64,000 nt of DNA, taken from positions 1 through 64,000 of the forward strand of contig PBMY01000030.1 of NCBI GenBank assembly GCA_002722795.1, read 5' to 3'. This DNA comes from Crocinitomicaceae bacterium. Lineage in GTDB: Bacteria; Bacteroidota; Bacteroidia; Flavobacteriales_D; Sanyastnellaceae. Both the position numbers and the translations under genes were made by a program. The notes beneath the pieces are model-generated. The model was given only the letters and a program-made list of their open reading frames with translations. It did no database searches and was not told the DNA's origin. How positions within the stretch are numbered: the first letter of the stretch is position 1; the number at the start of each line of letters is the position of its first letter. Below are positions 1-64,000 of the stretch, piece after piece.

Positions 1-3000
1 ACACGTACGTTCACAGCTACTGACGACTGTGGTAACGCTACTACTGCTACTCAGACGATTACTATTGTAGATACTACAGCACCGGAGTTCACATTTGTCC
101 CATCTGATTACACTGCAGAGTGCAGTGACGAGCATCCAATGGATATGGCTTTAGCTACAGACAACTGTGGTGAGGTAGTGATTACTGTTGACGAGGCAAC
201 TACTGCCGGTTCATGTGCTGGCGACTACGTCATCACACGTACGTTCACAGCTACTGACGACTGTGGTAACGCTACTACTGCTACTCAAACAATAAACATC
301 GTAGATACAACTGGCCCAATTATTACAATGCCAGAAGATTATGAAGTTGATTGTGAGTTAGAATTATACTACGACGAACCAACAGCGGGTGATGCTTGTA
401 GTGAAATAGTTGAATTTGAACTGTCTTTAATTGACACAATAATAAATCCAGATATTGATGGAGGATATTGGATACACAGAGAGTATACTGCAATTGACGA
501 ATGTGGCAATACTACTATGGAAACTCAAATAATAACAGTAAACGGAAGTGTTGCTGAGGGTGATTGTGACTGTGATGGAAATGTTCTAGATGCATTAGGA
601 ATTTGTGGAGGCGACTGTGTGGCCGACTCAGACAATGATGGAATTTGTGACATCGATGAAGTCTTCGGTTGTGATATTGAGGGGGCTTGTAACTACAATC
701 CTGAGGCAACTCAAAACGACGGATCATGTTATTTCGCAGAAGATGGATATGATTGTGAGGGCAACTGTCTCGAGGACACAGATGGAGATGGAGTCTGTGA
801 TGAATATGAGGTGTTGGGATGTACTGATCCAACAAACCCTGGATATAATCCAAATGCAACTGAGGAAGATGGTTCTTGTTTAGTTGGTGGTTGTGTGTTC
901 TCTTTCGCTTGTAACTACGATCCAGAAGCTGATTACCAATTACCAGGAGCTTGTGACTTTACAACATGTCAGGGCTGTACAGATCCTCTTGCATGTAACT
1001 ATGAACCAGATGCTACTCTTGAAGATGGATCTTGTTTACTTCCACAAGTTGGATATGATTGTAATGGAGACTGTTTATGTGACGAAGATGGAGATGGTAT
1101 ATGTTGTGAATTTGAAATTTATGGTTGTACAGATCCAAACAACCCAAGCTATAACCCAGCTGCTACTGAAGATGATGGAAGCTGTATTGTAGGAGGTTGT
1201 GGATTACCATTTGCATGTAACTACGATCCAAATGCTGATTACACAATAATTGCAATGTGTGACTTTACAAGTTGTCAAGGTTGTACTGACCCAAATGCGT
1301 GTAACTACGATCTAGATGCAACTATTAACAACAACACTTGTGAATACGCTGAGGATGGATATGATTGTAATGGAGACTGTTTATGTGACGAAGATGGAGA
1401 TGGTATATGTTGTGAATTTGAAATCTACGGTTGTACTGACCCATCTAATCCTGGATATAACCCAGATGCAACTGAAGATGATGGCTCATGTTTAGAAGGT
1501 GGTTGTACTATACCATTTGCATGTAACTATGATCCCAATTCTGATTACTTAGATGTAGCATCATGTGATTTTTCATCATGTGTTGGTTGTACTGACCCGG
1601 AGGCATGTAACTATGATTCAGATGCAATTCTTTCTAATAATGTTCTTTGTTTGTATGCAGAAAACCAATACCTAGATTGTGATGGAAATTGTATCAATGA
1701 TACTGATGGGGACGGTATTTGTGATCCATTCGAGGTATATGGTTGTACTGACTCAGAAGCTACAAATTATAACCCAGAAGCAACTGAGGAAAATGGCACT
1801 TGTTTATATGAGTTAGTTGGTGGATGTACATTACCATTTGCATGTAACTATAACCCTGAAGCAGATTACTACGATGGATCTTGTGACTTCTCATGTCTAT
1901 TTGGTATGCCAATTGGTGGTCCTTGTGCAGATCCTTTAGCATGTAACTTCGGTGAAGACGAGCCATGTGAATACTTTGATGAAGATGGTGAGCTATGTGC
2001 ACAAGGTGGTTGTACTACAACAACAGCGTGTAATTATGATCCAGAAGCAGATTTCAATGATGGTACATGTGATTTCATTTCATGTATTGGATGTATGAAC
2101 CCATTTGCTTGCGACTTCGATCCAAGCGCTTTAATTGCCGGAACTTGTGAAGATTTCACTTCTTGTGTAGGATGTATGGATGATACTGCAGACAACTATG
2201 ATCCAGAAGCAACAATTGATGGACCATGTATTTTCTATGGTTGTACAATTATTGGAGCATGTAATTATGACACTCAAGCAAATGCAGATGATGGAAGCTG
2301 TGAGTTTGAAAGCTGTACGGGATGTATGAATGAGTTTGCGTGTGATTTCGATCCAAACGCACTCTACCCAGGAACTTGTGATGAATTTCCAGATCCTGGA
2401 TATAATTGTGATGGTGTTTGTCTAGAAGATGAAGATGGTGATGGAGTGTGTGATGGAGATGAAATTCTTGGATGTGATAATCCTCTAGCTGACAATTACG
2501 ATCCTGAGGCTACTGATAACAATGGAAGTTGCATCTTTAATGTAGAGGGATGTACAGATCCTCTTGCATGTAACTACGACCCGATTGCGAACATTGAAGA
2601 TGGTAGTTGCGAGTTTGAAAGTTGTATTGGATGTCTGTCTGTTTTAGCTTGTAACTATGATCCGACCGCTTTATACCAAGGAGAATGTGATTGGCCTGAA
2701 GAAGGTTTAGACTGTGCAGGCAACTGTTTAGAAGATGCTGACGGGGATGGTGTATGCGACGATGATGAAGTAGATGGTTGCACAGATGAAACAGCTATAA
2801 ACTACGATGCAGATGCAACTGAAGATGATGGAACATGTATCGCTAGCATATTTGGTTGTATGGAGATAGGATATTGTAACTATAATCCAGAGGCTAACGT
2901 AGAAGATGGTACTTGTGAAATAGAAAGTTGTACCGGTTGTATGGAGCCAAATGCATGTAACTACGACGCTGATGCTATTTACTCAGGAACTTGCATCTAC

Positions 3001-3906
3001 GAAAATCCAGGATATAATTGTGAAGGCGTGTGCTTGAATGATGCAGATGCAGATGGAGTTTGTGATGAGTTTGAAGAATATGGTTGCACTGATTCTGAAG
3101 CTTGCAACTACGATGCAGATGCAACCGAGGATGATGGCTCATGTAGTTTTGTTGACATTAGCATCTACAACTGTAATGGCTCTTGCATCAATGACAGCGA
3201 TGGCGATGGTGTATGTGACGAGGAAGAGGTGCATGGTTGTGATGACCTATGTGCTTGCAACTATGACACTGATGTAACTGAAAATGATAGCTCTTGTGTA
3301 TTCGAAGGTTGTTCGGGCTGTACTTATGATAATGCAGTGAACTACGATGAGAATGCTTTATTCGATGATGGTAGTTGTCTATATGAAGGATGTACAGACC
3401 CATTGTATGCTAATTATAATCATTTTGCCACAACACAAGGTGATGCTATATGTACAAACTCGCCATTGAACGCTGACTTTACTGGTGATGGTGTTGTACA
3501 GTCTGATGATCTTCTACAATTCTTAGTTATTTACTCTTCATCAGCACCTGACTTTAATGGTCAAGAATGGGCTCAGGATGCGTGTGATATAACACCATAT
3601 GAAGAAGAAGTGCTACTTGAAGGAGCAGGATTCGCAGAAGGAGATCCTTCAGCAGACTGTTATGTTAACGAAGGGTGTATGTATGAAGCCGCGCTGAACT
3701 ATGATCCAGCAGCAGAAAGTGATGCAGGATTCTGTGTATTCCCCGGATGTACAGATGAAAACGCTGTTAACTATAACTCAATTTCGAATGTTGATGATGG
3801 AACATGTAAGTACCAAACTTGTCCTGACTTCGACAATAACGGATTGATTCAGGCTAACGACTTACTTGATTTCTTGACTACTTGGGGTACTATTTACCCA
3901 GGCTAG
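1..3906 (+). CDS. giant Cys-rich repeat surface protein, 5'-truncated
   Basis: The frame is open from the first base, so the N-terminus is missing; 1301 codons remain. Residues 1-200 carry HYR/Ig-like repeats (TATDDCGNAT, VDTT.P). From about residue 220 there are about 30 Cys-rich units of the GCTDPxACNYDP ... DDGSC type, common in marine Bacteroidota surface proteins. They are interleaved with calcium-loop motifs of thrombospondin type 3 style (DxDGDGVCDxxE). Two dockerin-like EF-hand stretches lie near the C-terminus (DFTGDGVVQSDDLLQFL at about residue 1160 and DFDNNGLIQANDLLDFL at about 1277). No catalytic domain and no classical type IX sorting domain are visible. A secreted, calcium-binding adhesin or structural role is inference. 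A terminator follows within 20 bp of the stop. Confidence 0.9.
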   Translation, partial: TRTFTATDDCGNATTATQTITIVDTTAPEFTFVPSDYTAECSDEHPMDMALATDNCGEVVITVDEATTAGSCAGDYVITRTFTATDDCGNATTATQTINIVDTTGPIITMPEDYEVDCELELYYDEPTAGDACSEIVEFELSLIDTIINPDIDGGYWIHREYTAIDECGNTTMETQIITVNGSVAEGDCDCDGNVLDALGICGGDCVADSDNDGICDIDEVFGCDIEGACNYNPEATQNDGSCYFAEDGYDCEGNCLEDTDGDGVCDEYEVLGCTDPTNPGYNPNATEEDGSCLVGGCVFSFACNYDPEADYQLPGACDFTTCQGCTDPLACNYEPDATLEDGSCLLPQVGYDCNGDCLCDEDGDGICCEFEIYGCTDPNNPSYNPAATEDDGSCIVGGCGLPFACNYDPNADYTIIAMCDFTSCQGCTDPNACNYDLDATINNNTCEYAEDGYDCNGDCLCDEDGDGICCEFEIYGCTDPSNPGYNPDATEDDGSCLEGGCTIPFACNYDPNSDYLDVASCDFSSCVGCTDPEACNYDSDAILSNNVLCLYAENQYLDCDGNCINDTDGDGICDPFEVYGCTDSEATNYNPEATEENGTCLYELVGGCTLPFACNYNPEADYYDGSCDFSCLFGMPIGGPCADPLACNFGEDEPCEYFDEDGELCAQGGCTTTTACNYDPEADFNDGTCDFISCIGCMNPFACDFDPSALIAGTCEDFTSCVGCMDDTADNYDPEATIDGPCIFYGCTIIGACNYDTQANADDGSCEFESCTGCMNEFACDFDPNALYPGTCDEFPDPGYNCDGVCLEDEDGDGVCDGDEILGCDNPLADNYDPEATDNNGSCIFNVEGCTDPLACNYDPIANIEDGSCEFESCIGCLSVLACNYDPTALYQGECDWPEEGLDCAGNCLEDADGDGVCDDDEVDGCTDETAINYDADATEDDGTCIASIFGCMEIGYCNYNPEANVEDGTCEIESCTGCMEPNACNYDADAIYSGTCIYENPGYNCEGVCLNDADADGVCDEFEEYGCTDSEACNYDADATEDDGSCSFVDISIYNCNGSCINDSDGDGVCDEEEVHGCDDLCACNYDTDVTENDSSCVFEGCSGCTYDNAVNYDENALFDDGSCLYEGCTDPLYANYNHFATTQGDAICTNSPLNADFTGDGVVQSDDLLQFLVIYSSSAPDFNGQEWAQDACDITPYEEEVLLEGAGFAEGDPSADCYVNEGCMYEAALNYDPAAESDAGFCVFPGCTDENAVNYNSISNVDDGTCKYQTCPDFDNNGLIQANDLLDFLTTWGTIYPG

Positions 3907-3921
3907 AAAAAATGACTCATT

Positions 3922-3956
3922 GAAAAGGGCTCCACTTATTGAGTGGGGCTTTTTTT
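3922..3956 (+). terminator. rho-independent terminator after the giant repeat gene
   Basis: The inverted repeat GGCTCCACT / AGTGGGGCT has a 5-base loop and some G-T wobble pairs, and it is followed by a run of seven T. It begins 16 bp after the stop codon at 3906. Confidence 0.8.
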
Positions 3957-3963
3957 AATTTAG

Positions 3964-3971
3964 TACTTTTG
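3964..3971 (+). promoter_or_regulatory. -7 promoter box for tatA
   Basis: TACTTTTG is a perfect match to the Bacteroidota -7 consensus TAnnTTTG. It lies 24 bp before the tatA ATG and directly after the upstream terminator. No clear -33 TTTG is visible. Confidence 0.55.
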
Positions 3972-3995
3972 CGTGAATCTCTGAAAGTTAGAAGA

Positions 3996-4223
3996 ATGGG
4001 AGCGACTGAAATTGTTTTTGTCTTTGTGATATACCTCTTGTTCTTTGGGGCCAAAGGTATACCGTCACTTGCTAAAACTTTAGGCGAAGGCGTTAGACAT
4101 TTCAGAAGCGCTACCGACGAAATCCAAAGAGAGATTTTGGACACTGGAAATAAGATTAAGACAGACTTTAGAGAGGTGAAAAAGCAGGATAGCAACTTAG
4201 CTGATAAAGCAAATGAAGAATGA
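3996..4223 (+). CDS. tatA: TatA/Hcf106-family twin-arginine translocase subunit
   Basis: A 75-residue protein with one N-terminal membrane helix (EIVFVFVIYLLFFGAKGIP), then the family's amphipathic helix with the FG..IP.LA..LG motif and DEIQREI. It forms the protein-conducting element of the Tat pathway for folded proteins. I chose the ATG at 3996. An upstream TTG at 3939 lies inside the terminator hairpin and upstream of the promoter box, so it cannot be the start. No TatC is visible in the window. TatA and TatB cannot be separated with certainty; the short tail favours TatA. The stop overlaps the next small ORF by 4 bases (ATGA). Confidence 0.9.
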   Translation: MGATEIVFVFVIYLLFFGAKGIPSLAKTLGEGVRHFRSATDEIQREILDTGNKIKTDFREVKKQDSNLADKANEE

Positions 4224-4357
4224 TAGCAATTATTTTTTGGCTAGCAATTTTTTCAATTGGAATATCATTTCTTGAATGGTTTGCATCTTTGCATGAAGTG
4301 TGGAATGATTTAAAAGGAAGGTCTGTTGATAATGTGTCATTTATCACGTTAGTATAA
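4220..4357 (+). CDS. small hydrophobic ORF coupled to tatA
   Basis: A 45-codon ORF starting at the ATG that overlaps the tatA stop (ATGA). The N-terminal part is hydrophobic and looks like one membrane segment ([17 protein letters not shown]), followed by a polar stretch (HEVWNDLKG). The overlap suggests translational coupling, which is the main reason to believe it is expressed. I do not recognise a family. It could be a Tat-associated membrane micropeptide or a chance ORF. Confidence 0.4.
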
Positions 4358-4361
4358 TAAG

Positions 4362-4369
4362 TAACTTTG
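4362..4369 (+). promoter_or_regulatory. -7 promoter box for panB
   Basis: TAACTTTG matches TAnnTTTG exactly and ends only 5 bases before the panB ATG. Transcription would start at or next to the start codon, giving a nearly leaderless mRNA. Confidence 0.55.
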
Positions 4370-4374
4370 CAGGC

Positions 4375-5190
4375 ATGAGTGTACACAAAGATGCTAAGCG
4401 TATTACTACTCAAGTGGTATACGAAATGAAGCAAAACGGAGAGAAGATTTCTATGTTGACTGCATATGATTACACGATGGCCAAAATCGTTGATCAGGCT
4501 GGTATAGATATCATTCTTGTTGGCGATAGTGCTTCGAATGTGATGGCAGGCCACGAGACTACTCTGCCCATTACTTTAAACCAAATGATATACCATGCAC
4601 AGGCAGTAGTTCGTGCTGCTAAAAGAGCATTGGTAGTAGTGGATCTACCATTCGGAACATATCAAGGTAATTCCAAAGAAGCTCTTAATAGTGCTATTCG
4701 CATTATGAAGGAAAGTGGTGCTCATGCTGTGAAACTCGAAGGTGGGCGTGAAATTCGAGAATCTATTGAAAGAATTCTCTCTGCAGGAATTCCTGTTATG
4801 GGTCATTTGGGATTGACTCCACAGTCAATATATAAATTTGGAACATACACAGTAAGAGCAAAGGAAGAAGTAGAAGCTCAAGTATTAAGAGAGGATGCTA
4901 AAATGTTAAGTGATATAGGATGTTTTTCAGTTGTTTTTGAGAAGATTCCAGCACAATTAGCTGCAGAAGTGACTTCATCAATGGATTGTCCAACAATAGG
5001 AATTGGCGCAGGAGCAGATTGCAATGGACAAGTCCTTGTTCTTCACGACATGCTAGGAATTACACAAGAATTTTCACCTAGATTTTTAAGAAGGTATTCA
5101 AACCTAGGTGAGCAGATGCTAGGTGCGATTAAGAATTACGTTCAAGACGTAAGAGCTTCAGATTTCCCATCAAAAGACGAGCAATATTAA
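4375..5190 (+). CDS. panB: 3-methyl-2-oxobutanoate hydroxymethyltransferase
   Basis: Ketopantoate hydroxymethyltransferase, the first committed step of pantothenate (CoA) synthesis, which transfers a hydroxymethyl group from methylene-tetrahydrofolate to 2-oxoisovalerate. At 271 residues it is the normal family length. Family blocks are visible in order: [64 protein letters not shown] and [18 protein letters not shown]. The metal- and substrate-binding Asp, Glu and His positions are present. Cytoplasmic. The pseudouridine synthase follows closely and may be cotranscribed. Confidence 0.96.
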
Positions 5191-5248
5191 GGTGAAGGCT
5201 TCAGATGCATCTAAAAAGTTTCTGAGGCAACCAAAGAAGCCAATCGTA

Positions 5249-5953
5249 ATGAGTACGGCTTCTAACCTACAAGTTCTTTACGAGGATAATCACATTATTG
5301 CTGTAAATAAAAGAAGCAGTGATATTGTGCAAGGAGATGGCAAAGGCGATAAAAGTCTATGCGAGGTGGTAGCCGAATACTTAACAAAAAAATACAACAA
5401 GCCTGGCAAAGCCTTTATCGGAACAGTTCATAGACTCGATAGACCAGTGAGCGGTGTCATTCTGTATGCCAAAACTTCAAAGGCACTGTCAAGATTAACT
5501 ACAATGTTTAGACATAGAGAAGTCCAAAAAACATATTGGGCAGTAGTTAAACCTGATATCGATCCAGCAGAAGGACACGTTTTGAACTACCTAAAAAAAA
5601 ATTCGAAGCAAAATAAAAGTTATGCATACATCAATCCAGGTAAAGAAAGGAAGGAGGCTGACCTCATTTACAAAAAGGTTGGAGAGGGAGATCACTACTC
5701 ATTTGTAGAGATTATGCCAAAATCTGGGAGACATCATCAGATTCGTGTTACCCTGTCTTGGTTAGGCTCACCTATTAAAGGTGATGTAAAGTATGGAGCC
5801 CGAAGAACAAACGATAATGCATCAATCCATTTACATGCTCGAAGGATAGATTTTGTTCATCCAGTTAAGAAAGAAACTATGACAATTATTGCTCCTCCAC
5901 AAGAGGATCCATTATGGGATAAATTCTTGTCAATAGACTTAAACCGTAGGTGA
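5249..5953 (+). CDS. RluA-family RNA pseudouridine synthase
   Basis: Isomerises specific uridines in rRNA or tRNA to pseudouridine. The RluA signature is present: GTVHRLDRPVSGVILYAKT, with the catalytic Asp in HRLDRP, then SGRHHQIRVTLSWLG. No S4 domain is visible at the N-terminus, so it is a short-form member and the target site cannot be named. I prefer the ATG at 5249, just before LQVLYEDNHIIAVNK, which is where homologues usually begin. An in-frame GTG at 5192 would add 19 basic residues of unclear value. Confidence 0.9.
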   Translation: MSTASNLQVLYEDNHIIAVNKRSSDIVQGDGKGDKSLCEVVAEYLTKKYNKPGKAFIGTVHRLDRPVSGVILYAKTSKALSRLTTMFRHREVQKTYWAVVKPDIDPAEGHVLNYLKKNSKQNKSYAYINPGKERKEADLIYKKVGEGDHYSFVEIMPKSGRHHQIRVTLSWLGSPIKGDVKYGARRTNDNASIHLHARRIDFVHPVKKETMTIIAPPQEDPLWDKFLSIDLNRR

Positions 5954-5960
5954 GATATTT

Positions 5961-5968
5961 TAACTTTG
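5961..5968 (+). promoter_or_regulatory. -7 promoter box for trxB
   Basis: TAACTTTG is a perfect TAnnTTTG match, 35 bp before the trxB start. It is followed by an A-rich leader typical of Bacteroidota translation initiation regions. Confidence 0.5.
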
Positions 5969-6003
5969 AATTCTAATAAAAAAGAAAAAGAAATCAACGA
6001 ATT

Positions 6004-6963
6004 ATGAGTTCACCTGAATTAGTGAATTGCCTAATTATAGGTTCAGGCCCGGCAGGGTTTACTGCAGCAATCTATGCTGCTCGTGCAGACATGAAACCAG
6101 TGCTATACCAAGGCGCACAGCCTGGTGGTCAGCTTATGGAAACTACTGATGTAGACAACTTCCCAGGCTATCCTGAGGGAATAAATGGCCCTCAAATGAT
6201 GATGGATCTTGAAAATCAAGCTAAGAGATTTGACACTGATGTTAGGTCAGGTTGGGTTACTAAGGTTGACTTTTCTGGCGACATACATAAGGTTTGGGTT
6301 GGTGAAGGGGATTCTGCCTCAGAAATTCATGCTAAAACTGTAATCATTTCTACAGGTGCTTCTGCAAAGTGGCTTGGATTAGAAAGTGAAATTCGCCTTA
6401 GAGACATTGGTGGAGGTGTTAGTGCATGTGCCGTTTGCGATGGATTTTTCTACAGAGGCCAAGACGTAGTAATTGTTGGCGCAGGTGATTCAGCCTGTGA
6501 AGAAGCTTCATATCTAGCTAAACTTTGTAATAAGGTTACCATGCTTGTACGTCGTGACGAAATGAGAGCTTCTAAAGCTATGCAGTATAGGGTTAAAGGG
6601 ATCGATAATATTGAAATTCTTTACAATACTGAAACAGTTGAAGTAATTGGTGATGAAGCAGTAGAAGCCGTAAAGGTTAAAAACAATATAACTGGAGATG
6701 AAACTGATTTGATTGCAACTGGCTTCTTTGTTGCAATTGGTCACACACCTAATACTCTGATTTTCAAAGACTTCCTTGAACTTGATGATCAAGGCTACAT
6801 AGTCCAAACACACCCAGGAACTTCTCTCACTAACATAGAAGGTGTTTTCTGGAGCGGTGATTGTGCTGATAAAATCTACAAACAAGCTGTGACTGCTGCT
6901 GGGTCAGGTTGCATGGCAGCTCTTGACGCTGAGAGATACTTAGCTGCTAAAGGGGATCACTAA
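6004..6963 (+). CDS. trxB: thioredoxin-disulfide reductase
   Basis: A 319-residue FAD/NADPH flavoenzyme that reduces thioredoxin in the cytoplasm. The N-terminal FAD-binding GSGPAGFTAAIYAARA, the redox-active CAVC in SACAVCDGFFYRG, the NADPH-binding GAGDSACEEA and the C-terminal GVFWSGDCAD are all present in the usual order. Length matches the low-molecular-weight class. It ends 2 bases before the next gene, suggesting cotranscription. Confidence 0.96.
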   Translation: MSSPELVNCLIIGSGPAGFTAAIYAARADMKPVLYQGAQPGGQLMETTDVDNFPGYPEGINGPQMMMDLENQAKRFDTDVRSGWVTKVDFSGDIHKVWVGEGDSASEIHAKTVIISTGASAKWLGLESEIRLRDIGGGVSACAVCDGFFYRGQDVVIVGAGDSACEEASYLAKLCNKVTMLVRRDEMRASKAMQYRVKGIDNIEILYNTETVEVIGDEAVEAVKVKNNITGDETDLIATGFFVAIGHTPNTLIFKDFLELDDQGYIVQTHPGTSLTNIEGVFWSGDCADKIYKQAVTAAGSGCMAALDAERYLAAKGDH

Positions 6964-6965
6964 AA

Positions 6966-7697
6966 ATGACTTTTAAAAAGGAACAATATCCGAGAATGAC
7001 TCTCGTGATGCTGTGTCTTTTTTCTATACTACTAATTAGTTTTAGTTCTTTAATTAGAAATAATAATTCTTATACAAAAGACGAATTACTTGGAAAAATC
7101 AATCCGGCCTCAGATCCTAATTTCTCTGAGATTCCTTCGAAATGCTGCATACGTTCGGGTATGTATCTTAGAATTGAAGTTCTTGACGCATTTTTAGAAT
7201 TGTATAAAAATGCAGAGGACGAAAACATAAAACTAGTTGTCATTTCTGCAACTCGTCCTTTTCATCATCAAAAATCAATTTGGGATAAGAAATGGGAACG
7301 TTCACAATACATGGGTTGGCAGGATTTTGAAAAGGCTAGAGATATTTTAAAATACAGCTCAATGCCAGGCACCTCACGTCATCATTGGGGTACTGATTTG
7401 GACTTAAACGCTTTAGAAAATTCCTATTTTGAAACTAAAGAGGGTAACAATGTTTACGATTTTCTAGAAAGATGTGGTGGCGAATTAGGATTTGCACAAG
7501 TTTATACGTCAAAATCAAATGGCCGAACAGGGTATGAGGAAGAAAAATGGCATTGGTCATATATGCCCGTATCATCAGTAATGCTTGAAGAATACAACGA
7601 ATTAATCACTACAAAAGACATTGATGGATTTAACGGATCTGCCATAGTAGATAGCATTCAAATAATTGCCAATTTTGTAAACGGAATCACAAAATAA
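6966..7697 (+). CDS. M15-family D-Ala-D-Ala carboxypeptidase-like peptidase
   Basis: A VanY/DacB-type zinc peptidase, expected to trim peptidoglycan stem peptides. Residues 11-30 form an N-terminal membrane anchor. The zinc-site motif SRHHWGTDLD lies at residues 137-146 (His139, Asp146) and the second site EEKWHWSY at 192-199 (His196). SATRPF at 94-99 matches the SxxR region. The enzyme is anchored on the outer face of the inner membrane. It follows trxB by 2 bp and is probably in the same transcript. Confidence 0.88.
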   Translation: MTFKKEQYPRMTLVMLCLFSILLISFSSLIRNNNSYTKDELLGKINPASDPNFSEIPSKCCIRSGMYLRIEVLDAFLELYKNAEDENIKLVVISATRPFHHQKSIWDKKWERSQYMGWQDFEKARDILKYSSMPGTSRHHWGTDLDLNALENSYFETKEGNNVYDFLERCGGELGFAQVYTSKSNGRTGYEEEKWHWSYMPVSSVMLEEYNELITTKDIDGFNGSAIVDSIQIIANFVNGITK

Positions 7698-7739
7698 TAT
7701 TTTGTTTATTTTGTTTATTTCGAATATTTTGTTTATTTT
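7696..7739 (+). repeat. AT-rich direct repeats upstream of the HTH gene
   Basis: A 17-base unit, AATATTTTGTTTATTTT, occurs perfectly at 7696-7712 and again at 7723-7739. A further partial GTTTATTT lies between them. The block fills the 62-bp gap before the HTH protein. It could be an operator for autoregulation or a promoter region. No inverted symmetry is obvious. Confidence 0.6.
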
Positions 7740-7759
7740 ATTAGGCAAAACCAAAAAAA

Positions 7760-8122
7760 ATGGCTAGAAATCCAAGAAATAGAGAACGTGCTCTTGCAAC
7801 AGAGTCCTTGAAGTTTTTAAGTCTCTACTGCCCTGCTCTATTGAAAGAAAAAAAGAATGGTGTACTCAACATAACAATCGAAGAAGAAGCTATTTCCATT
7901 TCTATCCCTAGGGAATCATTCAATAGTTTAATTAGAACGCTTGAAAATATAGCACAAGGAAGTGGAGGGACACTAACAACCCAACAAGTAGCAGATAGAC
8001 TAAATGTAAGCAGACCTTACGTTGTTAAACTTCTCGAAAGTGGCATAATTGCACATGTAAAAGTCGGAAGACACAGAAGAGTTAAATTGAGTGATTTACT
8101 CGCGTACGAGAGGAGTTTATGA
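7760..8122 (+). CDS. excisionase-type helix-turn-helix DNA-binding protein
   Basis: A 120-residue protein. Residues 71-120 form an excisionase/MerR-like winged HTH (TLTTQQVADRLNVSRPYVVKLLE, then GRHRRVKLSDLLAYE). The N-terminal 65 residues resemble the regulatory half of antitoxins usually paired with PIN-domain toxins. That family link is my recollection of architecture and was not tested. No PIN toxin follows. The stop overlaps the start of an EamA transporter by 4 bases (ATGA). AT-rich direct repeats upstream could be its binding sites. Confidence 0.82.
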   Translation: MARNPRNRERALATESLKFLSLYCPALLKEKKNGVLNITIEEEAISISIPRESFNSLIRTLENIAQGSGGTLTTQQVADRLNVSRPYVVKLLESGIIAHVKVGRHRRVKLSDLLAYERSL

Positions 8123-8991
8123 ACGAAACTATAAAGTGCCACATCCTACTGCATTCAGTAGTTGCAATATTTGGATTTACAGGAATCCTTGGAAAGTTGA
8201 TATCAATTGATGCAACTCCATTAGTATTCTGGCGCACAACAATTGGTGGTTTGGTCATCCTAATATGGCTAGCATTAAGAAAAAAGATAACTAAGAAGTC
8301 CCGCTCAACCACAATAAAGATGGCAGGAGTAGGACTATTAGTGGCAGCGCATTGGATACTATTTTTTGCTTCAATCAAAGCAAGCACAGTCAGTGTCGCA
8401 TTGGTCATGGTTGCAACAACACCAATGTTTGTTGGTCTCATCGAACCCGTTGCATTTAAAAGAAAACTAGATTGGCGAGAACTACTTGTATCAGCTATAG
8501 TAATAGCCGGAGTGAGCACAATTTTTAATATCAGCACTCAGCATCACACGGGAATGGTTTTGGGCTTAGCCTCTGCATTTTTAGCAGGTTTATTCGCAAC
8601 ATTTAATGGCGTCCTAGTCAAAACCTATGATGCAAGTAATATTACTATGGTTGAGCTTATCTCTGCAAGCATTGGCACCTCGATCATACTCGTTTGCACT
8701 GGCGGGTTTAATCAAGAATTATTCATCTTATCGGTAGCTGATTGGATTTGGATTAGTATTTTATCTGTAGTAGCAACATCATTTGCTTTTATTGTAAGCA
8801 CCTCTGTTATGAAGGTTCTAACACCTTTCACAACAGCAATAGCAATCAACCTTGAGCCAATATATGCCATCATTTTAGCAGTTATGTTCTTTGGTGAAGA
8901 AGAAGTTATGGGCGTGGAATTCTATTTTGGAGCATCACTAATTATTGGAGCTATAATCATAAACACACTCATAAACAGGGAAAAGAAATAA
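8119..8991 (+). CDS. EamA/DMT-family transporter
   Basis: A 290-residue membrane protein with about ten hydrophobic helices arranged as two EamA repeats. The first repeat starts GFTGILGKLISIDATPLVFWR and the second begins near residue 150. The C-terminal NLEPIYAIILAVMFFGE motif is typical of drug/metabolite exporters of the RhaT/YdcZ superfamily. The substrate is not predictable. It starts within the stop of the HTH gene, so translation is coupled. A DNA-binding protein in front of an exporter suggests a regulated efflux unit, by inference. Confidence 0.9.
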   Translation: MNETIKCHILLHSVVAIFGFTGILGKLISIDATPLVFWRTTIGGLVILIWLALRKKITKKSRSTTIKMAGVGLLVAAHWILFFASIKASTVSVALVMVATTPMFVGLIEPVAFKRKLDWRELLVSAIVIAGVSTIFNISTQHHTGMVLGLASAFLAGLFATFNGVLVKTYDASNITMVELISASIGTSIILVCTGGFNQELFILSVADWIWISILSVVATSFAFIVSTSVMKVLTPFTTAIAINLEPIYAIILAVMFFGEEEVMGVEFYFGASLIIGAIIINTLINREKK

Positions 8992-9117
8992 AGAATTTTA
9001 ATAAGAATTACTTAAGACTCTATGGAGCATATACAAAGCTCAGTATAACGTATTGAAAGAGCTTCAAACTCCTTATATTCATTCAGTATTATTAGTGCTA
9101 CATCAATCTACAAGAGA

Positions 9118-9180
9118 ACAAATAATCTGTCTATCCTAAAGAAAGCTTTGGGGTATTCTACACTTTCTGTTACGTCAGGT
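9118..9180 (+). repeat. weak copy of the accessory-array 3' module
   Basis: AACAAATAATCTGTCTATCC, then AGAAAGC..., then TACACTTTCTGTTACG resembles the module at 19421-19480. It is the leftmost trace of the shared intergenic sequences of the array, placed just beyond the phhB stop. Confidence 0.4.
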
Positions 9181-9183
9181 TAT

Positions 9184-9525
9184 CTAAGTGGGTTGGGAAT
9201 AATCAAATAAATCATCAATTTTCTTAGCCATTAAAAAATCATTCTCATGTAAACCATCAATTTTGTGCGTGAATAAGATAATTCTTATAGTTTTAAAATT
9301 TATATGTATGTAAGGGTGATGACCCTCATTTTCTGCAAGATCTGCGACAGAGTTAGTGAACTTAAGTGCCGACTTAAAGTTCTCAAATTGAAAATCTCTA
9401 ATTAATTTTTTCCCCTCTTCGACTGACCACCTTTTATGAATTAATTCTAAAAAATTTTGAATTTCAGATAGTGTAAGAGGAGGCACTCCTCCTTGGCATG
9501 GAATACATGAAGATCTTGTAAACAT
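9184..9525 (-). CDS. phhB: pterin-4a-carbinolamine dehydratase
   Basis: Dehydrates 4a-hydroxytetrahydropterin formed by aromatic amino-acid hydroxylases. The family motif is complete: ENEGHHPYIHI (His69, His70, Pro71), then FTHKIDGLHENDFLMAKKID (His87). At 113 residues the length is normal. The N-terminal SSCIPCQGGVPPLT with its CxxC is common in bacterial members. No phenylalanine hydroxylase lies in the window. It stands alone on the minus strand. Confidence 0.92.
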   Translation of the reverse strand: MFTRSSCIPCQGGVPPLTLSEIQNFLELIHKRWSVEEGKKLIRDFQFENFKSALKFTNSVADLAENEGHHPYIHINFKTIRIILFTHKIDGLHENDFLMAKKIDDLFDYSQPT

Positions 9526-9638
9526 ATTCTAGTAAATTTTACATATTTAGATGTCAAATCTAATAAAGATGATCATTTTAAAAAAAAGGACAAAGGGTAA
9601 GTAAAAAGAATAGGCAAGAGTTTAAGATATTTGAGGGT

Positions 9639-9752
9639 ATGAAGTGTCTGAAGTGCAGTCATAGTTGGAGAAGATCTAGGTGGCATGAATATGTTTCATT
9701 TTTAACAAAATGTCCTAAGTGCGGAAATAGATGGTTTGTATTAAGGTTTTAA
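9639..9752 (+). CDS. tiny zinc-ribbon protein
   Basis: A 37-codon ORF with two CxxC knuckles (MKCLKC near the start and KCPKCGNRW near the end), as in rubredoxin-like zinc ribbons. The frame is open upstream to 9582 without another ATG, so the start is uncertain and an unusual start could add up to 19 basic residues. The motif pair is unlikely by chance. Function unknown. Confidence 0.4.
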   Translation: MKCLKCSHSWRRSRWHEYVSFLTKCPKCGNRWFVLRF

Positions 9753-9830
9753 TTAACAATATTTTCGCGATAAGAGCAATCCAAAAAAATTTACTTTTTA
9801 CGCTCATAATTACGAGTTTTAATTTACTTG

Positions 9831-9905
9831 GTTTAGAGATACCTAGCTTAAGACTTGAAGATATGCCGAGGCTATGAGTAAATTACAGGTGTTAAAACCA
9901 TTATT
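9831..9905 (+). repeat. leader repeat, copy 1 (promoter module)
   Basis: Holds the shared GACTTGAAGATATGCC and CTATGAGTAAATTACAGG and ends at the ATG at 9906. TTG at 9855-9857 and TAAATTAC at 9879-9886 are 21 bases apart, as expected for -33 and -7 elements. Confidence 0.8.
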
Positions 9906-10922
9906 ATGAGACATTTATTATCTCTTATCGCTTTTTTGTTGTCTTTCTGTATTCATTCTCAAGAGAGTTTTACGTTTGAACACAACGGATTAACAAGAAA
10001 TTATCTTTTAACTATACCAGAAACCTTAGACGCTCAAACACCTTTAGTTTTTGTTTTACATGGCTACGGAGGCAATGCACAGCAAATGACATATTTAGGA
10101 TGGCAAGAAATATCAACGAGTAATAATGTGATGATTTGCTACCCCAATGGAACTACTGATTTATTTGGCTCTCCTCATTGGAATGCTAATTTATACACAG
10201 GAGAAGTACCAGGAATACCTGAAGGGACAGACGACCACGGCTTCTTAGTTAGCCTTTCTAGTCATATTCAATCAACATATCAATTAAGTTCAGGTTGCGT
10301 TTTTTCCTGTGGATTTTCAAATGGTGGATTTATGAGCTTATCATTAGCTTGTCATGAATATGAACATTTTAAAGCTGTAGGCTCAGTTGGAGGATTAATG
10401 AGTGATTATGATTATGAATATTGTAGCCCAACACAATCTACTCCTATTATTCAAATTCATGGAACAAGTGATGGAACAGTAAATTATTATAACGGTGTCG
10501 GTTTCCCTTTTTGGGGTTCAGAAGGTGCTGAAAGTGTCATGAATCTTTGGGAAGATATCATGGGCACAACACAAACAATGCTTGAACTTAACTACAATAA
10601 TAGTTCTGTTGATTTTATTAGGAAATACCTGGCCGCTGATAATTCTGAATTTCATCACTATAGAGTTAATGGTGGTGGACATATATGGTTTGGCTCATCA
10701 ACATTTATGGGGCAAAACTCTTCTGAGATTCTGTGGGATTTTTTTAATTCTTATTGTGACACAGAAAATTCTATAACCACTTCTTATGGAGTCACGTCAG
10801 AGAAAAAAACCTTATTAAAAAAAGTAGATTCATTTGGTAGAGAAGTCAATCACACTGCTAACCAAATTCTCTTCTACCTCTATGATGACGGTTCAGTAGA
10901 GAAGAAGTTTATTGTTGAGTAA
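9906..10922 (+). CDS. secreted CE1/PHB-depolymerase-like esterase with shared C-terminal tail
   Basis: A 338-residue serine esterase of the alpha/beta-hydrolase fold (LpqC / poly-hydroxybutyrate depolymerase / feruloyl esterase group). It has a signal peptide ending in CIHSQ. The oxyanion motif HGYGG is at 52-56 and the nucleophile Ser138 in GFSNGG. The acid is probably Asp189 (GTSDGT) and the base His259 (NGGGHIW). Residues 305-338 are the tail shared with unrelated neighbours (GREVNHTANQILF, YDDGSVEKKFIVE), which I take for a sorting or anchoring signal. The substrate is unknown; polyesters or acylated polysaccharides are possible. It sits behind leader repeat copy 1. Confidence 0.88.
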   Translation: MRHLLSLIAFLLSFCIHSQESFTFEHNGLTRNYLLTIPETLDAQTPLVFVLHGYGGNAQQMTYLGWQEISTSNNVMICYPNGTTDLFGSPHWNANLYTGEVPGIPEGTDDHGFLVSLSSHIQSTYQLSSGCVFSCGFSNGGFMSLSLACHEYEHFKAVGSVGGLMSDYDYEYCSPTQSTPIIQIHGTSDGTVNYYNGVGFPFWGSEGAESVMNLWEDIMGTTQTMLELNYNNSSVDFIRKYLAADNSEFHHYRVNGGGHIWFGSSTFMGQNSSEILWDFFNSYCDTENSITTSYGVTSEKKTLLKKVDSFGREVNHTANQILFYLYDDGSVEKKFIVE

Positions 10923-10992
10923 GCTATCCTTTGATCTAAGAATCCTTTTAAGAAGCTATCAACCCACATCGCACTCTTGCTGTTACGTTAGT
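10919..10992 (+). repeat. 3' module, copy a
   Basis: Starts at the stop codon: GAGTAAGCTATCC, then TCTAAGAATCCTTTTAAGAAG, then CTCTTGCTGTTACG. It is near-identical to the sequence following the genes that end at 12710 and 13729. Confidence 0.75.
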
Positions 10993-11003
10993 TTATTTAC
11001 GTG

Positions 11004-11078
11004 GGTTAAAGATACCTAGTCTTAAACTTTAAAATATGCCGATGATAAGAGTAACTTACAGGTATTAAAACCATTATT
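11004..11078 (+). repeat. leader repeat, copy 2
   Basis: Same module as copy 1: GATACCTAG, AATATGCCGATGATAAG and GTAACTTACAGG, then TTAAAACCATTATT before the ATG. The -7-like element is TAACTTAC. Confidence 0.75.
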
Positions 11079-12710
11079 ATGCAAAGACTTTTTTTTGCTT
11101 TTTTAGCCTGTTTGATTAGTGTTACTTTCCACTTACAAGGTCAAGAATTTATTGAAAGTCATTTACCAATTGTGGTGATTGAATATGAGAACGAGATTGA
11201 CTTTATCCCTGATGAACCAAGAGTTCTAGCTGTAATGGGTATTATAAACAATGGTGACGGAGAGATAAATCACCTTGACGATCCTCATAACGAATATTCA
11301 GGTAATATTGGTATAGAGACAAGAGGCAATTCGACGCAAATGTTTGAAAAAAAGACTTATACTATAGAATTGTGGGATAATAATATGGCGGATCAATCTT
11401 TACCTATTTTGGGGATGGGAGAAGAAGAAGATTGGATTTTACATGCAATGGTTATAGACAAAACACAGTTTCGTATTCCATTAAGTTTTGATCTAGCTCG
11501 TGAGATGGGACATTATGCATCCAACTATCGATTTGTTGAATTGGTAATGAATAATGAATATCGTGGTCTCTATATTTTAACTGAAAAAATCAAAAGAGAT
11601 AATAATCGAGTTGATATCGCTAAACTTGATATCAATGATATTGAAGGCCGTGCTGTAACAGGAGGTTATATCCTAAGAGTTGATTGGACATGGGATATTG
11701 ATGATTATGAGTATTTTACTTCTAATTATGAATCACAAGGAGGAGAGCTAATGAAATATCAGTACTATTATCCTAAAGCTGATGATATCCAACAAAATCA
11801 AAAAGATTACATAAAAGAATGGATGGATGATTTTGAGAATGCTGTATTCTCAAATGATTTCTTTTCTAATGGGACTAGGTACACAGAATTAATAAATGTT
11901 ACAAGTTTTACTGATTTTTTAATTATTAATGAATTATCAAAAAATTCTGATGGCTATAAATTGAGTACTTATATGCACAAGGATCGAATAGATTCAGATG
12001 AGAGATTACATGCAGGTCCTATTTGGGATTTTGATCAAACATATGGGATGTCAGCCGTTTGTTCAAATTATGATCCTACAGGCTGGACCTATTTACAAGA
12101 ACAAGAATGGTGTGAAGATTTACAATCAATGCCAATGTTTTGGCAATCTATGATGTCAGATACTGTTTTCACTAATCATTTATCGTGCAGATGGAGTACA
12201 CTCAGACAGGGTCCTTTACACATTGATTCACTTTTTCATCGTATTGATGAAATGAATACATATGTCGGTGAAGCAATTACAAGAAACTTTATTCGATGGG
12301 ATTTTCAAGGAGAAAATATTTGGATTGAGCCATATCCTCTTCCCTTAGATAGCCATGAAGAAGAAGTAGAATATATGAAAAACTGGATTCAAGAGAGAAT
12401 AGAATGGCTAGATGTAAACATGCCAGGAAATTGTATGAACGATGTTATTTCCAAAATACCAAAACAGGAAGGAGATTTGTCTTTTCGTGTATTTCCTAAT
12501 CCAGCATCAAACAACCTTACAGTTGATTTAGGTGATTTAAATGGTTTGCCTACAACTATTAAGCTCTTTGATCCATCAAGCAAACTTGTCATTGATATGG
12601 AGTCAAATTCAACTATAATAATTGATGTTGCTGCTTTTGCTCAAGGATTATATACGCTAGAGATATCTACTTCTGATAAAGTCTTAAGAAGCCAAGTAGT
12701 AATAGAGTAA
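11079..12710 (+). CDS. CotH-kinase family secreted protein with type IX sorting domain
   Basis: A 543-residue protein. The signal peptide (MQRLFFAFLACLISVTF) belongs to the shared leader family. The CotH domain spans about residues 75-420: RGNSTQ (82-87), WILHAMVIDKTQFR and the catalytic-type motif GPIWDFDQTYG (313-323). CotH proteins are atypical kinases that phosphorylate secreted or surface proteins. Residues 469-543 form a classical type IX secretion type A domain (FRVFPNPASNNLTVDL to the end), so this member uses a full-length sorting domain. Leader and 3' modules are the common ones of the array. Confidence 0.9.
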   Translation: MQRLFFAFLACLISVTFHLQGQEFIESHLPIVVIEYENEIDFIPDEPRVLAVMGIINNGDGEINHLDDPHNEYSGNIGIETRGNSTQMFEKKTYTIELWDNNMADQSLPILGMGEEEDWILHAMVIDKTQFRIPLSFDLAREMGHYASNYRFVELVMNNEYRGLYILTEKIKRDNNRVDIAKLDINDIEGRAVTGGYILRVDWTWDIDDYEYFTSNYESQGGELMKYQYYYPKADDIQQNQKDYIKEWMDDFENAVFSNDFFSNGTRYTELINVTSFTDFLIINELSKNSDGYKLSTYMHKDRIDSDERLHAGPIWDFDQTYGMSAVCSNYDPTGWTYLQEQEWCEDLQSMPMFWQSMMSDTVFTNHLSCRWSTLRQGPLHIDSLFHRIDEMNTYVGEAITRNFIRWDFQGENIWIEPYPLPLDSHEEEVEYMKNWIQERIEWLDVNMPGNCMNDVISKIPKQEGDLSFRVFPNPASNNLTVDLGDLNGLPTTIKLFDPSSKLVIDMESNSTIIIDVAAFAQGLYTLEISTSDKVLRSQVVIE

Positions 12711-12780
12711 GTAATCCATTTGCTCTAAGAATCCTTTTAAGAAGCGATCCACCCCTATCCTACTCTTGCTTTACAATAGG
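12708..12780 (+). repeat. 3' module, copy b
   Basis: GAGTAAGTAATCCATTTGCT, CTAAGAATCCTTTTAAGAAG and CCTACTCTTGCT match copy a, although the coding sequence before it (CotH with a full sorting domain) is unrelated. Confidence 0.75.
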
Positions 12781-12790
12781 ATATTTATGC

Positions 12791-12865
12791 GGTTAGAGAT
12801 AACTGCTTTTAAACTTGAAGAAATGCCAAGGCTATGAGTAACTTACAAAACATTAATCTAATGTT
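12791..12865 (+). repeat. leader repeat, copy 3
   Basis: GGTTAGAGATAACTG, AACTTGAAGAAATGCC and GGCTATGAGTAACTTAC, then ATTAATCTAATGTT before the ATG. The similarity runs on into the signal-peptide codons. Confidence 0.8.
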
Positions 12866-13729
12866 ATGCATAGACTTTTTATTGCTGCTTTAGTTTGTTT
12901 TATTAGCGTGAGTGTGTTTGGACAAACACCCTTCCCTTCAGGAAGCAAAATTTTATGTCTTGGTGATTCAAGAGTTCAAGGCAGCGAAACGTATGATAGC
13001 TATAGATATGAATTGTGGAAAGACTTAATTGATTGTGATTGGAATTTTGATTTAGTGGGAACTGAAAGTGATCCGATTTTATACCCATCCTATCAAAATA
13101 ATATTTTTGATCCAAACCATCAAGGGATAGGCGGTCAGACAACTTATGATGTCTTGTCAGAATTACCTTATGTTTTATCTGATATTGGAATAGTAGATAT
13201 TGTTCTTATTTGCATAGGAGGAAATGATGCTTTAAATGAAGGTAGTAGTAGTATTCCTGATGCAATTGAAAATATTAGTTCAATAATAGAATTACTACAA
13301 TCTGATAACCCGCAAGTTTTAATTCTAATTGAACAAATTGCTCCAGGTCTAAATAGTATGATGACAACAGATTTAACACAAGCATTACAAACACTAAATA
13401 TTGGTATTGAACAATTAGCTGATAATCAAACAACGATAACGAGTAATGTTATTGCCGTTGATATGAGCTATGAATGGCAAGATTCATATCTTGCAGATGA
13501 CGTCCACTACAATTCTACGGGTGCCGAAATAGTTGCGACTCGTTATACTGATGTGTTAAAAACAATTTATCAATGTAACTCAGTAAATTCGATCCTAGAT
13601 TTTCAAAAAGAAAACTCTATAGTTAACACAGTTAATTTATTAGGAAGAAAAGTCAATCACACCACTAACCAAATCCTCTTCCACATATATGATGATGGTT
13701 CAGTAGAGAAGAATTTTATTGTTGAGTAA
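12866..13729 (+). CDS. secreted SGNH/GDSL hydrolase with shared C-terminal tail
   Basis: A 287-residue lipase/esterase-like hydrolase. The signal peptide MHRLFIAALVCFISVSVFGQ is the array type. SGNH blocks: GDS at 33-35 (Ser35), Gly near 90 (GIGGQT), GGND at 118-121 (Asn120) and DDVH at 211-214 (Asp211, His214). It probably deacylates a carbohydrate or lipid ester outside the inner membrane; the substrate is unknown. Residues 254-287 are the shared tail (GRKVNHTTNQILF, YDDGSVEKNFIVE). In a hand alignment of 84 bases the DNA of this tail differs at about 10 positions from that of the CE1 esterase ending at 10922. Confidence 0.9.
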   Translation: MHRLFIAALVCFISVSVFGQTPFPSGSKILCLGDSRVQGSETYDSYRYELWKDLIDCDWNFDLVGTESDPILYPSYQNNIFDPNHQGIGGQTTYDVLSELPYVLSDIGIVDIVLICIGGNDALNEGSSSIPDAIENISSIIELLQSDNPQVLILIEQIAPGLNSMMTTDLTQALQTLNIGIEQLADNQTTITSNVIAVDMSYEWQDSYLADDVHYNSTGAEIVATRYTDVLKTIYQCNSVNSILDFQKENSIVNTVNLLGRKVNHTTNQILFHIYDDGSVEKNFIVE

Positions 13730-13816
13730 GCTATCCACTTTGCTCTAAGAATCCTATTAAGAAAGTGTCAGTCCCTCTCCTACTCTTGCTGTTACTTATT
13801 ACGAAGCAATACTGAG
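13727..13816 (+). repeat. 3' module, copy c, with hairpin
   Basis: GAGTAAGCTATCC, TTTGCTCTAAGAATCC and CCTACTCTTGCTGTTAC, then TTATTACGAAGCAATACTGA. The end forms an imperfect hairpin around a GAA loop that is perfect in the copy at 22438. Confidence 0.75.
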
Positions 13817-13865
13817 TCTTAAACTTGAAGAAATCCCGATTCAATAATTAACTTTAATCCAAAAA
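13811..13865 (+). repeat. degenerate leader repeat, copy 4
   Basis: Retains CTTAAACTTGAAGAAATCCC but diverges downstream and lacks GGCTATGAG. It precedes the SPFH-domain gene. Confidence 0.5.
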
Positions 13866-13869
13866 CAAA

Positions 13870-14823
13870 ATGACGGACATAGATTTAATACAGGGAATTA
13901 ATTTTTTCCAAACAATATTTATTATAGCATTAATTCTTTTAGTTTTAAAAGGAACACTTTTTATGGTTAAACAAAAAAATGCTTTTATTATTGAACGATT
14001 AGGAAAGTTCAACAAAGTCTCAAAAGCGGGACTTAATTTTAAAATACCTATTCTAGACTCAATTGCAGGTCGAGTTAACCTGCGCGTAAGAGAATTACCT
14101 GTTGAAGTTGAAACAAAAACTAAAGATGATGTATTTGTTAAGATTGTAGTTTCTGTGCAGTTTTATGTAATTGATAATTTAGAAGGAATAAAAGATTCGT
14201 TTTATCAATTAAATAATGCAGAACAGCAAATTCAATCGTATGTTTTTGATTCTATTCGTTCAGAAGTTCCCTTAATGGAACTTGATGATGTTTTTGCAGA
14301 GAAGGAAAAAATTGCTTTTGCTATTAAAAACGAGTTGTCTGATACTATGCGACAATTTGGATTTGATTTTATTAAGGCATTAGTAACAGACATTGATCCT
14401 GACGCGAAAGTAAAACACTCAATGAATGAGATTAATGCTGCAAAACGGATGAAAGAAGCTGCAAGAGAAGAAGCAGGTGCAGAAAAGATTAGAGTTGTTG
14501 CAGCAGCTGAGGCTGATGCAGAGAGCAAACGCTTAGCAGGAGAAGGAATCGCAAAACAAAGAATAGCTATTGCGAATGGATTAAAAGAATCTGTAGAAGA
14601 AGTTAAGCTGGCCATGGAGGAGCACGTCACATCTCAAGATGTTATGAATATGCTTTTTATGACTCAACATTACGAAACTATCTCAAAACTTGCGGAAAAC
14701 AACTCAAGTACGATTTTTATGCCTTACTCTCCTGATAATGTAGGAGACCTACAAATGCAAATACAAAGTAGTCTTATTGCTGTTGATGAATTAAAGAAAA
14801 AATCTAAAGATTCCGAGTCTTAG
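13870..14823 (+). CDS. SPFH/band-7 (stomatin-like) membrane protein
   Basis: A 317-residue protein with one N-terminal membrane helix (about residues 12-30). It then has the SPFH domain (FIIERLGKFNKVSKAGLNFKIP, VETKTKDDVFVKIVVSVQF) and a charged coiled-coil (INAAKRMKEAAREEAGAEKI). Stomatin-like proteins form membrane-associated cages or microdomains and often modulate proteases. No NfeD or FtsH partner is next to it. It lacks the MHRLF signal peptide, so it is an outsider within the array. Its stop codon TAG at 14821 is also part of the next leader repeat (CTTAGACTTGAAG), so the repeat abuts or has replaced the natural 3' end. Confidence 0.9.
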   Translation: MTDIDLIQGINFFQTIFIIALILLVLKGTLFMVKQKNAFIIERLGKFNKVSKAGLNFKIPILDSIAGRVNLRVRELPVEVETKTKDDVFVKIVVSVQFYVIDNLEGIKDSFYQLNNAEQQIQSYVFDSIRSEVPLMELDDVFAEKEKIAFAIKNELSDTMRQFGFDFIKALVTDIDPDAKVKHSMNEINAAKRMKEAAREEAGAEKIRVVAAAEADAESKRLAGEGIAKQRIAIANGLKESVEEVKLAMEEHVTSQDVMNMLFMTQHYETISKLAENNSSTIFMPYSPDNVGDLQMQIQSSLIAVDELKKKSKDSES

Positions 14824-14875
14824 ACTTGAAGATATGCCTAGGCTATGAGTAACTTAATGGTCTTAATCTCATGTT
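14817..14875 (+). repeat. leader repeat, copy 5
   Basis: GACTTGAAGATATGCC, GGCTATGAGTAACTTAATGG and CTTAATCTCATGTT before the ATG at 14876. It overlaps the end of the SPFH gene. Confidence 0.8.
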
Positions 14876-15619
14876 ATGCATAGACTTTTATTTACTGCTA
14901 TATATTGTTTTGTTTGTGTGAGTATCGTTGGGCAGGAGCTTGACTTTGACGGAAATAATGACGGTTGTGTTAATATAGAGGATATGCTTGGACTTTTGGT
15001 TGAATTTGGCCAATGTTCAGAAGAAGAGAGTGTCTTCAATTCATGCGGTGACAGTCTTAATCATTATAACTACTATTATCAAACTGTTCAGATTGGCGAA
15101 AAATGTTGGTTTCAAGAAAATTTAAAATATCTCCCTCAAATAAATTTGCCAGATGACAACAGTATAGTTGATCCTAAATTTTACGTATATAATTTTGCCG
15201 GTGAAACTATCCAAGAAGCTCAAGAAACATTCGCGTATAATGAATATGGTGTTTTATATAATTATCCTGCAATATTACTTGAAGAAACTTGCCCTAGTGG
15301 ATGGCATGTGTCCTCACTTGAAGATTGGAATTATATCCTTGATATTTATGGTGGTGAATGGGTTGCTGGTGAATATTTAAGATCGGAAGATTGGAACAAT
15401 GGAAACAATGAAAGTGGTTTAACACTAATTGCTTCAGGTTTCAGACACAATAATAACAATTTTGCAATGTCTGGTTTTGGAGGATATTGGAGAACATCGA
15501 CGTCTTCGACTGAAAATGAATCATGGAATCGATATACAACAAACGTGAATCCAAATTGGCTAGACAGCTCGTCAATTCCTCATGATTCTGGGATGTCTGT
15601 TAGGTGCGTTAAAGATTAA
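14876..15619 (+). CDS. secreted FISUMP-domain protein with dockerin-like N-terminus
   Basis: A 247-residue protein. Signal peptide MHRLLFTAIYCFVCVSIVGQ. A single dockerin-like EF-hand motif (LDFDGNNDGCVNIEDMLGLL) directly follows and resembles the C-terminal motifs of the giant protein at 1-3906. Residues about 60-247 match the Fibrobacter succinogenes major paralogous domain: WFQENL, TCPSGWHVSSLEDW, GGYWRTSTSS and SGMSVRCVKD. This domain is common in Bacteroidota secreted proteins, and its function is not established. No shared C-terminal tail is present. Confidence 0.85.
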   Translation: MHRLLFTAIYCFVCVSIVGQELDFDGNNDGCVNIEDMLGLLVEFGQCSEEESVFNSCGDSLNHYNYYYQTVQIGEKCWFQENLKYLPQINLPDDNSIVDPKFYVYNFAGETIQEAQETFAYNEYGVLYNYPAILLEETCPSGWHVSSLEDWNYILDIYGGEWVAGEYLRSEDWNNGNNESGLTLIASGFRHNNNNFAMSGFGGYWRTSTSSTENESWNRYTTNVNPNWLDSSSIPHDSGMSVRCVKD

Positions 15620-15677
15620 CCAAATCGGAAGAGAATAAGATGATTTTTGAGTAAATTGCAAGGCTAAAATTAATTGT

Positions 15678-16115
15678 ATGAGGAGCTTGCTTTTATTTAA
15701 TTTTTTACTAATTCCGTGTATCCTTATGAGTCAAAATGACACAATGTATTTTAAGAATTTAAATCGTGAAGAAAGAAAGATTATAGTTAACAAAGGAACC
15801 GAAACACCACACTCAGGAAAATATGTCGACCATTTCAAAACAGGCACATATTGTTGCAAAGCTTGTGGTGCAAAATTGTATAATTCTACTCATAAATTTC
15901 CATCAACATGTGGATGGCCCTCTTTCGATGGTGAAATAAAAGATGCGATAAAAAGAAAAAAAGACATGAGTTTTGGAATGACGAGAACAGAAATACTTTG
16001 TGCGAAATGTGGGGGACATTTAGGACACGTATTTGAAGGTGAACAGCTAACTGATAAAAATATTAGACATTGTGTAAACTCTATTTCTTTAATATTTATA
16101 CCTGAAATAGAATAG
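15678..16115 (+). CDS. msrB: secreted peptide-methionine (R)-S-oxide reductase
   Basis: A 145-residue MsrB that reduces methionine-R-sulfoxide in proteins. The zinc site is formed by CKAC (Cys60, Cys63) and CAKC (Cys108, Cys111). The substrate site CGWPSF is at 78-83 and the catalytic Cys132 in RHCVNSISL. It has an N-terminal signal sequence (MRSLLLFNFLLIPCILMSQ), so it probably repairs exported proteins in the periplasm. It does not have the array signal peptide or a clear leader repeat; TAAATTGC lies upstream at 15654. Confidence 0.93.
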   Translation: MRSLLLFNFLLIPCILMSQNDTMYFKNLNREERKIIVNKGTETPHSGKYVDHFKTGTYCCKACGAKLYNSTHKFPSTCGWPSFDGEIKDAIKRKKDMSFGMTRTEILCAKCGGHLGHVFEGEQLTDKNIRHCVNSISLIFIPEIE

Positions 16116-16164
16116 ATAACTACAACTCATCTCTTATAATGTTGATACTTATCGTTAAGCACTA

Positions 16165-16228
16165 CTTTCTTTAAGACTTGAAGATATATCGAAGCTATAG
16201 AGTAACTTACTAGTCTAAATATAATATT
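16165..16228 (+). repeat. leader repeat, copy 6
   Basis: TTTAAGACTTGAAGATAT, GAAGCTATAG and AGTAACTTACTAGTCT, then an AT-rich stretch to the ATG at 16229. The -7-like element is TAACTTAC. Confidence 0.75.
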
Positions 16229-17293
16229 ATGAGAATTTTTATTACTGCTTTAGTTTATTTGATTAGTATGAGTATGTTTGGGCAATTAAGTAACGAATCA
16301 ATCTTGGTTGATGGCTTAAACAGAACATATTTACTTTATTTACCATCTGGATTTAATAGTAATGAATCTTTACCTCTGATATTAAACTTTCATGGAGGTT
16401 CAGGGACAGCGAATGATCAATTGTATACAGCTGATATGAGAGATTTGGCTGAAGATCAAAATTTTATTCTTGTTTATCCAAATGCTCATCCTGATCCAAA
16501 TAGCAATCAAGAAACTAATTGGCAAGTTGTAACTTCTGGAGACTTGCCATTTACTGTGCCAAATCCACACAGTGATATAATTTTTATTGATAACCTGATT
16601 GATCATTTACACACACAATTAAATGTTGATTTAAATCGAGTGTATGCATTAGGATATTCAAATGGTGGTGGCTTCACATTTGATTTAGGCTGCAGACTTA
16701 ACAATAAAATTACAGGTATTGGGGTCGTAGCAAGAACTATGTATGCAGAAACCTACAATAACTGTGAAGTAACACATCCTACTCCAATAGTTACAATTTT
16801 GGGCACTGAAGATTACGTTTCTAATTATGATGGTATTACCTATGAAGGAACACTGTACTATCATAGCAATAATTCAACTAATGATTTGTGGATAGAAAGT
16901 AACAATCTCATTCCAACATCAAATCTTTCATTAATTCCAGATATTAACTCAAATGATGGAAGTACCGTAGAATTATTTTCTTGGTCTTCTGAAGATGAAT
17001 GTATTGACCTTTACCATTATAAAGTAAATGGTGGTGGACATGATTGGCCAGGAACATTTGGCAATATGGATATTGTTTCGCACGAAATAATTTGGAGTCA
17101 CTTATCTGAGTACGGAATGAATGGGAAATTAGATTGTAATTCCTCTAATATTAATATGAATACTGCGATATTATCTAAAAAATTAACTAAAATAGTTGAT
17201 GCGTTAGGTAGAGAAATCGATCATACGACAAACCAAATCCTCTTTCACATCTATGATGATGGATCAGTAGAGAAGAAGTTTATTATTCAGTAA
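16229..17293 (+). CDS. second secreted PHB-depolymerase-like esterase with shared tail
   Basis: A 354-residue alpha/beta hydrolase of the same group as the gene at 9906 but clearly diverged in the body. The signal peptide MRIFITALVYLISMSMFGQ is array-like. HGGSG (55-59) forms the oxyanion region, Ser144 in GYSNGG is the nucleophile, and NGGGHDWPG carries the His. Residues 322-354 repeat the shared tail (GREIDHTTNQILF, YDDGSVEKKFIIQ). It probably acts on extracellular ester polymers. The 3' module is not obvious here; a membrane protein gene follows after 23 bp. Confidence 0.88.
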   Translation: MRIFITALVYLISMSMFGQLSNESILVDGLNRTYLLYLPSGFNSNESLPLILNFHGGSGTANDQLYTADMRDLAEDQNFILVYPNAHPDPNSNQETNWQVVTSGDLPFTVPNPHSDIIFIDNLIDHLHTQLNVDLNRVYALGYSNGGGFTFDLGCRLNNKITGIGVVARTMYAETYNNCEVTHPTPIVTILGTEDYVSNYDGITYEGTLYYHSNNSTNDLWIESNNLIPTSNLSLIPDINSNDGSTVELFSWSSEDECIDLYHYKVNGGGHDWPGTFGNMDIVSHEIIWSHLSEYGMNGKLDCNSSNINMNTAILSKKLTKIVDALGREIDHTTNQILFHIYDDGSVEKKFIIQ

Positions 17294-17316
17294 ATAATCA
17301 ACAGCAAAATAAAACT

Positions 17317-17697
17317 ATGAAAACAAAAATCTCTTTATCTATAATTGGAACTTTTAATATTTTAATGTCTTTAATCATGGCTTTTGCAATAAAAGACATG
17401 ATCCCTACAATGCTAAATACTGAAGTTCTAGAAGCAGTTAGAATGGTTGAAGTAATGCACTACGGATTGTTTCCTGCTATTCTAACAATTGGTTTAACAT
17501 GTATTTTGTGCAGAAATGTACCCATAGAAACTGCAAAGAAAATTTTACTGTCTTATATATTAGGCACAACGATTTTAATGCTGGTTTTCTTTACCGTGTT
17601 TGCTAATGAACCATTAATGAGTTTTAGTATTGAGATGGTAATACCCGATATTATTGTCTATCTAGTTTCTATTATTGGATATATAAAAGCTAAATAA
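17317..17697 (+). CDS. small four-helix membrane protein, unknown
   Basis: 126 residues with about four hydrophobic segments (near residues 7-27, 48-65, 75-95 and 105-123). It resembles the many uncharacterised small integral membrane proteins of Bacteroidota; I recognise no specific family. It follows the esterase without a leader repeat and may be cotranscribed with it. Confidence 0.75.
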   Translation: MKTKISLSIIGTFNILMSLIMAFAIKDMIPTMLNTEVLEAVRMVEVMHYGLFPAILTIGLTCILCRNVPIETAKKILLSYILGTTILMLVFFTVFANEPLMSFSIEMVIPDIIVYLVSIIGYIKAK

Positions 17698-17767
17698 AAA
17701 TTTAGAAAAAAATTCTATAAGTAGTAATTATATTACAGTTATAAAATCACGATTAATAAGCAATAAT

Positions 17768-17830
17768 GAGTCTTCAAGACTTGAAGATATGCCGAGGCTA
17801 TGAGTAACTTACGGGTCTTAATCTAATCTT
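17768..17830 (+). repeat. leader repeat, copy 7
   Basis: GACTTGAAGATATGCCGAGG and CTATGAGTAACTTACGGG, then CTTAATCTAATCTT before the ATG. It is one of the best-conserved copies. Confidence 0.85.
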
Positions 17831-18250
17831 ATGCAAAGACTTTTTATTATTGGTTTATCTTGTTTGATTAGTTGTATAATTATTAGTGGTTGCAAAACAC
17901 CTCAAGAAAAAATAATTGGAATCTATGATATAGATTCAAACAAAGGGTGCACATATTGTCATAATTATGCTCCAAAATCAATGGTATTTGAAAATTTAGA
18001 CCTTCAATCAGGAAGTCTTAGATATTATCGTTGTGAATTCAGTAATGGAACAATGCATTCAGGACATTTTGATTTTTTACACGTGGACTCATGTTTAAAA
18101 CTAATTCTTTATCCTGATAGCGGTTCAGTTGAATTCTATGGCATCCTCAATACATTTCAGCAAACAGAATACAGAATAACAAGTAAGAAAATTAGAGAGC
18201 GTTGTGATGGATTATTCAGCAACTGCGTTTGGATTAAAAGAAATGACTAA
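17831..18250 (+). CDS. lipoprotein with the array signal peptide, unknown
   Basis: 139 residues. The signal starts MQRLFIIGLSCLIS, like its neighbours, but ends in a lipobox (IISGC, lipidation at Cys21), so the same leader has become a lipoprotein signal. The mature part is Cys-rich (CTYCH near residue 40; further Cys at about 69, 85, 124 and 129). No family recognised. A CxxC-H motif could bind a metal or haem, but a single CTYCH is weak evidence. Confidence 0.75.
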   Translation: MQRLFIIGLSCLISCIIISGCKTPQEKIIGIYDIDSNKGCTYCHNYAPKSMVFENLDLQSGSLRYYRCEFSNGTMHSGHFDFLHVDSCLKLILYPDSGSVEFYGILNTFQQTEYRITSKKIRERCDGLFSNCVWIKRND

Positions 18251-18329
18251 AATTTCGTTACTTTAAATTAATCATTCACACATTATGCTTTGTTTATTGC
18301 TGATTAAATCCGGAACAGTCCTTCAAGAT

Positions 18330-18368
18330 TCTGTTCATTATTGAGAAGCGAGGGATCTCACAAGCCCC
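18330..18368 (+). repeat. possible fragment of a dispersed palindromic element
   Basis: GAAGCGAGGGATCTCA reads in reverse complement as TGAGATCCCTCGCTTC. As I remember it, that resembles short dispersed palindromes in flavobacterial genomes. Only one arm is visible here. It lies in the gap before the DUF3089 gene. Confidence 0.25.
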
Positions 18369-18392
18369 TTGAAAAACAATATGTTAGTAAAT

Positions 18393-19400
18393 ATGAAATA
18401 CTCGACTTTATTTATACTTCTCACCTTATTCTCATGTTCTATAGATTCTAGCACAAGAAAGTTTGAGAAATATGTATCTCCTACTAATCCTTTTCAACAA
18501 AAGAGATTCGACTTAGATTATGATCTTGATAAAAACTGGGCGTTCAATCCGAATATATCCTTAACGAAGGACATCTATCCTAAAAACTATCCTCAAAGTA
18601 AAATCAACTATAATATCGCGATCTTTTATATCCATCCAACAACTTATTTTAATGGATCAGAATGGAATGTAGATACTTCATATTTCAGAAATAATGATTT
18701 AATTGATTTATGCTTAGAAAATCAGGCATCAGTTTTTGATGGCCTTGGAGAATTATATGCTCCTCATTATCGAGAAATGCATATTCACTCATATACTGAT
18801 ACTATTAATGGATATCTTGCATTTGATTTTGCATATGAAGATGTGCTGAATGCTTTTAATAAATTCATATCTGATATTGGAGGGAAAAAATATATTATTG
18901 CATCTCATAGCCAAGGGACTAATCATGCAATTAAATTGATTCATGATCGAATATTACCTGATCAGGATATAAATAAAAATTTAATTTTAAGTTATCTGAT
19001 TGGAATGGATCTTAAAAAAAACACCTTAAGTATCCCCGAGTGTAATGGAAATAATTTTTTATACTGTCTTGAATGCTGGCGCAGTTTTAATCGTGATTAC
19101 TTTCCAATAGAATGGAAGTATGGCGAAGAGTATATTTCAACAAATCCAATTATTACTGATTCATCTGTTGGTTTTACTAATGAAATCAATCATATGGGGA
19201 TTTTGCTTCCTAACAGAAAAATTAAATTTCCCTCTTCAATCAGCATTAAAGATACTTTGGGGATATTATGGGTAGATATAAAAAATAAAAGATTAAAAAG
19301 ATATATTTCAAATAGCTATCATAAGGCAGATTACAATCTGTTCTGGCCTAATATCAGAAATACATTAATATCTCGGTTAAGTTATCTTAATGATGCTTGA
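18393..19400 (+). CDS. DUF3089-family alpha/beta-hydrolase lipoprotein
   Basis: The start at 18393 gives MKYSTLFILLTLFSCS, a lipoprotein signal with lipobox LFSC (Cys15). Upstream ATG 18381 and TTG 18369 are less sensible. DUF3089 features follow: IFYIHPTTYFNG, LYAPHYRE and FDFAYEDVLNAF, then the nucleophile elbow ASHSQG with Ser at about residue 173. Members are predicted lipase/esterase-like hydrolases of unknown substrate. 335 residues. No array leader is present, but a 3' module follows it. Confidence 0.82.
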   Translation: MKYSTLFILLTLFSCSIDSSTRKFEKYVSPTNPFQQKRFDLDYDLDKNWAFNPNISLTKDIYPKNYPQSKINYNIAIFYIHPTTYFNGSEWNVDTSYFRNNDLIDLCLENQASVFDGLGELYAPHYREMHIHSYTDTINGYLAFDFAYEDVLNAFNKFISDIGGKKYIIASHSQGTNHAIKLIHDRILPDQDINKNLILSYLIGMDLKKNTLSIPECNGNNFLYCLECWRSFNRDYFPIEWKYGEEYISTNPIITDSSVGFTNEINHMGILLPNRKIKFPSSISIKDTLGILWVDIKNKRLKRYISNSYHKADYNLFWPNIRNTLISRLSYLNDA

Positions 19401-19420
19401 TAAGAAGTCAATAAGTGAAA

Positions 19421-19490
19421 AACAAATCTGTCTATACTACAGCAAGCTATGGTTCATTCTACTCTTGCTGTAACTTATTGCGATGCAATA
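19421..19490 (+). repeat. 3' module, copy d, with hairpin
   Basis: AACAAATCTGTCTATAC, AGCAAGCTATGG and CTACTCTTGCTGTAAC, then TATTGCGATGCAATAC. TATTGC / GCAATA form a perfect 6-bp stem around GAT. Confidence 0.7.
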
Positions 19491-19553
19491 CTTTCTTTAA
19501 GACTTGACGATATGCAGAGGCTATGATTACCTTACAGGTCTTAATCTAATGTT
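19491..19553 (+). repeat. leader repeat, copy 8
   Basis: TTTAAGACTTGACGATATGC and GGCTATGATTACCTTACAGG, then CTTAATCTAATGTT before the ATG at 19554. Confidence 0.8.
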
Positions 19554-20156
19554 ATGCATAGACTTTTTATTACTGCTTTAGCTTGCATGATGATTACGCA
19601 AGTTTTTTCACAGAGATTACTAATTAAAACTAATCCATTCACCCCCTTTATGGGTAAATATAATATTTCTAACGAAATCGGATTAAATCACAACTATAGC
19701 TTCAACCTTAACTCTTCATTTATTTATGATAACGACTTAATCACATGGACTCAAAATCAATGGGGATTCAATGAAAATAATCAATGGGGATTGACATCAA
19801 CAATCGACACTTTAAGTATAAGAGAAGTAGGTTTTGAATTTATCCCTGAATTGAGATGGTATCCAATTATGGAAAAACAAGGGTTTTATTGCTCAACTAT
19901 GTTTCGATATCAATATGTACATATAAAAAATACTGACTCGTATCAATCGTCAACTGATAACGCTGTATTAACACAATACAAGCAACAAAAAATGTCTGCA
20001 ATATTAGCAGCAGGTTATCAATATATTGGAAGTATTGTTTTAGATTTTTCTTTGGGATTACAGTATACTATCAAAAATAATGATTATGTCATTGGAGATA
20101 TTGATAATGAATTTTTGCCTTTAAGACTTGGCATATCAATAGGATTACCTATTTGA
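19554..20156 (+). CDS. secreted beta-barrel-like outer membrane protein
   Basis: 200 residues. Signal peptide MHRLFITALACMMITQVFSQ is the array type. The mature part alternates hydrophobic and polar residues in strands (YSFNLNSSFIYDND, GFEFIPELRWYP, FYCSTMFRYQYVHIK, IVLDFSLGLQYTIK). It ends LPLRLGISIGLPI, as in small outer membrane barrels of the DUF3575 kind. The exact family is uncertain. It is probably a small porin-like or structural barrel. Confidence 0.72.
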   Translation: MHRLFITALACMMITQVFSQRLLIKTNPFTPFMGKYNISNEIGLNHNYSFNLNSSFIYDNDLITWTQNQWGFNENNQWGLTSTIDTLSIREVGFEFIPELRWYPIMEKQGFYCSTMFRYQYVHIKNTDSYQSSTDNAVLTQYKQQKMSAILAAGYQYIGSIVLDFSLGLQYTIKNNDYVIGDIDNEFLPLRLGISIGLPI

Positions 20157-20167
20157 GTATCTAACCT

Positions 20168-20227
20168 CTTTGAATCTTTAAGATATGCCAAGGTTATGAG
20201 TAAATTACAGATCATTAAACTACTGTT
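20168..20227 (+). repeat. leader repeat, copy 9
   Basis: CTTTAAGATATGCCAAGG, TTATGAGTAAATTACAG and ATCATTAAACTACTGTT before the ATG at 20228. It precedes a gene without a signal peptide, so the module is not tied to secretion alone. Confidence 0.7.
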
Positions 20228-20803
20228 ATGATTTCCGATTTTGTCGCTTTAGATATAGAAACTTCAAACTCTGACAGAAGTTCAATATGTGAAATAGGTA
20301 TTGTCGTATACAAGGATTTTAAGATTGTTGAGGAGTACCATTCACTTATCAATCCATTATCAGTATTCCTCGACAGGAATATTAGTGTTCACGGCATAAC
20401 TCCTGAGGATGTTCAAGATTCTCCAAGTTTTAGAGAGGTATATCCAAAAATTGAAGCCATATGTAAAAATTCTATTGTTGTGCATCATGGTGCATTCGAC
20501 TGGCAAAGCTTATGTCACGCAGCATACATAGAAAAATTTAATCTACCTACATGTAAATGGTTTGATACAAGAAAAGCGAGTAAAATAGTTTGGCCCGAAA
20601 TGTATAATCACAAACTAAATAGTTTGTGTAATTATCTAAATATTGACTTGGATCATCACAAAGCTTTATCTGATGCTAAAGCATGTGGGGAGATTTTTAA
20701 GCATATCTCCCAAAATGAGTTGACGCCTTCCGATAATCTCATCACAGTCGATAATTCAAATGTGTCTAATTATACGTTGCGTTTTCCAAAAGACGGGATA
20801 TGA
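20228..20803 (+). CDS. DnaQ-like DEDDh 3'-5' exonuclease
   Basis: 191 residues, no signal peptide. Exonuclease motifs are in order: FVALDIETSN (Asp9, Glu11), HGITPEDV, then VVHHGAFDWQSL with the middle Asp, and DHHKALSDAKAC with the general base His and last Asp. It resembles the epsilon/PolC-type proofreading or RNase T-like nucleases that act alone on DNA or RNA. It carries the same leader as the secreted genes of the array, which is unexpected for a cytoplasmic nuclease. Confidence 0.9.
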   Translation: MISDFVALDIETSNSDRSSICEIGIVVYKDFKIVEEYHSLINPLSVFLDRNISVHGITPEDVQDSPSFREVYPKIEAICKNSIVVHHGAFDWQSLCHAAYIEKFNLPTCKWFDTRKASKIVWPEMYNHKLNSLCNYLNIDLDHHKALSDAKACGEIFKHISQNELTPSDNLITVDNSNVSNYTLRFPKDGI

Positions 20804-20828
20804 TTATGTTTTAAGGCTTTTTTGAGAC

Positions 20829-21326
20829 TTAAGCAAATAATTGATTATTACGAGTGTCTTCATGAATTGCATAGCCTTTATTAGGAAATTTTTCATGCAT
20901 CATCGTAATTCTATCAAGGTGTTTAGGCAATTCAGATTTAAAGTTTTTATCAAGTAAATGAGCTTGACTTGTAGTGAGAATAATTATTTCATTCTCATCA
21001 AGAATCTGTTTTATGCTTTTTGATGATTTGTCACTTTTTAGAAGTCTTTCCTTAATTATTTTTACTGGTATAAGGTGCTCAAAATATAACTCAGATACCT
21101 TTTTGTTTTGTAAGAATTGTTCGTAAGCGGCTTTTGTAAACTTGTAATGTTTTCCAATCCTTGTTTTTCTTCTATAGACTCTTATGTCATTAGAATTATA
21201 CTGATGATAATTTCTTATTAATTTGTCAAAGAAATTTCCTTTTTTGATATTTTCATCAAAGTTGGCGTCCTTTGCCTTAGAAAGAATATGTTTAATAAGG
21301 GATATTAAAAAAGTGTGATAATTCAT
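20829..21326 (-). CDS. hypothetical protein, unknown
   Basis: 165 residues, strongly basic and AT-rich, without signal or membrane segments. A conserved-looking core reads YFEHLIPVKIIKERLL, followed by ENEIIILTTSQAHLLDKNF. I have seen similar EHL-P-K patterns in uncharacterised phage or island proteins but can name no family. It is convergent with the exonuclease and divergent from the DUF285 gene, with only 14 bp between the starts. Confidence 0.6.
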   Translation of the reverse strand: MNYHTFLISLIKHILSKAKDANFDENIKKGNFFDKLIRNYHQYNSNDIRVYRRKTRIGKHYKFTKAAYEQFLQNKKVSELYFEHLIPVKIIKERLLKSDKSSKSIKQILDENEIIILTTSQAHLLDKNFKSELPKHLDRITMMHEKFPNKGYAIHEDTRNNQLFA

Positions 21327-21340
21327 ATAATTAAAATTAC

Positions 21341-22438
21341 ATGAAAAGACTTAATAATGAATCAATAAAAGATGCGGTCAAAATATGGTATGAAGACAAA
21401 GACTCAGCATTAAAAAAATTTGGTCATATTAGTGAATGGGACGTCAAAGAAGTGACAGATATGAATGAGCTTTTTGGATGGTCATTTGAAGATTTCAATG
21501 ATGATATAAGCAAGTGGGATGTAAGTAATGTCACTGATATGAGTGACATGTTTTTAGGAGCTGAAATTTTTAATCAAGATTTAAGCGGTTGGGACGTCAG
21601 TAATGTCACAAGCATGTCTAGAATGTTTTGGAATGCCAAAGAATTTAATCAAGATATAAGCATGTGGAATGTGAGTAAGGTTACTAATATGTCTGGAACC
21701 TTTCAAGGAGCATTCAAGTTTAATCAAGCAATTGGATCTTGGGATGTAAGCAATGTTTTAAATATGAATCAAATGTTTGCATATGCACGTGAGTTTGATC
21801 AAGAATTAAGTAGGTGGGATGTAAGAAATGTCACCAACATGTATTGTTTATTTAAGTACGCTGAGGAATTCAATCAAGATATTGGAAATTGGAATATAAG
21901 TAAAGTTGAAAACATTGGTGAAATGTTTAATGGAGCTCATAAGTTTAATCAAGATATAAGCAAATGGGATGTAAGCAAGATTGATAATATGAAGAAACTA
22001 TTTCATGGAGCTTATGATTTTAATCAGGATATAAGTACTTGGAATGTAAGTAAGGTATATGATATGAGATCTATGTTTTCAGAAGCTGAGGCATTTAATC
22101 AAGATATAAGCAAATGGGATGTAAGCCAAGTAGAGTGGATGGATAACATGTTTTTTGGGGCACTTAAATTCAATCAGAATATAAGTTCTTGGGATGTCAG
22201 CAAAGTTGAGAAAGCAGAGAGGATGTTCTATTTAGCCAAATCTTTTAATCAAGACCTTAGTAATTGGAACGTGAGTTCTATGATTAATCTAAAAAAAATG
22301 TTTGGTAAAACTGAATCATTTAATCAAAATCTAAGTGCTTGGAATCTTCACAAAGAGGCTGATTTAAATGATATATTTTATAAAGCACGAGCACAGACAT
22401 TTAATCCAGCAAAGTGGGGATGGAATACCGAGGCTTAA
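21341..22438 (+). CDS. DUF285 / BspA-like repeat protein
   Basis: 365 residues made of about 12-13 tandem 25-residue repeats with the pattern FNQDISxWDVSxVxxMxxMF. This is the DUF285 (BspA-like, leucine-rich-repeat-related) family known from surface proteins of many bacteria and mycoplasmas. No signal peptide, lipobox or sorting tail is visible (MKRLNNESIKDAVKIWYEDK at the start), so either it stays in the cytoplasm or export is atypical. The 75-base periodicity makes the locus prone to copy-number change. Confidence 0.88.
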   Translation: MKRLNNESIKDAVKIWYEDKDSALKKFGHISEWDVKEVTDMNELFGWSFEDFNDDISKWDVSNVTDMSDMFLGAEIFNQDLSGWDVSNVTSMSRMFWNAKEFNQDISMWNVSKVTNMSGTFQGAFKFNQAIGSWDVSNVLNMNQMFAYAREFDQELSRWDVRNVTNMYCLFKYAEEFNQDIGNWNISKVENIGEMFNGAHKFNQDISKWDVSKIDNMKKLFHGAYDFNQDISTWNVSKVYDMRSMFSEAEAFNQDISKWDVSQVEWMDNMFFGALKFNQNISSWDVSKVEKAERMFYLAKSFNQDLSNWNVSSMINLKKMFGKTESFNQNLSAWNLHKEADLNDIFYKARAQTFNPAKWGWNTEA

Positions 22439-22503
22439 ACTTGCACCTACCCCCCCTATCCTATTCTTTCTGTTACTTATTGCGAAGCAATACTGAGATT
22501 AGC
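22438..22503 (+). repeat. 3' module, copy e, with perfect hairpin
   Basis: CCCCCTATCCTATTCTTTCT, GTTACTTATTGCGAAGCAAT and ACTGAGAT. TATTGC-GAA-GCAATA is a perfect stem; its core GCGAAGC is known as an unusually stable mini-hairpin. This is the right-hand end of the array. Confidence 0.7.
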
Positions 22504-22571
22504 CATGTTCTTTATTTGTTTACCGACACAGGTTACTTACAAGGATAAGATGGATAATTCCTCCTAATCCC

Positions 22572-22601
22572 TTGCACAACTAAAACTCTAAACTATCTTT
22601 G
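22572..22601 (+). promoter_or_regulatory. promoter of tRNA-His
   Basis: TTG at 22572-22574 and TATCTTTG at 22594-22601 (perfect TAnnTTTG) are separated by 19 bases, fitting the Bacteroidota -33/-7 spacing, 19 bp before the tRNA. Confidence 0.65.
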
Positions 22602-22620
22602 CCCTCCCTTCGGGGATACG

Positions 22621-22694
22621 GTGGCTATAGCTCAGTTGGTTAGAGCACTGGTTTGTGGTTCCAGGGGTCGTCGGTTCAAATCCGATTAGCCACC
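22621..22694 (+). tRNA. tRNA-His (anticodon GTG)
   Basis: The cloverleaf can be drawn by hand. The acceptor stem GTGGCTA pairs with TAGCCAC at 22687-22693, and the G at 22620 can serve as the extra G(-1) opposite C73. The D arm is AGCTCAGTTGGTTAGAGC. The anticodon GTG is at 22655-22657 and the T arm is GTCGGTTCAAATCCGAT. The innermost anticodon-stem pair is T-T. CCA is not fully encoded. Confidence 0.95.
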
Positions 22695-22705
22695 CAAAGA
22701 AAAAG

Positions 22706-22729
22706 ACCAAGCAACAGCTTGGTTTTTTT
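22706..22729 (+). terminator. terminator after tRNA-His
   Basis: CCAAGC-AACA-GCTTGG followed by seven T, 12 bp after the tRNA. Confidence 0.9.
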
Positions 22730-22845
22730 GTATCACTTAATCCTGTGAAAAACACAGTTCTTAGAAAGGGTTAATGTCGTGCAAAAAAAGCATCGTTAGA
22801 TGCTCATTTCATTGAAGGTACAAAAGCTAATACTCGGATCACAAG

Positions 22846-24393
22846 TCAATCCATTTCAATGGAATAATACCATTTTACAACAACTCCATCAACAATTAAA
22901 AATGTTAAGTTGGTTCCTAAAATTGTCATATAAGTTTTATTGACTGAATCTATAATTCTAATATGTTTATAGTTTTCTAAGATTTTACTTGAGGGATCGT
23001 TTACATAAATACCTACACTGTTTGTTAGGTTTTCACTAGTTGATGAAACCTCTTGGATACCCACACAAGAGCTTTTCCCTTTTATACGTCTTTTAATTCT
23101 ATATACGTTAACATCATTTACATTCTCTTGACATATTGATGAAACCGTAAGTTTTTTGAAATAGTTACAATCAGAATGGGCGAAATCAAAACAGTACATA
23201 TCAACACCATTAATATAGTCCTCTGTATTTTGTTTAGGTATGTCTGCCTCGAAAGAATTCTTTTTAAAATCTTGATTCACTTTACATATACCACAATTAG
23301 ATGCATGTTTTTTAAATATCGATTTAGCCTTGTTAATTCTATTATTTAATACATGATTACACCCCTCTATACATCCACTACATACATTTTCAATTTGAAT
23401 CACCTCATCAGTATTCAAAGTTTGAGATTCACCTAAAAACGACAGTGCTATTTTAGAATAATACAAGTTTTCTTTTGCAATGGAATAACTAGTATCTAAT
23501 TGAATAGCTTGTTCAAATTCATTAATTGCATCATTAAAAAGTAATTTAGCCTTGTCTTGACTCATCATAGAACCTCGAGTGGCACTTTGCGAGTCTAATC
23601 TTGTAGCTAAGTCTAATTTAAACGGAAATATTATTTTGAAATCCTGTGATTCTATATTTAGATCAAGCGCTTCATATACATAGCAAAGACCCAGGTTATT
23701 ATAAATTTCTCTGCTTGTAAATCCTTTATCTAATATATATTGAAATAATTCTTGAGCATAACTATAATGTCCTGATGACATCAAAGAATTTGCTAAGTCA
23801 AATATGGTTTTTAGTTCTTCAAACTCATTTATGTTATTTAATACAATAGCTTTTCTTTCATCTAAAGAAGGGTAGTTTTCAAGTTCATTCGGCAAAGAAT
23901 AACTAGTATAAATAGAATCTAAAAAAGCGCTAGCAACACTCAAAGCATCATATCCTGCCATATGAGCATAAAATCCTGAATAGATATCAGCTTCTGTTTC
24001 ATAAACATGTCTTTGTTCTGAAGTTTGTAATTGACTATTTATAGTTCTACTAAAATCCAAACTAGCATATTGTGACATCCATCCATGATGCCTATAATGA
24101 TGTCCTAATTCATGAGCTAATATGTAGGATAACGCATTCAGCGAATCTTTACCAAATGAAAAACAAATTTCAAGAACCCTACGCTCTAATGCAATTTGCT
24201 TTTTATTTGGATTATATCCAGCAGGATGTCTTACACTATTTTTAATAACTAACTTAGGCGCTCTAGGATTTGTATTTCCTATTGAGTACAATAAATTATT
24301 ATATAATTCATGCACTGTTTTTTCGCTCAATTCTTGAGCACTTAAAGTAAACACAAGTGAGCCAAATAAAATCAATACTATAAAGCTCCTCAT
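22846..24393 (-). CDS. secreted M48-like metallopeptidase with TPR region
   Basis: 515 residues with signal peptide (MRSFIVLILFGSLVFTLSAQ). The zinc motif HELGHH is at 94-99 (HExxH) and the third ligand is in ETEAD (132-136), the arrangement of gluzincin M48 peptidases. Residues about 180-310 are helical and TPR-like (FDLANSLMSSGHYSYAQELF, NAINEFEQAIQLDTSYSIAK). The Cys-rich region 335-405 (CSGCIEGC, CGIC) and the C-terminal part are unassigned. It is the last of three consecutive secreted protease genes on this strand, 21 bp after the papain-like gene, probably one operon. Confidence 0.85.
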   Translation of the reverse strand: MRSFIVLILFGSLVFTLSAQELSEKTVHELYNNLLYSIGNTNPRAPKLVIKNSVRHPAGYNPNKKQIALERRVLEICFSFGKDSLNALSYILAHELGHHYRHHGWMSQYASLDFSRTINSQLQTSEQRHVYETEADIYSGFYAHMAGYDALSVASAFLDSIYTSYSLPNELENYPSLDERKAIVLNNINEFEELKTIFDLANSLMSSGHYSYAQELFQYILDKGFTSREIYNNLGLCYVYEALDLNIESQDFKIIFPFKLDLATRLDSQSATRGSMMSQDKAKLLFNDAINEFEQAIQLDTSYSIAKENLYYSKIALSFLGESQTLNTDEVIQIENVCSGCIEGCNHVLNNRINKAKSIFKKHASNCGICKVNQDFKKNSFEADIPKQNTEDYINGVDMYCFDFAHSDCNYFKKLTVSSICQENVNDVNVYRIKRRIKGKSSCVGIQEVSSTSENLTNSVGIYVNDPSSKILENYKHIRIIDSVNKTYMTILGTNLTFLIVDGVVVKWYYSIEMD

Positions 24394-24414
24394 GTATGCA
24401 ATTTTTGATTCTAA

Positions 24415-25728
24415 TTACTTCAGCTTACCCCTTGAACTTATAGAATTTATAATTTGATCTGAAAGGTCATCTACAGAAGCAGGTGAAGAGTTTAGTTGTA
24501 TATCCATAATTTCAGTATGAAGAGATTGTTTCACTTCATCTAAACTCTGTATAGTTGAGGAAGAAAATCCAAAATCTTCAGTTTCTATTAATTCTCCATT
24601 TTCAAATAAAGCCCAACCAGCCCATGCATCAGGAACATCTAGATCTTCAAATATCATCCACCAACCATTAGCAAAGCCGTTTTCATATTCTCCTATAGCT
24701 GAATACCCGTCATCATCAATAATTCCACGTCCATGAAAGAGACCCTCAGAATTAACTGGCCCCTCCCAAGTTTTTGTTTCTGAATTTGCGAATTCTCCTT
24801 TGTAGAATGTACTTGATGAAACCGGATCTCTCCAATCATCCCAATTATCTTTTAATATTACATAAGCCACATCTGCTTGGTCTTTAAAATCCTTATAAGA
24901 AATCCAAAAATATCCATCATCCCCCCAATCTGAACCATAACTATTTAGCACATGGAATGCTCCACCAAATCTATTATCGTCATATCCAATTATTGTAATT
25001 GCATGTCTTCCAACAGATCCCTGAGGAGCTGAATATGTATAGTTGTTTGCACTTAAATTATTAAAATCATTACCAACGCTAATTCCTGCAATTACAGGGT
25101 TTAAACCGTTTAACACCTCTTTAATCAGTTTAATATCAACCTTAGTTTTATAGCCAGAACTTGTTTCTTTATATTCTATCAAATTAGCATAACCATCAAT
25201 TGCATAAGTACCAGTAACATCAACTAGTGATCTGAGATTAGTTTTATTTAATGTAGAACCACACTCGAGATTTGGATATAAATACAATTTTTTACAACCA
25301 TAATTTTCAATTATATCTAAAGCTTCGTATATCAGACTTCCACAATTACAACCTCCATTAGCAATACAATCTAAATCATTTGGATCTTTTAGTAAGGAAT
25401 AAATGTAAAACGGGTCAAATCTATTAACCCATCTTTCATTAAATTTTGTAACTCCGTTTACAATATTATAAAGGATTGTCATAGCTCCATTAGCAACTGC
25501 AAAACCTGTACAGCTACTTGACTCACCTTGATCTGATACTACACAATACTCAGATAAAGAAAAGTGATTCGGCAGTTTAGTTTCTGAAGAATAACCAAAA
25601 TCACCTTCATACTTCTCTTGATTTTTACTTAACTCAGCTAATGTTGCTATGTCAACTTCCGTTAAATATTGTGCATTAATCGATGAAAAAAATAAATACG
25701 TGATTATAAAAATTGCAATACGTGCCAT
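24415..25728 (-). CDS. secreted papain-family (C1) cysteine protease
   Basis: 437 residues, signal peptide MARIAIFIITYLFFSSINAQ. C1 catalytic residues are all present: Gln67 (DQG), Cys73 (SSCTGFA), His242 (GRHAITIIGYDD) and Asn262 (LNSYGSDWG). Residues about 312-385 (FHGRGIIDDDGYSAIGEYENG, FANGWW) look like MORN-type repeats. No long autoinhibitory propeptide is evident, so activation may be controlled otherwise. It is the middle gene of the three-protease run, 42 bp downstream of the caspase-like gene. Confidence 0.9.
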   Translation of the reverse strand: MARIAIFIITYLFFSSINAQYLTEVDIATLAELSKNQEKYEGDFGYSSETKLPNHFSLSEYCVVSDQGESSSCTGFAVANGAMTILYNIVNGVTKFNERWVNRFDPFYIYSLLKDPNDLDCIANGGCNCGSLIYEALDIIENYGCKKLYLYPNLECGSTLNKTNLRSLVDVTGTYAIDGYANLIEYKETSSGYKTKVDIKLIKEVLNGLNPVIAGISVGNDFNNLSANNYTYSAPQGSVGRHAITIIGYDDNRFGGAFHVLNSYGSDWGDDGYFWISYKDFKDQADVAYVILKDNWDDWRDPVSSSTFYKGEFANSETKTWEGPVNSEGLFHGRGIIDDDGYSAIGEYENGFANGWWMIFEDLDVPDAWAGWALFENGELIETEDFGFSSSTIQSLDEVKQSLHTEIMDIQLNSSPASVDDLSDQIINSISSRGKLK

Positions 25729-25770
25729 GATGATTTATTTTAATTAAAAAACAATCTAAAGTAAAGATTA

Positions 25771-28700
25771 TTAATCATCCAAATATAGGGATTCTGAATA
25801 TACACTCTCAAATTCTTTGAACTTACTCATAGGTGGATATGGGTTCTTATTATATATTCTAGATAGGGTATAGTATGATTGGTCATATGAAATGAGATTT
25901 ACAATAAAATTATATTGATTTAAATCATCAAATTTTAGCTCATGTTCAGGAATTAAAAACTCCCAATTTATATTTTCAGAGTTGTTTGGATCGTCACGTT
26001 TTACGACATAAGAATTTGAAGAAATGATATTACCCTTATCAAAGAATAAATATGAAGTTGTGTCATGTTCCAAACCATCCTTATCAATCCCAGAATACTT
26101 ATACCCACCAAAATCAATTGATATTTCAGACATTTTTTCTACTACAACAGTATCTGACCTGACATAATATCTTTTGTCAAGTTCATTTACAATTTCATTT
26201 CGATCAATATCAAACTCAATACTTGGTATTAAGGAGTTATTAAGGTTCATTTTAATACTAACATATGGCACAGTACAACTGCCATATTTTTTTTGAATAA
26301 TCTTGCATGTGTAATCCAATGTGTCGTTTAAATAACTAACAGCTTTCAAGTATTCTTTATAATATTTCATGCCCATATTGTCGTCATTAATATCTTCACA
26401 AAATTTATCATTAATCCATTTTAACATTTGGATTTCCTCGTTATCAATGAATACAGAATCGCTTGAATACTCTCTTACTAAGTCTAAATTTTTCAAGTTA
26501 TATTCAAGAGATTTTTCATGATTTCCCATCCAATAATATTGATCACTAATTGTATTAGTTAGTGAGTATATTTCTTCTGGATCAAAAACATATTTTTTAT
26601 TTTTATTTTGTTCTATAAACTCAATAATTGATATACATAAATCTATCGTGTTTTGCCTTTCTTGATTTGTTGGATTCACTATGTGCTCAGTTAAATTAAC
26701 TAGAAATCCTTTCATCTGAAGCATTAATTGTTTCTTTACATTTTGAGGATACATCCAATAACTAAAATCATCCTTTAGTAAAAAATCATCCCCATATTGA
26801 TATGCCTTTTTAGCTAATGATTTATATTTTTTATAATTATTATCTTCCCATCGATACGCATAAATTATTTCCTCATAAGACTCAAGTATTGGAAATAAAG
26901 AGACGCGTTCCTGCCATTTTTTTGCTGAATTAATAAAGTCAAAACAATATTGAATATGAGAATCTGTATCTGAATTCTTTACGAGTTTATAATTATGAAA
27001 ATTATTCTGAAAATCTTCAAGATTTCTACGTGTAATATCTGAAAAATCCTCTTTTACTATCAAACCATCAATAATAGCAAGGGCCTCATCACATAAGTCA
27101 ATAAACACTTCGTCTTGGTTCCAATTTAAAAATATTCTTGCTTTGATTATACTAAGTTTGAGACTGTGATAAGTTTTTAATTCAAGCAGTACATCTTTAT
27201 TTTTTTCTACAAATAATGAAGCGTCTTCTTTGACCTTTATATCTACCTGTGGGTATTCATCTAAATATTCACCAATTATATCATCCATATATTGATTATA
27301 TGTTTGAGATTGATAGTAGATAATATATTCATTTATGTTATTGAAATATTCTTGATCATCAACATTTAAACTCCACGATGTGTTATGTTTTTTTAAATAA
27401 TCTAAGGCATCCTTATTTACTTGTTTAGCCTCTTGGTATAACCCCATATTATTTAATAAAGAAGACTTGTCTAACATAGCTTCCATCTTGGTTTGGTTAC
27501 CGTAACCATGTGTGATTGACTCAGAATTTATCTTCTGGTCAATGATATGCAAATAGACCTCGTCTGAAATCTTACCTTTATAACTTAACCATTCAGACCA
27601 ATAAAAATAATTTTTTAATGTTGTAGAATAATCTTTCAAATCATCTTTATCAGTTGAACTATAAAGTAAATCATCTATTGATTTGTTAATTTCATTTAGA
27701 CTTGAATCAATATAATCGTAGGTATATAAAGTGTCCTCTATTTCAGAATAGTAATATTTTTGCAAAATGGGCGTAATCGCATATATCTCCCATATTGGGT
27801 CTTGATTGTTTTTAGCAATTGTAAAAGCTTTTGAATATTTTTTAAACGACATTATCTTATAATTTTCCATTTGATCATCATACTTACCAAATGGCGGATC
27901 TAGAAAAGACAAATTGTTTAACTGCCTAGCATAACTCATGAAATTATCTATACTATCTATGTAGTTTACCGAACCCATAATAGAATTATGAGACAGGATT
28001 CTTTCTCTATATTCTATTGCAGTAAAAGTGTCATCGACAAAATCTTCGCTGCTGTATGAATCAGTATTTATTGCGTTAGCATAAAGTGAATAATTATCAT
28101 GAAAGCTAGCTGCAGCACTAAGGATTCCTTCATAATCATTATAGTTCGTTAATTCTGAAAGTCTAACACCATTATTAATTATTTGAACCTGATTTTCTTT
28201 AAGAGAATTTAAATTGTTATTAGACAAATCATCTATATATCCTGATATATCATTTTCAGTCTCATAATTATCATACGCATACCTTAACATATCAGACAAA
28301 ACCATTGTATTCCATTTACATGAATACAAGTCTATGTAATCTATAAAAGCATATTTTGTTAATTCTTCCTTATCATATTTCGCTTGGAAAAAGATCTTAG
28401 AACTTTTAGACAGAGCATCTAAAGCTGTGTAAGAATTATAGTCGTTAAATAAAATCCCTTTTAAATAATTAGCGCAACCAGTTCTATAGTTGTTTTCGCC
28501 AAAATTGCTGATATTAAAATCTATTAATTTTGAAATTGCAACATCGTATTCATTGATTAACGAATCATTTAATGCCAAATCATTTTGTTCAAAATCTATA
28601 TAAGACTGAACTCTTAAAAATTTATACAACGCTTCTGAATAAATGGTTTTTTCCTCTTTACTGTATATTCCTTCTGCTTCTAAGAGCTGAGTTGCATTAA

Positions 28701-29724
28701 AAAATGCATTTGAAGATCTTAATCTAAAATCGTCATACTCTCTATAAGATTCAGCATTTTCAGTCATGCTCCAATAAATATTCCCAAGATCTAGGTAAAC
28801 ATTTAGCAATTTTCTTTTATCAATGTTATGCATTGAACTTTCAAAATAATTTTGAAGGATCTGATACTTCTTAATTGCTGACTCAACCATTCCATTTTCT
28901 ACATCATTTTTTGCTTCTTTATTGAGTTCATTAACTTCAATTTTACTGTAATCTTTTTTCAACAGCAAATACAAATCACCATCATATTCTCCGTACAGTT
29001 GAGGGCTTTGTTCTGACTCTGTTTCCATTCTAACAATCCCTCTTACTTTTTTAAATATTTCTTCGATTTTTAGGTTAGGTTCTAGCATAATATTTGCTAG
29101 TGTTTCTGTATAAATACTGTTATTTCTATCACTATTATCACTAGCTGTAAATCCAGCTCTTGTAGAATAATGTATCAACACACCGTTTGGTGGGTTTTCA
29201 GGCTCTGATAACCCATTAGAAGTAATGCTCTTTCCTTTCCAACTTTTATCAAATGGATTGTTCCTACATGCATCAAGAATGATGACATTTACTTTATCCT
29301 CAATTCTTTCTAGGGATGTTATGAAACTTGACATGTCATATCCCTTTTCCTCTAAATCATCTATACTAGGATCTTTTGGAAAATCTATCGGAATTAAATA
29401 ACTTGTTTTATACTCATCTTGAGTTCCATGACCTGAGTAATAAATAAATCCTATTTCAAAATCACTTCTAAGCAATCTCTTGTAATTAGAAAATGATTTT
29501 CTCATTTGATCATATGTCAAATCCAACGCAACTATAACTGAGTCGAATTCAAGAGTATTAAATGTTGAACCCATTAACTGAGCATCATTTTCAGGATTCT
29601 TCAAAACTGAATTTGCGTCTAAATAATTTGAGTTACCAATTACTAATGCAAGCTTTTTTTGATTTTGTGCATAAAATGAAAGAGAAAAACAAAGTGTGAT
29701 TAAAATGATTAGAAGTTGTCTCAT
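25771..29724 (-). CDS. secreted caspase-like (C14) protease with large TPR-type C-terminus
   Basis: 1317 residues with signal peptide (MRQLLIILITLCFSLSFYAQ). The caspase fold occupies about residues 24-255: LALVIGNSNY, then FIYYSGHGTQDE with catalytic His99, then VIILDACRNNPF with catalytic Cys153. The remaining ~1000 residues are mainly helical with TPR-like stretches, which probably bind a partner. The C-terminal ~200 residues look beta-rich. Bacterial caspase-like proteins usually cleave after basic residues, but specificity here is unknown. It is first of the run caspase, papain-like, M48-like. Confidence 0.87.
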   Translation of the reverse strand: MRQLLIILITLCFSLSFYAQNQKKLALVIGNSNYLDANSVLKNPENDAQLMGSTFNTLEFDSVIVALDLTYDQMRKSFSNYKRLLRSDFEIGFIYYSGHGTQDEYKTSYLIPIDFPKDPSIDDLEEKGYDMSSFITSLERIEDKVNVIILDACRNNPFDKSWKGKSITSNGLSEPENPPNGVLIHYSTRAGFTASDNSDRNNSIYTETLANIMLEPNLKIEEIFKKVRGIVRMETESEQSPQLYGEYDGDLYLLLKKDYSKIEVNELNKEAKNDVENGMVESAIKKYQILQNYFESSMHNIDKRKLLNVYLDLGNIYWSMTENAESYREYDDFRLRSSNAFFNATQLLEAEGIYSKEEKTIYSEALYKFLRVQSYIDFEQNDLALNDSLINEYDVAISKLIDFNISNFGENNYRTGCANYLKGILFNDYNSYTALDALSKSSKIFFQAKYDKEELTKYAFIDYIDLYSCKWNTMVLSDMLRYAYDNYETENDISGYIDDLSNNNLNSLKENQVQIINNGVRLSELTNYNDYEGILSAAASFHDNYSLYANAINTDSYSSEDFVDDTFTAIEYRERILSHNSIMGSVNYIDSIDNFMSYARQLNNLSFLDPPFGKYDDQMENYKIMSFKKYSKAFTIAKNNQDPIWEIYAITPILQKYYYSEIEDTLYTYDYIDSSLNEINKSIDDLLYSSTDKDDLKDYSTTLKNYFYWSEWLSYKGKISDEVYLHIIDQKINSESITHGYGNQTKMEAMLDKSSLLNNMGLYQEAKQVNKDALDYLKKHNTSWSLNVDDQEYFNNINEYIIYYQSQTYNQYMDDIIGEYLDEYPQVDIKVKEDASLFVEKNKDVLLELKTYHSLKLSIIKARIFLNWNQDEVFIDLCDEALAIIDGLIVKEDFSDITRRNLEDFQNNFHNYKLVKNSDTDSHIQYCFDFINSAKKWQERVSLFPILESYEEIIYAYRWEDNNYKKYKSLAKKAYQYGDDFLLKDDFSYWMYPQNVKKQLMLQMKGFLVNLTEHIVNPTNQERQNTIDLCISIIEFIEQNKNKKYVFDPEEIYSLTNTISDQYYWMGNHEKSLEYNLKNLDLVREYSSDSVFIDNEEIQMLKWINDKFCEDINDDNMGMKYYKEYLKAVSYLNDTLDYTCKIIQKKYGSCTVPYVSIKMNLNNSLIPSIEFDIDRNEIVNELDKRYYVRSDTVVVEKMSEISIDFGGYKYSGIDKDGLEHDTTSYLFFDKGNIISSNSYVVKRDDPNNSENINWEFLIPEHELKFDDLNQYNFIVNLISYDQSYYTLSRIYNKNPYPPMSKFKEFESVYSESLYLDD

Positions 29725-30056
29725 ATGGCTATATTATTTATTCTAAATTACTGAAAAGCAATCAAATTGAGAACTGTGCTTACACAAATAACACGTGACT
29801 TTTTCACACAATCAATAGTTGTAACATTTATTTGATAGCAAAGACATTCTTAACAAAACATCAGTTTTCTTTGTCGAAGAAGAATCACCAACAAAAACTT
29901 TTATCATAAAAACAAACAGTGATATTGTACACAATAGAGTTATAAATACTATGAGAATTGTCAGTATTTAAATTCAACATGCTGACACGGTTCTAGAACA
30001 TCTAACTTTTTATATTGAGTTTGGGTTTGTAATGGAGCAATAATAAATTCAAAACT
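29725..30056. other. 332-bp gap without a supported gene
   Basis: AT-rich spacer between the caspase-like gene and the small secreted protein at 30057. I see no ORF above about 31 codons, no tRNA, no clear terminator and no perfect TAnnTTTG box on the minus strand just upstream of 29724. Confidence 0.6.
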
Positions 30057-30425
30057 TTAATGATCGTCTAATAAATCCCTCTTTCTGATATCGTCTGAAA
30101 TATCTATAATTATATCCCCCCAGTTGTGTTGAGTATATAAAACATTTTCTTTTGAATTAATGGTATTGTGGATGTGTGTTCCATCTTCAAAAGTTGTCAC
30201 GATTTCACGGAATCTTTTTTTTTCATCAGAGAAATGTAAACACATGACTTCACCGTCCTGAATTTTTAACTGAAGGCTACCTTCATGATCGTATCTGTAA
30301 AGAACTTTACTAGTTTCATAATCAAAGTGAAGCACTTCATCTAAACATATCATTACACAAAGAGTGTCTTGAGCACTTATTGTAGTGCATACGAGCATTA
30401 ACAATGCTGGAAATAAATTTTTCAT
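30057..30425 (-). CDS. small secreted protein, unknown
   Basis: 122 residues with a clear signal peptide (MKNLFPALLMLVCTTISAQ). The mature part is acidic and contains repeated strand-like segments (VLYRYDHEGSLQLKIQDGEV, GDIIIDISDDIRKRD). No family recognised. It might belong to the transcript of the protease genes downstream, but a 332-bp gap separates them. A TAGTTTTG box on the minus strand at 30505-30512 is a possible promoter. Confidence 0.65.
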   Translation of the reverse strand: MKNLFPALLMLVCTTISAQDTLCVMICLDEVLHFDYETSKVLYRYDHEGSLQLKIQDGEVMCLHFSDEKKRFREIVTTFEDGTHIHNTINSKENVLYTQHNWGDIIIDISDDIRKRDLLDDH

Positions 30426-30610
30426 TATAGTAAGGTTTCAAGGTTCTTACTATTAAGACGGAGTTTAAAAATGTGATATTGTCTTTGATGTGATTTTAAG
30501 TTATCAAAACTATTTGGAGGAGTAAATCACTTACACTATTTATTGGAGGGGCTTTTTAGTGGTTGAAAGGTTTTATTCGCCTTTTCATAATCGACGATGT
30601 ATTTTTACAC

Positions 30611-32791
30611 ATGCTCAAGAAAATTGCATCCTTTTCGTTCTTAACCCTTTGTATATACTCTTTTTATGCCCAGACCCCTTGCATCAATGGTATGTCAGGT
30701 GGCTATCCATGTGAAAACGTAGAACTGCTTTCATACATGAGTGGGGGATCAATTGGTGGGGGTGATATGAATGACATTTGGGGATGGATTGACCCTACAG
30801 ATGGTACAGAATATGTAATTATTGGCCGAACCAATGGGACTGCATTTATCGATATCTCAGACCCACTAAATCCAATTTACATAGCAAATCTTCCTACTGC
30901 CACATCAAGCTCAATGTGGAGAGATATTAAAGTTCATAATAACCACGCATTTATTGTTTCTGAAGCTAGCGGACACGGAATGCAAGTAGTCGATTTGACT
31001 TCACTTGGCAGTATCACTTCGCCACCTCAAACTATTGAAGCTGATGCAATCTACTCAGGATGGGGAAACGCTCATAACATCGTCATAAATGAAAGCACAG
31101 CAAAAGCTTATGGAGTAGGCACAAGCACATTTGATGGAGGATTGCACATTTTAGACATAAGCAACCCAACTAATCCAACACTGATTGGAGAGTTCTCTAA
31201 TGATGGATACACTCACGATGCCCAAGTGGTATCATACATTGGACCTGATACTAACTATCAAGGAAAGGAAATTGCTTTTTGTTGCAACGAAAACACAGTG
31301 ACTGTGGTTGATGTTACTGATCCTAGCGACGCCGTTTTGATTAGTGCAACAGGATACATTGGAGTTAATTACACCCACCAAGGTTGGCTTACTGAAGACC
31401 AAACCTACTTCATCAGTAACGACGAACTTGACGAACAGGAATTAGGTGTTAATACAACCTCATTTATTTGGGATATGTCTGACTTAAGCTCACCTCAAAT
31501 CATTGGAACGTTTGTATCAGAAACACCTGCCATTGATCACAATCTATATATTAATGACGGTTTAGTTTATCAGTCAAACTATAGAGCAGGTTTGAGGATA
31601 TTAGATACTGATAACATTGCAAATGGAGAATTGGAAGAAGTTGGTTTTTTTGATGTTTACCCTCAAAGTGACTCGCCTCAATTCAGTGGTTCATGGTCAA
31701 ACTATCCTTATTTCCCATCCGGAGTAATAGCAGTTTCTCATATCGAAGAAGGATTGTTTCTCTTACGACTTTCCGGAGAATTAAGCAACCTAGGCTGCAT
31801 GGATCCTGCAGCTTGTAACTATGACCCTTCGGCACTTGAAGACGACGGTTCTTGTGTTGGTTTTAACGAATGTGGCGGATGCGAGGGAGACGAGTTATTT
31901 TGTGTTGGTTGTACTAATGAAAATGCATGCAACTACAATACAGAATCTACAATTGATGATGGCAGTTGCTACGAAATAGACCCTCCAATTTCTCAATCCA
32001 TCACTCAAGAAGGTGAGGCTGTAATCTTCACTAATGAACCTGCATCGTTTTGGTTTGAAACAGAAACATCACCTGAAGAATTATATATAGGCCAAACATA
32101 CACAATGCCTTTTGAAGAGTTTTCTCAGTCAATCTGGGTTGCTAATTCAAATGGTGAATACAATGTGATTGGCGGTAAGGAAGAACCTGATTTCAACAAT
32201 GGACAATATCATGACAATAATGCCTATTGGCTTGTTTTTGATGTCTATGAAGATGTGCTTTTCGAATCAGTCGACGTCTATTCTCAACAAGGAGGAGCTC
32301 AGGTAATCGAAATATTAAATTCAGAAGGAGAACTAGTGGAAGAGTTTACCCAATTCTTAAGTGAAGGATTAAACGTGTTCAATATTGACCATATACTCCC
32401 TGCTGGAGACGGATACGAAATTAGATCTGGAAACAACGAGCCTTTACTTTGGAGAGAAGATGACGGCGCAGATGTAAACTTTCCATACGAAATAGGATCA
32501 TTAGCTAGTATTGTAAGCACAACCATCTCAAGCGAAAACCAGTATAACTACTATTATTTCTACTACAATTGGAGGATGTCATCAGCAAATCCATGTTTAT
32601 CATCAAGAACAGAATTTGAGGTGATTGTTCATAGTCTTGATGAAATCGTAGACAATCAAAATGCAACTCGAAAAGCGATCAAGTTCTTTGATGTAACCGG
32701 AAAAGAAATTTCAACAGCTAGAAATCAAATTGTATTCATTTTATACAATGATGGAACTGTTGAGAAAAAGTTCGTTTCAGAACCTTTTTAG
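30611..32791 (+). CDS. choice-of-anchor B (LVIVD-type) surface protein with Cys-rich repeats and shared tail
   Basis: About 726 residues from the ATG at 30611, which begins a proper signal peptide (MLKKIASFSFLTLCIYSFYA); the TTG at 30563 is less likely. Residues about 40-390 are LVIVD-type propeller repeats (FIDISDPLNPIYIANL, VVDLTS, LHILDISNPTNPTLIGEF, VDVTDPSDAVLI). Then come two Cys-rich units (GCMDPAACNYDP ... DDGSC, and GCTNENACNYN), the same type as in the giant protein at 1-3906. The C-terminus (VTGKEISTARNQIVF, YNDGTVEKKFVSEPF) is a version of the tail of the 10-17 kb array. Surface-anchored; function unknown. Confidence 0.87.
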   Translation: MLKKIASFSFLTLCIYSFYAQTPCINGMSGGYPCENVELLSYMSGGSIGGGDMNDIWGWIDPTDGTEYVIIGRTNGTAFIDISDPLNPIYIANLPTATSSSMWRDIKVHNNHAFIVSEASGHGMQVVDLTSLGSITSPPQTIEADAIYSGWGNAHNIVINESTAKAYGVGTSTFDGGLHILDISNPTNPTLIGEFSNDGYTHDAQVVSYIGPDTNYQGKEIAFCCNENTVTVVDVTDPSDAVLISATGYIGVNYTHQGWLTEDQTYFISNDELDEQELGVNTTSFIWDMSDLSSPQIIGTFVSETPAIDHNLYINDGLVYQSNYRAGLRILDTDNIANGELEEVGFFDVYPQSDSPQFSGSWSNYPYFPSGVIAVSHIEEGLFLLRLSGELSNLGCMDPAACNYDPSALEDDGSCVGFNECGGCEGDELFCVGCTNENACNYNTESTIDDGSCYEIDPPISQSITQEGEAVIFTNEPASFWFETETSPEELYIGQTYTMPFEEFSQSIWVANSNGEYNVIGGKEEPDFNNGQYHDNNAYWLVFDVYEDVLFESVDVYSQQGGAQVIEILNSEGELVEEFTQFLSEGLNVFNIDHILPAGDGYEIRSGNNEPLLWREDDGADVNFPYEIGSLASIVSTTISSENQYNYYYFYYNWRMSSANPCLSSRTEFEVIVHSLDEIVDNQNATRKAIKFFDVTGKEISTARNQIVFILYNDGTVEKKFVSEPF

Positions 32792-33126
32792 TACATCAAG
32801 TGAATCTTGGACTTGTCGTTCCATTCGGCCTGCCATTCAGAACTAACGAAATAGATTGTCAAATCAGCTTGCCATTCTGAGTCTACGAAATACACTTTCT
32901 TATCTGCCTGCCATTCTGAGTCTACAAAGAACCACTTTCCTTCATTTCCTTTGGCCTGCCAACTTGATCCGACTTTGTAAACTGACAAGTCAGCTTGCCA
33001 TTCAGAGCTAACAACGTAGACTTTGATATCTGCCTGCCATTCTGAGTCAACAGAATAAATCAGCTGTGCTGACATAGAAACAATGTAAATAAAAAATGCA
33101 ATTAACAATGTGAGTTTTTTCTCCAT
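32788..33126 (-). CDS. secreted SEWQAD-repeat protein
   Basis: 112 residues: a signal peptide (about 20 residues, ending SMSAQ) and six short repeats built on VDSEWQAD or VSSEWQAD, each followed by a strand such as KVYVV. This resembles the DUF6150-type repeat proteins of Bacteroidota, as I remember them; function unknown. The repeats are also similar in DNA. Its stop overlaps the stop of the convergent gene by 4 bases. Confidence 0.78.
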   Translation of the reverse strand: MEKKLTLLIAFFIYIVSMSAQLIYSVDSEWQADIKVYVVSSEWQADLSVYKVGSSWQAKGNEGKWFFVDSEWQADKKVYFVDSEWQADLTIYFVSSEWQAEWNDKSKIHLMY

Positions 33127-33173
33127 CTTTATTTGTTTAGTCTAAATCTATTGACAAGGTAAATAAATATGAT

Positions 33174-33181
33174 TAGCTTTA
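33174..33181 (+). promoter_or_regulatory. -7-like box for the lipoprotein gene
   Basis: TAGCTTTA (7 of 8 to TAnnTTTG) lies 4 bases before the ATG, with TTG at 33151-33153 about 20 bases upstream. A nearly leaderless transcript is expected. Confidence 0.4.
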
Positions 33182-33185
33182 ATTT

Positions 33186-34079
33186 ATGAAAATTAAGTCT
33201 CTATCATTTTATGCTTTAATTATAACATTATCAGGCTGCTCACTTCAAGAAAAAACAACTTTAACTTTTGAAAAAACAAATGCTTCTTTAATACAGAAAA
33301 GTATACAAAACCTTCAAGTTGCTTCTACTTTAAAATCAGATTTAAGTAAAGATGAAAATATTGTTATAGTTGGAATTGAAGACGAATCAACAAAAGATAA
33401 TGGCATCATTGCAATTATTGAAGACCAAGTAGTTAAAGATTTCGTAAACAAAGGTTATAAAGTTTTAGAAAGGGATAATGATATTATTTACCGCTTAATC
33501 TCAGAATCTGATACTAATTATACAATCACTCATAAAACTAAATCGTTCAGCAATCAACATGCTAAGTCTGCTAGCGCTTCTTCTATTGGAGCAGTTGATT
33601 TAAACGATGATGAATACCTTTCTGGTAACTCGGCAGCATTTGCCTATAACAATTATTATTACAGAAAAAACTATGACCAAACTCTTGAAACTAATTTACT
33701 TGCATCAGATAAGCTAATTACTTACAGAGTAATAGAATGCGGCGTTATATATGACATTGACTATGATGATTCAATGTATGAAAACGTGGATGTTCAAAGA
33801 GAAGCTAGAACAATATTAGAAATAAGAATCACTAACTCCAAAACCGGTCAAATTCTATATGCTAATGAATTAAACGGCATAGCAAAAGACACGATTACAG
33901 AGAATGAATATAAAAGCTTAAATGATTTTGGCTACAGATTCTATTCGCACTCACTTCCTAAGATATATGGCAATCCAAATCAAACAGTTTCTGATGATGA
34001 GGTGATAGTAAAAAAACCTGTTGCAGTCGCTTTAGGGATAATAGGATTTGTTGGAACTTTTATAGCATTAATATTATAA
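33186..34079 (+). CDS. lipoprotein with CsgG/FlgO-like features
   Basis: 297 residues. Lipobox LSGC (Cys18). The central segment (ENIVIVGIEDEST ... VVKDFVNKGYKVLERDNDIIYRLI) resembles the nucleotide-fold part of CsgG/FlgO-type lipoproteins that act at the outer membrane. The C-terminus ends in a hydrophobic stretch (VAVALGIIGFVGTFIALIL). The assignment is by pattern only. It is related in style to the lipoprotein genes at 48761-52147. Confidence 0.65.
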   Translation: MKIKSLSFYALIITLSGCSLQEKTTLTFEKTNASLIQKSIQNLQVASTLKSDLSKDENIVIVGIEDESTKDNGIIAIIEDQVVKDFVNKGYKVLERDNDIIYRLISESDTNYTITHKTKSFSNQHAKSASASSIGAVDLNDDEYLSGNSAAFAYNNYYYRKNYDQTLETNLLASDKLITYRVIECGVIYDIDYDDSMYENVDVQREARTILEIRITNSKTGQILYANELNGIAKDTITENEYKSLNDFGYRFYSHSLPKIYGNPNQTVSDDEVIVKKPVAVALGIIGFVGTFIALIL

Positions 34080-34227
34080 AATCACATAGATTAATTTTAA
34101 AAATAGAGCTAGTCAGAATAGAGCTACTCTCTTTTTGATAATTATTATATATGACATCATCCTTAACCTAAACAAACCAAGCTTCAAAACTCACAACATA
34201 TAGCTTCGCATAAGAATCAACTTGATT

Positions 34228-34235
34228 TAATTTTG
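34228..34235 (+). promoter_or_regulatory. -7 promoter box for the SDR operon
   Basis: TAATTTTG, a perfect TAnnTTTG match, ends 4 bases before the ATG at 34240, again pointing to a nearly leaderless mRNA. Confidence 0.5.
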
Positions 34236-34239
34236 TTTA

Positions 34240-35025
34240 ATGCTGAATTATACACTTATTACAGGAGCGAGTAGTGGAATTGGGTTGGAGATGGCGAAGG
34301 TTTGTGCGATCAAAGGGATGAACGTGTTGATGGTATCATTACCCAACGAAAATCTTGAAGAAAAGGCACAATCAATTGCTGCAAATAACAACGTAAATAC
34401 TGATTTTTTTGAATGCGACTTAACTGAAATAAAAGAAATAGACGGGCTTAAAGATTGGTTGATTAAAAAAGGATACGGAGTAAATTTTCTAATTAATAAC
34501 GCCGGGTTTGGGGGAACAGTTAAGTTTAGCGAAATGAGTGCTGAATTAGTAGATAAGATGATTAATCTCAACATCAAAGCGACTACGCATATGATGAATA
34601 GGTTTATTCCAATCTTGAAGGAAAATCAGCCTTCAAATATTTTAAATGTGAGTAGTCTTATTTCAAACCAAACTGCACCATACAAGGCACTTTATACTGC
34701 AACAAAAACATACGTTAGAAATCTAAGCGTAAGCCTTGCATACGAACTCAAGGAAGAAGGTGTTTCAGTAAGTGTTTTATTACCTGGAGCAACTCCAACA
34801 AACAAAGTTGTAACACACCAAATCGAAAAGGGAAATTTTGCTGCAAAGGTGTCAGTAATGAGCGCATACAATGTAGCTAAAATCTCAATTGAGAAAGCAC
34901 TTAATGGAGTAATCATAATTACTACAGGAGCTAAGAACGGATTTTTGAGAAGATTACTAGCTTCAATACCCAATAAGTTGACAGCTAAGATCGCAATTAA
35001 CCAATACAAAAAACAAAACAAATGA
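34240..35025 (+). CDS. short-chain dehydrogenase/reductase
   Basis: 261 residues, classical SDR. Nucleotide-binding TGASSGIG near residue 8, NNAG in the middle, and the catalytic YTATK with the Ser in NVSSL upstream. The substrate is unknown; the LLPGATPTN region is typical of DltE-like SDRs. It is the first gene of a run with 4-base overlaps (ATGA) into the CPBP gene and on to the epimerase. Confidence 0.92.
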   Translation: MLNYTLITGASSGIGLEMAKVCAIKGMNVLMVSLPNENLEEKAQSIAANNNVNTDFFECDLTEIKEIDGLKDWLIKKGYGVNFLINNAGFGGTVKFSEMSAELVDKMINLNIKATTHMMNRFIPILKENQPSNILNVSSLISNQTAPYKALYTATKTYVRNLSVSLAYELKEEGVSVSVLLPGATPTNKVVTHQIEKGNFAAKVSVMSAYNVAKISIEKALNGVIIITTGAKNGFLRRLLASIPNKLTAKIAINQYKKQNK

Positions 35026-35732
35026 ATACAACAGGGATTAACCTAGGCTGGATTGAAGGCGACATGCAGATAGTTCTTCCAATGATGCTTTGTTTAATAG
35101 GATTTTCTGCTTTTTGGGGGGTATCTAAGCTTAAAAGCATAAATGACGGATCGATAAAAAATATTCTTTTTACTAAGTACTGGGGCCTATTTACTATGGG
35201 TGTGATGCCAGCTGTTGTTGCTCTTTATTTGATGCCTGAATACTCTCTAGCAGACTACGGGGCAACTTATAATTCTGAATCTACCCTCAATTCTATAATT
35301 GCTACACTTGTACTTGCAGCAATTACTATGCCTCTTGCATACATGACTGCAAAGAAGCCAAGCCATCAGGTCAACTACCCTCAGATAAGAGAGACTGAAT
35401 GGACGAGGAACCTTGTAGTGAAGAATATACTGGGATGGAGTGCGTATTTGATAGGATATGAATTTTTATTTAGGGGAATACTGTTGTTTCCATTGGTGGA
35501 CGCTATTGGTGTTTGGCCTGCTGTAGCTATCAACACAGCTATGTATTCAGCGACTCATATTCCTAAAGGAATGGACGAAGCAATAGGCGCAGCTCCTCTT
35601 GGAATAGTATTATGCTTGATCACATTGATGACTGGCACTTTGTGGGTGGCGATAGTCGTACATATCTTAATGGCATTGGCAAACAGCTTCTCATCAGTGT
35701 ACCACAATCCTGAAATGAAATTTGTTAGATGA
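35022..35732 (+). CDS. CPBP-family intramembrane protease homologue
   Basis: 236 residues with about eight membrane segments. The C-terminal half carries the CPBP/Abi motifs: YEFLFRG (normally EExxxR), SATH and HILMALAN. The first Glu of the EE pair is Tyr here, and the second Glu, the Arg and the two His remain. Active members cleave prenylated or membrane proteins (Rce1-like); activity of this one is uncertain. It overlaps both neighbours by 4 bases. Confidence 0.85.
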   Translation: MNTTGINLGWIEGDMQIVLPMMLCLIGFSAFWGVSKLKSINDGSIKNILFTKYWGLFTMGVMPAVVALYLMPEYSLADYGATYNSESTLNSIIATLVLAAITMPLAYMTAKKPSHQVNYPQIRETEWTRNLVVKNILGWSAYLIGYEFLFRGILLFPLVDAIGVWPAVAINTAMYSATHIPKGMDEAIGAAPLGIVLCLITLMTGTLWVAIVVHILMALANSFSSVYHNPEMKFVR

Positions 35733-36706
35733 AGGTTTTTCTAACTGGCGGTACTGGCTTTATTGGTGCGCATCTCATAAACGCTCTACTCGCAGAGGGT
35801 AAACAAGTTCATGCGCTTGTAAGAACACCTGCAAAGGCGTCATCACTTCCTGTAGAAGGAGTTACAATTTATAAGGGTGATATTCTAGACCTCAAGAGTA
35901 TCAAAGAGGCAATGCAGGGATGCGAAGAGGTGTATCATCTTGGAGGCAATGCATCAATTTATGAAAAAGATCCTCAGAGGTATTATACCATCAATGTTGA
36001 TGGCACTAAAAATGTAATAGATACTGCGATTGATTTGGGTATAAAGAGGATGGTGTTTACTTCTACTGCCGGGGTTTTGGGCCCTTCAGTTGGTGGAGTC
36101 GTAACAGAAGACAAAAAGAGAGAAGTTCCATTTTTCAATGAATATGAGAGTTCGAAAGCTGAGGCAGAAGAGCTTGTGAGAAAGTATGTTGCTGAAAAGG
36201 AAATAGAGGTGATGATTGTTTCTCCTACGAGGGTTTATGGATATTATTTGTTTGGCGAGCCCGCATCGGTTTCGCTTTTAATCAGTAAGTACATCAAGGG
36301 TAATTGGAAGATTATTCCTGGAGATGGAACGAAGGTGGGGAATTACGTATACGTTGATGATGTTGTTAGTGGACATATGCTTGCTATGAAGAATGGCTTG
36401 AAGGGTGAGACTTATATTCTTGGTGGAGAGAATTACAGCTATAACGAGTTTTTCAATGTTCTAAAGGAAGTTTCTGGTCATGAGTATGGGTTGATTAAGA
36501 CTCCTATTTGGGCCCAAATGATTTTTGCAAGACTCAATAAATTCTTCTCACTACTATTTGGTAAAAAGCCCGCTTTAACTACGAAGTGGGTTCGCCGTGG
36601 GAATTTCCATTGGGAAGTAGATCCATCAAAATCTGTTATCGATTTAGGCGTGAAAATAACTCCGCTCAGAGAAGGAATAAGAAAGACCATTGAGGGTATT
36701 TCCTAA
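35729..36706 (+). CDS. NAD-dependent epimerase/dehydratase-like protein
   Basis: 325 residues, extended SDR. The Rossmann motif TGGTGFIGAHL is at residues 6-16, VYHLGGNAS follows, and the active site YESSK supplies Tyr and Lys, with the Ser/Thr in FTSTAGV. It is most like the dihydroflavonol-4-reductase or 3-beta-HSD group. The sugar or lipid substrate cannot be told. Its operon position before a glycosyltransferase suggests envelope glycan work. Confidence 0.9.
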   Translation: MKVFLTGGTGFIGAHLINALLAEGKQVHALVRTPAKASSLPVEGVTIYKGDILDLKSIKEAMQGCEEVYHLGGNASIYEKDPQRYYTINVDGTKNVIDTAIDLGIKRMVFTSTAGVLGPSVGGVVTEDKKREVPFFNEYESSKAEAEELVRKYVAEKEIEVMIVSPTRVYGYYLFGEPASVSLLISKYIKGNWKIIPGDGTKVGNYVYVDDVVSGHMLAMKNGLKGETYILGGENYSYNEFFNVLKEVSGHEYGLIKTPIWAQMIFARLNKFFSLLFGKKPALTTKWVRRGNFHWEVDPSKSVIDLGVKITPLREGIRKTIEGIS

Positions 36707-36726
36707 TTATTTCCTAATTTGAAAGC

Positions 36727-37902
36727 ATGGAATCACGCGACAGTTTGAGGGTTTTGCATATTGCAAGCTGGTATCCTAGCAAGGTGCATAAGAGCTTAGG
36801 GAACTTCATACAAAGACATATTTCAGCTATTGCAACAAAGCATGTTTGTGAGCTTTGGTATTCTTCGCCAATACATGCAAATGACCCCCTTATGGGTTCA
36901 ATAAGCATAGATGATTCAAATGGATTTGTTGAGCGTATTGTTTACCCTAAAGCCACTCGACCTGGCGTTAGAGCAGTAACTAGGTCGCTTTTGAATTTTG
37001 AACTAGGCGAAAACATCGCTATGCCAGACATCATACATCTCCATGTTACCTTTCCAGCAGGAAGAGCTGCAAGAATTTTGTCTGAAAAGTGGGATATTCC
37101 ATTAGTGATAACTGAGCATTGGACCGCTTATCACGATTCTCAACATATCCCTCTTTGGAGAAGGATAGCTATGAGAAGAACCGCTTCTGCTACAAGTGTT
37201 TTCTGCCCTGTCACTCACCAACTAGGTCAAACCATGCGCCAATTTAAAATGGTTAACAGGAATGGAACAGAAACTTATAGGGTAATACCCAACGTAGTTG
37301 ATACAGAAAAATTCAAACTATGTGATATCCCCAAGTCTAAATCTGATGGTTTAAAAATTCTCCATGTAAGTTCCCTTGAAGAAGCGCAAAAAAACATCAC
37401 AGGTATTCTCAACACCATTTCATATATCAGAACTACACATCCAGATTTCAAGTTCACCCTTAAAATTGTAGGTGGTTCAGAAATTGAAAGACTCAATGAA
37501 GTTAGGAGTTATGCAACTATCATGAAATTAGTTGAGCCCTATGTGAAATTTACTGGAGCATTAAGTGGAGAAACTGTAGCTGAGGAAATGAGAAATAGCG
37601 ATGCAGTACTTCTGTTTAGTAGAAAAGAGAATTTTCCGTGTGTAATAGCTGAGGCATGGTCGTGCGGTAAGCCTGTAATTACAACTGATGTTGGGGGAAT
37701 TGCAGAACACATGGCACCTGAAAGGGGAAAGATGGTAAAATCCGGTGATGAACAAGCTTTAGCAAAAGCAATATTGGCATTAGACAAGCCTTGGGATGCT
37801 GAGAAAATTCGGAGCTATGCTGTAGAGAATTTCAGTATTGAAGCTGTTGCAGAAGCTTACTCTGAAGTTTACTCAAAGGCACTTTCTATTTCAAGCTCTT
37901 GA
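36727..37902 (+). CDS. GT4-family glycosyltransferase
   Basis: 391 residues. N-terminal HIASWYPSKVHKSLGNFIQRH, then EHWTAYHDS. The C-terminal domain has the GT4 signature VLLFSRKENFPCVIAEAWSCGKPVITTDVGGIAEHM with the E-x7-E nucleotide-sugar site. It is a retaining transferase, probably for an exopolysaccharide or O-antigen. It is not BshA by its N-terminal sequence. It ends 17 bp inside the convergent flippase gene. Confidence 0.92.
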   Translation: MESRDSLRVLHIASWYPSKVHKSLGNFIQRHISAIATKHVCELWYSSPIHANDPLMGSISIDDSNGFVERIVYPKATRPGVRAVTRSLLNFELGENIAMPDIIHLHVTFPAGRAARILSEKWDIPLVITEHWTAYHDSQHIPLWRRIAMRRTASATSVFCPVTHQLGQTMRQFKMVNRNGTETYRVIPNVVDTEKFKLCDIPKSKSDGLKILHVSSLEEAQKNITGILNTISYIRTTHPDFKFTLKIVGGSEIERLNEVRSYATIMKLVEPYVKFTGALSGETVAEEMRNSDAVLLFSRKENFPCVIAEAWSCGKPVITTDVGGIAEHMAPERGKMVKSGDEQALAKAILALDKPWDAEKIRSYAVENFSIEAVAEAYSEVYSKALSISSS

Positions 37903-39139
37903 GGTAGAAATAGAAGAACATCGCGTTTAAACCACCACTCACCCACATCATAATAGCCATAGCAGTTGCTGCTCCATGAATTCCATATAATGGGATGAAA
38001 TACCAGCAGACTAAAACTGTCAAAGTAAGTACAATGACATTGATGTATGTGTTCCAATCTGCCTTACCCACAGCAGACAATAGATTCCCAAAAGGAACTC
38101 TGAGCAAGTGAGCTCCAAGGCTACCAACAAGGAAAATTCGCATAACCTCTGCCCCATCTTCATAATTGGCACCAAATACTCCCAATAACCATGGAGCAAT
38201 AAAATAAAGAGTCGCTAAAGATGCAAGTGATAAAAATCCAAAGGTGCACCAATAGTTGTAGATGTAGTCTCTGAGTTCTTTTGGCTTATTCTTATTTGCT
38301 GAGTTATTCACATAATCAGTAGCAGAAATAGAAATTGGAAGGACAAGTGTCGCAATGGGTATTATAACCGCGACTCTATAGATTGCCACTGCAGTAGCTT
38401 TTTCGCCAACAAACTGACCTATCATAAACACATCTACTGCATAAAAAAGTTGAGCTAAAAGAGCTCCAACTGTGGTAAACAAACCGTATTGCCAAAAGCC
38501 CTTAAATATAGAATCTAGGCTTGCCCATTTATAACCTGCAAGATTAAGCTTCCATCCGTAAAAAATTACTGCAAAAACTGGAGCTGTTGATACTGCAGCT
38601 GCATATCCAAGGATGCCATACATCGAAGTCAAAACTATTGTAAGAACTAGCAAAATGATGGCGTAGGAAATTTCAATTTTTGCAGCGATGCCATTTTTAT
38701 GGATAGCTCTTGCATAACTCTTCACAAATTCCATATTGAGAGTTGTCAACACTAAAAAGGCCAAAATTCTGAACGGTTCAACACTTTTTGGAATTGAAGA
38801 ACAGAGGAGTGGTGAAAGTAACAAAAGTGCAGCCACGAGAATGATAGAAAATAAAATTCCCCTTGCATGAGAATAGTAGAAAAGATCCTTTTTAGTAGAT
38901 TGGCCTGGAGCGTCAGAACTATATCTTAAGAATGATTGATAAGTGCCTAATCCCATAAATGGAACTAAGACCAAAACAATATTCAATGCATACGAATATG
39001 CTCCAAATGCTTCCTCGGTAGTATTACGAGTCACATAAACAACTGCCGCAAATCCAAACACCTTAGACAGTGCATTTGCACTCATCATCCACAAACCCTG
39101 CCTATGAAAAAATTCTCTTATGAATTCTCTAGCAATCAT
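37886..39139 (-). CDS. Wzx-type polysaccharide flippase
   Basis: 417 residues with about twelve membrane helices. The N-terminal FFHRQGLWMMSANALSKVFGFAAVVYVTRN is typical of the polysaccharide biosynthesis/MATE-like exporter family, which flips lipid-linked glycans across the inner membrane. Its start overlaps the stop of the asparagine-synthase-like gene by 4 bases. Confidence 0.9.
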   Translation of the reverse strand: MIAREFIREFFHRQGLWMMSANALSKVFGFAAVVYVTRNTTEEAFGAYSYALNIVLVLVPFMGLGTYQSFLRYSSDAPGQSTKKDLFYYSHARGILFSIILVAALLLLSPLLCSSIPKSVEPFRILAFLVLTTLNMEFVKSYARAIHKNGIAAKIEISYAIILLVLTIVLTSMYGILGYAAAVSTAPVFAVIFYGWKLNLAGYKWASLDSIFKGFWQYGLFTTVGALLAQLFYAVDVFMIGQFVGEKATAVAIYRVAVIIPIATLVLPISISATDYVNNSANKNKPKELRDYIYNYWCTFGFLSLASLATLYFIAPWLLGVFGANYEDGAEVMRIFLVGSLGAHLLRVPFGNLLSAVGKADWNTYINVIVLTLTVLVCWYFIPLYGIHGAATAMAIMMWVSGGLNAMFFYFYLKSLK

Positions 39140-40710
39140 GAGTTCACATACTTTTTCAATGCTAATAATAGAGTAAGAACAGATGCCTTATTTGTAATAT
39201 TCATAAAAGCGTAGTTCTGCTTTACAAACGACTCAAGTGAAGGTACTGAATCTAGTTGCTCTATATTTTCCTCAAAAGTCTTTGAGAAAAACTGCTGTAG
39301 TATTTTAGACTCCTTATACCAATGCTGCAATGGCGACATCGAATCACACCTAAAATTAGAAAGGGGGTATATGAAACGAGTTAAAATGCTCATTTTTAGT
39401 TTGGCAAGTTTAAGGGACATACCTACTACTGGCTTAACCCTGTAACGCTCCCATTTATAGCATATCGATTCAGGATATCTGGCCTTCATCCACTCTAAAT
39501 AGATGAAGTGATCCTTGAGAAGCGATGGGTGCAATTGAAGCGCTGCTTTCACAAATTCTTTAGATGTAAAAGGCGAATAAAGGGTTCCATCCAATGTGCT
39601 GTATGCAGCGGAATTAGTGTAGAGGAATCCCCTGTTATACAATTTAAAAAGTGTAGAATCAGGTGTTGCATTCCAAACATCCTTTTCACCACCTCCAACT
39701 CCCTTCATTGTGGTAATGCTTTCCAGAGTGTCGTAAAAATCATTGTTTGGATTATAGAATTCAGCTAAAATTTCATTTCCCAATTGGCCAGAAGCAATGA
39801 TGCCTTGGTTGTTAAAATTATTCAATGCAAATCTGTGATGAGCGCTAGCCAAAAAATTGATAGTTCCATCATAATCCTCCATAGAATCGGTACACATCAT
39901 ATAAGTCCCTGGATTCAAATTACAGAAATTGTAATCTATATTGTAGTCCTTGGAAATCTGCTGGCTTATTTGATGATCTAAATATCCTTCTGCTGAAAAG
40001 CAAAGAGTACTAACACTGTTAGATGCCTTCACTGATTGCATGAAAACCATTCTTGAATCGATGCCTCCGCTAAGAAGATTTATTTGGTCTGCTCCGAGAT
40101 CAGCGTTTGTTGTCGCCACAGCATTCGTTACTGATTTAAATGTTGAATCTAGTAGTTCAATTGCGCTCGACTTATCTGAAATGTGGCGATCTAGGTCTTG
40201 AAGATTATTTCTATTTATTAGCTCTACTTTGTTGTCTGAGTAGAAAAGTGAATAACCTGGCATCAATTTTCTAACACCTTTCACTAGAGTCTTATTACCT
40301 AGTATTGAAGAATATGTAAGGAGCATTGACGCTCCCTGTTCGTCGGCCTTAATTTTTATATCATGTGCTTTTAAAAGCTCACATAATTTTTCAAGAGAAT
40401 TAGCAAAGGCAAAGAGTTGAGATTTATGGTAGTAAAAAACAGGGTGCTGCCTAGCGAAGTCTACGTGAAGAGCTAGTTTGCGTGATTGAGGGTCGTAGTG
40501 AAAGCCTTGGGTGGGTCCTTCTAGCATGTTGAATTTTTCAGGATCGCTGAGGAGTTCTTCGGCAGGGTAAGAGAGTTCGCCAAACCAAGTTCCGTGGAGG
40601 GCGCTGTTTTTGGTTTGGATTAATTTCTGAGAAAGTTTAGTAGGTTTTGTGCAACCTAGGTTTTGGCTATCACCTTTTATCACACCAAAAATTCCTGACC
40701 TCATTTTCAA
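39136..40710 (-). CDS. asparagine-synthase-like protein lacking the glutaminase Cys
   Basis: 524 residues. The ATP-pyrophosphatase motif SGGIDS lies at 214-219, inside an Asn-synthase C-domain (NLLSGGIDSRMVFM). The N-terminal region has the glutaminase fold remnants (HGTWFGELSY, FHYDPQSRKLALHVDFARQHPVFYY). However, the nucleophilic Cys that normally follows Met1 is missing: the protein begins MKMRSGIFGV with Ser in the corresponding place. It may be ammonia-dependent or modify a sugar or peptide, as in surface-glycan loci. ATGA overlaps link it with bshB1 and the flippase. Confidence 0.86.
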   Translation of the reverse strand: MKMRSGIFGVIKGDSQNLGCTKPTKLSQKLIQTKNSALHGTWFGELSYPAEELLSDPEKFNMLEGPTQGFHYDPQSRKLALHVDFARQHPVFYYHKSQLFAFANSLEKLCELLKAHDIKIKADEQGASMLLTYSSILGNKTLVKGVRKLMPGYSLFYSDNKVELINRNNLQDLDRHISDKSSAIELLDSTFKSVTNAVATTNADLGADQINLLSGGIDSRMVFMQSVKASNSVSTLCFSAEGYLDHQISQQISKDYNIDYNFCNLNPGTYMMCTDSMEDYDGTINFLASAHHRFALNNFNNQGIIASGQLGNEILAEFYNPNNDFYDTLESITTMKGVGGGEKDVWNATPDSTLFKLYNRGFLYTNSAAYSTLDGTLYSPFTSKEFVKAALQLHPSLLKDHFIYLEWMKARYPESICYKWERYRVKPVVGMSLKLAKLKMSILTRFIYPLSNFRCDSMSPLQHWYKESKILQQFFSKTFEENIEQLDSVPSLESFVKQNYAFMNITNKASVLTLLLALKKYVNS

Positions 40711-41420
40711 ATTAAATCTAAAAGTGAATTTACTCCAATGGGCCTCATGATTTCGAAGCCCTCGCCGGTTTTAAAACCGCATGGGCGGCCCATTGCCAAA
40801 TCTCGTCCTTTAACGTGGTCGAGGAATTCAGGGGTAGATATGGGGGTTGAGGGTTCCTCGGAGTTGGGGTCGAAGAATTGAGAGCTGAAAGCCATTATTG
40901 CCTGCATTTTTGTGTCGACGAAATTGGTGGTATCGACGACAAGGTCGGGGTGGCGTTCGTAGTCTTGGATGTAGTGATAGACGGCTTGAGGTCTGTGGGG
41001 TTTCGGATGGTTGGGGGTAGCGACTTTGGCTAGGCCGGACAGGAAGCAGGCTTGAGAGACTAGCTCGGCGCCCTTGCCGTGGTCTGGGTGTCTATCGTGA
41101 AGGGCGTTTGCAATTACGATTTTTGGTTTGTACTGTCTGAGTACCTCTATGACCCTGAGAAGTGAAGCTTCGTCGCATTGGAAAAATCCGTCCTTGAGTT
41201 GGAGGTTAATGCGGGTTTGGACTCCAAGTATATCAGCTGAAGCAGCGGCTTCTTTATCTCTTAGGTCGGCTGACCCACGGGTGCCTAATTCACCTCGAGT
41301 CAGATCGACAATAGCCACATTAGCGCCGGAATCAACCAACTTTGCAATTGTGCCTCCGCATCCGAGTTCCACATCATCAGGATGTGCACCAAAAACTAAA
41401 ACATCGTACGACTCATTCAT
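40707..41420 (-). CDS. bshB1: bacillithiol biosynthesis deacetylase BshB1
   Basis: 237 residues, LmbE/PIG-L zinc deacetylase that removes the acetyl group from GlcNAc-malate in bacillithiol synthesis. Metal-site motif AHPDD at 12-16 and HPDH at 111-114. RGELGTRGS and the C-terminal SSQFFDPNSEEPST, FLDHVKGRDLAMG match the BshB1 subgroup. Base composition is visibly richer in G and C than in neighbouring genes. First gene of the run bshB1, Asn-synthase-like, flippase. Confidence 0.93.
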   Translation of the reverse strand: MNESYDVLVFGAHPDDVELGCGGTIAKLVDSGANVAIVDLTRGELGTRGSADLRDKEAAASADILGVQTRINLQLKDGFFQCDEASLLRVIEVLRQYKPKIVIANALHDRHPDHGKGAELVSQACFLSGLAKVATPNHPKPHRPQAVYHYIQDYERHPDLVVDTTNFVDTKMQAIMAFSSQFFDPNSEEPSTPISTPEFLDHVKGRDLAMGRPCGFKTGEGFEIMRPIGVNSLLDLI

Positions 41421-41424
41421 ACTG

Positions 41425-41432
41425 CGAAGTTA
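41425..41432 (-). promoter_or_regulatory. -7-like box for bshB1
   Basis: On the minus strand TAACTTCG (7 of 8 to TAnnTTTG) ends 4 bases before the bshB1 start. Confidence 0.35.
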
Positions 41433-41438
41433 CGCACC

Positions 41439-41446
41439 TACATTTG
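41439..41446 (+). promoter_or_regulatory. -7 promoter box for idi
   Basis: TACATTTG is a perfect TAnnTTTG match, 19 bp before the idi ATG. Confidence 0.5.
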
Positions 41447-41465
41447 CAGAACAACACATCGATAA

Positions 41466-42002
41466 ATGAGCGGAGATAAAAACGAATACTTAGAGGAAGT
41501 AATCCTAGTCGACAAGAACGATGTGGAGTGTGGGACTATGCAAAAAATGGAAGTACATAAAAATGGAGGTGCCCTTCACAGAGCTTTCTCAGTTTTCATT
41601 TTCAATACAAAAGGAGAATTGCTACTTCAGAAAAGGGCTGAACATAAATACCACAGTGGTGGGCTTTGGACTAACACTTGCTGTTCTCACCCAAGACCGG
41701 GCGAAACAACGAGGGAGGCAGGGAATAGAAGACTTGTAGAAGAGATGGGTATGGATTGCAAGCTGATTGAACTTTTTAGATTTGAGTACAAAGCTGAACT
41801 AAACCAAGGGATGACTGAGTGGGAACTTGATCATGTGCTTTTAGGTCTATCTGATAAGGTACCTCAAATCAACAAAGATGAGGTTGCAGAATACAAATAC
41901 ATGTCCCTTGACGAGATTGACCATGATCTTAAGATTAACCCTCAGAATTATAGCGAGTGGTTTAAGATTTGCTTTGAAAGAGTTAAGTTAGAGAAGCGCT
42001 AA
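41466..42002 (+). CDS. idi: isopentenyl-diphosphate delta-isomerase, type 1
   Basis: 178 residues, Nudix-fold isomerase interconverting IPP and DMAPP for isoprenoids. Catalytic Cys in LWTNTCCSHPRPGE (Cys72/73, His75), metal-site Glu in EWELDHVL, and the Nudix-like segment REAGNRRLVEEMG. Length is normal. Divergent from bshB1. With ispH (45700-46929) this window holds two isoprenoid-pathway genes, though in separate transcripts. Confidence 0.95.
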   Translation: MSGDKNEYLEEVILVDKNDVECGTMQKMEVHKNGGALHRAFSVFIFNTKGELLLQKRAEHKYHSGGLWTNTCCSHPRPGETTREAGNRRLVEEMGMDCKLIELFRFEYKAELNQGMTEWELDHVLLGLSDKVPQINKDEVAEYKYMSLDEIDHDLKINPQNYSEWFKICFERVKLEKR

Positions 42003-42006
42003 ACCC

Positions 42007-42891
42007 CTACTTTTTTGATTGCTTAAAGAGGAAGCCTTTTTCCTCCTTAGTTAAGTGCTCGTATCCATGGCGTGATATTTTGTCAAGAATTGAATCTAGT
42101 TTTAATTCATTATCACGACGTTCAGAATTAAACTGATCATCAGATTTGGGTCGTTTGTGAGAATCTTTTGGCGCCTTCTTTTTAAAAACCTTAAATCTTG
42201 TTCTAGGTGCTCCAAAAGTTGGTATAATACTCATAAACACATCAAAAATCCATTCTATCCAACCTGCTAAATTTATACCCTTTTTTGCATTTCGCACTAA
42301 TAAATATCCCATCAAAGCTCCGCCCAAATGACCCATCATTGCGCCCATATCGTTATCTCTACGCATAAAGTAATCGAGAATAATTATGGCAAATGCAATG
42401 TGCTGCAACTGCAATGTCCCGAAGAAAACAAAATTGATTTTTTTATTTGGATTTAGGGTTGCAGTTGCTACAATTATTGCAAAAAGAGCAGAAGAAGCAC
42501 CCATTACCCATCTATCCTCATAAGCTGAAAGCGATGGAAGAAAATGAATACAAGCAACTACTGAAAGTACCCCCGCTAGACCACCCATAACATATGTACT
42601 CAGTAATTTTCTTGACCCAACCTCAGCTTGGTACATTCGGCCTAACCACCATAAAGGAAGCATATTCATAACAAGATGCCATGGACCATCATGAACAAAC
42701 ATGTAGGTTGCCACTGACCAAGGTCTTGATTTTAATACTTCTAAATCAGCAGAAGATGCTAGCCACATTTTGCCTTCTCCAATGTAGAAAAGTGAAACTA
42801 ATTCAACTAGAATGAAGACAATTACATTAGCCCAAATCAAACGGTAGAGCATACTACCTGAACTCCAACTTCTCTTTATTTCCTCCAACAT
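42007..42891 (-). CDS. rhomboid-family intramembrane serine protease (second copy)
   Basis: 294 residues. Rhomboid motifs: HLVMNMLPLWWLG, catalytic Ser133 in VMGASSALF and His188 in GHLGGALMGY. The hydrophilic C-terminal extension of about 90 residues carries a basic region and an end motif EHLTKEEKGFLFKQSKK, typical of flavobacterial rhomboids. It is the last of the seven-gene minus-strand run and lies 1 bp after the other rhomboid. Substrates are unknown. Confidence 0.9.
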   Translation of the reverse strand: MLEEIKRSWSSGSMLYRLIWANVIVFILVELVSLFYIGEGKMWLASSADLEVLKSRPWSVATYMFVHDGPWHLVMNMLPLWWLGRMYQAEVGSRKLLSTYVMGGLAGVLSVVACIHFLPSLSAYEDRWVMGASSALFAIIVATATLNPNKKINFVFFGTLQLQHIAFAIIILDYFMRRDNDMGAMMGHLGGALMGYLLVRNAKKGINLAGWIEWIFDVFMSIIPTFGAPRTRFKVFKKKAPKDSHKRPKSDDQFNSERRDNELKLDSILDKISRHGYEHLTKEEKGFLFKQSKK

Positions 42892-42892
42892 A

Positions 42893-43567
42893 TCAATAGA
42901 AATTAGTCCTGCTCTTCTGCCATTTCTTTATAAGAATATATCCAAACAACATCCCCCCAAGGTGAGCCACGTGAGCTACATTATCTCCTGGATTATTACC
43001 AATTGCAAGGCTTAATTCAATTAATCCATATATGATAACGAAGTATTTCGCCTTAATTGGAATAGGCGGGAAAAGCAACATAAGTTCAGTATTGGGGAAA
43101 AGCATCCCAAACCCTAATAAAAGACCGTAAACACAACCACTAGCTCCAAGAACTTTATTTATGTCATATTGTGAAACAAAAGAGCCAGGTTCCTGTAATA
43201 ACACAAAACGACCGTCGCGTAATTCAGCAATAAAACCGTTATAATAAAGATCAATACCGATGGTGAATTCATAAAAGAAAAATGCCCCAATACCACATAG
43301 CAAATAGTATTGTAAAAATCTCTTTGAACCCCAAACCCTCTCTAAAGCCGAACCAAACACCACTAGGGCAAACATGTTAAAGAAAATGTGAGAAAGGCTG
43401 CCGTGCATAAACATATGAGTCACCACCTGCCAAGGTTGGAAATTCATACCTAGTGGGTAATGTCCCATGAAAATAAGCTCAAGTCCTGGCATAGCTCCTT
43501 GAGCTAGGAACACTAAAACATTGATAATTACCAAGTTCTTTACTACGGGTGTCATTCGATTTAGCAT
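42893..43567 (-). CDS. rhomboid-family intramembrane serine protease (first copy)
   Basis: 224 residues, about six helices. HMFMHGSLSHIFFNM, catalytic Ser143 in LGASGCVYGLL, His202 in HVAHLGGMLFGY. Its start shares one base with the mutL stop (TGATG). Tandem rhomboids after mutL are, as I remember, a frequent arrangement in Flavobacteriia. Confidence 0.92.
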   Translation of the reverse strand: MLNRMTPVVKNLVIINVLVFLAQGAMPGLELIFMGHYPLGMNFQPWQVVTHMFMHGSLSHIFFNMFALVVFGSALERVWGSKRFLQYYLLCGIGAFFFYEFTIGIDLYYNGFIAELRDGRFVLLQEPGSFVSQYDINKVLGASGCVYGLLLGFGMLFPNTELMLLFPPIPIKAKYFVIIYGLIELSLAIGNNPGDNVAHVAHLGGMLFGYILIKKWQKSRTNFY

Positions 43568-45375
43568 CAGCCTAAGATATCATCTATTGATTTGGCATTG
43601 AAAACTGTGAATACGCTTTTGCCCCAAGGATCTGTTGCTGGCGATGCACATGAAAAGAGACCGCCTATCATAGCAGACATTTCTTCGTCTGAAAGTTTTT
43701 TAGTTTTAGGAATTGATCCTACTTGAGCCCAAACCGCAGCTAACTTCTCTCTTCTACCCTCCTCATCAGCCCAAGTTCCATCCCTAAGAGCCTCTAAAAC
43801 TGAATCTATACAATCCTGTATCTTCCCAGCAAGACCTGATGGTACAGATATAATTTCTACTCCACCCGCTACTAATTCTTCAAGCTCTAAGCCATATGTA
43901 GCTAAAACATCAGATGCCTCAACTAGCAAAATTGTATCAGCTGAATTTAGTTCTATTGGTTCAGGAAAAAGAAGCTTTTGAGAACCTTCACCCTCTAAAC
44001 CCATTCCATCGTCTAAATACTGCTCATAAAGAATTCTTTTGTGAGCTCTACGAGCATCTATCAATATCAAATTTTCTCCCTGAATAGTGACAATGAATCT
44101 GTTTTGAAACTGAAAATACTTGGAAGATTCAATTGTATCGGGGAATTCTAACATTTCTACCGATTCCTTGACTTCAAAAAAATTATCGATGTTTGCTTCC
44201 TCAATAGCACCGCATCCAAAATCCATAGACTTCATATAAGAACTAGAAGATCTTGATGTTGTAGAAGCTGTCTTAAAAGGATTGTAAGTGGGATCAATCT
44301 GAACCTGAGGTTCTTCAATTATTTTATTTGATGGCACAGGGTCAATTGAAATCGAAAGCTCTGTATCAAAATTAAGTGAAGGCGCAACGTTGTGCTTTCC
44401 TAATCCTCTCTTAATTGTAGATCTAAGTATGGAAAAAATTGCTTGATCTTCTTCGAATTTGGCCTCAACCTTGGTTGGATGTATGTTAACATCTATCCTT
44501 TTTGGATCAACTTCTAAAAACACAGTGTAAAGTGGGAAATTCCCTGGAGCTAGGACGCCTTCATAAGCCTTCATAATAGCCTTATGCATCAATGGATGTT
44601 TGATGAATCGACCATTAACAAAAAGAAACTGTTCGCCTCTAGTCTTTCTAGAAAACGATGGCTTCCCTACAAAACCACTAATTTTCACTACATCAGTAGA
44701 CTCATCCAAAGGCACTAACCTTTCGTCGTATTTAGTCCCAAAAATCGCAACAACCCTCTGCCTCAATGATCCTGGTCTTAGATTGAATAAATCACTAAAA
44801 TTGCTTTGAAGTCTGAAGCTCAAATCAGGATGAGCCATAGCTACCCTTTGGAATTCAGCAATTATGTGACGAAGTTCTACTTGATCAGATTTTAAAAAAT
44901 TTCGCCTAGCTGGTACGTTAAAAAACAAATTCTTAATAGCGAATTGAGTGCCCTCGGAACAAGCTATTTCATCAACTTCACCAGTATCACTTCCGCTTAA
45001 CACTACTCGTGTTCCCAATTCAGTTCCGGCTTCTCTTGTTTTTAATTCCACTTGTGAAACAGCTGAAATTGAAGCGAGGGCTTCACCTCTAAATCCTTTA
45101 GTTACAAGAGATAGAAGGTCATCGGCTGATGAAATTTTAGATGTTGCGTGTCTTTTAAAACACAATTGAGAATCATCAGAGGACATTCCCTTACCGTTGT
45201 CCACAACTTGAATTAATGTCCTACCGGCATCTACTACTACAACATCAATGTCTGTTGCTCCTGCATCAACTGCATTTTCAATTAATTCCTTGACAACCGA
45301 AGCCGGTCGTCCTACCACCTCGCCTGCTGCGATTTGGTTTGAAACGTGTTCTGACAATTGAACTATACTACCCAT
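43567..45375 (-). CDS. mutL: DNA mismatch repair protein MutL
   Basis: 602 residues. GHKL ATPase N-domain with ELIENAVDAGATDIDV, DNGKGM, KGFRGEALASISAVS and the transducer FVNGRFIKHPLMHKAI, VDVNIHPTKVEAKF. The C-terminal dimerisation domain is present, but the endonuclease metal motif (usually DQHAxxExxxxE) reads DARRAHKRILYE and no CPHGRP motif follows, so nicking activity is doubtful. Couples MutS mismatch recognition to repair. No mutS in the window. Confidence 0.95.
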   Translation of the reverse strand: MGSIVQLSEHVSNQIAAGEVVGRPASVVKELIENAVDAGATDIDVVVVDAGRTLIQVVDNGKGMSSDDSQLCFKRHATSKISSADDLLSLVTKGFRGEALASISAVSQVELKTREAGTELGTRVVLSGSDTGEVDEIACSEGTQFAIKNLFFNVPARRNFLKSDQVELRHIIAEFQRVAMAHPDLSFRLQSNFSDLFNLRPGSLRQRVVAIFGTKYDERLVPLDESTDVVKISGFVGKPSFSRKTRGEQFLFVNGRFIKHPLMHKAIMKAYEGVLAPGNFPLYTVFLEVDPKRIDVNIHPTKVEAKFEEDQAIFSILRSTIKRGLGKHNVAPSLNFDTELSISIDPVPSNKIIEEPQVQIDPTYNPFKTASTTSRSSSSYMKSMDFGCGAIEEANIDNFFEVKESVEMLEFPDTIESSKYFQFQNRFIVTIQGENLILIDARRAHKRILYEQYLDDGMGLEGEGSQKLLFPEPIELNSADTILLVEASDVLATYGLELEELVAGGVEIISVPSGLAGKIQDCIDSVLEALRDGTWADEEGRREKLAAVWAQVGSIPKTKKLSDEEMSAMIGGLFSCASPATDPWGKSVFTVFNAKSIDDILG

Positions 45376-45679
45376 TATCTCTTATAAATTCCAAAACCGA
45401 TCCCCATTCTGTTGTCTCAGCCCAAATAATCATTCTATATGTCGCATACACTAACACAGCACCAATAATTAATGTCCGTACCATTGCTTTCCTAGCCGCC
45501 TTTTTCGAGTCTCCTCTTCTATTTCTAAAGCTGATGTTTCTAGGAATATTTTGCTCTATACTACGCTTTCTTTCCTCCCAATTCTCTCTCACTTCTGATG
45601 TGTGACGAGACTTAAAAGAAAATTGACGAGGCTGAGTGCGCACGTTCCTAAATAGGCTTCTAAGCTTAGGAGCTTTCAT
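45368..45679 (-). CDS. small single-helix membrane protein, unknown
   Basis: 103 residues. The basic N-terminal half (RNVRTQPRQFSFKSRHTSE) is followed by one membrane helix (AMVRTLIIGAVLVYATYRMI). Such proteins are regularly found next to mutL in Bacteroidota, but no function is established. It overlaps the start of mutL by 8 bases and follows ispH by 20 bp, so it lies inside the operon. Confidence 0.78.
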   Translation of the reverse strand: MKAPKLRSLFRNVRTQPRQFSFKSRHTSEVRENWEERKRSIEQNIPRNISFRNRRGDSKKAARKAMVRTLIIGAVLVYATYRMIIWAETTEWGSVLEFIRDNG

Positions 45680-45699
45680 ATAACGAATTTACGAGGGGC

Positions 45700-46929
45700 T
45701 TACGCCTGATGGCTATTTGCCTCCTCCCAAGTCTTCAACACAAATTCAACATCCCTTACTCCCTGTTTTTCACAATTGTAATAGTCCAAAACCTTCATTA
45801 GCACTCTCTCCACTGAAGCGTCAGGACAAGATGCTCCGCTAGTAATCAATATTGTAGGCTGTGCAGGAAGGAATCCGATTGACTTTTCCATTGACTGAGT
45901 ATGAATGTTGAAATGATTTAAACTACCGTCTTCCTCCCACTCTAATTCGTTTCTAACAAAAAACGTAGGCATCCTTTGCTCACACAACTCAACAATGTGA
46001 GAAGTGTTAGAGCTATTGTATCCTCCAACAACAATAGCTAAATCAGCTTGACCCTCTTCAAGAGCCCCCATTGTTGCCTTTTGATTATCATTTGTTGCAT
46101 AGCAAAGAGTATCCCTTGTATTTGCAAATCCCGCTTCACCAACAGCCTCTTTAATCTTATCTGCAATTGCCTGTGTTTCATTTGCAATCATTGTGGTTTG
46201 GTTCACAACACCAACCTTTTGAAGGTGTAAAGAGGGATCAAAACCATCTGTAGTTCGATCCTCGAAAAGAGACCAAAACTCATCAACATTTGCTCCCTTA
46301 CCCTTTATAATTTCTGCAAGTTTTAACGCTTCGTCCATATCTGCTACAATCATCGCATGACCATCTGAAGCGGCATGTGAAAAAGTTGCTCTAGTCTCTT
46401 CATGATCAGGCTTACCATGAATTACAACTGTGTAATTTTCTGCCCCTAATTTCGCTGACCTCTTCCAAACCTTCTCAACAAAAGGACATGTTGTATTGTA
46501 TTTAAGTACATCAACTCCCAATTTTTCTAGCTGAGACTGAATTTCAAGTGTTACACCAAATGCTGGAATAATCACCACGTCTTCTTGACTCAACTCATTA
46601 ATCGGAGTAATCTCGTTCCCTAAAGTATCCTGAAGAAAATTGACCCCTCTGCTTTGAAGATCATCATTTACTTCAGGATTGTGAATCATTTGGCTAAGAA
46701 GGAAAATACGCTTGCCTGGATTTTCAGCTATTGCCTTGTAAGAAATCTCAATGGCATTTTCCACACCAAAGCAAAACCCAAAATGTCTTGCAAGTTGTAC
46801 CCTAACTGCTCCAAAATCAAGAGTAGTTGGTGAGAAATCCTTCTTTCTAGCATCCATTTCTTTCCGTTTAGCCTTTACCCTAGAAATAATGGGGCTTCTA
46901 AAGTGGTTTGGGATATCAAAACTGCGCAT
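45700..46929 (-). CDS. ispH: 4-hydroxy-3-methylbut-2-enyl diphosphate reductase
   Basis: 409 residues. Iron-sulfur enzyme that makes IPP and DMAPP in the last step of the MEP pathway. Three cluster Cys are visible: Cys53 in RHFGFCFGVENA, the one in YNTTCPFVEKVW and the one in TSGASCPDASVERV. Substrate motifs GKPDHEETRAT and VGGYNSSNTSHIVELC are present. The protein is longer than E. coli IspH because of an N-terminal extension and an insertion, as usual in Bacteroidota. Confidence 0.95.
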   Translation of the reverse strand: MRSFDIPNHFRSPIISRVKAKRKEMDARKKDFSPTTLDFGAVRVQLARHFGFCFGVENAIEISYKAIAENPGKRIFLLSQMIHNPEVNDDLQSRGVNFLQDTLGNEITPINELSQEDVVIIPAFGVTLEIQSQLEKLGVDVLKYNTTCPFVEKVWKRSAKLGAENYTVVIHGKPDHEETRATFSHAASDGHAMIVADMDEALKLAEIIKGKGANVDEFWSLFEDRTTDGFDPSLHLQKVGVVNQTTMIANETQAIADKIKEAVGEAGFANTRDTLCYATNDNQKATMGALEEGQADLAIVVGGYNSSNTSHIVELCEQRMPTFFVRNELEWEEDGSLNHFNIHTQSMEKSIGFLPAQPTILITSGASCPDASVERVLMKVLDYYNCEKQGVRDVEFVLKTWEEANSHQA

Positions 46930-46932
46930 GAT

Positions 46933-47349
46933 TTACTTTAAAAGTTCAGCATTTTTTATAAAAATATCTTTCAATTCATCATTCCACAATTCACCAGATT
47001 TCTTTGCGTATTTCTTAAGAGTTTTTAGACATTTTTCAGGATTGTGTTCTTTTCCATAAAGCTGCTCTAAAGCCAAAATCTGAATCAGCGTTCCTTGCAA
47101 CCTTTGCTCAGCTTCAAACACAGGCCAATTAGCTGTAACTACATCAACTCTAACTTCATCTGAATTTGCTATCCACTCAAGAGTCCAAGCATCTATTGCT
47201 GGAGTATAATCTATACAAGCATCGGGTCCCTTAGTCAATCTCCATTCAATGGATTCAATAACCCACTCCTTATTAGCTAAACCGTTTTCCGGCCAATCAG
47301 GCACGCCCAAACAAATTAGGCAAGCGAAGCAACACCAAGGATCAAACAT
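46933..47349 (-). CDS. hypothetical cytoplasmic protein
   Basis: 138 residues: a Cys- and Trp-rich start (MFDPWCCFACLICLGVPDWP), then a mixed alpha/beta segment and a helical C-terminus (CLKTLKKYAKKSGELWNDEL). No family recognised. It overlaps the saccharopine-dehydrogenase-like stop by 8 bases and lies 3 bp before ispH, so it is embedded in the operon and probably real. The first residues might be non-native if a later start is used. Confidence 0.65.
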   Translation of the reverse strand: MFDPWCCFACLICLGVPDWPENGLANKEWVIESIEWRLTKGPDACIDYTPAIDAWTLEWIANSDEVRVDVVTANWPVFEAEQRLQGTLIQILALEQLYGKEHNPEKCLKTLKKYAKKSGELWNDELKDIFIKNAELLK

Positions 47350-48679
47350 ATCTGTGTGTTTCTAAGAATACAATATCAAGTTCCTCAAGCTGCTTTAAAA
47401 GTGGGCCATAGTAGTTTTTAGTTACTGGAACCCTAACACCTGTCTCACCAAATCCAGGGCCGACAAGTATGTGTTCAGCTGCAAGGGCCAACGGTAGGCC
47501 AACGGTGTCAGACATGCCTGTGTATGTTTGGTCTACACCTTCAAGAGCCAACTCAGAAGTAATTTCCTGACGTTTTCCATCTTTTTCAAATTCAAACCTA
47601 TGCCACATCACTATTAAATCTCTATCTCCATCTTTCAGCTTCCATTTATCTTCAAGCAAGGTCTGCAGAATCTCCGCCGGAGTCCCTTCAACATTCTCGG
47701 GCCCGTGATTCTCGTCAAAAAGTCCTAGCCACTCAACCCGATCTAAATCCGCATCACTAGCCCCAAGCATCTGCTTCACACCATCACGAGCGCTTCCATG
47801 TGATAGTTCAGCTGGAAGAAAAGTTTTAGTCCAATCAGCCCAAATCACTCCCTTTTCCCAAACCAATTTCACATCATCAGCAACTAGGCCCAACTCAACT
47901 AAAATATTCCAAGACTCACAGTACCCCTCACCTCTTAAAGTCCCACGAATCAGCGTATCCACACCATTAATTCCATATGTGTCCAAATACGAAAGAGAAT
48001 CTCGGTTTGGGTAGCCTTTGTAAATCGTACCATCAATCTTAACGGATCTCAATTTTCTAAACACCCTATGAGGCGCTTCAAACTTTACCACTCCATCTTC
48101 TTTGAATGTTGCTGAACCTCCCTGTCCAGCAAGAACAACATTTTTAGGGTTCCAGCTAATCTTGTAATGCCATGGATTGTCGTCAGATTCAGGAGCGACT
48201 AAGCCGCCACAATAAGATTCGAAACCAATTAGATGACCTCCATCCGCTTTAATCTCATCAATGACTTTCATGGCACTCATGTGATCTATACCTGGATCAA
48301 GTCCAATCTCATTAAGCACCAAGACTCCCGCATCTTTAGCAGCAGAGTCAAGCGCCTTCATCTCATCACTAACGTAACTAGGAGTAATTGTTGGTATACC
48401 GTTTGCAATTGCAACCGAGGCAACGCTAGTGTGAAGAAAAGCAGGCACCATGGATATAACCAAGTCACTCTCAGCAATTCTTTTGTCTCTTTCAATGTTG
48501 TCGCTTGACGAAAGTATAAATGCCTCACCACTAGGATGGCCTCCAACTTTACTTTCAGCAACTGACAAATCGATGTCTCCTACAACTACTCTCCAATTAC
48601 ACTCTTCAGATCTCTCTAGTAATCTTCTGATAAGCGAACTACTCGACCTCCCAGCTCCTAAAACAAGTATCGACTTCAT
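47342..48679 (-). CDS. saccharopine dehydrogenase-like protein
   Basis: 445 residues from the ATG at 48679 (MKSILVLGAGRSSSSLIRRLL), the natural N-terminus of the Rossmann fold; the upstream in-frame extension to 48748 reads as non-coding. Domain features: NEIGLDPGIDHMSAMKVID and SYCGGLVAPESDDNPWHYKISWNPKNVVLAGQG are typical of the saccharopine/lysine-6-dehydrogenase family. It is likely to act in lysine metabolism. First gene of the minus-strand run ending with the rhomboids. Confidence 0.9.
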   Translation of the reverse strand: MKSILVLGAGRSSSSLIRRLLERSEECNWRVVVGDIDLSVAESKVGGHPSGEAFILSSSDNIERDKRIAESDLVISMVPAFLHTSVASVAIANGIPTITPSYVSDEMKALDSAAKDAGVLVLNEIGLDPGIDHMSAMKVIDEIKADGGHLIGFESYCGGLVAPESDDNPWHYKISWNPKNVVLAGQGGSATFKEDGVVKFEAPHRVFRKLRSVKIDGTIYKGYPNRDSLSYLDTYGINGVDTLIRGTLRGEGYCESWNILVELGLVADDVKLVWEKGVIWADWTKTFLPAELSHGSARDGVKQMLGASDADLDRVEWLGLFDENHGPENVEGTPAEILQTLLEDKWKLKDGDRDLIVMWHRFEFEKDGKRQEITSELALEGVDQTYTGMSDTVGLPLALAAEHILVGPGFGETGVRVPVTKNYYGPLLKQLEELDIVFLETHRYV

Positions 48680-48760
48680 AGTTGCAAGGTACACATGTAA
48701 GATTTTTATCCACAAACACACAAGCTTGATTAAATTGCAACAATTCATAATGACCTTAAC

Positions 48761-50146
48761 ATGAAAATAATCATACGATTAACTATTTGTTTAATGTTGG
48801 GCTTAGGCCTAACAATGAGTATTTCGAGCTGTAACGGAGCGAAAGCATATGTAAAAAAGGCCAAAAAAATGGAGGCCGTTGGAATGATGGAGCAAGCTGC
48901 GGCACATTACATGACTGCTCTTCGCAAAAAACCTGAAAACTTAGATGCAATCACAGGTTTAAAAAGGACAGGACAAATTGTACTTCTTCAACATTTAGCC
49001 GATTTTGACGAGGCATTAATAAGAAATGACAGAGAATCTGCTATAAATGCGTTCCAAAAAGCTGAAAAGTATTTCGATCAAGTAAAATCAGTTAGGGTAA
49101 CTCTTGAATTTCCTGCTTCTAAACGAGCGATGTTCGAGTCTGTAAAAAACGCTCACGTTCAAGAAATTTATGTTATCGGGGCAGATCATTTAAAAAATCT
49201 ACGATATGATGAAGCTCTTGAAGTTTTCGAAAACATAGAAGAATTAGTTCCTGGGTTTAAGGATGCAAAAGAGCTTGGAGATTACTGTTACTGTAAGCCT
49301 CGTTATGAAGAAGCGACAGGACATATGGAACATGGAATGTTCCGTTCAGCACACAAACTTTACAGTGAAATTGTGGCACGTGATGCTTCATACGAGGATG
49401 CACAGTCGAGACTTCAAGAGTCACTTAATAAAGGAAAGTACACAGTTGCTCTTATGAAGTTTAATAACGGTACTACAACTGCAAATGTCAATAACAAGCT
49501 TTCTGCATATGTAGAACAAAGCTTGATGGATTCTTCAGATCCATTTCTTACCATTGTTGATAGAGAAAGCCTTGAACTAATTCTCCAAGAGCAGCACCTT
49601 GAAATGAGTGGACTAACAGCAGGATCTGAACTTGAAATCGGCTCTCTTTTAGGAGCGAAGGCAATTCTAAAGGGAACAGTTATGGACTGCTCATATTCTA
49701 GAAGTTCTCTTCATCAGGAGAATCAAAGTGGTTTTGAGAAATATAGAGTTGAGAAAATAAATTCAGAAGGTAAAAAGTACTACGAGACTAAGTACAAACC
49801 GACTAGTTACAGGATATACAATCAAAGTGGAACACTAAAGATGAGTTTCAATTTAAAAATGATTTCCATGGAAACTGGTGCAATTATTAAATCTGAAACA
49901 GTTCAAGTAAACCTTTCAGATCAAATTAACTACGCATACTATGGGGGAAATAAGAACAACCTATATCCAACAAGGATGAATGGTACAGTTGACTCTTCAG
50001 TTTCAGGTCATAATGGATTAATCCAATTAATAGGTGCAAGAAGGGATTTAAAGTCAGAAAACACCATGGTAGATGATGCTACAAAAAATTTGGCATTAAA
50101 AGTGCAATCAGTGGTTGAATCAATTCTTCTACAAACTGTAAAATAA
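48761..50146 (+). CDS. TPR-CsgG lipoprotein
   Basis: 461 residues. Signal with lipobox ISSC (about Cys24). TPR-like helices at about 30-220 (AAAHYMTALRKKPENLDAIT, YDEALEVFENIEELVPGFKD). Then a CsgG-type domain at 225-460: VALMKFNNGTTTANVNNKLS, FLTIVDRESLELILQEQ and GSLLGAKAILKGTV. CsgG proteins form outer-membrane secretion channels for curli-like subunits. No curlin repeats are seen nearby. It precedes an LPP20 gene by 1 bp. Confidence 0.87.
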   Translation: MKIIIRLTICLMLGLGLTMSISSCNGAKAYVKKAKKMEAVGMMEQAAAHYMTALRKKPENLDAITGLKRTGQIVLLQHLADFDEALIRNDRESAINAFQKAEKYFDQVKSVRVTLEFPASKRAMFESVKNAHVQEIYVIGADHLKNLRYDEALEVFENIEELVPGFKDAKELGDYCYCKPRYEEATGHMEHGMFRSAHKLYSEIVARDASYEDAQSRLQESLNKGKYTVALMKFNNGTTTANVNNKLSAYVEQSLMDSSDPFLTIVDRESLELILQEQHLEMSGLTAGSELEIGSLLGAKAILKGTVMDCSYSRSSLHQENQSGFEKYRVEKINSEGKKYYETKYKPTSYRIYNQSGTLKMSFNLKMISMETGAIIKSETVQVNLSDQINYAYYGGNKNNLYPTRMNGTVDSSVSGHNGLIQLIGARRDLKSENTMVDDATKNLALKVQSVVESILLQTVK

Positions 50147-50147
50147 C

Positions 50148-51521
50148 ATGCTTAATATTTCTCGCTTTTATCTTTTCTCATTTGTTTCATGCCTTTTATT
50201 ACTCAACTCTTGCTCGAGTAATAAAAATGTTGTAGTCATCCCTTCTTGGGTAAACGAGCGCCCAATAAACCAGGCATATTACATTGGAATTGCAACAGTA
50301 TCGAAACATGAATATCCATATAACGCTATGGATATTGCCAGAGAAAATGCACTGAACTCTTTGGCTAGAGAAATTAGAGTACAGGTAAATTCTGAATCCA
50401 TACTTTCAACACTACAGGTAAATCATTGGGTTGAAGAAAGTTTTGCATCCAACATAACTAGCACAGTTGCAGAAGACCTCGAGGGTTACACATTAATGGG
50501 TAGCTATGAGGATGAAAGCGAAGTACATGTTTATTATAGATTATCTAAAGCTGAATACGCTAGAATTCTTGCGGAAAGAAAAAGAGTTGCCTTGGGAATT
50601 GCCTACGGTCATTACTTAGACGCAGAGCGTTTGCTTAAAGAGGGATCAATTCCTCTTGCAATTGAGAGATATCTAATAGGCCTCGATGCAATGAGTAAAT
50701 ACCTAGCAGAGGAAAATCCATATGTAGGAGAAGACGGTTTAGAGTTTAAACTAGATAGGGCCTTATTAAAAGGATTAACTGAAGGTATTACAAAGTTTGA
50801 AATTGAGTGTATGTATGAAACGATTGAAGTTACTCTTTCAAACAACTATACGAAGTCAATAAAGGTATCCGTGAGCCATGAAGGAATGTATGTTGGCGGC
50901 GTTCCATTAAGTTATAATTACTCAAGAGGAAGGGTGCCAATTAGAGGTCAAGCAACTACTTCAGGGGATGGTCTAGCAACAATCGTATTAAATAACTTTT
51001 ATCCTGGTACTAAACACTCAATCTTAGAGGTTGAGCTAGATGTTCAGGGATTAGTTAGTATTCTACAACCATTAAGTCCATTAAAACCATTAGTTGAAAA
51101 TCTTAATTCCGCACCACTATTAGTGCCAATTGAATTAGAGCCGCCAAAAATCAGAGTAGTTGGTTCTGAGAAATTGTTCGGTAAGAAAGTGAAAAACAAA
51201 ACTCTAATTCCCGCCATTAAATCTGAACTAATTGAACATGGGGTTGATATTGTAGACAACACATTTGATGATGCACTTGTGCTTAGAGTCCAAGCTGATA
51301 CAAGGATTGGTGGAGAAGGAAGAGGTTTTTATACAGCATTTTTAAATGCAACACTTTCTCTTAAAGACTCTGAAGGATCCTTAGTTATGCAGAAGACTTT
51401 GGATAATGTAAAAGGAGTCCAAACTGAGCGCAAACGAGCTGGTGAAGAAGCATATCGCAAAGCAAGTAAAAAAGTCCTTGGACGATTCATCGAAACCTTT
51501 GTTGATGCTCTTTATCAATAA
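50148..51521 (+). CDS. LPP20-family lipoprotein
   Basis: 457 residues. Lipobox LNSC (about Cys22). The LPP20 region is at 30-150: PSWVNERPINQAYYIGIAT, DIARENALNSLAREIRVQV and VHVYYRLSKAEYARIL. A long C-terminal part of beta-rich character follows. The family is known from Helicobacter and Bacteroidota outer-membrane lipoproteins that often accompany CsgG-like or flagellar-like outer membrane proteins. Cotranscribed with the CsgG gene. Confidence 0.83.
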   Translation: MLNISRFYLFSFVSCLLLLNSCSSNKNVVVIPSWVNERPINQAYYIGIATVSKHEYPYNAMDIARENALNSLAREIRVQVNSESILSTLQVNHWVEESFASNITSTVAEDLEGYTLMGSYEDESEVHVYYRLSKAEYARILAERKRVALGIAYGHYLDAERLLKEGSIPLAIERYLIGLDAMSKYLAEENPYVGEDGLEFKLDRALLKGLTEGITKFEIECMYETIEVTLSNNYTKSIKVSVSHEGMYVGGVPLSYNYSRGRVPIRGQATTSGDGLATIVLNNFYPGTKHSILEVELDVQGLVSILQPLSPLKPLVENLNSAPLLVPIELEPPKIRVVGSEKLFGKKVKNKTLIPAIKSELIEHGVDIVDNTFDDALVLRVQADTRIGGEGRGFYTAFLNATLSLKDSEGSLVMQKTLDNVKGVQTERKRAGEEAYRKASKKVLGRFIETFVDALYQ

Positions 51522-51580
51522 ATGATAATTTTGGCACAATCTTAGTTTATACTTAAATTAGAAATCGAAAATTTAATCTA

Positions 51581-52147
51581 ATGAAAAATTTAAATACCCT
51601 AGTTCTAGCAATTTATACAGTAGCATTTTTTCTAGTCGGTTGTAATAACATCCAACAAGTCACACCTTCTGATCAAGGTGCAGTAGAAATTGTAGAATTT
51701 TGTACCGGAAGTGATTATTCAACAAATGAAGATTACTTCAGAGCTGCAGCTACTGGAACCTCACCCAATAGAGAAACTGCAAAGAAAAAATCACGAGCAG
51801 AGGCAGAGGCTAAATTAGCTAGAGCAATCCAAGTTACTGTTAAAGTTGTGACTGAAAACCATGTTAATGACACTCAATATGGGAATAAAATTGAAGCAAC
51901 AGGAGTATTCAATGAAATAAATCAGTCTATAGTAGAACAGAAATTAAGTGGAGCTGTTACAATCTGTGAAAAACTAACTCAAGATCCAAATGGCTACTTT
52001 GTAAGCTATATTGCAATTGAGTTGAGTGGAGATAAAATTGCTCAGGCATACAATGAGAGACTCTCTAAAGATGAGCGTATAATGGCAGAGTTTAACTACG
52101 AAAACTTTAAGAAGACTTTCGAAGAAGAAATGAACAAGAATAAGTAA
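51581..52147 (+). CDS. LPP20-like small lipoprotein
   Basis: 188 residues. Lipobox LVGC (about Cys21). The helix RETAKKKSRAEAEAKLARAI and the following VTVKVVTENHV resemble the LPP20 fold of the preceding gene. The C-terminus is charged and helical (YENFKKTFEEEMNKNK). Probably the third part of the CsgG/LPP20 locus, 59 bp behind the second gene. Confidence 0.78.
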   Translation: MKNLNTLVLAIYTVAFFLVGCNNIQQVTPSDQGAVEIVEFCTGSDYSTNEDYFRAAATGTSPNRETAKKKSRAEAEAKLARAIQVTVKVVTENHVNDTQYGNKIEATGVFNEINQSIVEQKLSGAVTICEKLTQDPNGYFVSYIAIELSGDKIAQAYNERLSKDERIMAEFNYENFKKTFEEEMNKNK

Positions 52148-52157
52148 ACAAACTACT

Positions 52158-52760
52158 TCAACAAACTGAGTTTAACCAAGCTCTTAATATATCTCTACCA
52201 TCTGGAGTCAGAATAGATTCAGGATGGAATTGGAAGCCTCGAATAGGTAAGGTCTTATGGCAAATAGCCATAATCAACCCCTTATCGTTTGAGGCTTCTA
52301 TCGTTAGTTCTTCTGGGAAAGAAGCTTCACAAGCAACCCAGCTATGATAGTGGCCCACACTGCATGGAAACTTTACTTCTGCCAACACACCCTTTGGATC
52401 ACCCTCTCCTACCCAGTTCATCTCAGTTACTCTGCCGTGCAATACTTCTTCAAGGTTTTCGAGCTCTCCTCCAAAATGTTTAACAATAGCTTGCAAACCT
52501 AGACATATACCTAAAATTGGCTTAGAGGCATCAATACTTATATTTAACACTTCCATCAAAAGATAAGCCTCCGTTGGCATACCGGGACCCGGAGATAGAA
52601 TCACAGCATCGTATCCCTTAATAAAATCGGGAATGCCTTCAATTGGCGGCATTTCTTCAGCGGTTTTAACCTCAACAGAAACTGAATAATCTACCCTTTC
52701 AATCTCATGGGCTAGATTCCAAGTAAATGAATCGTGATTGTCGAATAGAAGAATGCGCAC
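52158..52760 (-). CDS. anthranilate/para-aminobenzoate synthase glutamine amidotransferase
   Basis: 200 residues, class I glutamine amidotransferase (TrpG/PabA). Motifs: DNHDSFTWNL, SPGPGMP, catalytic Cys in GICLGLQ, GHYHSW, and the His-Glu pair in FQFHPESILTP. It supplies ammonia for anthranilate or aminodeoxychorismate. No trpE or pabB is adjacent, so the two roles cannot be separated. The start codon is GTG at 52760 with TACCTTTG upstream. Confidence 0.92.
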   Translation of the reverse strand: MRILLFDNHDSFTWNLAHEIERVDYSVSVEVKTAEEMPPIEGIPDFIKGYDAVILSPGPGMPTEAYLLMEVLNISIDASKPILGICLGLQAIVKHFGGELENLEEVLHGRVTEMNWVGEGDPKGVLAEVKFPCSVGHYHSWVACEASFPEELTIEASNDKGLIMAICHKTLPIRGFQFHPESILTPDGRDILRAWLNSVC

Positions 52761-52767
52761 TGCGATT

Positions 52768-52775
52768 TACTTTTG
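52768..52775 (+). promoter_or_regulatory. -7 promoter box for ridA
   Basis: TACTTTTG, a perfect TAnnTTTG match, 34 bp before the ridA ATG. It is interleaved with the divergent box at 52782-52789. Confidence 0.5.
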
Positions 52776-52781
52776 AGACTT

Positions 52782-52789
52782 CAAAGGTA
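52782..52789 (-). promoter_or_regulatory. -7 promoter box for the amidotransferase gene
   Basis: TACCTTTG on the minus strand, a perfect match, about 21 bp upstream of the GTG at 52760. The two divergent -7 boxes in this 49-bp gap are only 6 bp apart. Confidence 0.5.
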
Positions 52790-52809
52790 TTTACTGAATT
52801 TCAAATCCC

Positions 52810-53193
52810 ATGTTAAAGCACATCCATTCAGACGAAGCTGCAAAACCTGTAGCAGCATATACTCAAGCGGTAATAGCAGGCGACCTAGTTTTTGTTAGTG
52901 GTTGTATCCCCATAAACCATACAACTGGAGAACTAATTTCTGATTCAATAGAAAATGCAACTAAACAAAGTCTTACAAATGTTGAGAATATTTTAATTGG
53001 TGCTGGGCTTAATTTAAAAGATGTGGTTAAGGCTTCAGTGTTTATGATTGACTCTGATGATTACGCAGGCATGAACTCAGTTTATTCTAAAATTATGCCT
53101 CAACCCTTCCCTGCACGTGAAGCAATATTTGTAAGGGGATTACCCAAAGGTGCAAGAGTTGAAATTAGTGTGATTGCTCACTCTCATACCTAA
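52810..53193 (+). CDS. ridA: RidA-family enamine/imine deaminase
   Basis: 127 residues. AAKPVAAYTQAVIAGDLVFVSG, LKDVVKASVFMIDSDDYAGMN and the conserved Arg in PKGARVEISVIA. Hydrolyses reactive 2-aminoacrylate and other enamines from PLP enzymes; protects the cytoplasm. Length normal. Confidence 0.94.
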   Translation: MLKHIHSDEAAKPVAAYTQAVIAGDLVFVSGCIPINHTTGELISDSIENATKQSLTNVENILIGAGLNLKDVVKASVFMIDSDDYAGMNSVYSKIMPQPFPAREAIFVRGLPKGARVEISVIAHSHT

Positions 53194-53211
53194 AACTCTT
53201 GTAGCTAATTA

Positions 53212-55641
53212 TTAGAACAGGAACTGTCCATCTGATCCTCTTGCCTCGAACTTAATATCTTTAAGTAGAGGAGATTTAATATTAATCTTCAAGGCAAAAC
53301 TCTTCCTTACACCAATAGGAATCCAATTAAACGACAATTCCCAACAATGTAAATCCCAGTAGAGATTTAACTGTGTTGGGGTGACCTCCTTTAGTACAAG
53401 GTCATATCCAGATTGGAAATCAACTTTCCATTTTTTGAACAAGTCCACGCTCCCACTAACTGCAATACCGTGAGTAATTTTAGTTGTATCTCCCTGTAAA
53501 TCATAATTCCAATTCCTACCCAAATTCATTGTGTAATCAATCCTTGAATTCCAAGGCAATCCCAAGTCATTTCCACCCTTAAATGAAGTGCCAACCGCCG
53601 CTGTCGCTCTTTTGAGTCTCAGTAATCCATTTCCTTGCTTTACTAAGTACTCGTTTACAGCAAATCCTGAACTATCTCTCCCGTATGCAGACTGAGTTGC
53701 ATTAAAATTAAGATTTACTTTATTAAAAAGATTTGTAAATCCACTAGTAGTTATATCTGATAAATTGAGAGAGTCAGCAAGGAAATTATATCTAGTTGAA
53801 GTGGTTAAACTTTCGAGAATTTTAATCTTATTGATTGTATCAGATTTTCTATCCCTAACCTTTGCTTCTAAGTTTTGGTTTAAAGTGAAACTAATGGATC
53901 CGGACTCCCTAGTATCTTGAGGAGTAAATCTATTTACTTCCCACGGATTCCACTCCATCACATCCTCTCCTATAAATTGAGTTTGAATCCTAGACCTCTC
54001 AGGAGTATAACTAGCAGAAAGAGTCGGAGTAAGTACATGCCTTATTGCTCTTACCCTTCTCTTTTCTTTAAAAGTAAACATCCCATAGAATCGAGTGTTT
54101 ACACTAAGTGAAGCTCTAAAATCTCTATCTCCAAACAAACCCCCAAGAGTGTCAGCCTGTTCTATAATTTCTCCCTCTTCATCCAAATACCATGACTTAT
54201 CTATCTTGTTAAACGCAGTGTATTCATCGTATTGAAAGGTTGGCGAAACAGTCAAAAAACCAAAGTTTCTACTTGAAGTTATTGATATATTATGCTTAAA
54301 TCCATTTTCAATATCAATAGCATTAACATCAAGTGCTGCTAATGCTGTGTCAGTGATTTCACCTAAATTTTCAAACCTTGTATTATAACTAACATTGATG
54401 TCATCCAAAATTTTAACTCTTCCTCTTTTTAGGCCAAACAAGTCACTCATCGACCTCCTATTCATATTTAAAGTGACCGATGGAAGAGTCATCGTCACAA
54501 TCCCAGTAACTGAATTTTGTGAGTGTTGAGCAGAGGTGTTAAGCGAAAAAGGTGAACGTGGCGAATTGTAATTCCACTGAATATTTGATTGGAAGGTATT
54601 TGTCAGATAATCGTCCAGAGAAGAATTCAGGTTTTGTTGGAAGTTACCTGTTGAACCAAAGTTGAGGCTGGCAGTAAAAGTTTTGTTGGGCTTGGATTTG
54701 GGATCCTGAACGTGTGTCCAACGAACAAAAAAGTTATTAATTTCATTATACCCTGGAAGTTCTTGAAAACCATCTACTTGTCTATTGTAGCTAAGTTCAA
54801 AATCTCCTGATGATTTATACCTGTAATTGTATTGACTGATATTCTTTACAGCCCAACTACCACCAGAATAAATATCAAAAAGCAACCTCGTATCCCAATT
54901 ATCTCCAAAAGGCATATAATAACCAAAATCCTTCAAAAAAAATCCAAGTGAGCCCCCGTCGCCATAACTAGGCAAAAGAATTCCATGTGATCTAACATCT
55001 CTCTTTATCGGGAACCACGCAAATGGTAGTGCAAGAGGAGTCGGTATTTTCCTAAACTTCATGTAAAGAGGCCCACTAACAACCTTTTCATAAGGAATCA
55101 TAATTGCCTTCTTTAGATGAAAATGATAATGGGGATTATCTGCATCACAAGTTGTGAATTTCCCGTCTGTAATGTGAAGCTCATTAGATGGGTGACGCTT
55201 GCTTTGGCCTGCGTGAAATACAAGTTCACCTTCCTGAGTAACAGCATGACGACTGAAACCCTTTTGGGTTCTTAGATTGTAACACACCTCGTCTTGAGTA
55301 AAACTAGAACCGTCTTGGGTAAAAACTGGTCTTCCTATCCAATTTCCGAGCGAATCCTTCGTTCCATAAGCACATATCTCGCTCTTTTTTGTGTTGTAAA
55401 TAACCCTATGTGCTGTTAGTTTAATATCCTCAGAAGTAAGTTTTACGTCGCCGTAAAAGGTCACTATTTCATTATGAACATGCATTACCATGCTATCCCT
55501 CGCGGAATAATTTACACCGTCGTAATTTCCTTCTAGGCTTTGGGCACAAATAACCCCGCTTTTCAACAGAAGCAATAGGAAAAGGAAGTGTGGAAGCGTC
55601 CTCAACACGTTCTGAGTAGAATTATTTTTGAGAGTTAACAT
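53212..55641 (-). CDS. lptD: LptD/OstA-like outer membrane LPS-assembly protein
   Basis: 809 residues from the ATG at 55641 (MLTLKNNSTQNVLRT, then signal peptide ending CAQ). The longer frame to 55812 would run through the divergent amidase gene and is rejected. OstA/LptA-like N-domain (VTFYGDVKLTSEDIKLTAHRV, TQDEVCYNLRTQKGFS), then a large barrel with PYEKVVSGPLYMKFRKIPTPLALPFAWFP and many aromatic-rich strands to the end. It inserts LPS into the outer membrane. Its start codon overlaps that of the divergent amidase. Confidence 0.88.
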   Translation of the reverse strand: MLTLKNNSTQNVLRTLPHFLFLLLLLKSGVICAQSLEGNYDGVNYSARDSMVMHVHNEIVTFYGDVKLTSEDIKLTAHRVIYNTKKSEICAYGTKDSLGNWIGRPVFTQDGSSFTQDEVCYNLRTQKGFSRHAVTQEGELVFHAGQSKRHPSNELHITDGKFTTCDADNPHYHFHLKKAIMIPYEKVVSGPLYMKFRKIPTPLALPFAWFPIKRDVRSHGILLPSYGDGGSLGFFLKDFGYYMPFGDNWDTRLLFDIYSGGSWAVKNISQYNYRYKSSGDFELSYNRQVDGFQELPGYNEINNFFVRWTHVQDPKSKPNKTFTASLNFGSTGNFQQNLNSSLDDYLTNTFQSNIQWNYNSPRSPFSLNTSAQHSQNSVTGIVTMTLPSVTLNMNRRSMSDLFGLKRGRVKILDDINVSYNTRFENLGEITDTALAALDVNAIDIENGFKHNISITSSRNFGFLTVSPTFQYDEYTAFNKIDKSWYLDEEGEIIEQADTLGGLFGDRDFRASLSVNTRFYGMFTFKEKRRVRAIRHVLTPTLSASYTPERSRIQTQFIGEDVMEWNPWEVNRFTPQDTRESGSISFTLNQNLEAKVRDRKSDTINKIKILESLTTSTRYNFLADSLNLSDITTSGFTNLFNKVNLNFNATQSAYGRDSSGFAVNEYLVKQGNGLLRLKRATAAVGTSFKGGNDLGLPWNSRIDYTMNLGRNWNYDLQGDTTKITHGIAVSGSVDLFKKWKVDFQSGYDLVLKEVTPTQLNLYWDLHCWELSFNWIPIGVRKSFALKINIKSPLLKDIKFEARGSDGQFLF
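55623..55630 (+). promoter_or_regulatory. -7 promoter box for the amidase gene
   Basis: TATTTTTG matches TAnnTTTG and ends 9 bases before the ATG at 55640. It lies within the first codons of lptD on the other strand. Confidence 0.45.
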
Positions 55642-56791
55642 GAAGTATTTTCTACAACGCCCAAAGCTAGCAAAACATGGAGTGCTTGCGGTTGCTATGT
55701 TAGTTGTTTTCGCAACAGCTGCATTTACTCCGCTTGAACCGTCCATGATTGTAGTCATAGACGCGGGACACGGCGGAAAGGATCCAGGTAATTTGGGTAC
55801 GGGTAGATACAAGATTAGTGAAAAGGATATTACTCTTGACGTGGCAAAGAAACTTGCTGGTTACATTGAAAAAAACATGCCGGATGTTAAAGTTATCCTA
55901 ACTAGAAAGGATGATTCTTTTCCTAAACTCAATACTCGAGTAAAAATTGCAAACGAATCCGCGGCAGATTTATTTATTTCAATTCATTGCGATGCATTTA
56001 GCTCTCCTAACGCTTGGGGATGTGGGACATATGTGATGGGAATGCATAAAACTAAGGAAAGTCTCAGAGTTGCAATGCAGGAAAATGCTAGTATTTACAA
56101 AGAAGATGACTATGTTACTAATTACGATGGATTTGACCCAAACGATCCAGACACCTACATAGCTTTATCCCTTAGACAAAACATCTACCTCGACAAAAGT
56201 CTAGAGCTTGGATCGCTAATTCAATCTCAATTCAGAGATAGGGTTGGCAGAAAAGATCGAGGCGTAAGACAAGCTGGATATTATGTGATTTCTTACACCT
56301 CTATGCCAAGCGTTCTTGTCGAGTTAGGCTTCCTTACAAATAATGAAGAAGAGGATTTTCTAATTAGTGATGAAGGTCAAACCTACATGGCATCTGCACT
56401 TTACAGAGCACTTCGAGATTATCGAGGATATCAATCGTCAATTGAACTTGAAGAACCTGAAGAAGTCGAAGAACAGGTCGAAAAAGTTAAAGAAAAAAAG
56501 ACTGAAACATCACCTGAAGTTTCTGAAACAGAGAGTATGCAAATAGCCTTTAAAGTCCAAATAGCATCTTCTCTTATAGAACTTGATAACTCGAACCCAA
56601 TTTTTCAAGGGCAACAAGGGGTAGAGGTGTATATTAGCAATGGACAATTCAAATACACGATAGGTAATTTTAAGACAGCAAAAGAAGCACATGAAAAGAA
56701 GCGATCCCTTAGAGAAAGCGGATTTAAAGGGGCATTCGTAGCAGCATTTAGAAATGGCAAACGAATACCGATGTCTGAAATACCTAAATAA
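55640..56791 (+). CDS. N-acetylmuramoyl-L-alanine amidase (Amidase_3)
   Basis: 383 residues from the ATG at 55640; a membrane or signal segment spans 14-30. Zinc amidase motifs: VVIDAGHGGKDPG (His44), Glu61 in KISEKDITLDVAKKL, FISIHCDAF and VLVELGFLTN. After an acidic linker (EELEEPEEVEEQ-like, residues ~268-295) the C-terminal 80 residues look like a SPOR-type glycan-binding fold. It splits cell-wall stem peptides during division. First gene of a seven-gene run. Confidence 0.93.
   Translation: MKYFLQRPKLAKHGVLAVAMLVVFATAAFTPLEPSMIVVIDAGHGGKDPGNLGTGRYKISEKDITLDVAKKLAGYIEKNMPDVKVILTRKDDSFPKLNTRVKIANESAADLFISIHCDAFSSPNAWGCGTYVMGMHKTKESLRVAMQENASIYKEDDYVTNYDGFDPNDPDTYIALSLRQNIYLDKSLELGSLIQSQFRDRVGRKDRGVRQAGYYVISYTSMPSVLVELGFLTNNEEEDFLISDEGQTYMASALYRALRDYRGYQSSIELEEPEEVEEQVEKVKEKKTETSPEVSETESMQIAFKVQIASSLIELDNSNPIFQGQQGVEVYISNGQFKYTIGNFKTAKEAHEKKRSLRESGFKGAFVAAFRNGKRIPMSEIPK
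55662..55669 (-). promoter_or_regulatory. -7 promoter box for lptD
   Basis: TAGCTTTG on the minus strand, a perfect TAnnTTTG match, 20 bp before the lptD ATG. It lies inside the amidase coding sequence. Confidence 0.45.
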
Positions 56792-56799
56792 TTAACCTA

Positions 56800-57852
56800 G
56801 TGAATAGTATATCACAAGAATTCAAAATTGGCGCCCTCATGATTGTGGGGGCTGTGATGCTATTCTTTGGGGTTAATTACCTCAAGGGATTTAACCCTTT
56901 GGAAAAATCTGATAGCTTTTTTGCAGTATACTCAAAGGTTGAGGGTTTAGCTGTTTCAAATCCTGTTCTTGTAAATGGTTATAAGGTTGGACAGGTTGCA
57001 AGAATAGAATTTCACGAACGAGGAGATGGCTCTTTACTTGTTGAGTTTACCGTCGATCAGAGTGAATTAGACATTCCTCTAAATACTGAAGCCCAAATCT
57101 TTTCGTCAGACTTGTTTGGCTCCAAAGCAATTCAACTCATAAGGGGAGATTCTGATACATTTGCCCAAAATGGAGACACGCTTGTGGCTTCAAATCAAGA
57201 GGACATTACAGAGGCTGTTAGAAAGGAATTAGCTCCACTTAGGGCCAAAACCGACCAACTTATTGCAGGTGTTGACGAAATCCTTACAAATATGAAGAAG
57301 GTTTTTGAGGATGATGCGACACTAGGACTCCCTTCAACCTTTGAGAGTATAAATAGAACTTTCCATACTCTTGAGAATACTGCAATACAACTAGATTCTT
57401 TGATTATAGAAAATCGTGAAGTCTTGAATAGCGTGATGACAAACCTCGATGGTTTGGCTGAAAACTTGAACAAGAATAATAGCGAGCTTTCTAATATTAT
57501 TAAGAATTTCTCTAATGTGAGTGATTCACTAGTGGCATCGGATATTGCTGGAACACTATATAAAGCAGATTTAGCTTTAAGTAATATCACCGAAATCACG
57601 AATAACGCTAAAGTTGGTAAGGGAAGTTTAGGTAAGTTGATGGTTAGTGATTCATTGTACAACGGACTTGTCGCATCTAGCATTGAATTACAGGAATTAC
57701 TTGACGATGTCCAATTAAACCCTTGGAAGTACGTGAAGGTTAGCGTTTTTGGTGGAAAGAATAAAAAGCAACTTTCAAAGGCTGAATTGAAGAAAATGAG
57801 GAAGCTTATTAGAGAGGAATTAGAGGCTGAAGAAAACAAGTTAGAAGAGTAA
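56800..57852 (+). CDS. MCE/MlaD-family lipid-transport protein
   Basis: 350 residues, GTG start at 56800 (no nearby ATG). One N-terminal membrane helix (GALMIVGAVMLFFGVNYLKGF), then the MCE domain (FFAVYSKVEGLAVSNPVLVNGYKVGQV, IFSSDLFGSKAIQLIRG), then a long helical region. These proteins form hexameric rings that shuttle phospholipids between membranes. No MlaE or MlaF genes are adjacent. Confidence 0.9.
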   Translation: MNSISQEFKIGALMIVGAVMLFFGVNYLKGFNPLEKSDSFFAVYSKVEGLAVSNPVLVNGYKVGQVARIEFHERGDGSLLVEFTVDQSELDIPLNTEAQIFSSDLFGSKAIQLIRGDSDTFAQNGDTLVASNQEDITEAVRKELAPLRAKTDQLIAGVDEILTNMKKVFEDDATLGLPSTFESINRTFHTLENTAIQLDSLIIENREVLNSVMTNLDGLAENLNKNNSELSNIIKNFSNVSDSLVASDIAGTLYKADLALSNITEITNNAKVGKGSLGKLMVSDSLYNGLVASSIELQELLDDVQLNPWKYVKVSVFGGKNKKQLSKAELKKMRKLIREELEAEENKLEE

Positions 57853-57853
57853 C

Positions 57854-59179
57854 ATGATTGCACAAATCATTTTTGCATTTCTTCTAGCTATAGCAGGATT
57901 TTTCTTTACTAAAAGAATTCTCTTCATTCGTCGAAACATTTTGTTAGGTCGGGATGTTAATCTTAGCGATAGAAAAGCCCAAAGGTGGAAGACTATGGCT
58001 CGTGTTGCTTTAGGCCAAAGTAAAATGGTAGTACGCCCTGTAGCAGGAATACTACATATAATCATTTACCTTGGATTCGTTATAATAAATATCGAGATGC
58101 TCGAAATTATGATTGATGGACTTTTTGGTACGCACAGGGTGTTTTCATTTATTGGGCCTATCTACAGCATACTTATTGCATCATTTGAATTTCTAGCTTT
58201 TGGGGTTTTATCTGCATGTGTGATTTTCTTGGTACGCCGACATATTATCGCAATTGCTCGGTTTAAATCCCCTGAAATGGGTGGATGGCCATCACTTGAC
58301 GCTACGATTATTTTAGTTGCTGAAATATTATTGATGGGTGCATTCTTAGGAATGAACGCTGCTGATTCTATTGCAATGGGACGTGAGTTAGATCATTATA
58401 CTGTTAATATTGATGCAAGCGCCTTCCCAATAAGCCAATACTTATTAGGACTGTTAGGTGGAATGAGCGATAGTGCAATTGTATTAGTTGAAAGAGCATG
58501 TTGGTGGTTCCACATTGTTGGTGTTTTAAGCTTCCTTGTTTACGTTCCGTATTCAAAACACTTTCATATTTTCCTTGCATTTCCAAATACTTATTACTCA
58601 AACCTAGATGAGAAGGCTAGACTTGATAATATGGCTGCAGTTAAAAAAGAGGTAGATATGATGATGGATCCAAATGCAGATCCATACGCGTTGCCTGAAG
58701 AAGGAGCGGATGCAGAGCCTCCTAGGTTTGGGGTAAAGGACGCAACAGATTTAAGTTGGAAGCAATTGATGGAGGCTTATTCCTGTACTGAATGTGGAAG
58801 ATGTACATCTGAATGTCCAGCAAATATGACTGGAAAATTATTATCACCTAGAAAGATCATGATGGATGTTAGGGATAGAATAGATGAAATTGGGCACAAC
58901 ATTAATGCAAATGGTCTTGAGTTTAAACCCGATGGGAAATCTCTTGTTGGGAGCTACATTAGTGAGGAAGAACTATGGGCTTGCACTTCTTGTCAGGCAT
59001 GTCTAGAAGCTTGTCCAATCAACATTAGCCCTATGGGAATTATCTTAGACATGAGAAGGTCCTTGATTATGGAGGAGAGTAAATCCCCAGAACCAATTAC
59101 TTCTATGTTCAACAATATTGAAAATAACGGAGCACCTTGGGCTTTCCCGGCAGCAAGTAGAGGTGATTGGATACAATAA
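57854..59179 (+). CDS. membrane Fe-S oxidoreductase subunit (HdrC/GlcF-like)
   Basis: 441 residues. The N-terminal half has about five to six membrane helices in the style of cytochrome-b-type subunits. The C-terminal half carries two 4Fe-4S motifs: CTECGRCTSECP and CTSCQACLEACP. It probably passes electrons between a quinone pool and the partner encoded next, which has CCG domains. Donor and acceptor are unknown. Confidence 0.9.
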   Translation: MIAQIIFAFLLAIAGFFFTKRILFIRRNILLGRDVNLSDRKAQRWKTMARVALGQSKMVVRPVAGILHIIIYLGFVIINIEMLEIMIDGLFGTHRVFSFIGPIYSILIASFEFLAFGVLSACVIFLVRRHIIAIARFKSPEMGGWPSLDATIILVAEILLMGAFLGMNAADSIAMGRELDHYTVNIDASAFPISQYLLGLLGGMSDSAIVLVERACWWFHIVGVLSFLVYVPYSKHFHIFLAFPNTYYSNLDEKARLDNMAAVKKEVDMMMDPNADPYALPEEGADAEPPRFGVKDATDLSWKQLMEAYSCTECGRCTSECPANMTGKLLSPRKIMMDVRDRIDEIGHNINANGLEFKPDGKSLVGSYISEEELWACTSCQACLEACPINISPMGIILDMRRSLIMEESKSPEPITSMFNNIENNGAPWAFPAASRGDWIQ

Positions 59180-59210
59180 TCGTAAATTGGGAGAATTCAA
59201 GGTACATACA

Positions 59211-59984
59211 ATGGCTGAAATGTTAGCTTCTGGGCAGAGTCCTGAAGTACTTTTTTGGGTTGGTTGTGCCGGAAGTTTCGACGATAGAGCCAAACGAATC
59301 ACAAAGGCTATAGCAAAAATTCTACACTATGCAGGAGTGAATTTTGCAGTCTTAGGTGCCGAAGAAAGCTGTACAGGAGATCCGGCAAAAAGAGCCGGAA
59401 ATGAGTTCCTTTTCCAAATGCAGGCGGCCCAAAACATTGCCGTTTTAAACGGTTATGGAATTAAAAGAATTGTAACTGGATGTCCCCACTGCTTCAATGT
59501 TATGAAGAACGAGTACCCTGAACTTGGAGGAGATTATGATGTTCATCACCACAGTCAGTTTATTGCCACACTAATCTCGGAAGGAATGCTTCAACTAGCT
59601 GACGACCATCCTTTCAAAGGAAGACGTATTACATTCCACGACCCTTGTTACCTAGGTAGAGGAAATGGAGAATATGCAGCGCCTAGATCGGTAATTGAGG
59701 CATTAGATGCAGAACTTGTAGAGATGAAGCGTTGTAAGCAGAAAGGTCTTTGCTGTGGCGCAGGGGGCGCCCAAATGTTTAAGGAAGCTGAAAAGGGAAA
59801 TAAAGAAGTAAACTATGAGCGTACTGATGACGCTCTTGAAACTAAAGCTGCTACTATAGCAACAGGATGTCCGTTTTGTAACACAATGATGACAGACGGA
59901 GTAAAAAATTCAGAAAAAGAAGGCAATGTAGACGTACAAGATTTAGCAGAAATGATTGCTACAGCTGCCGATATTATTGATTAA
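59211..59984 (+). CDS. CCG-domain Fe-S protein (HdrB/LutA-like)
   Basis: 257 residues from the ATG at 59211. Family starts vary, and a TTG at 59187 would add KVHT before it. Two CCG-type cysteine domains: LFWVGCAGSFDDRAKR ... GCPHCFNVMKNEY, and HDPCYLGRGNGEY ... CCGAGGAQMF, GCPFCNTMMTDG. This is the noncubane-cluster half of heterodisulfide-reductase-like pairs. The preceding gene encodes the membrane partner. Confidence 0.9.
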   Translation: MAEMLASGQSPEVLFWVGCAGSFDDRAKRITKAIAKILHYAGVNFAVLGAEESCTGDPAKRAGNEFLFQMQAAQNIAVLNGYGIKRIVTGCPHCFNVMKNEYPELGGDYDVHHHSQFIATLISEGMLQLADDHPFKGRRITFHDPCYLGRGNGEYAAPRSVIEALDAELVEMKRCKQKGLCCGAGGAQMFKEAEKGNKEVNYERTDDALETKAATIATGCPFCNTMMTDGVKNSEKEGNVDVQDLAEMIATAADIID

Positions 59985-59986
59985 AC

Positions 59987-60733
59987 ATGTTATTAGAAGG
60001 AAAAATCGCAATAGTTACGGGTGCTTCAAGAGGTATCGGTAAAGAAATCGCTAAATCGTTTATCGCCCAAGGAGCAACTGTAGCTTTTACATACATAAGC
60101 TCTCCGGAAGAAGCAAAGGCTGTGGAAGAAGAGCTTACTGCTAAAGGCGGAACTGCTAGGGGCTTTTGGTCTGACGCTGCAAAATTTGACGATGCTGAAA
60201 ATTTAGTTAAGTCCGTTCTTCAGGCGTTTGGTACTATAGACGTTTTAGTTAACAATGCAGGTATCACTGACGACACTCTGTTGATGCGTATGAGTGAAGA
60301 TCAGTGGGATAGAGTTGTCGATGTTAATCTCAAGAGTTGCTTTAATCTTACTAAAGCAGTGTTACGTACGATGTTAAAAGCACGAAGCGGATCGATAATT
60401 AATATTAGTTCAGTTGTTGGAGTTCAGGGGAATGCAGGCCAAGCGAATTATTCTGCTTCTAAGGCAGGAATCCTTGGTTTTACTAAGAGTGTTGCTCTAG
60501 AATTAGGATCAAGAAGCATTCGTTGTAACGCAATTGCCCCTGGATTCATTGAAACTGAAATGACTGAAAAGCTAGATCCTGCAACTGTTCAGGGTTGGCG
60601 CGATACAATTCCACTTAAAAGAGGTGGAACACCTGAGGATGTTGCTAATGCATGCGTTTTCCTAGCTTCTGACATGAGTTCTTATGTTACAGGCCAAACC
60701 CTAAACGTATGTGGAGGAATGATCACCGCTTAA
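59987..60733 (+). CDS. fabG: 3-oxoacyl-ACP reductase
   Basis: 248 residues, classical SDR. TGASRGIG near residue 12, NNAGITDDTLLMRM, catalytic Ser in INISSVVG and YSASK, and the C-terminal YVTGQTLNVCGGM, which is characteristic of FabG. NADPH-dependent step of fatty-acid elongation. It begins 2 bp after the Fe-S gene. Confidence 0.93.
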   Translation: MLLEGKIAIVTGASRGIGKEIAKSFIAQGATVAFTYISSPEEAKAVEEELTAKGGTARGFWSDAAKFDDAENLVKSVLQAFGTIDVLVNNAGITDDTLLMRMSEDQWDRVVDVNLKSCFNLTKAVLRTMLKARSGSIINISSVVGVQGNAGQANYSASKAGILGFTKSVALELGSRSIRCNAIAPGFIETEMTEKLDPATVQGWRDTIPLKRGGTPEDVANACVFLASDMSSYVTGQTLNVCGGMITA

Positions 60734-62830
60734 ATGTATATTAATGACATTATTGTCGAAGCACCTGCTTGGAAGTGGGTTCTTGCTGTGGTTTTTACTT
60801 TAGGCTTAAGCCTTGTTCGATACTATGATGAGAAAAAATGGTTTCTTGGTGCTATTAGGTTAGGAGTTTTAGGAGTACTGTGCTTTTTGTTGCTCGAACC
60901 TCTCCTCAGATCAATCACAACTGAGGTAGAACCATCAACTGTTGTTTTGGCCTATGACTCCTCTCAATCTCAATGGTTGGGTAAGGATAGTACAAAAAGA
61001 AAAGTTACATTAGAGAGCTGGGCTACAAATGGTCCTGAATTATTTAAAGGACATGATTTTAATGTTGAGGTTTGGGATTTCGCAAAACAATTAAAGGAAA
61101 GAGAGCAGTGGATTTGTGATGGTAGCAGAACTGATTTATCAGCAGCTTTAGAAGGGATAAGAAACAAATACGTCCATAGGAATATTGGCGCTGTAGTAGT
61201 AACAACTGACGGATTGAGCAATAGAGGAAGTGATCCTGAGTTTGGAACAAAACTTCTAGAAACACCTCACTTTTTTATTGGAACTGGCGATACAACAGTT
61301 ATTCAAGATATAGAGATAACTCAGCTATTAAGCAACCAAGTGACATATCTCAATAATGAATTTCCTGTAGAAGTTAGATTCAGATCGAATGGTTTTAAAG
61401 GCCAAAAATTAACTCTCAATTTATTTCTAGGTTCTAATATGGTTGGTAGAGAAGTCATAGACATCACTGACCATGTTGGCTTCTATACGCGTCGCTTCTT
61501 TGTGAAAGCTGAGATGAGTGGGATGAAGAAAATCAGAATCAGCCTCTCTCCTTTAGTTGGAGAAGAAAGGATTGAGAATAACTACGCTTCATCATATATA
61601 GAAGTTTTAGACAGCAAAAGGAAAATTACCATAGTCGCTCAAGCGCCACATCCCGATGTACAGGCATTGAAAAACAGCCTTAAAACTAATCTTCATCAAG
61701 AGGTAAGTGTTTTGTTTAGATCTGAGATGAATCCAAATTCAGAAATTAATGAAAGTGATGTAATTGTTTTGCATAATATCCCAAATCTCAAATCACAAAC
61801 TCCAAAAGCTGTTACAAAGGCATTTAATAGTGATATGCCAATTCTTTTTGTCGGAGGCGCTGAAATGGATTGGGAACACATTCCTTTGGAAAGGTCTGGT
61901 ATAAGCGTGGAACATGGAGCTGCATTACAAGAAGTTAGTGGCGAAGTAAATAAGGGGTTCAGTCTTTTTGAAATACCTGTTGGCCTAGATAAGGAATTAG
62001 CTTATCTACATCCACTTACTCGGGCTATGGGTAATTATAAACCATCAAATTCACTGCAGTCCATTATTTACCAAAAGCTAGATGCTCTAGAAACTGTTTG
62101 GCCTTTATTAGGCTTCAATAAAGATGCATTGGGCAGAAGATCAGGGATTTTGATGGGAGAAGGAATTTGGAGATGGAGAATGGAAAGTTCTATTAAAAAT
62201 GGGAATACTAATATGATTGATGCCTTAATCAACAATACGGTTCAATATCTAGACAGTAGAGATGATGTACGAAGGTTTAGAGTAGTCTCACCAAAGAGAC
62301 TTGAACAGGATGAAAGAGTTAAGTTTTCAGCTCAAGTTTACGACGCTTCGCTAAATCCTTCAACTGATGCGGATATAAGTCTAGTTGTAGTGAATTCTAT
62401 GGGAGAAGAATTCGATTACGATTTTTCTATAGACAAAGGAAGCTATAATCTCGATTGTGGTAGAATGTCAGCAGGTGAATACAGATGGAGCGCAACAACA
62501 ATCTTAGACGACAAGGTCGAAAGACTCAATGGCGCTTTTGTAGTAAGTGAGCTGAAAGCCGAACTAGTTTCAGAATCAGCTAATCACGATTTATTACAAA
62601 GACTAGGCTCTAAAACTGGAGGTGAATTCGTTGGGGCAATATCAACTGATTATGAAAGTGAAGTAGTTGATTCCTATGTTCAAACAATAGTTTCAAAAAT
62701 CAATAAGAAAGATATACTTCACGAGTTTACAGAAAGGTTAGAGTTAATTAATTTAAAATTCATACTTTGGCTTTTGATTGGCGGTTTAACTCTCGAATGG
62801 GGAGTTAGACGACGTCAAGGAGGCTATTAA
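60734..62830 (+). CDS. VWA-like membrane protein, Bacteroidota type
   Basis: 698 residues. Two N-terminal helices (residues ~14-29 and 40-56), then a VWA-like fold with the metal-site DxSxS (Asp75, Ser77, Ser79 in AYDSSQS) and VVVTTDGLSNRG. A large extracytoplasmic region and a C-terminal helix (LKFILWLLIGGLTLEWGVRRR) follow. Family members are uncharacterised; the architecture recalls the BatA/BatB-like or glutamine-amidotransferase-like membrane proteins. The start directly follows the fabG stop. Confidence 0.8.
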   Translation: MYINDIIVEAPAWKWVLAVVFTLGLSLVRYYDEKKWFLGAIRLGVLGVLCFLLLEPLLRSITTEVEPSTVVLAYDSSQSQWLGKDSTKRKVTLESWATNGPELFKGHDFNVEVWDFAKQLKEREQWICDGSRTDLSAALEGIRNKYVHRNIGAVVVTTDGLSNRGSDPEFGTKLLETPHFFIGTGDTTVIQDIEITQLLSNQVTYLNNEFPVEVRFRSNGFKGQKLTLNLFLGSNMVGREVIDITDHVGFYTRRFFVKAEMSGMKKIRISLSPLVGEERIENNYASSYIEVLDSKRKITIVAQAPHPDVQALKNSLKTNLHQEVSVLFRSEMNPNSEINESDVIVLHNIPNLKSQTPKAVTKAFNSDMPILFVGGAEMDWEHIPLERSGISVEHGAALQEVSGEVNKGFSLFEIPVGLDKELAYLHPLTRAMGNYKPSNSLQSIIYQKLDALETVWPLLGFNKDALGRRSGILMGEGIWRWRMESSIKNGNTNMIDALINNTVQYLDSRDDVRRFRVVSPKRLEQDERVKFSAQVYDASLNPSTDADISLVVVNSMGEEFDYDFSIDKGSYNLDCGRMSAGEYRWSATTILDDKVERLNGAFVVSELKAELVSESANHDLLQRLGSKTGGEFVGAISTDYESEVVDSYVQTIVSKINKKDILHEFTERLELINLKFILWLLIGGLTLEWGVRRRQGGY

Positions 62831-62840
62831 ATAAAATATC

Positions 62841-63674
62841 ATGAATACACCAACACAAAAAGAAAAAGCTAGAATCAGAATGATAGCTATGGGAATGCTG
62901 TTTGTCCTTCCAATAATAATACTGTGGAGTTCACTAACATACACTGTAGATTCTGGACATGCTGGCTTGATTTTCCATACTTTTGGAAATGGAGTAAACC
63001 CTGAATCACCACCAAAAACAAGCGGATTCCACATAAAGGCTCCTTGGGATAAGGTTTATCAATACGAGGTGCGTCAACAAGAGATTAACGAAAACCTAGA
63101 GGTTCTGTCTTCTAATCTTTTGAAGATCACTATGGATATGACTCTATTCTATCAACCTCAATATGATAATTTGGGATTTTTAGAGGTTGAGAGAGGAATG
63201 CTTTACGAAGCTAAGGTTATACAGCCCGCTATGCGTTCAGTTGCTCGTGAGGTTATTGCTAAATATATCCCGGAGGAATTTAACACAACTAAAAGAGAAG
63301 AGATACAGCTTGAAATTGAAGACCGACTGGCTGAAAAGCTTGCCGATAACTACATTCAGCTAAATGACGTTCTTATTCGTAATATTAAGCTTCCTACAAC
63401 ACTAGAGCAGGCTATTGAAAGAAAGCTTCAGCAAGAGCAAGAATCTTTAGAATACGAGTTCCGTATTGAGAAAGCTAGTAAAGAAGCTGAAAGAAAGAGA
63501 ATTGAAGCAGAGGGTATACGCGATTTCCAAAACATTGTATCACAAAGTATCAATGATGATTTATTACAATGGAAGGGTATTGAGGCTACAACTGAACTTA
63601 GCAACAGTAATAACGCTAAGATTGTAGTAATTGGATCTGGTGAAAACGGATTACCACTTATTCTAGGAGACTAA
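62841..63674 (+). CDS. prohibitin-like SPFH membrane protein
   Basis: 277 residues. Membrane helix at ~12-32, then the SPFH domain (VDSGHAGLIFHTFGNGVNPE, GFHIKAPWDKVYQYEVRQQEI, LEVLSSNLLKITMDMTLFYQ). The helix KASKEAERKRIEAEGIRDFQ follows. Prohibitin-type scaffold of the inner membrane, usually linked with FtsH-type proteolysis. It is last of the run beginning at the amidase. A second SPFH gene lies at 13870. Confidence 0.9.
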   Translation: MNTPTQKEKARIRMIAMGMLFVLPIIILWSSLTYTVDSGHAGLIFHTFGNGVNPESPPKTSGFHIKAPWDKVYQYEVRQQEINENLEVLSSNLLKITMDMTLFYQPQYDNLGFLEVERGMLYEAKVIQPAMRSVAREVIAKYIPEEFNTTKREEIQLEIEDRLAEKLADNYIQLNDVLIRNIKLPTTLEQAIERKLQQEQESLEYEFRIEKASKEAERKRIEAEGIRDFQNIVSQSINDDLLQWKGIEATTELSNSNNAKIVVIGSGENGLPLILGD

Positions 63675-63704
63675 GGAATAGGGAAGGAAAATAATTGACA
63701 AGAA

Positions 63705-63743
63705 AAAAGGCCAGCTATTGGACAATTCCAAAGCTGGCCTTTT
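63705..63743. terminator. bidirectional terminator between the prohibitin-like gene and rpmB
   Basis: A 12-bp perfect inverted repeat (AAAAGGCCAGCT / AGCTGGCCTTTT) with a 15-base loop. The A run on one side and T run on the other serve both strands. It lies between convergent genes. Confidence 0.9.
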
Positions 63744-63760
63744 CAGTTAGTTAAATACTA

Positions 63761-64000
63761 TTATGCCTTCTCAATAAGAATACCTGCCTCCTTTGCACGA
63801 TTCATAGCATTAAGTACGCCAATCTTATTGATTGTACGCATTGCTGCTACAGACACACGTAGAGTCACCCATCTATCCTCTTCTGCAATGTAAAAACGCT
63901 TGCGCTGAAGATTTGGGTAAAAACGACGTTTAGTCTTTACGTTTGAGTGACTCACGTTGTTTCCAACCATCATTTTCTTTCCTGTAATCTGACAAATACG
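63761..64000 (-). CDS. rpmB: 50S ribosomal protein L28, cut at the window end
   Basis: The frame continues upstream of the internal ATG to the window edge and reads [20 protein letters not shown], the L28 N-terminus. So only one or two codons (start) are missing. The rest ([36 protein letters not shown]) matches bacterial L28. The usual neighbour rpmG would lie outside on the left side, which is not seen here. Confidence 0.95.

Follow-up and report, generated by a model that had tools for sequence, protein, structure and literature searches.

A recurrent set of caspase-like, papain-like and M48 proteases with putative export signals in Bacteroidota

Three secreted-type protease genes of different classes lie side by side on the minus strand (positions 22846–29724) of the window, the 64,000-nt stretch of Crocinitomicaceae bacterium DNA analysed here. 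This raises the question of whether a caspase-like (C14), a papain-like (C1) and an M48-like protease belong together as one unit and, if so, what they could do. We addressed it by examining the three proteins, the conservation of their neighbourhood and the explanations compatible with both.

Three adjacent protease genes and their products

Read in the direction of transcription, the C14 gene (25771–29724, 1317 aa) is followed after 42 bp by the C1 gene (24415–25728, 437 aa) and after another 21 bp by the M48 gene (22846–24393, 515 aa). The initial annotation, which had reported these genes as adjacent on one strand with these gaps, was exact in coordinates, strand and lengths. Just 3′ of the M48 stop codon lies a terminator-like hairpin with a T-run on the same strand (22788–22805), which likely marks the end of the transcription unit; it is a consensus match only, as are all five such sites found in the region against 2.3 expected. 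The operon is flanked on one side by a gene for a DUF285 repeat protein (PF03382, 1.2e-131; 21341–22438) and on the other by a gene for a DUF6150 protein (1.1e-29; 32788–33126).

Read by eye, the N-termini of all three proteases begin with K/R residues, followed by a hydrophobic stretch and an AQ site, and look like Sec signal peptides. Because none of the three had a Pfam match to Por_Secre_tail, the C-terminal tail of T9SS cargo, the periplasm is their likely location. The initial placement of the proteins outside the inner membrane is thus upheld, at the level of sequence.

The C14 protein matches Pfam PF00656 with 3.2e-35 (122 bits; cut-off 21.4). Its putative signal peptide is followed by a caspase domain (residues 23–245) and a long, helical, repeat-like tail. 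The His99/Cys153 dyad is invariant among the aligned relatives, as befits a p20-type domain, and the nearest solved relative is the paracaspase MALT1 (profile search, 7e-19). Domain and dyad together predict a paracaspase-like peptidase. It does not belong to the EACC1-type caspase subfamily, scoring 31.5 bits against a cut-off of 140 for NF047832. The homologue at locus L049 is of almost the same length (1321 aa), with 59% identity in the N-terminal domain.

The C1 protein (PF00112, 5.3e-11, over the cut-off) combines a putative signal peptide, a catalytic domain at about residues 50–291 and a MORN-type C-terminal region, which matches the solved MORN1 structure (profile, 9e-11). Gln67, Cys73, His242 and Asn262, the papain catalytic set, are invariant among its relatives. 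The closest solved structure to the catalytic domain is 3ois (profile match, 1.4e-21), which we take to be a xylellain-like cysteine protease. An inhibitory propeptide of the I29 type is typical of C1A proteases, although not universal. Here, Pfam detected no I29-type propeptide, and only ~30 residues separate the putative signal peptide from the domain start near residue 50. The C1 protein thus has no classical propeptide that the caspase could remove, which leaves the sequential activation cascade suggested earlier unsupported in its propeptide-removal form. The predicted C1 model, with a pLDDT of 53, is too poor for judging latency.

The M48 protein matches PF01435 (1.9e-4; 21.7 bits, cut-off 20.3) and carries HELGH (94–98), ETEAD (132–136), the motif Y174-P175-x4-R180, a TPR region (about 195–320) and a C-terminal beta domain. 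H94, E95, H98, E132 and D136 are invariant among relatives; the first four make up the HExxH motif with its downstream Glu zinc ligand. The catalytic residues initially described as intact are thus present and conserved in all three proteins. As for the two TPR-like regions claimed at the same time, the one in M48 is well supported, by profile matches to solved TPR structures (200–335) and by helices in the AF2 model (pLDDT 77), whereas the one in the C14 tail is weak (TPR_12, E 0.009, under the cut-off). The best fold match of the M48 model is E. coli BepA (6ait), at a low global TM-score of about 0.2, and as in BepA the TPR region follows the protease domain, in a protein that is predicted to be periplasmic.

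In M48 enzymes, the His of an HPx4R motif (H246 or His246 in BepA) is the fourth zinc ligand and is thought to restrain the enzyme (PMC7950410). The window M48 does not have this zinc-binding His in its plug: the motif reads YPx4R, as in nearly all members of its family, and the Tyr is invariant in 24 aligned sequences. The His is retained in the outgroup M48 proteins of loci L044, L046, L047 and L048 and in all 22 canonical Bacteroidia M48 proteins with a recognisable plug motif. The exchange of Tyr for His in this family is a new observation. In astacins, a Tyr binds zinc and swings away. One possibility, by analogy, is that the plug Tyr does the same; another is that the exchange means the loss of the M48 brake. 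The Tyr plug makes a clear, testable prediction on the regulation of this M48 branch.

Recurrence of the protease set across Bacteroidota

The proposal that the three classes form one unit would be at odds with neighbours that are nowhere conserved together. A neighbourhood search anchored on M48 instead found them recurring above chance. Scanning 84,980 genomes with the M48 proteins of the window and of genome G235 yielded 27 relatives and one spurious match; with five further loci from a phylum sample, 32 loci in other genomes were available. Part of the C14, CHAT, C1 and sigma factor assignments at these loci came from profiles iterated from seeds. Within the flanks examined, a C14 or CHAT gene lies near M48 in 20 of the 32 loci, a C1 gene in 6 and at least one of them in 22, and these counts are lower bounds because flanks are often cut short by contig ends. 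Compared with genome-wide counts of the respective class, linkage to C14 was seen at 14 of 23 loci versus 0.47 expected (tail 2.5e-19), or 11 of 18 versus 0.37 with near relatives collapsed, and linkage to C1 at 6 of 19 versus 0.20 (1e-8), the tails assuming independence and random placement and being orders of magnitude only. A first control set (L086–L102) consisted mostly of other zinc peptidases or TPR proteins, and a control with canonical M48 genes was added: at 40 such loci in Bacteroidia, neither C14, CHAT, C1 nor CHASE2 genes were found within about 10 kb (0/40).

All three classes occur together at three independent loci, L049, L050 and L051, in varying order and orientation. In L049 (Flavobacteriales SAT135), C14 is on one strand and M48 and C1 are on the other; L050 and L051 are from single-cell Bacteroidetes genomes. 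M48 and C1 are joined in L070 by a CHAT protease in place of C14, a replacement also found in L068, and form a pair in L060 and L063. Beside this M48, CHAT and C14 appear interchangeable, the latter occurring singly or as a fusion with other repeats. MORN repeats are located on C1 and, in L051, also on C14 as a fusion.

Further genes were found around these loci. ECF-sigma-like genes lie near M48 in L045, L052, L056, L068 and L072, and CHASE2 proteins are encoded in M48 loci of Lewinellaceae and Saprospiraceae; the window operon has neither as a neighbour. In L049, the closest relative, a trypsin-PDZ gene of the DegP type (L049:4782-5903) follows directly 3′ of C14 on the same strand and represents a fourth protease class; in L045, M48 has a trypsin-like gene in its vicinity. 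DNA methyltransferase genes were seen near the L049 set, a STAND-type ATPase gene (NPHP3_N/AAA_16; L060:4365-5858) and an FRG-domain gene (L063:5876-6703) near the two M48 and C1 pairs.

In the M48 tree, the window protein pairs with that of L049 (support 100/99) within a group of eight (80/95) that also includes L050, L051, L052, L060, L063 and L070. C1 is present in seven of these eight and a clan-CD protease in six, and the genes are arranged in at least four different ways. Distances among M48 and C1 proteins correlate (Mantel r 0.62, exact p 0.008), which fits co-inherited genes, although shared host ancestry would give the same. The strongest sign of joint function is that linkage was kept through rearrangement. 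The set is, however, not strictly obligate, as C14 and C1 also pair without this M48 family (L103–L107) and Aureispira-type M48 relatives stand alone. Among the former, L103 (G460:C19:1-19990) has two C14, one CHAT, one CHASE2 and three C1 genes, and in L104–L107, from Aureispira-type and Saprospiraceae genomes, C14 adjoins C1.

In the source organism, the operon lies in a variable hotspot bordered by a tRNA-His gene (22621–22695, plus strand). The distance from this gene to a glycosyltransferase gene (36727–37902 in the window, and its orthologues) is 14 kb in the window, ~50 bases or less in the congeners G003, G005, G006 and G007, about 1 kb in G001, 6.3 kb in G008 and about 12 kb in G012. 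In congeners, the hotspot is either short or occupied by other genes. None of the three proteases was found in any of the 13 congeners searched, only some of which are more than 90% complete. The view of the three classes as one unit is supported in two ways: they recur, rearranged, in Flavobacteriia and related single-cell genomes, and they are jointly absent in 13/13 congeners.

The hotspot stretch is AT-rich. Around the tRNA-His gene, 27 kb of AT-rich sequence (8991–36727) encode many putative secreted proteins, where several congeners have a gap of only a few kb. We considered an island formed by site-specific integration, and found neither a directly repeated copy of the tRNA 3′ end nor an integrase-like ORF; we therefore use the term variable hotspot only. 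Carriage by phages or plasmids was considered as well: no viral contig with the M48 family was found, one Aureispira plasmid bears a distant M48 (27%) and one phage-labelled contig a partial C1.

A small secreted protein of 122 aa encoded at 30057 had initially been linked to the proteases. It is separated from the operon by 332 bp, no relative of it lies beside the six M48-anchored loci compared and a homologue with 51% identity occurs in the hotspot of G008, where the proteases are absent. We therefore do not count it as a member of the set.

Possible roles in the cell envelope

The protease module as such is well supported. Being kept together in distant relatives despite reordering, it points to a shared, so far undescribed cell-envelope job for the three classes. 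From this we infer joint action, and tentatively favour, as a reading that may well prove wrong, a module of periplasmic proteases that is accessory, varies in its presence and serves a conditional envelope response. Its scaffold and initiator, making limited cuts, would be a large clan-CD protease with a repeat tail, which is of the paracaspase type here and CHAT in some relatives. The C1-MORN and the Tyr-plug M48-TPR proteins would be the partners of this protease, with repeats for substrate binding and a broader cleavage. Envelope signals would switch the module on, and it might, for example, remove or inactivate damaged or foreign periplasmic proteins under stress or attack. The order of events, trigger and substrate are inferred; the envelope-sensing genes beside the set in relatives, for CHASE2 proteins and ECF sigma factors, make a conditional response the likeliest role. 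A narrower version, which we consider unlikely in this specific form, is a signal-gated cascade outside the inner membrane, started by the repeat-scaffolded paracaspase or CHAT protease and continued by the papain-like protease and a Tyr-switch M48; in the envelope, it would be the equivalent of the caspase systems of the cytosol.

A serious rival, if equally unlikely in our view, is envelope quality control that proceeds with no signalling cascade, in which the M48-TPR protein would act on outer-membrane proteins as BepA does and the two cysteine proteases would clear the released material. The fold match of the predicted model, the order of M48 and TPR domains and the DegP-type and trypsin-like genes in L049 and L045 agree with this idea. 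Yet the global similarity to BepA is low, BepA's regulatory His is a Tyr here and proteases for quality control usually belong to the core genome, while 13 congeners lack this set.

Slightly more doubtful, yet likewise a serious rival, is a periplasmic module for defence or antagonism, directed against phage or toxins of competitors. The variable presence in a tRNA hotspot would suit it, as would the immune functions of caspase and CHAT proteases in other systems and the nearby methyltransferase, FRG and STAND-type ATPase genes, but these genes are inconsistent across loci, the known caspase and CHAT systems are cytosolic and the M48 was on no viral contig found. A known defence system at the operon was rejected, as PADLOC returned only weak caspase/capP matches. 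Least probable are three independent nutritional or housekeeping exoproteases sharing an operon by chance: Bacteroidota do secrete many proteases and operon-mates may be merely co-regulated, but linkage far exceeds chance through rearranged orders in unrelated genomes, canonical M48 genes show none and, with no T9SS tail found, retention in the periplasm is likely.

The accessory envelope module that we favour would matter because research on bacterial caspase and CHAT proteases has mostly treated them as enzymes of immunity or cell death in the cytosol. An exported-looking set that recurs and is tied to papain-like and M48 proteases would place such regulation in the envelope. Cultured hosts for testing it are Flavobacterium aciduliphilum (DSM 25663), which carries M48 and C14 together with an ECF sigma gene, and Neolewinella, with M48, C14 and CHASE2 in N. 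aquimaris DSM 105137.

Comparison with known systems

We found no account of the C14/C1/M48 trio in the open-access literature, subscription papers lying outside our search. That metacaspase operons contain TPR or WD40 companions and proteolysis genes is known in general: in a 2012 survey of prokaryotic caspase homologues, 23 operons with a metacaspase also contained proteolysis genes and myxobacteria had operons with sigma factors, and its operon section makes no mention of the set of C14, C1 and Tyr-plug M48 (PMC3501461). Caspase-centred conflict systems (EACC1/EACC2), in which caspases occur with CHASE2 and ECF sigma genes, are similar in the caspase, the variable sensor domains and sometimes these neighbours, but their caspase module is cytosolic, in contrast to the export-like N-terminus of the window C14 (PMC8195603).

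TPR-CHAT proteases such as Csx29 of the CRISPR-Craspase share the combination of a clan-CD protease with a TPR scaffold, and at L068 and L070 the C14 gene is replaced by CHAT; Csx29, however, is cytosolic and RNA-guided, and the window set has no CRISPR context. From the presumably xylellain-like protease 3ois, the nearest solved C1 relative, the window C1 differs in an added MORN-type C-terminal region and in its place in a multi-protease operon. MALT1-type paracaspases and prokaryotic metacaspases (orthocaspases) resemble the window C14 in their caspase p20-like domain with a His-Cys dyad, whereas the latter is putatively exported, has a long tail within its 1317 aa and belongs to a recurrent set with C1 and a Tyr-plug M48. 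BepA, finally, shares with the window M48 a periplasmic-type M48 domain with HExxH and a downstream Glu ligand followed by TPRs, and is its best fold match; it differs in the plug, HPx4R in BepA versus YPx4R here (PMC7950410), and the window M48 has an extra C-terminal beta domain and is linked to clan-CD and C1 proteases.
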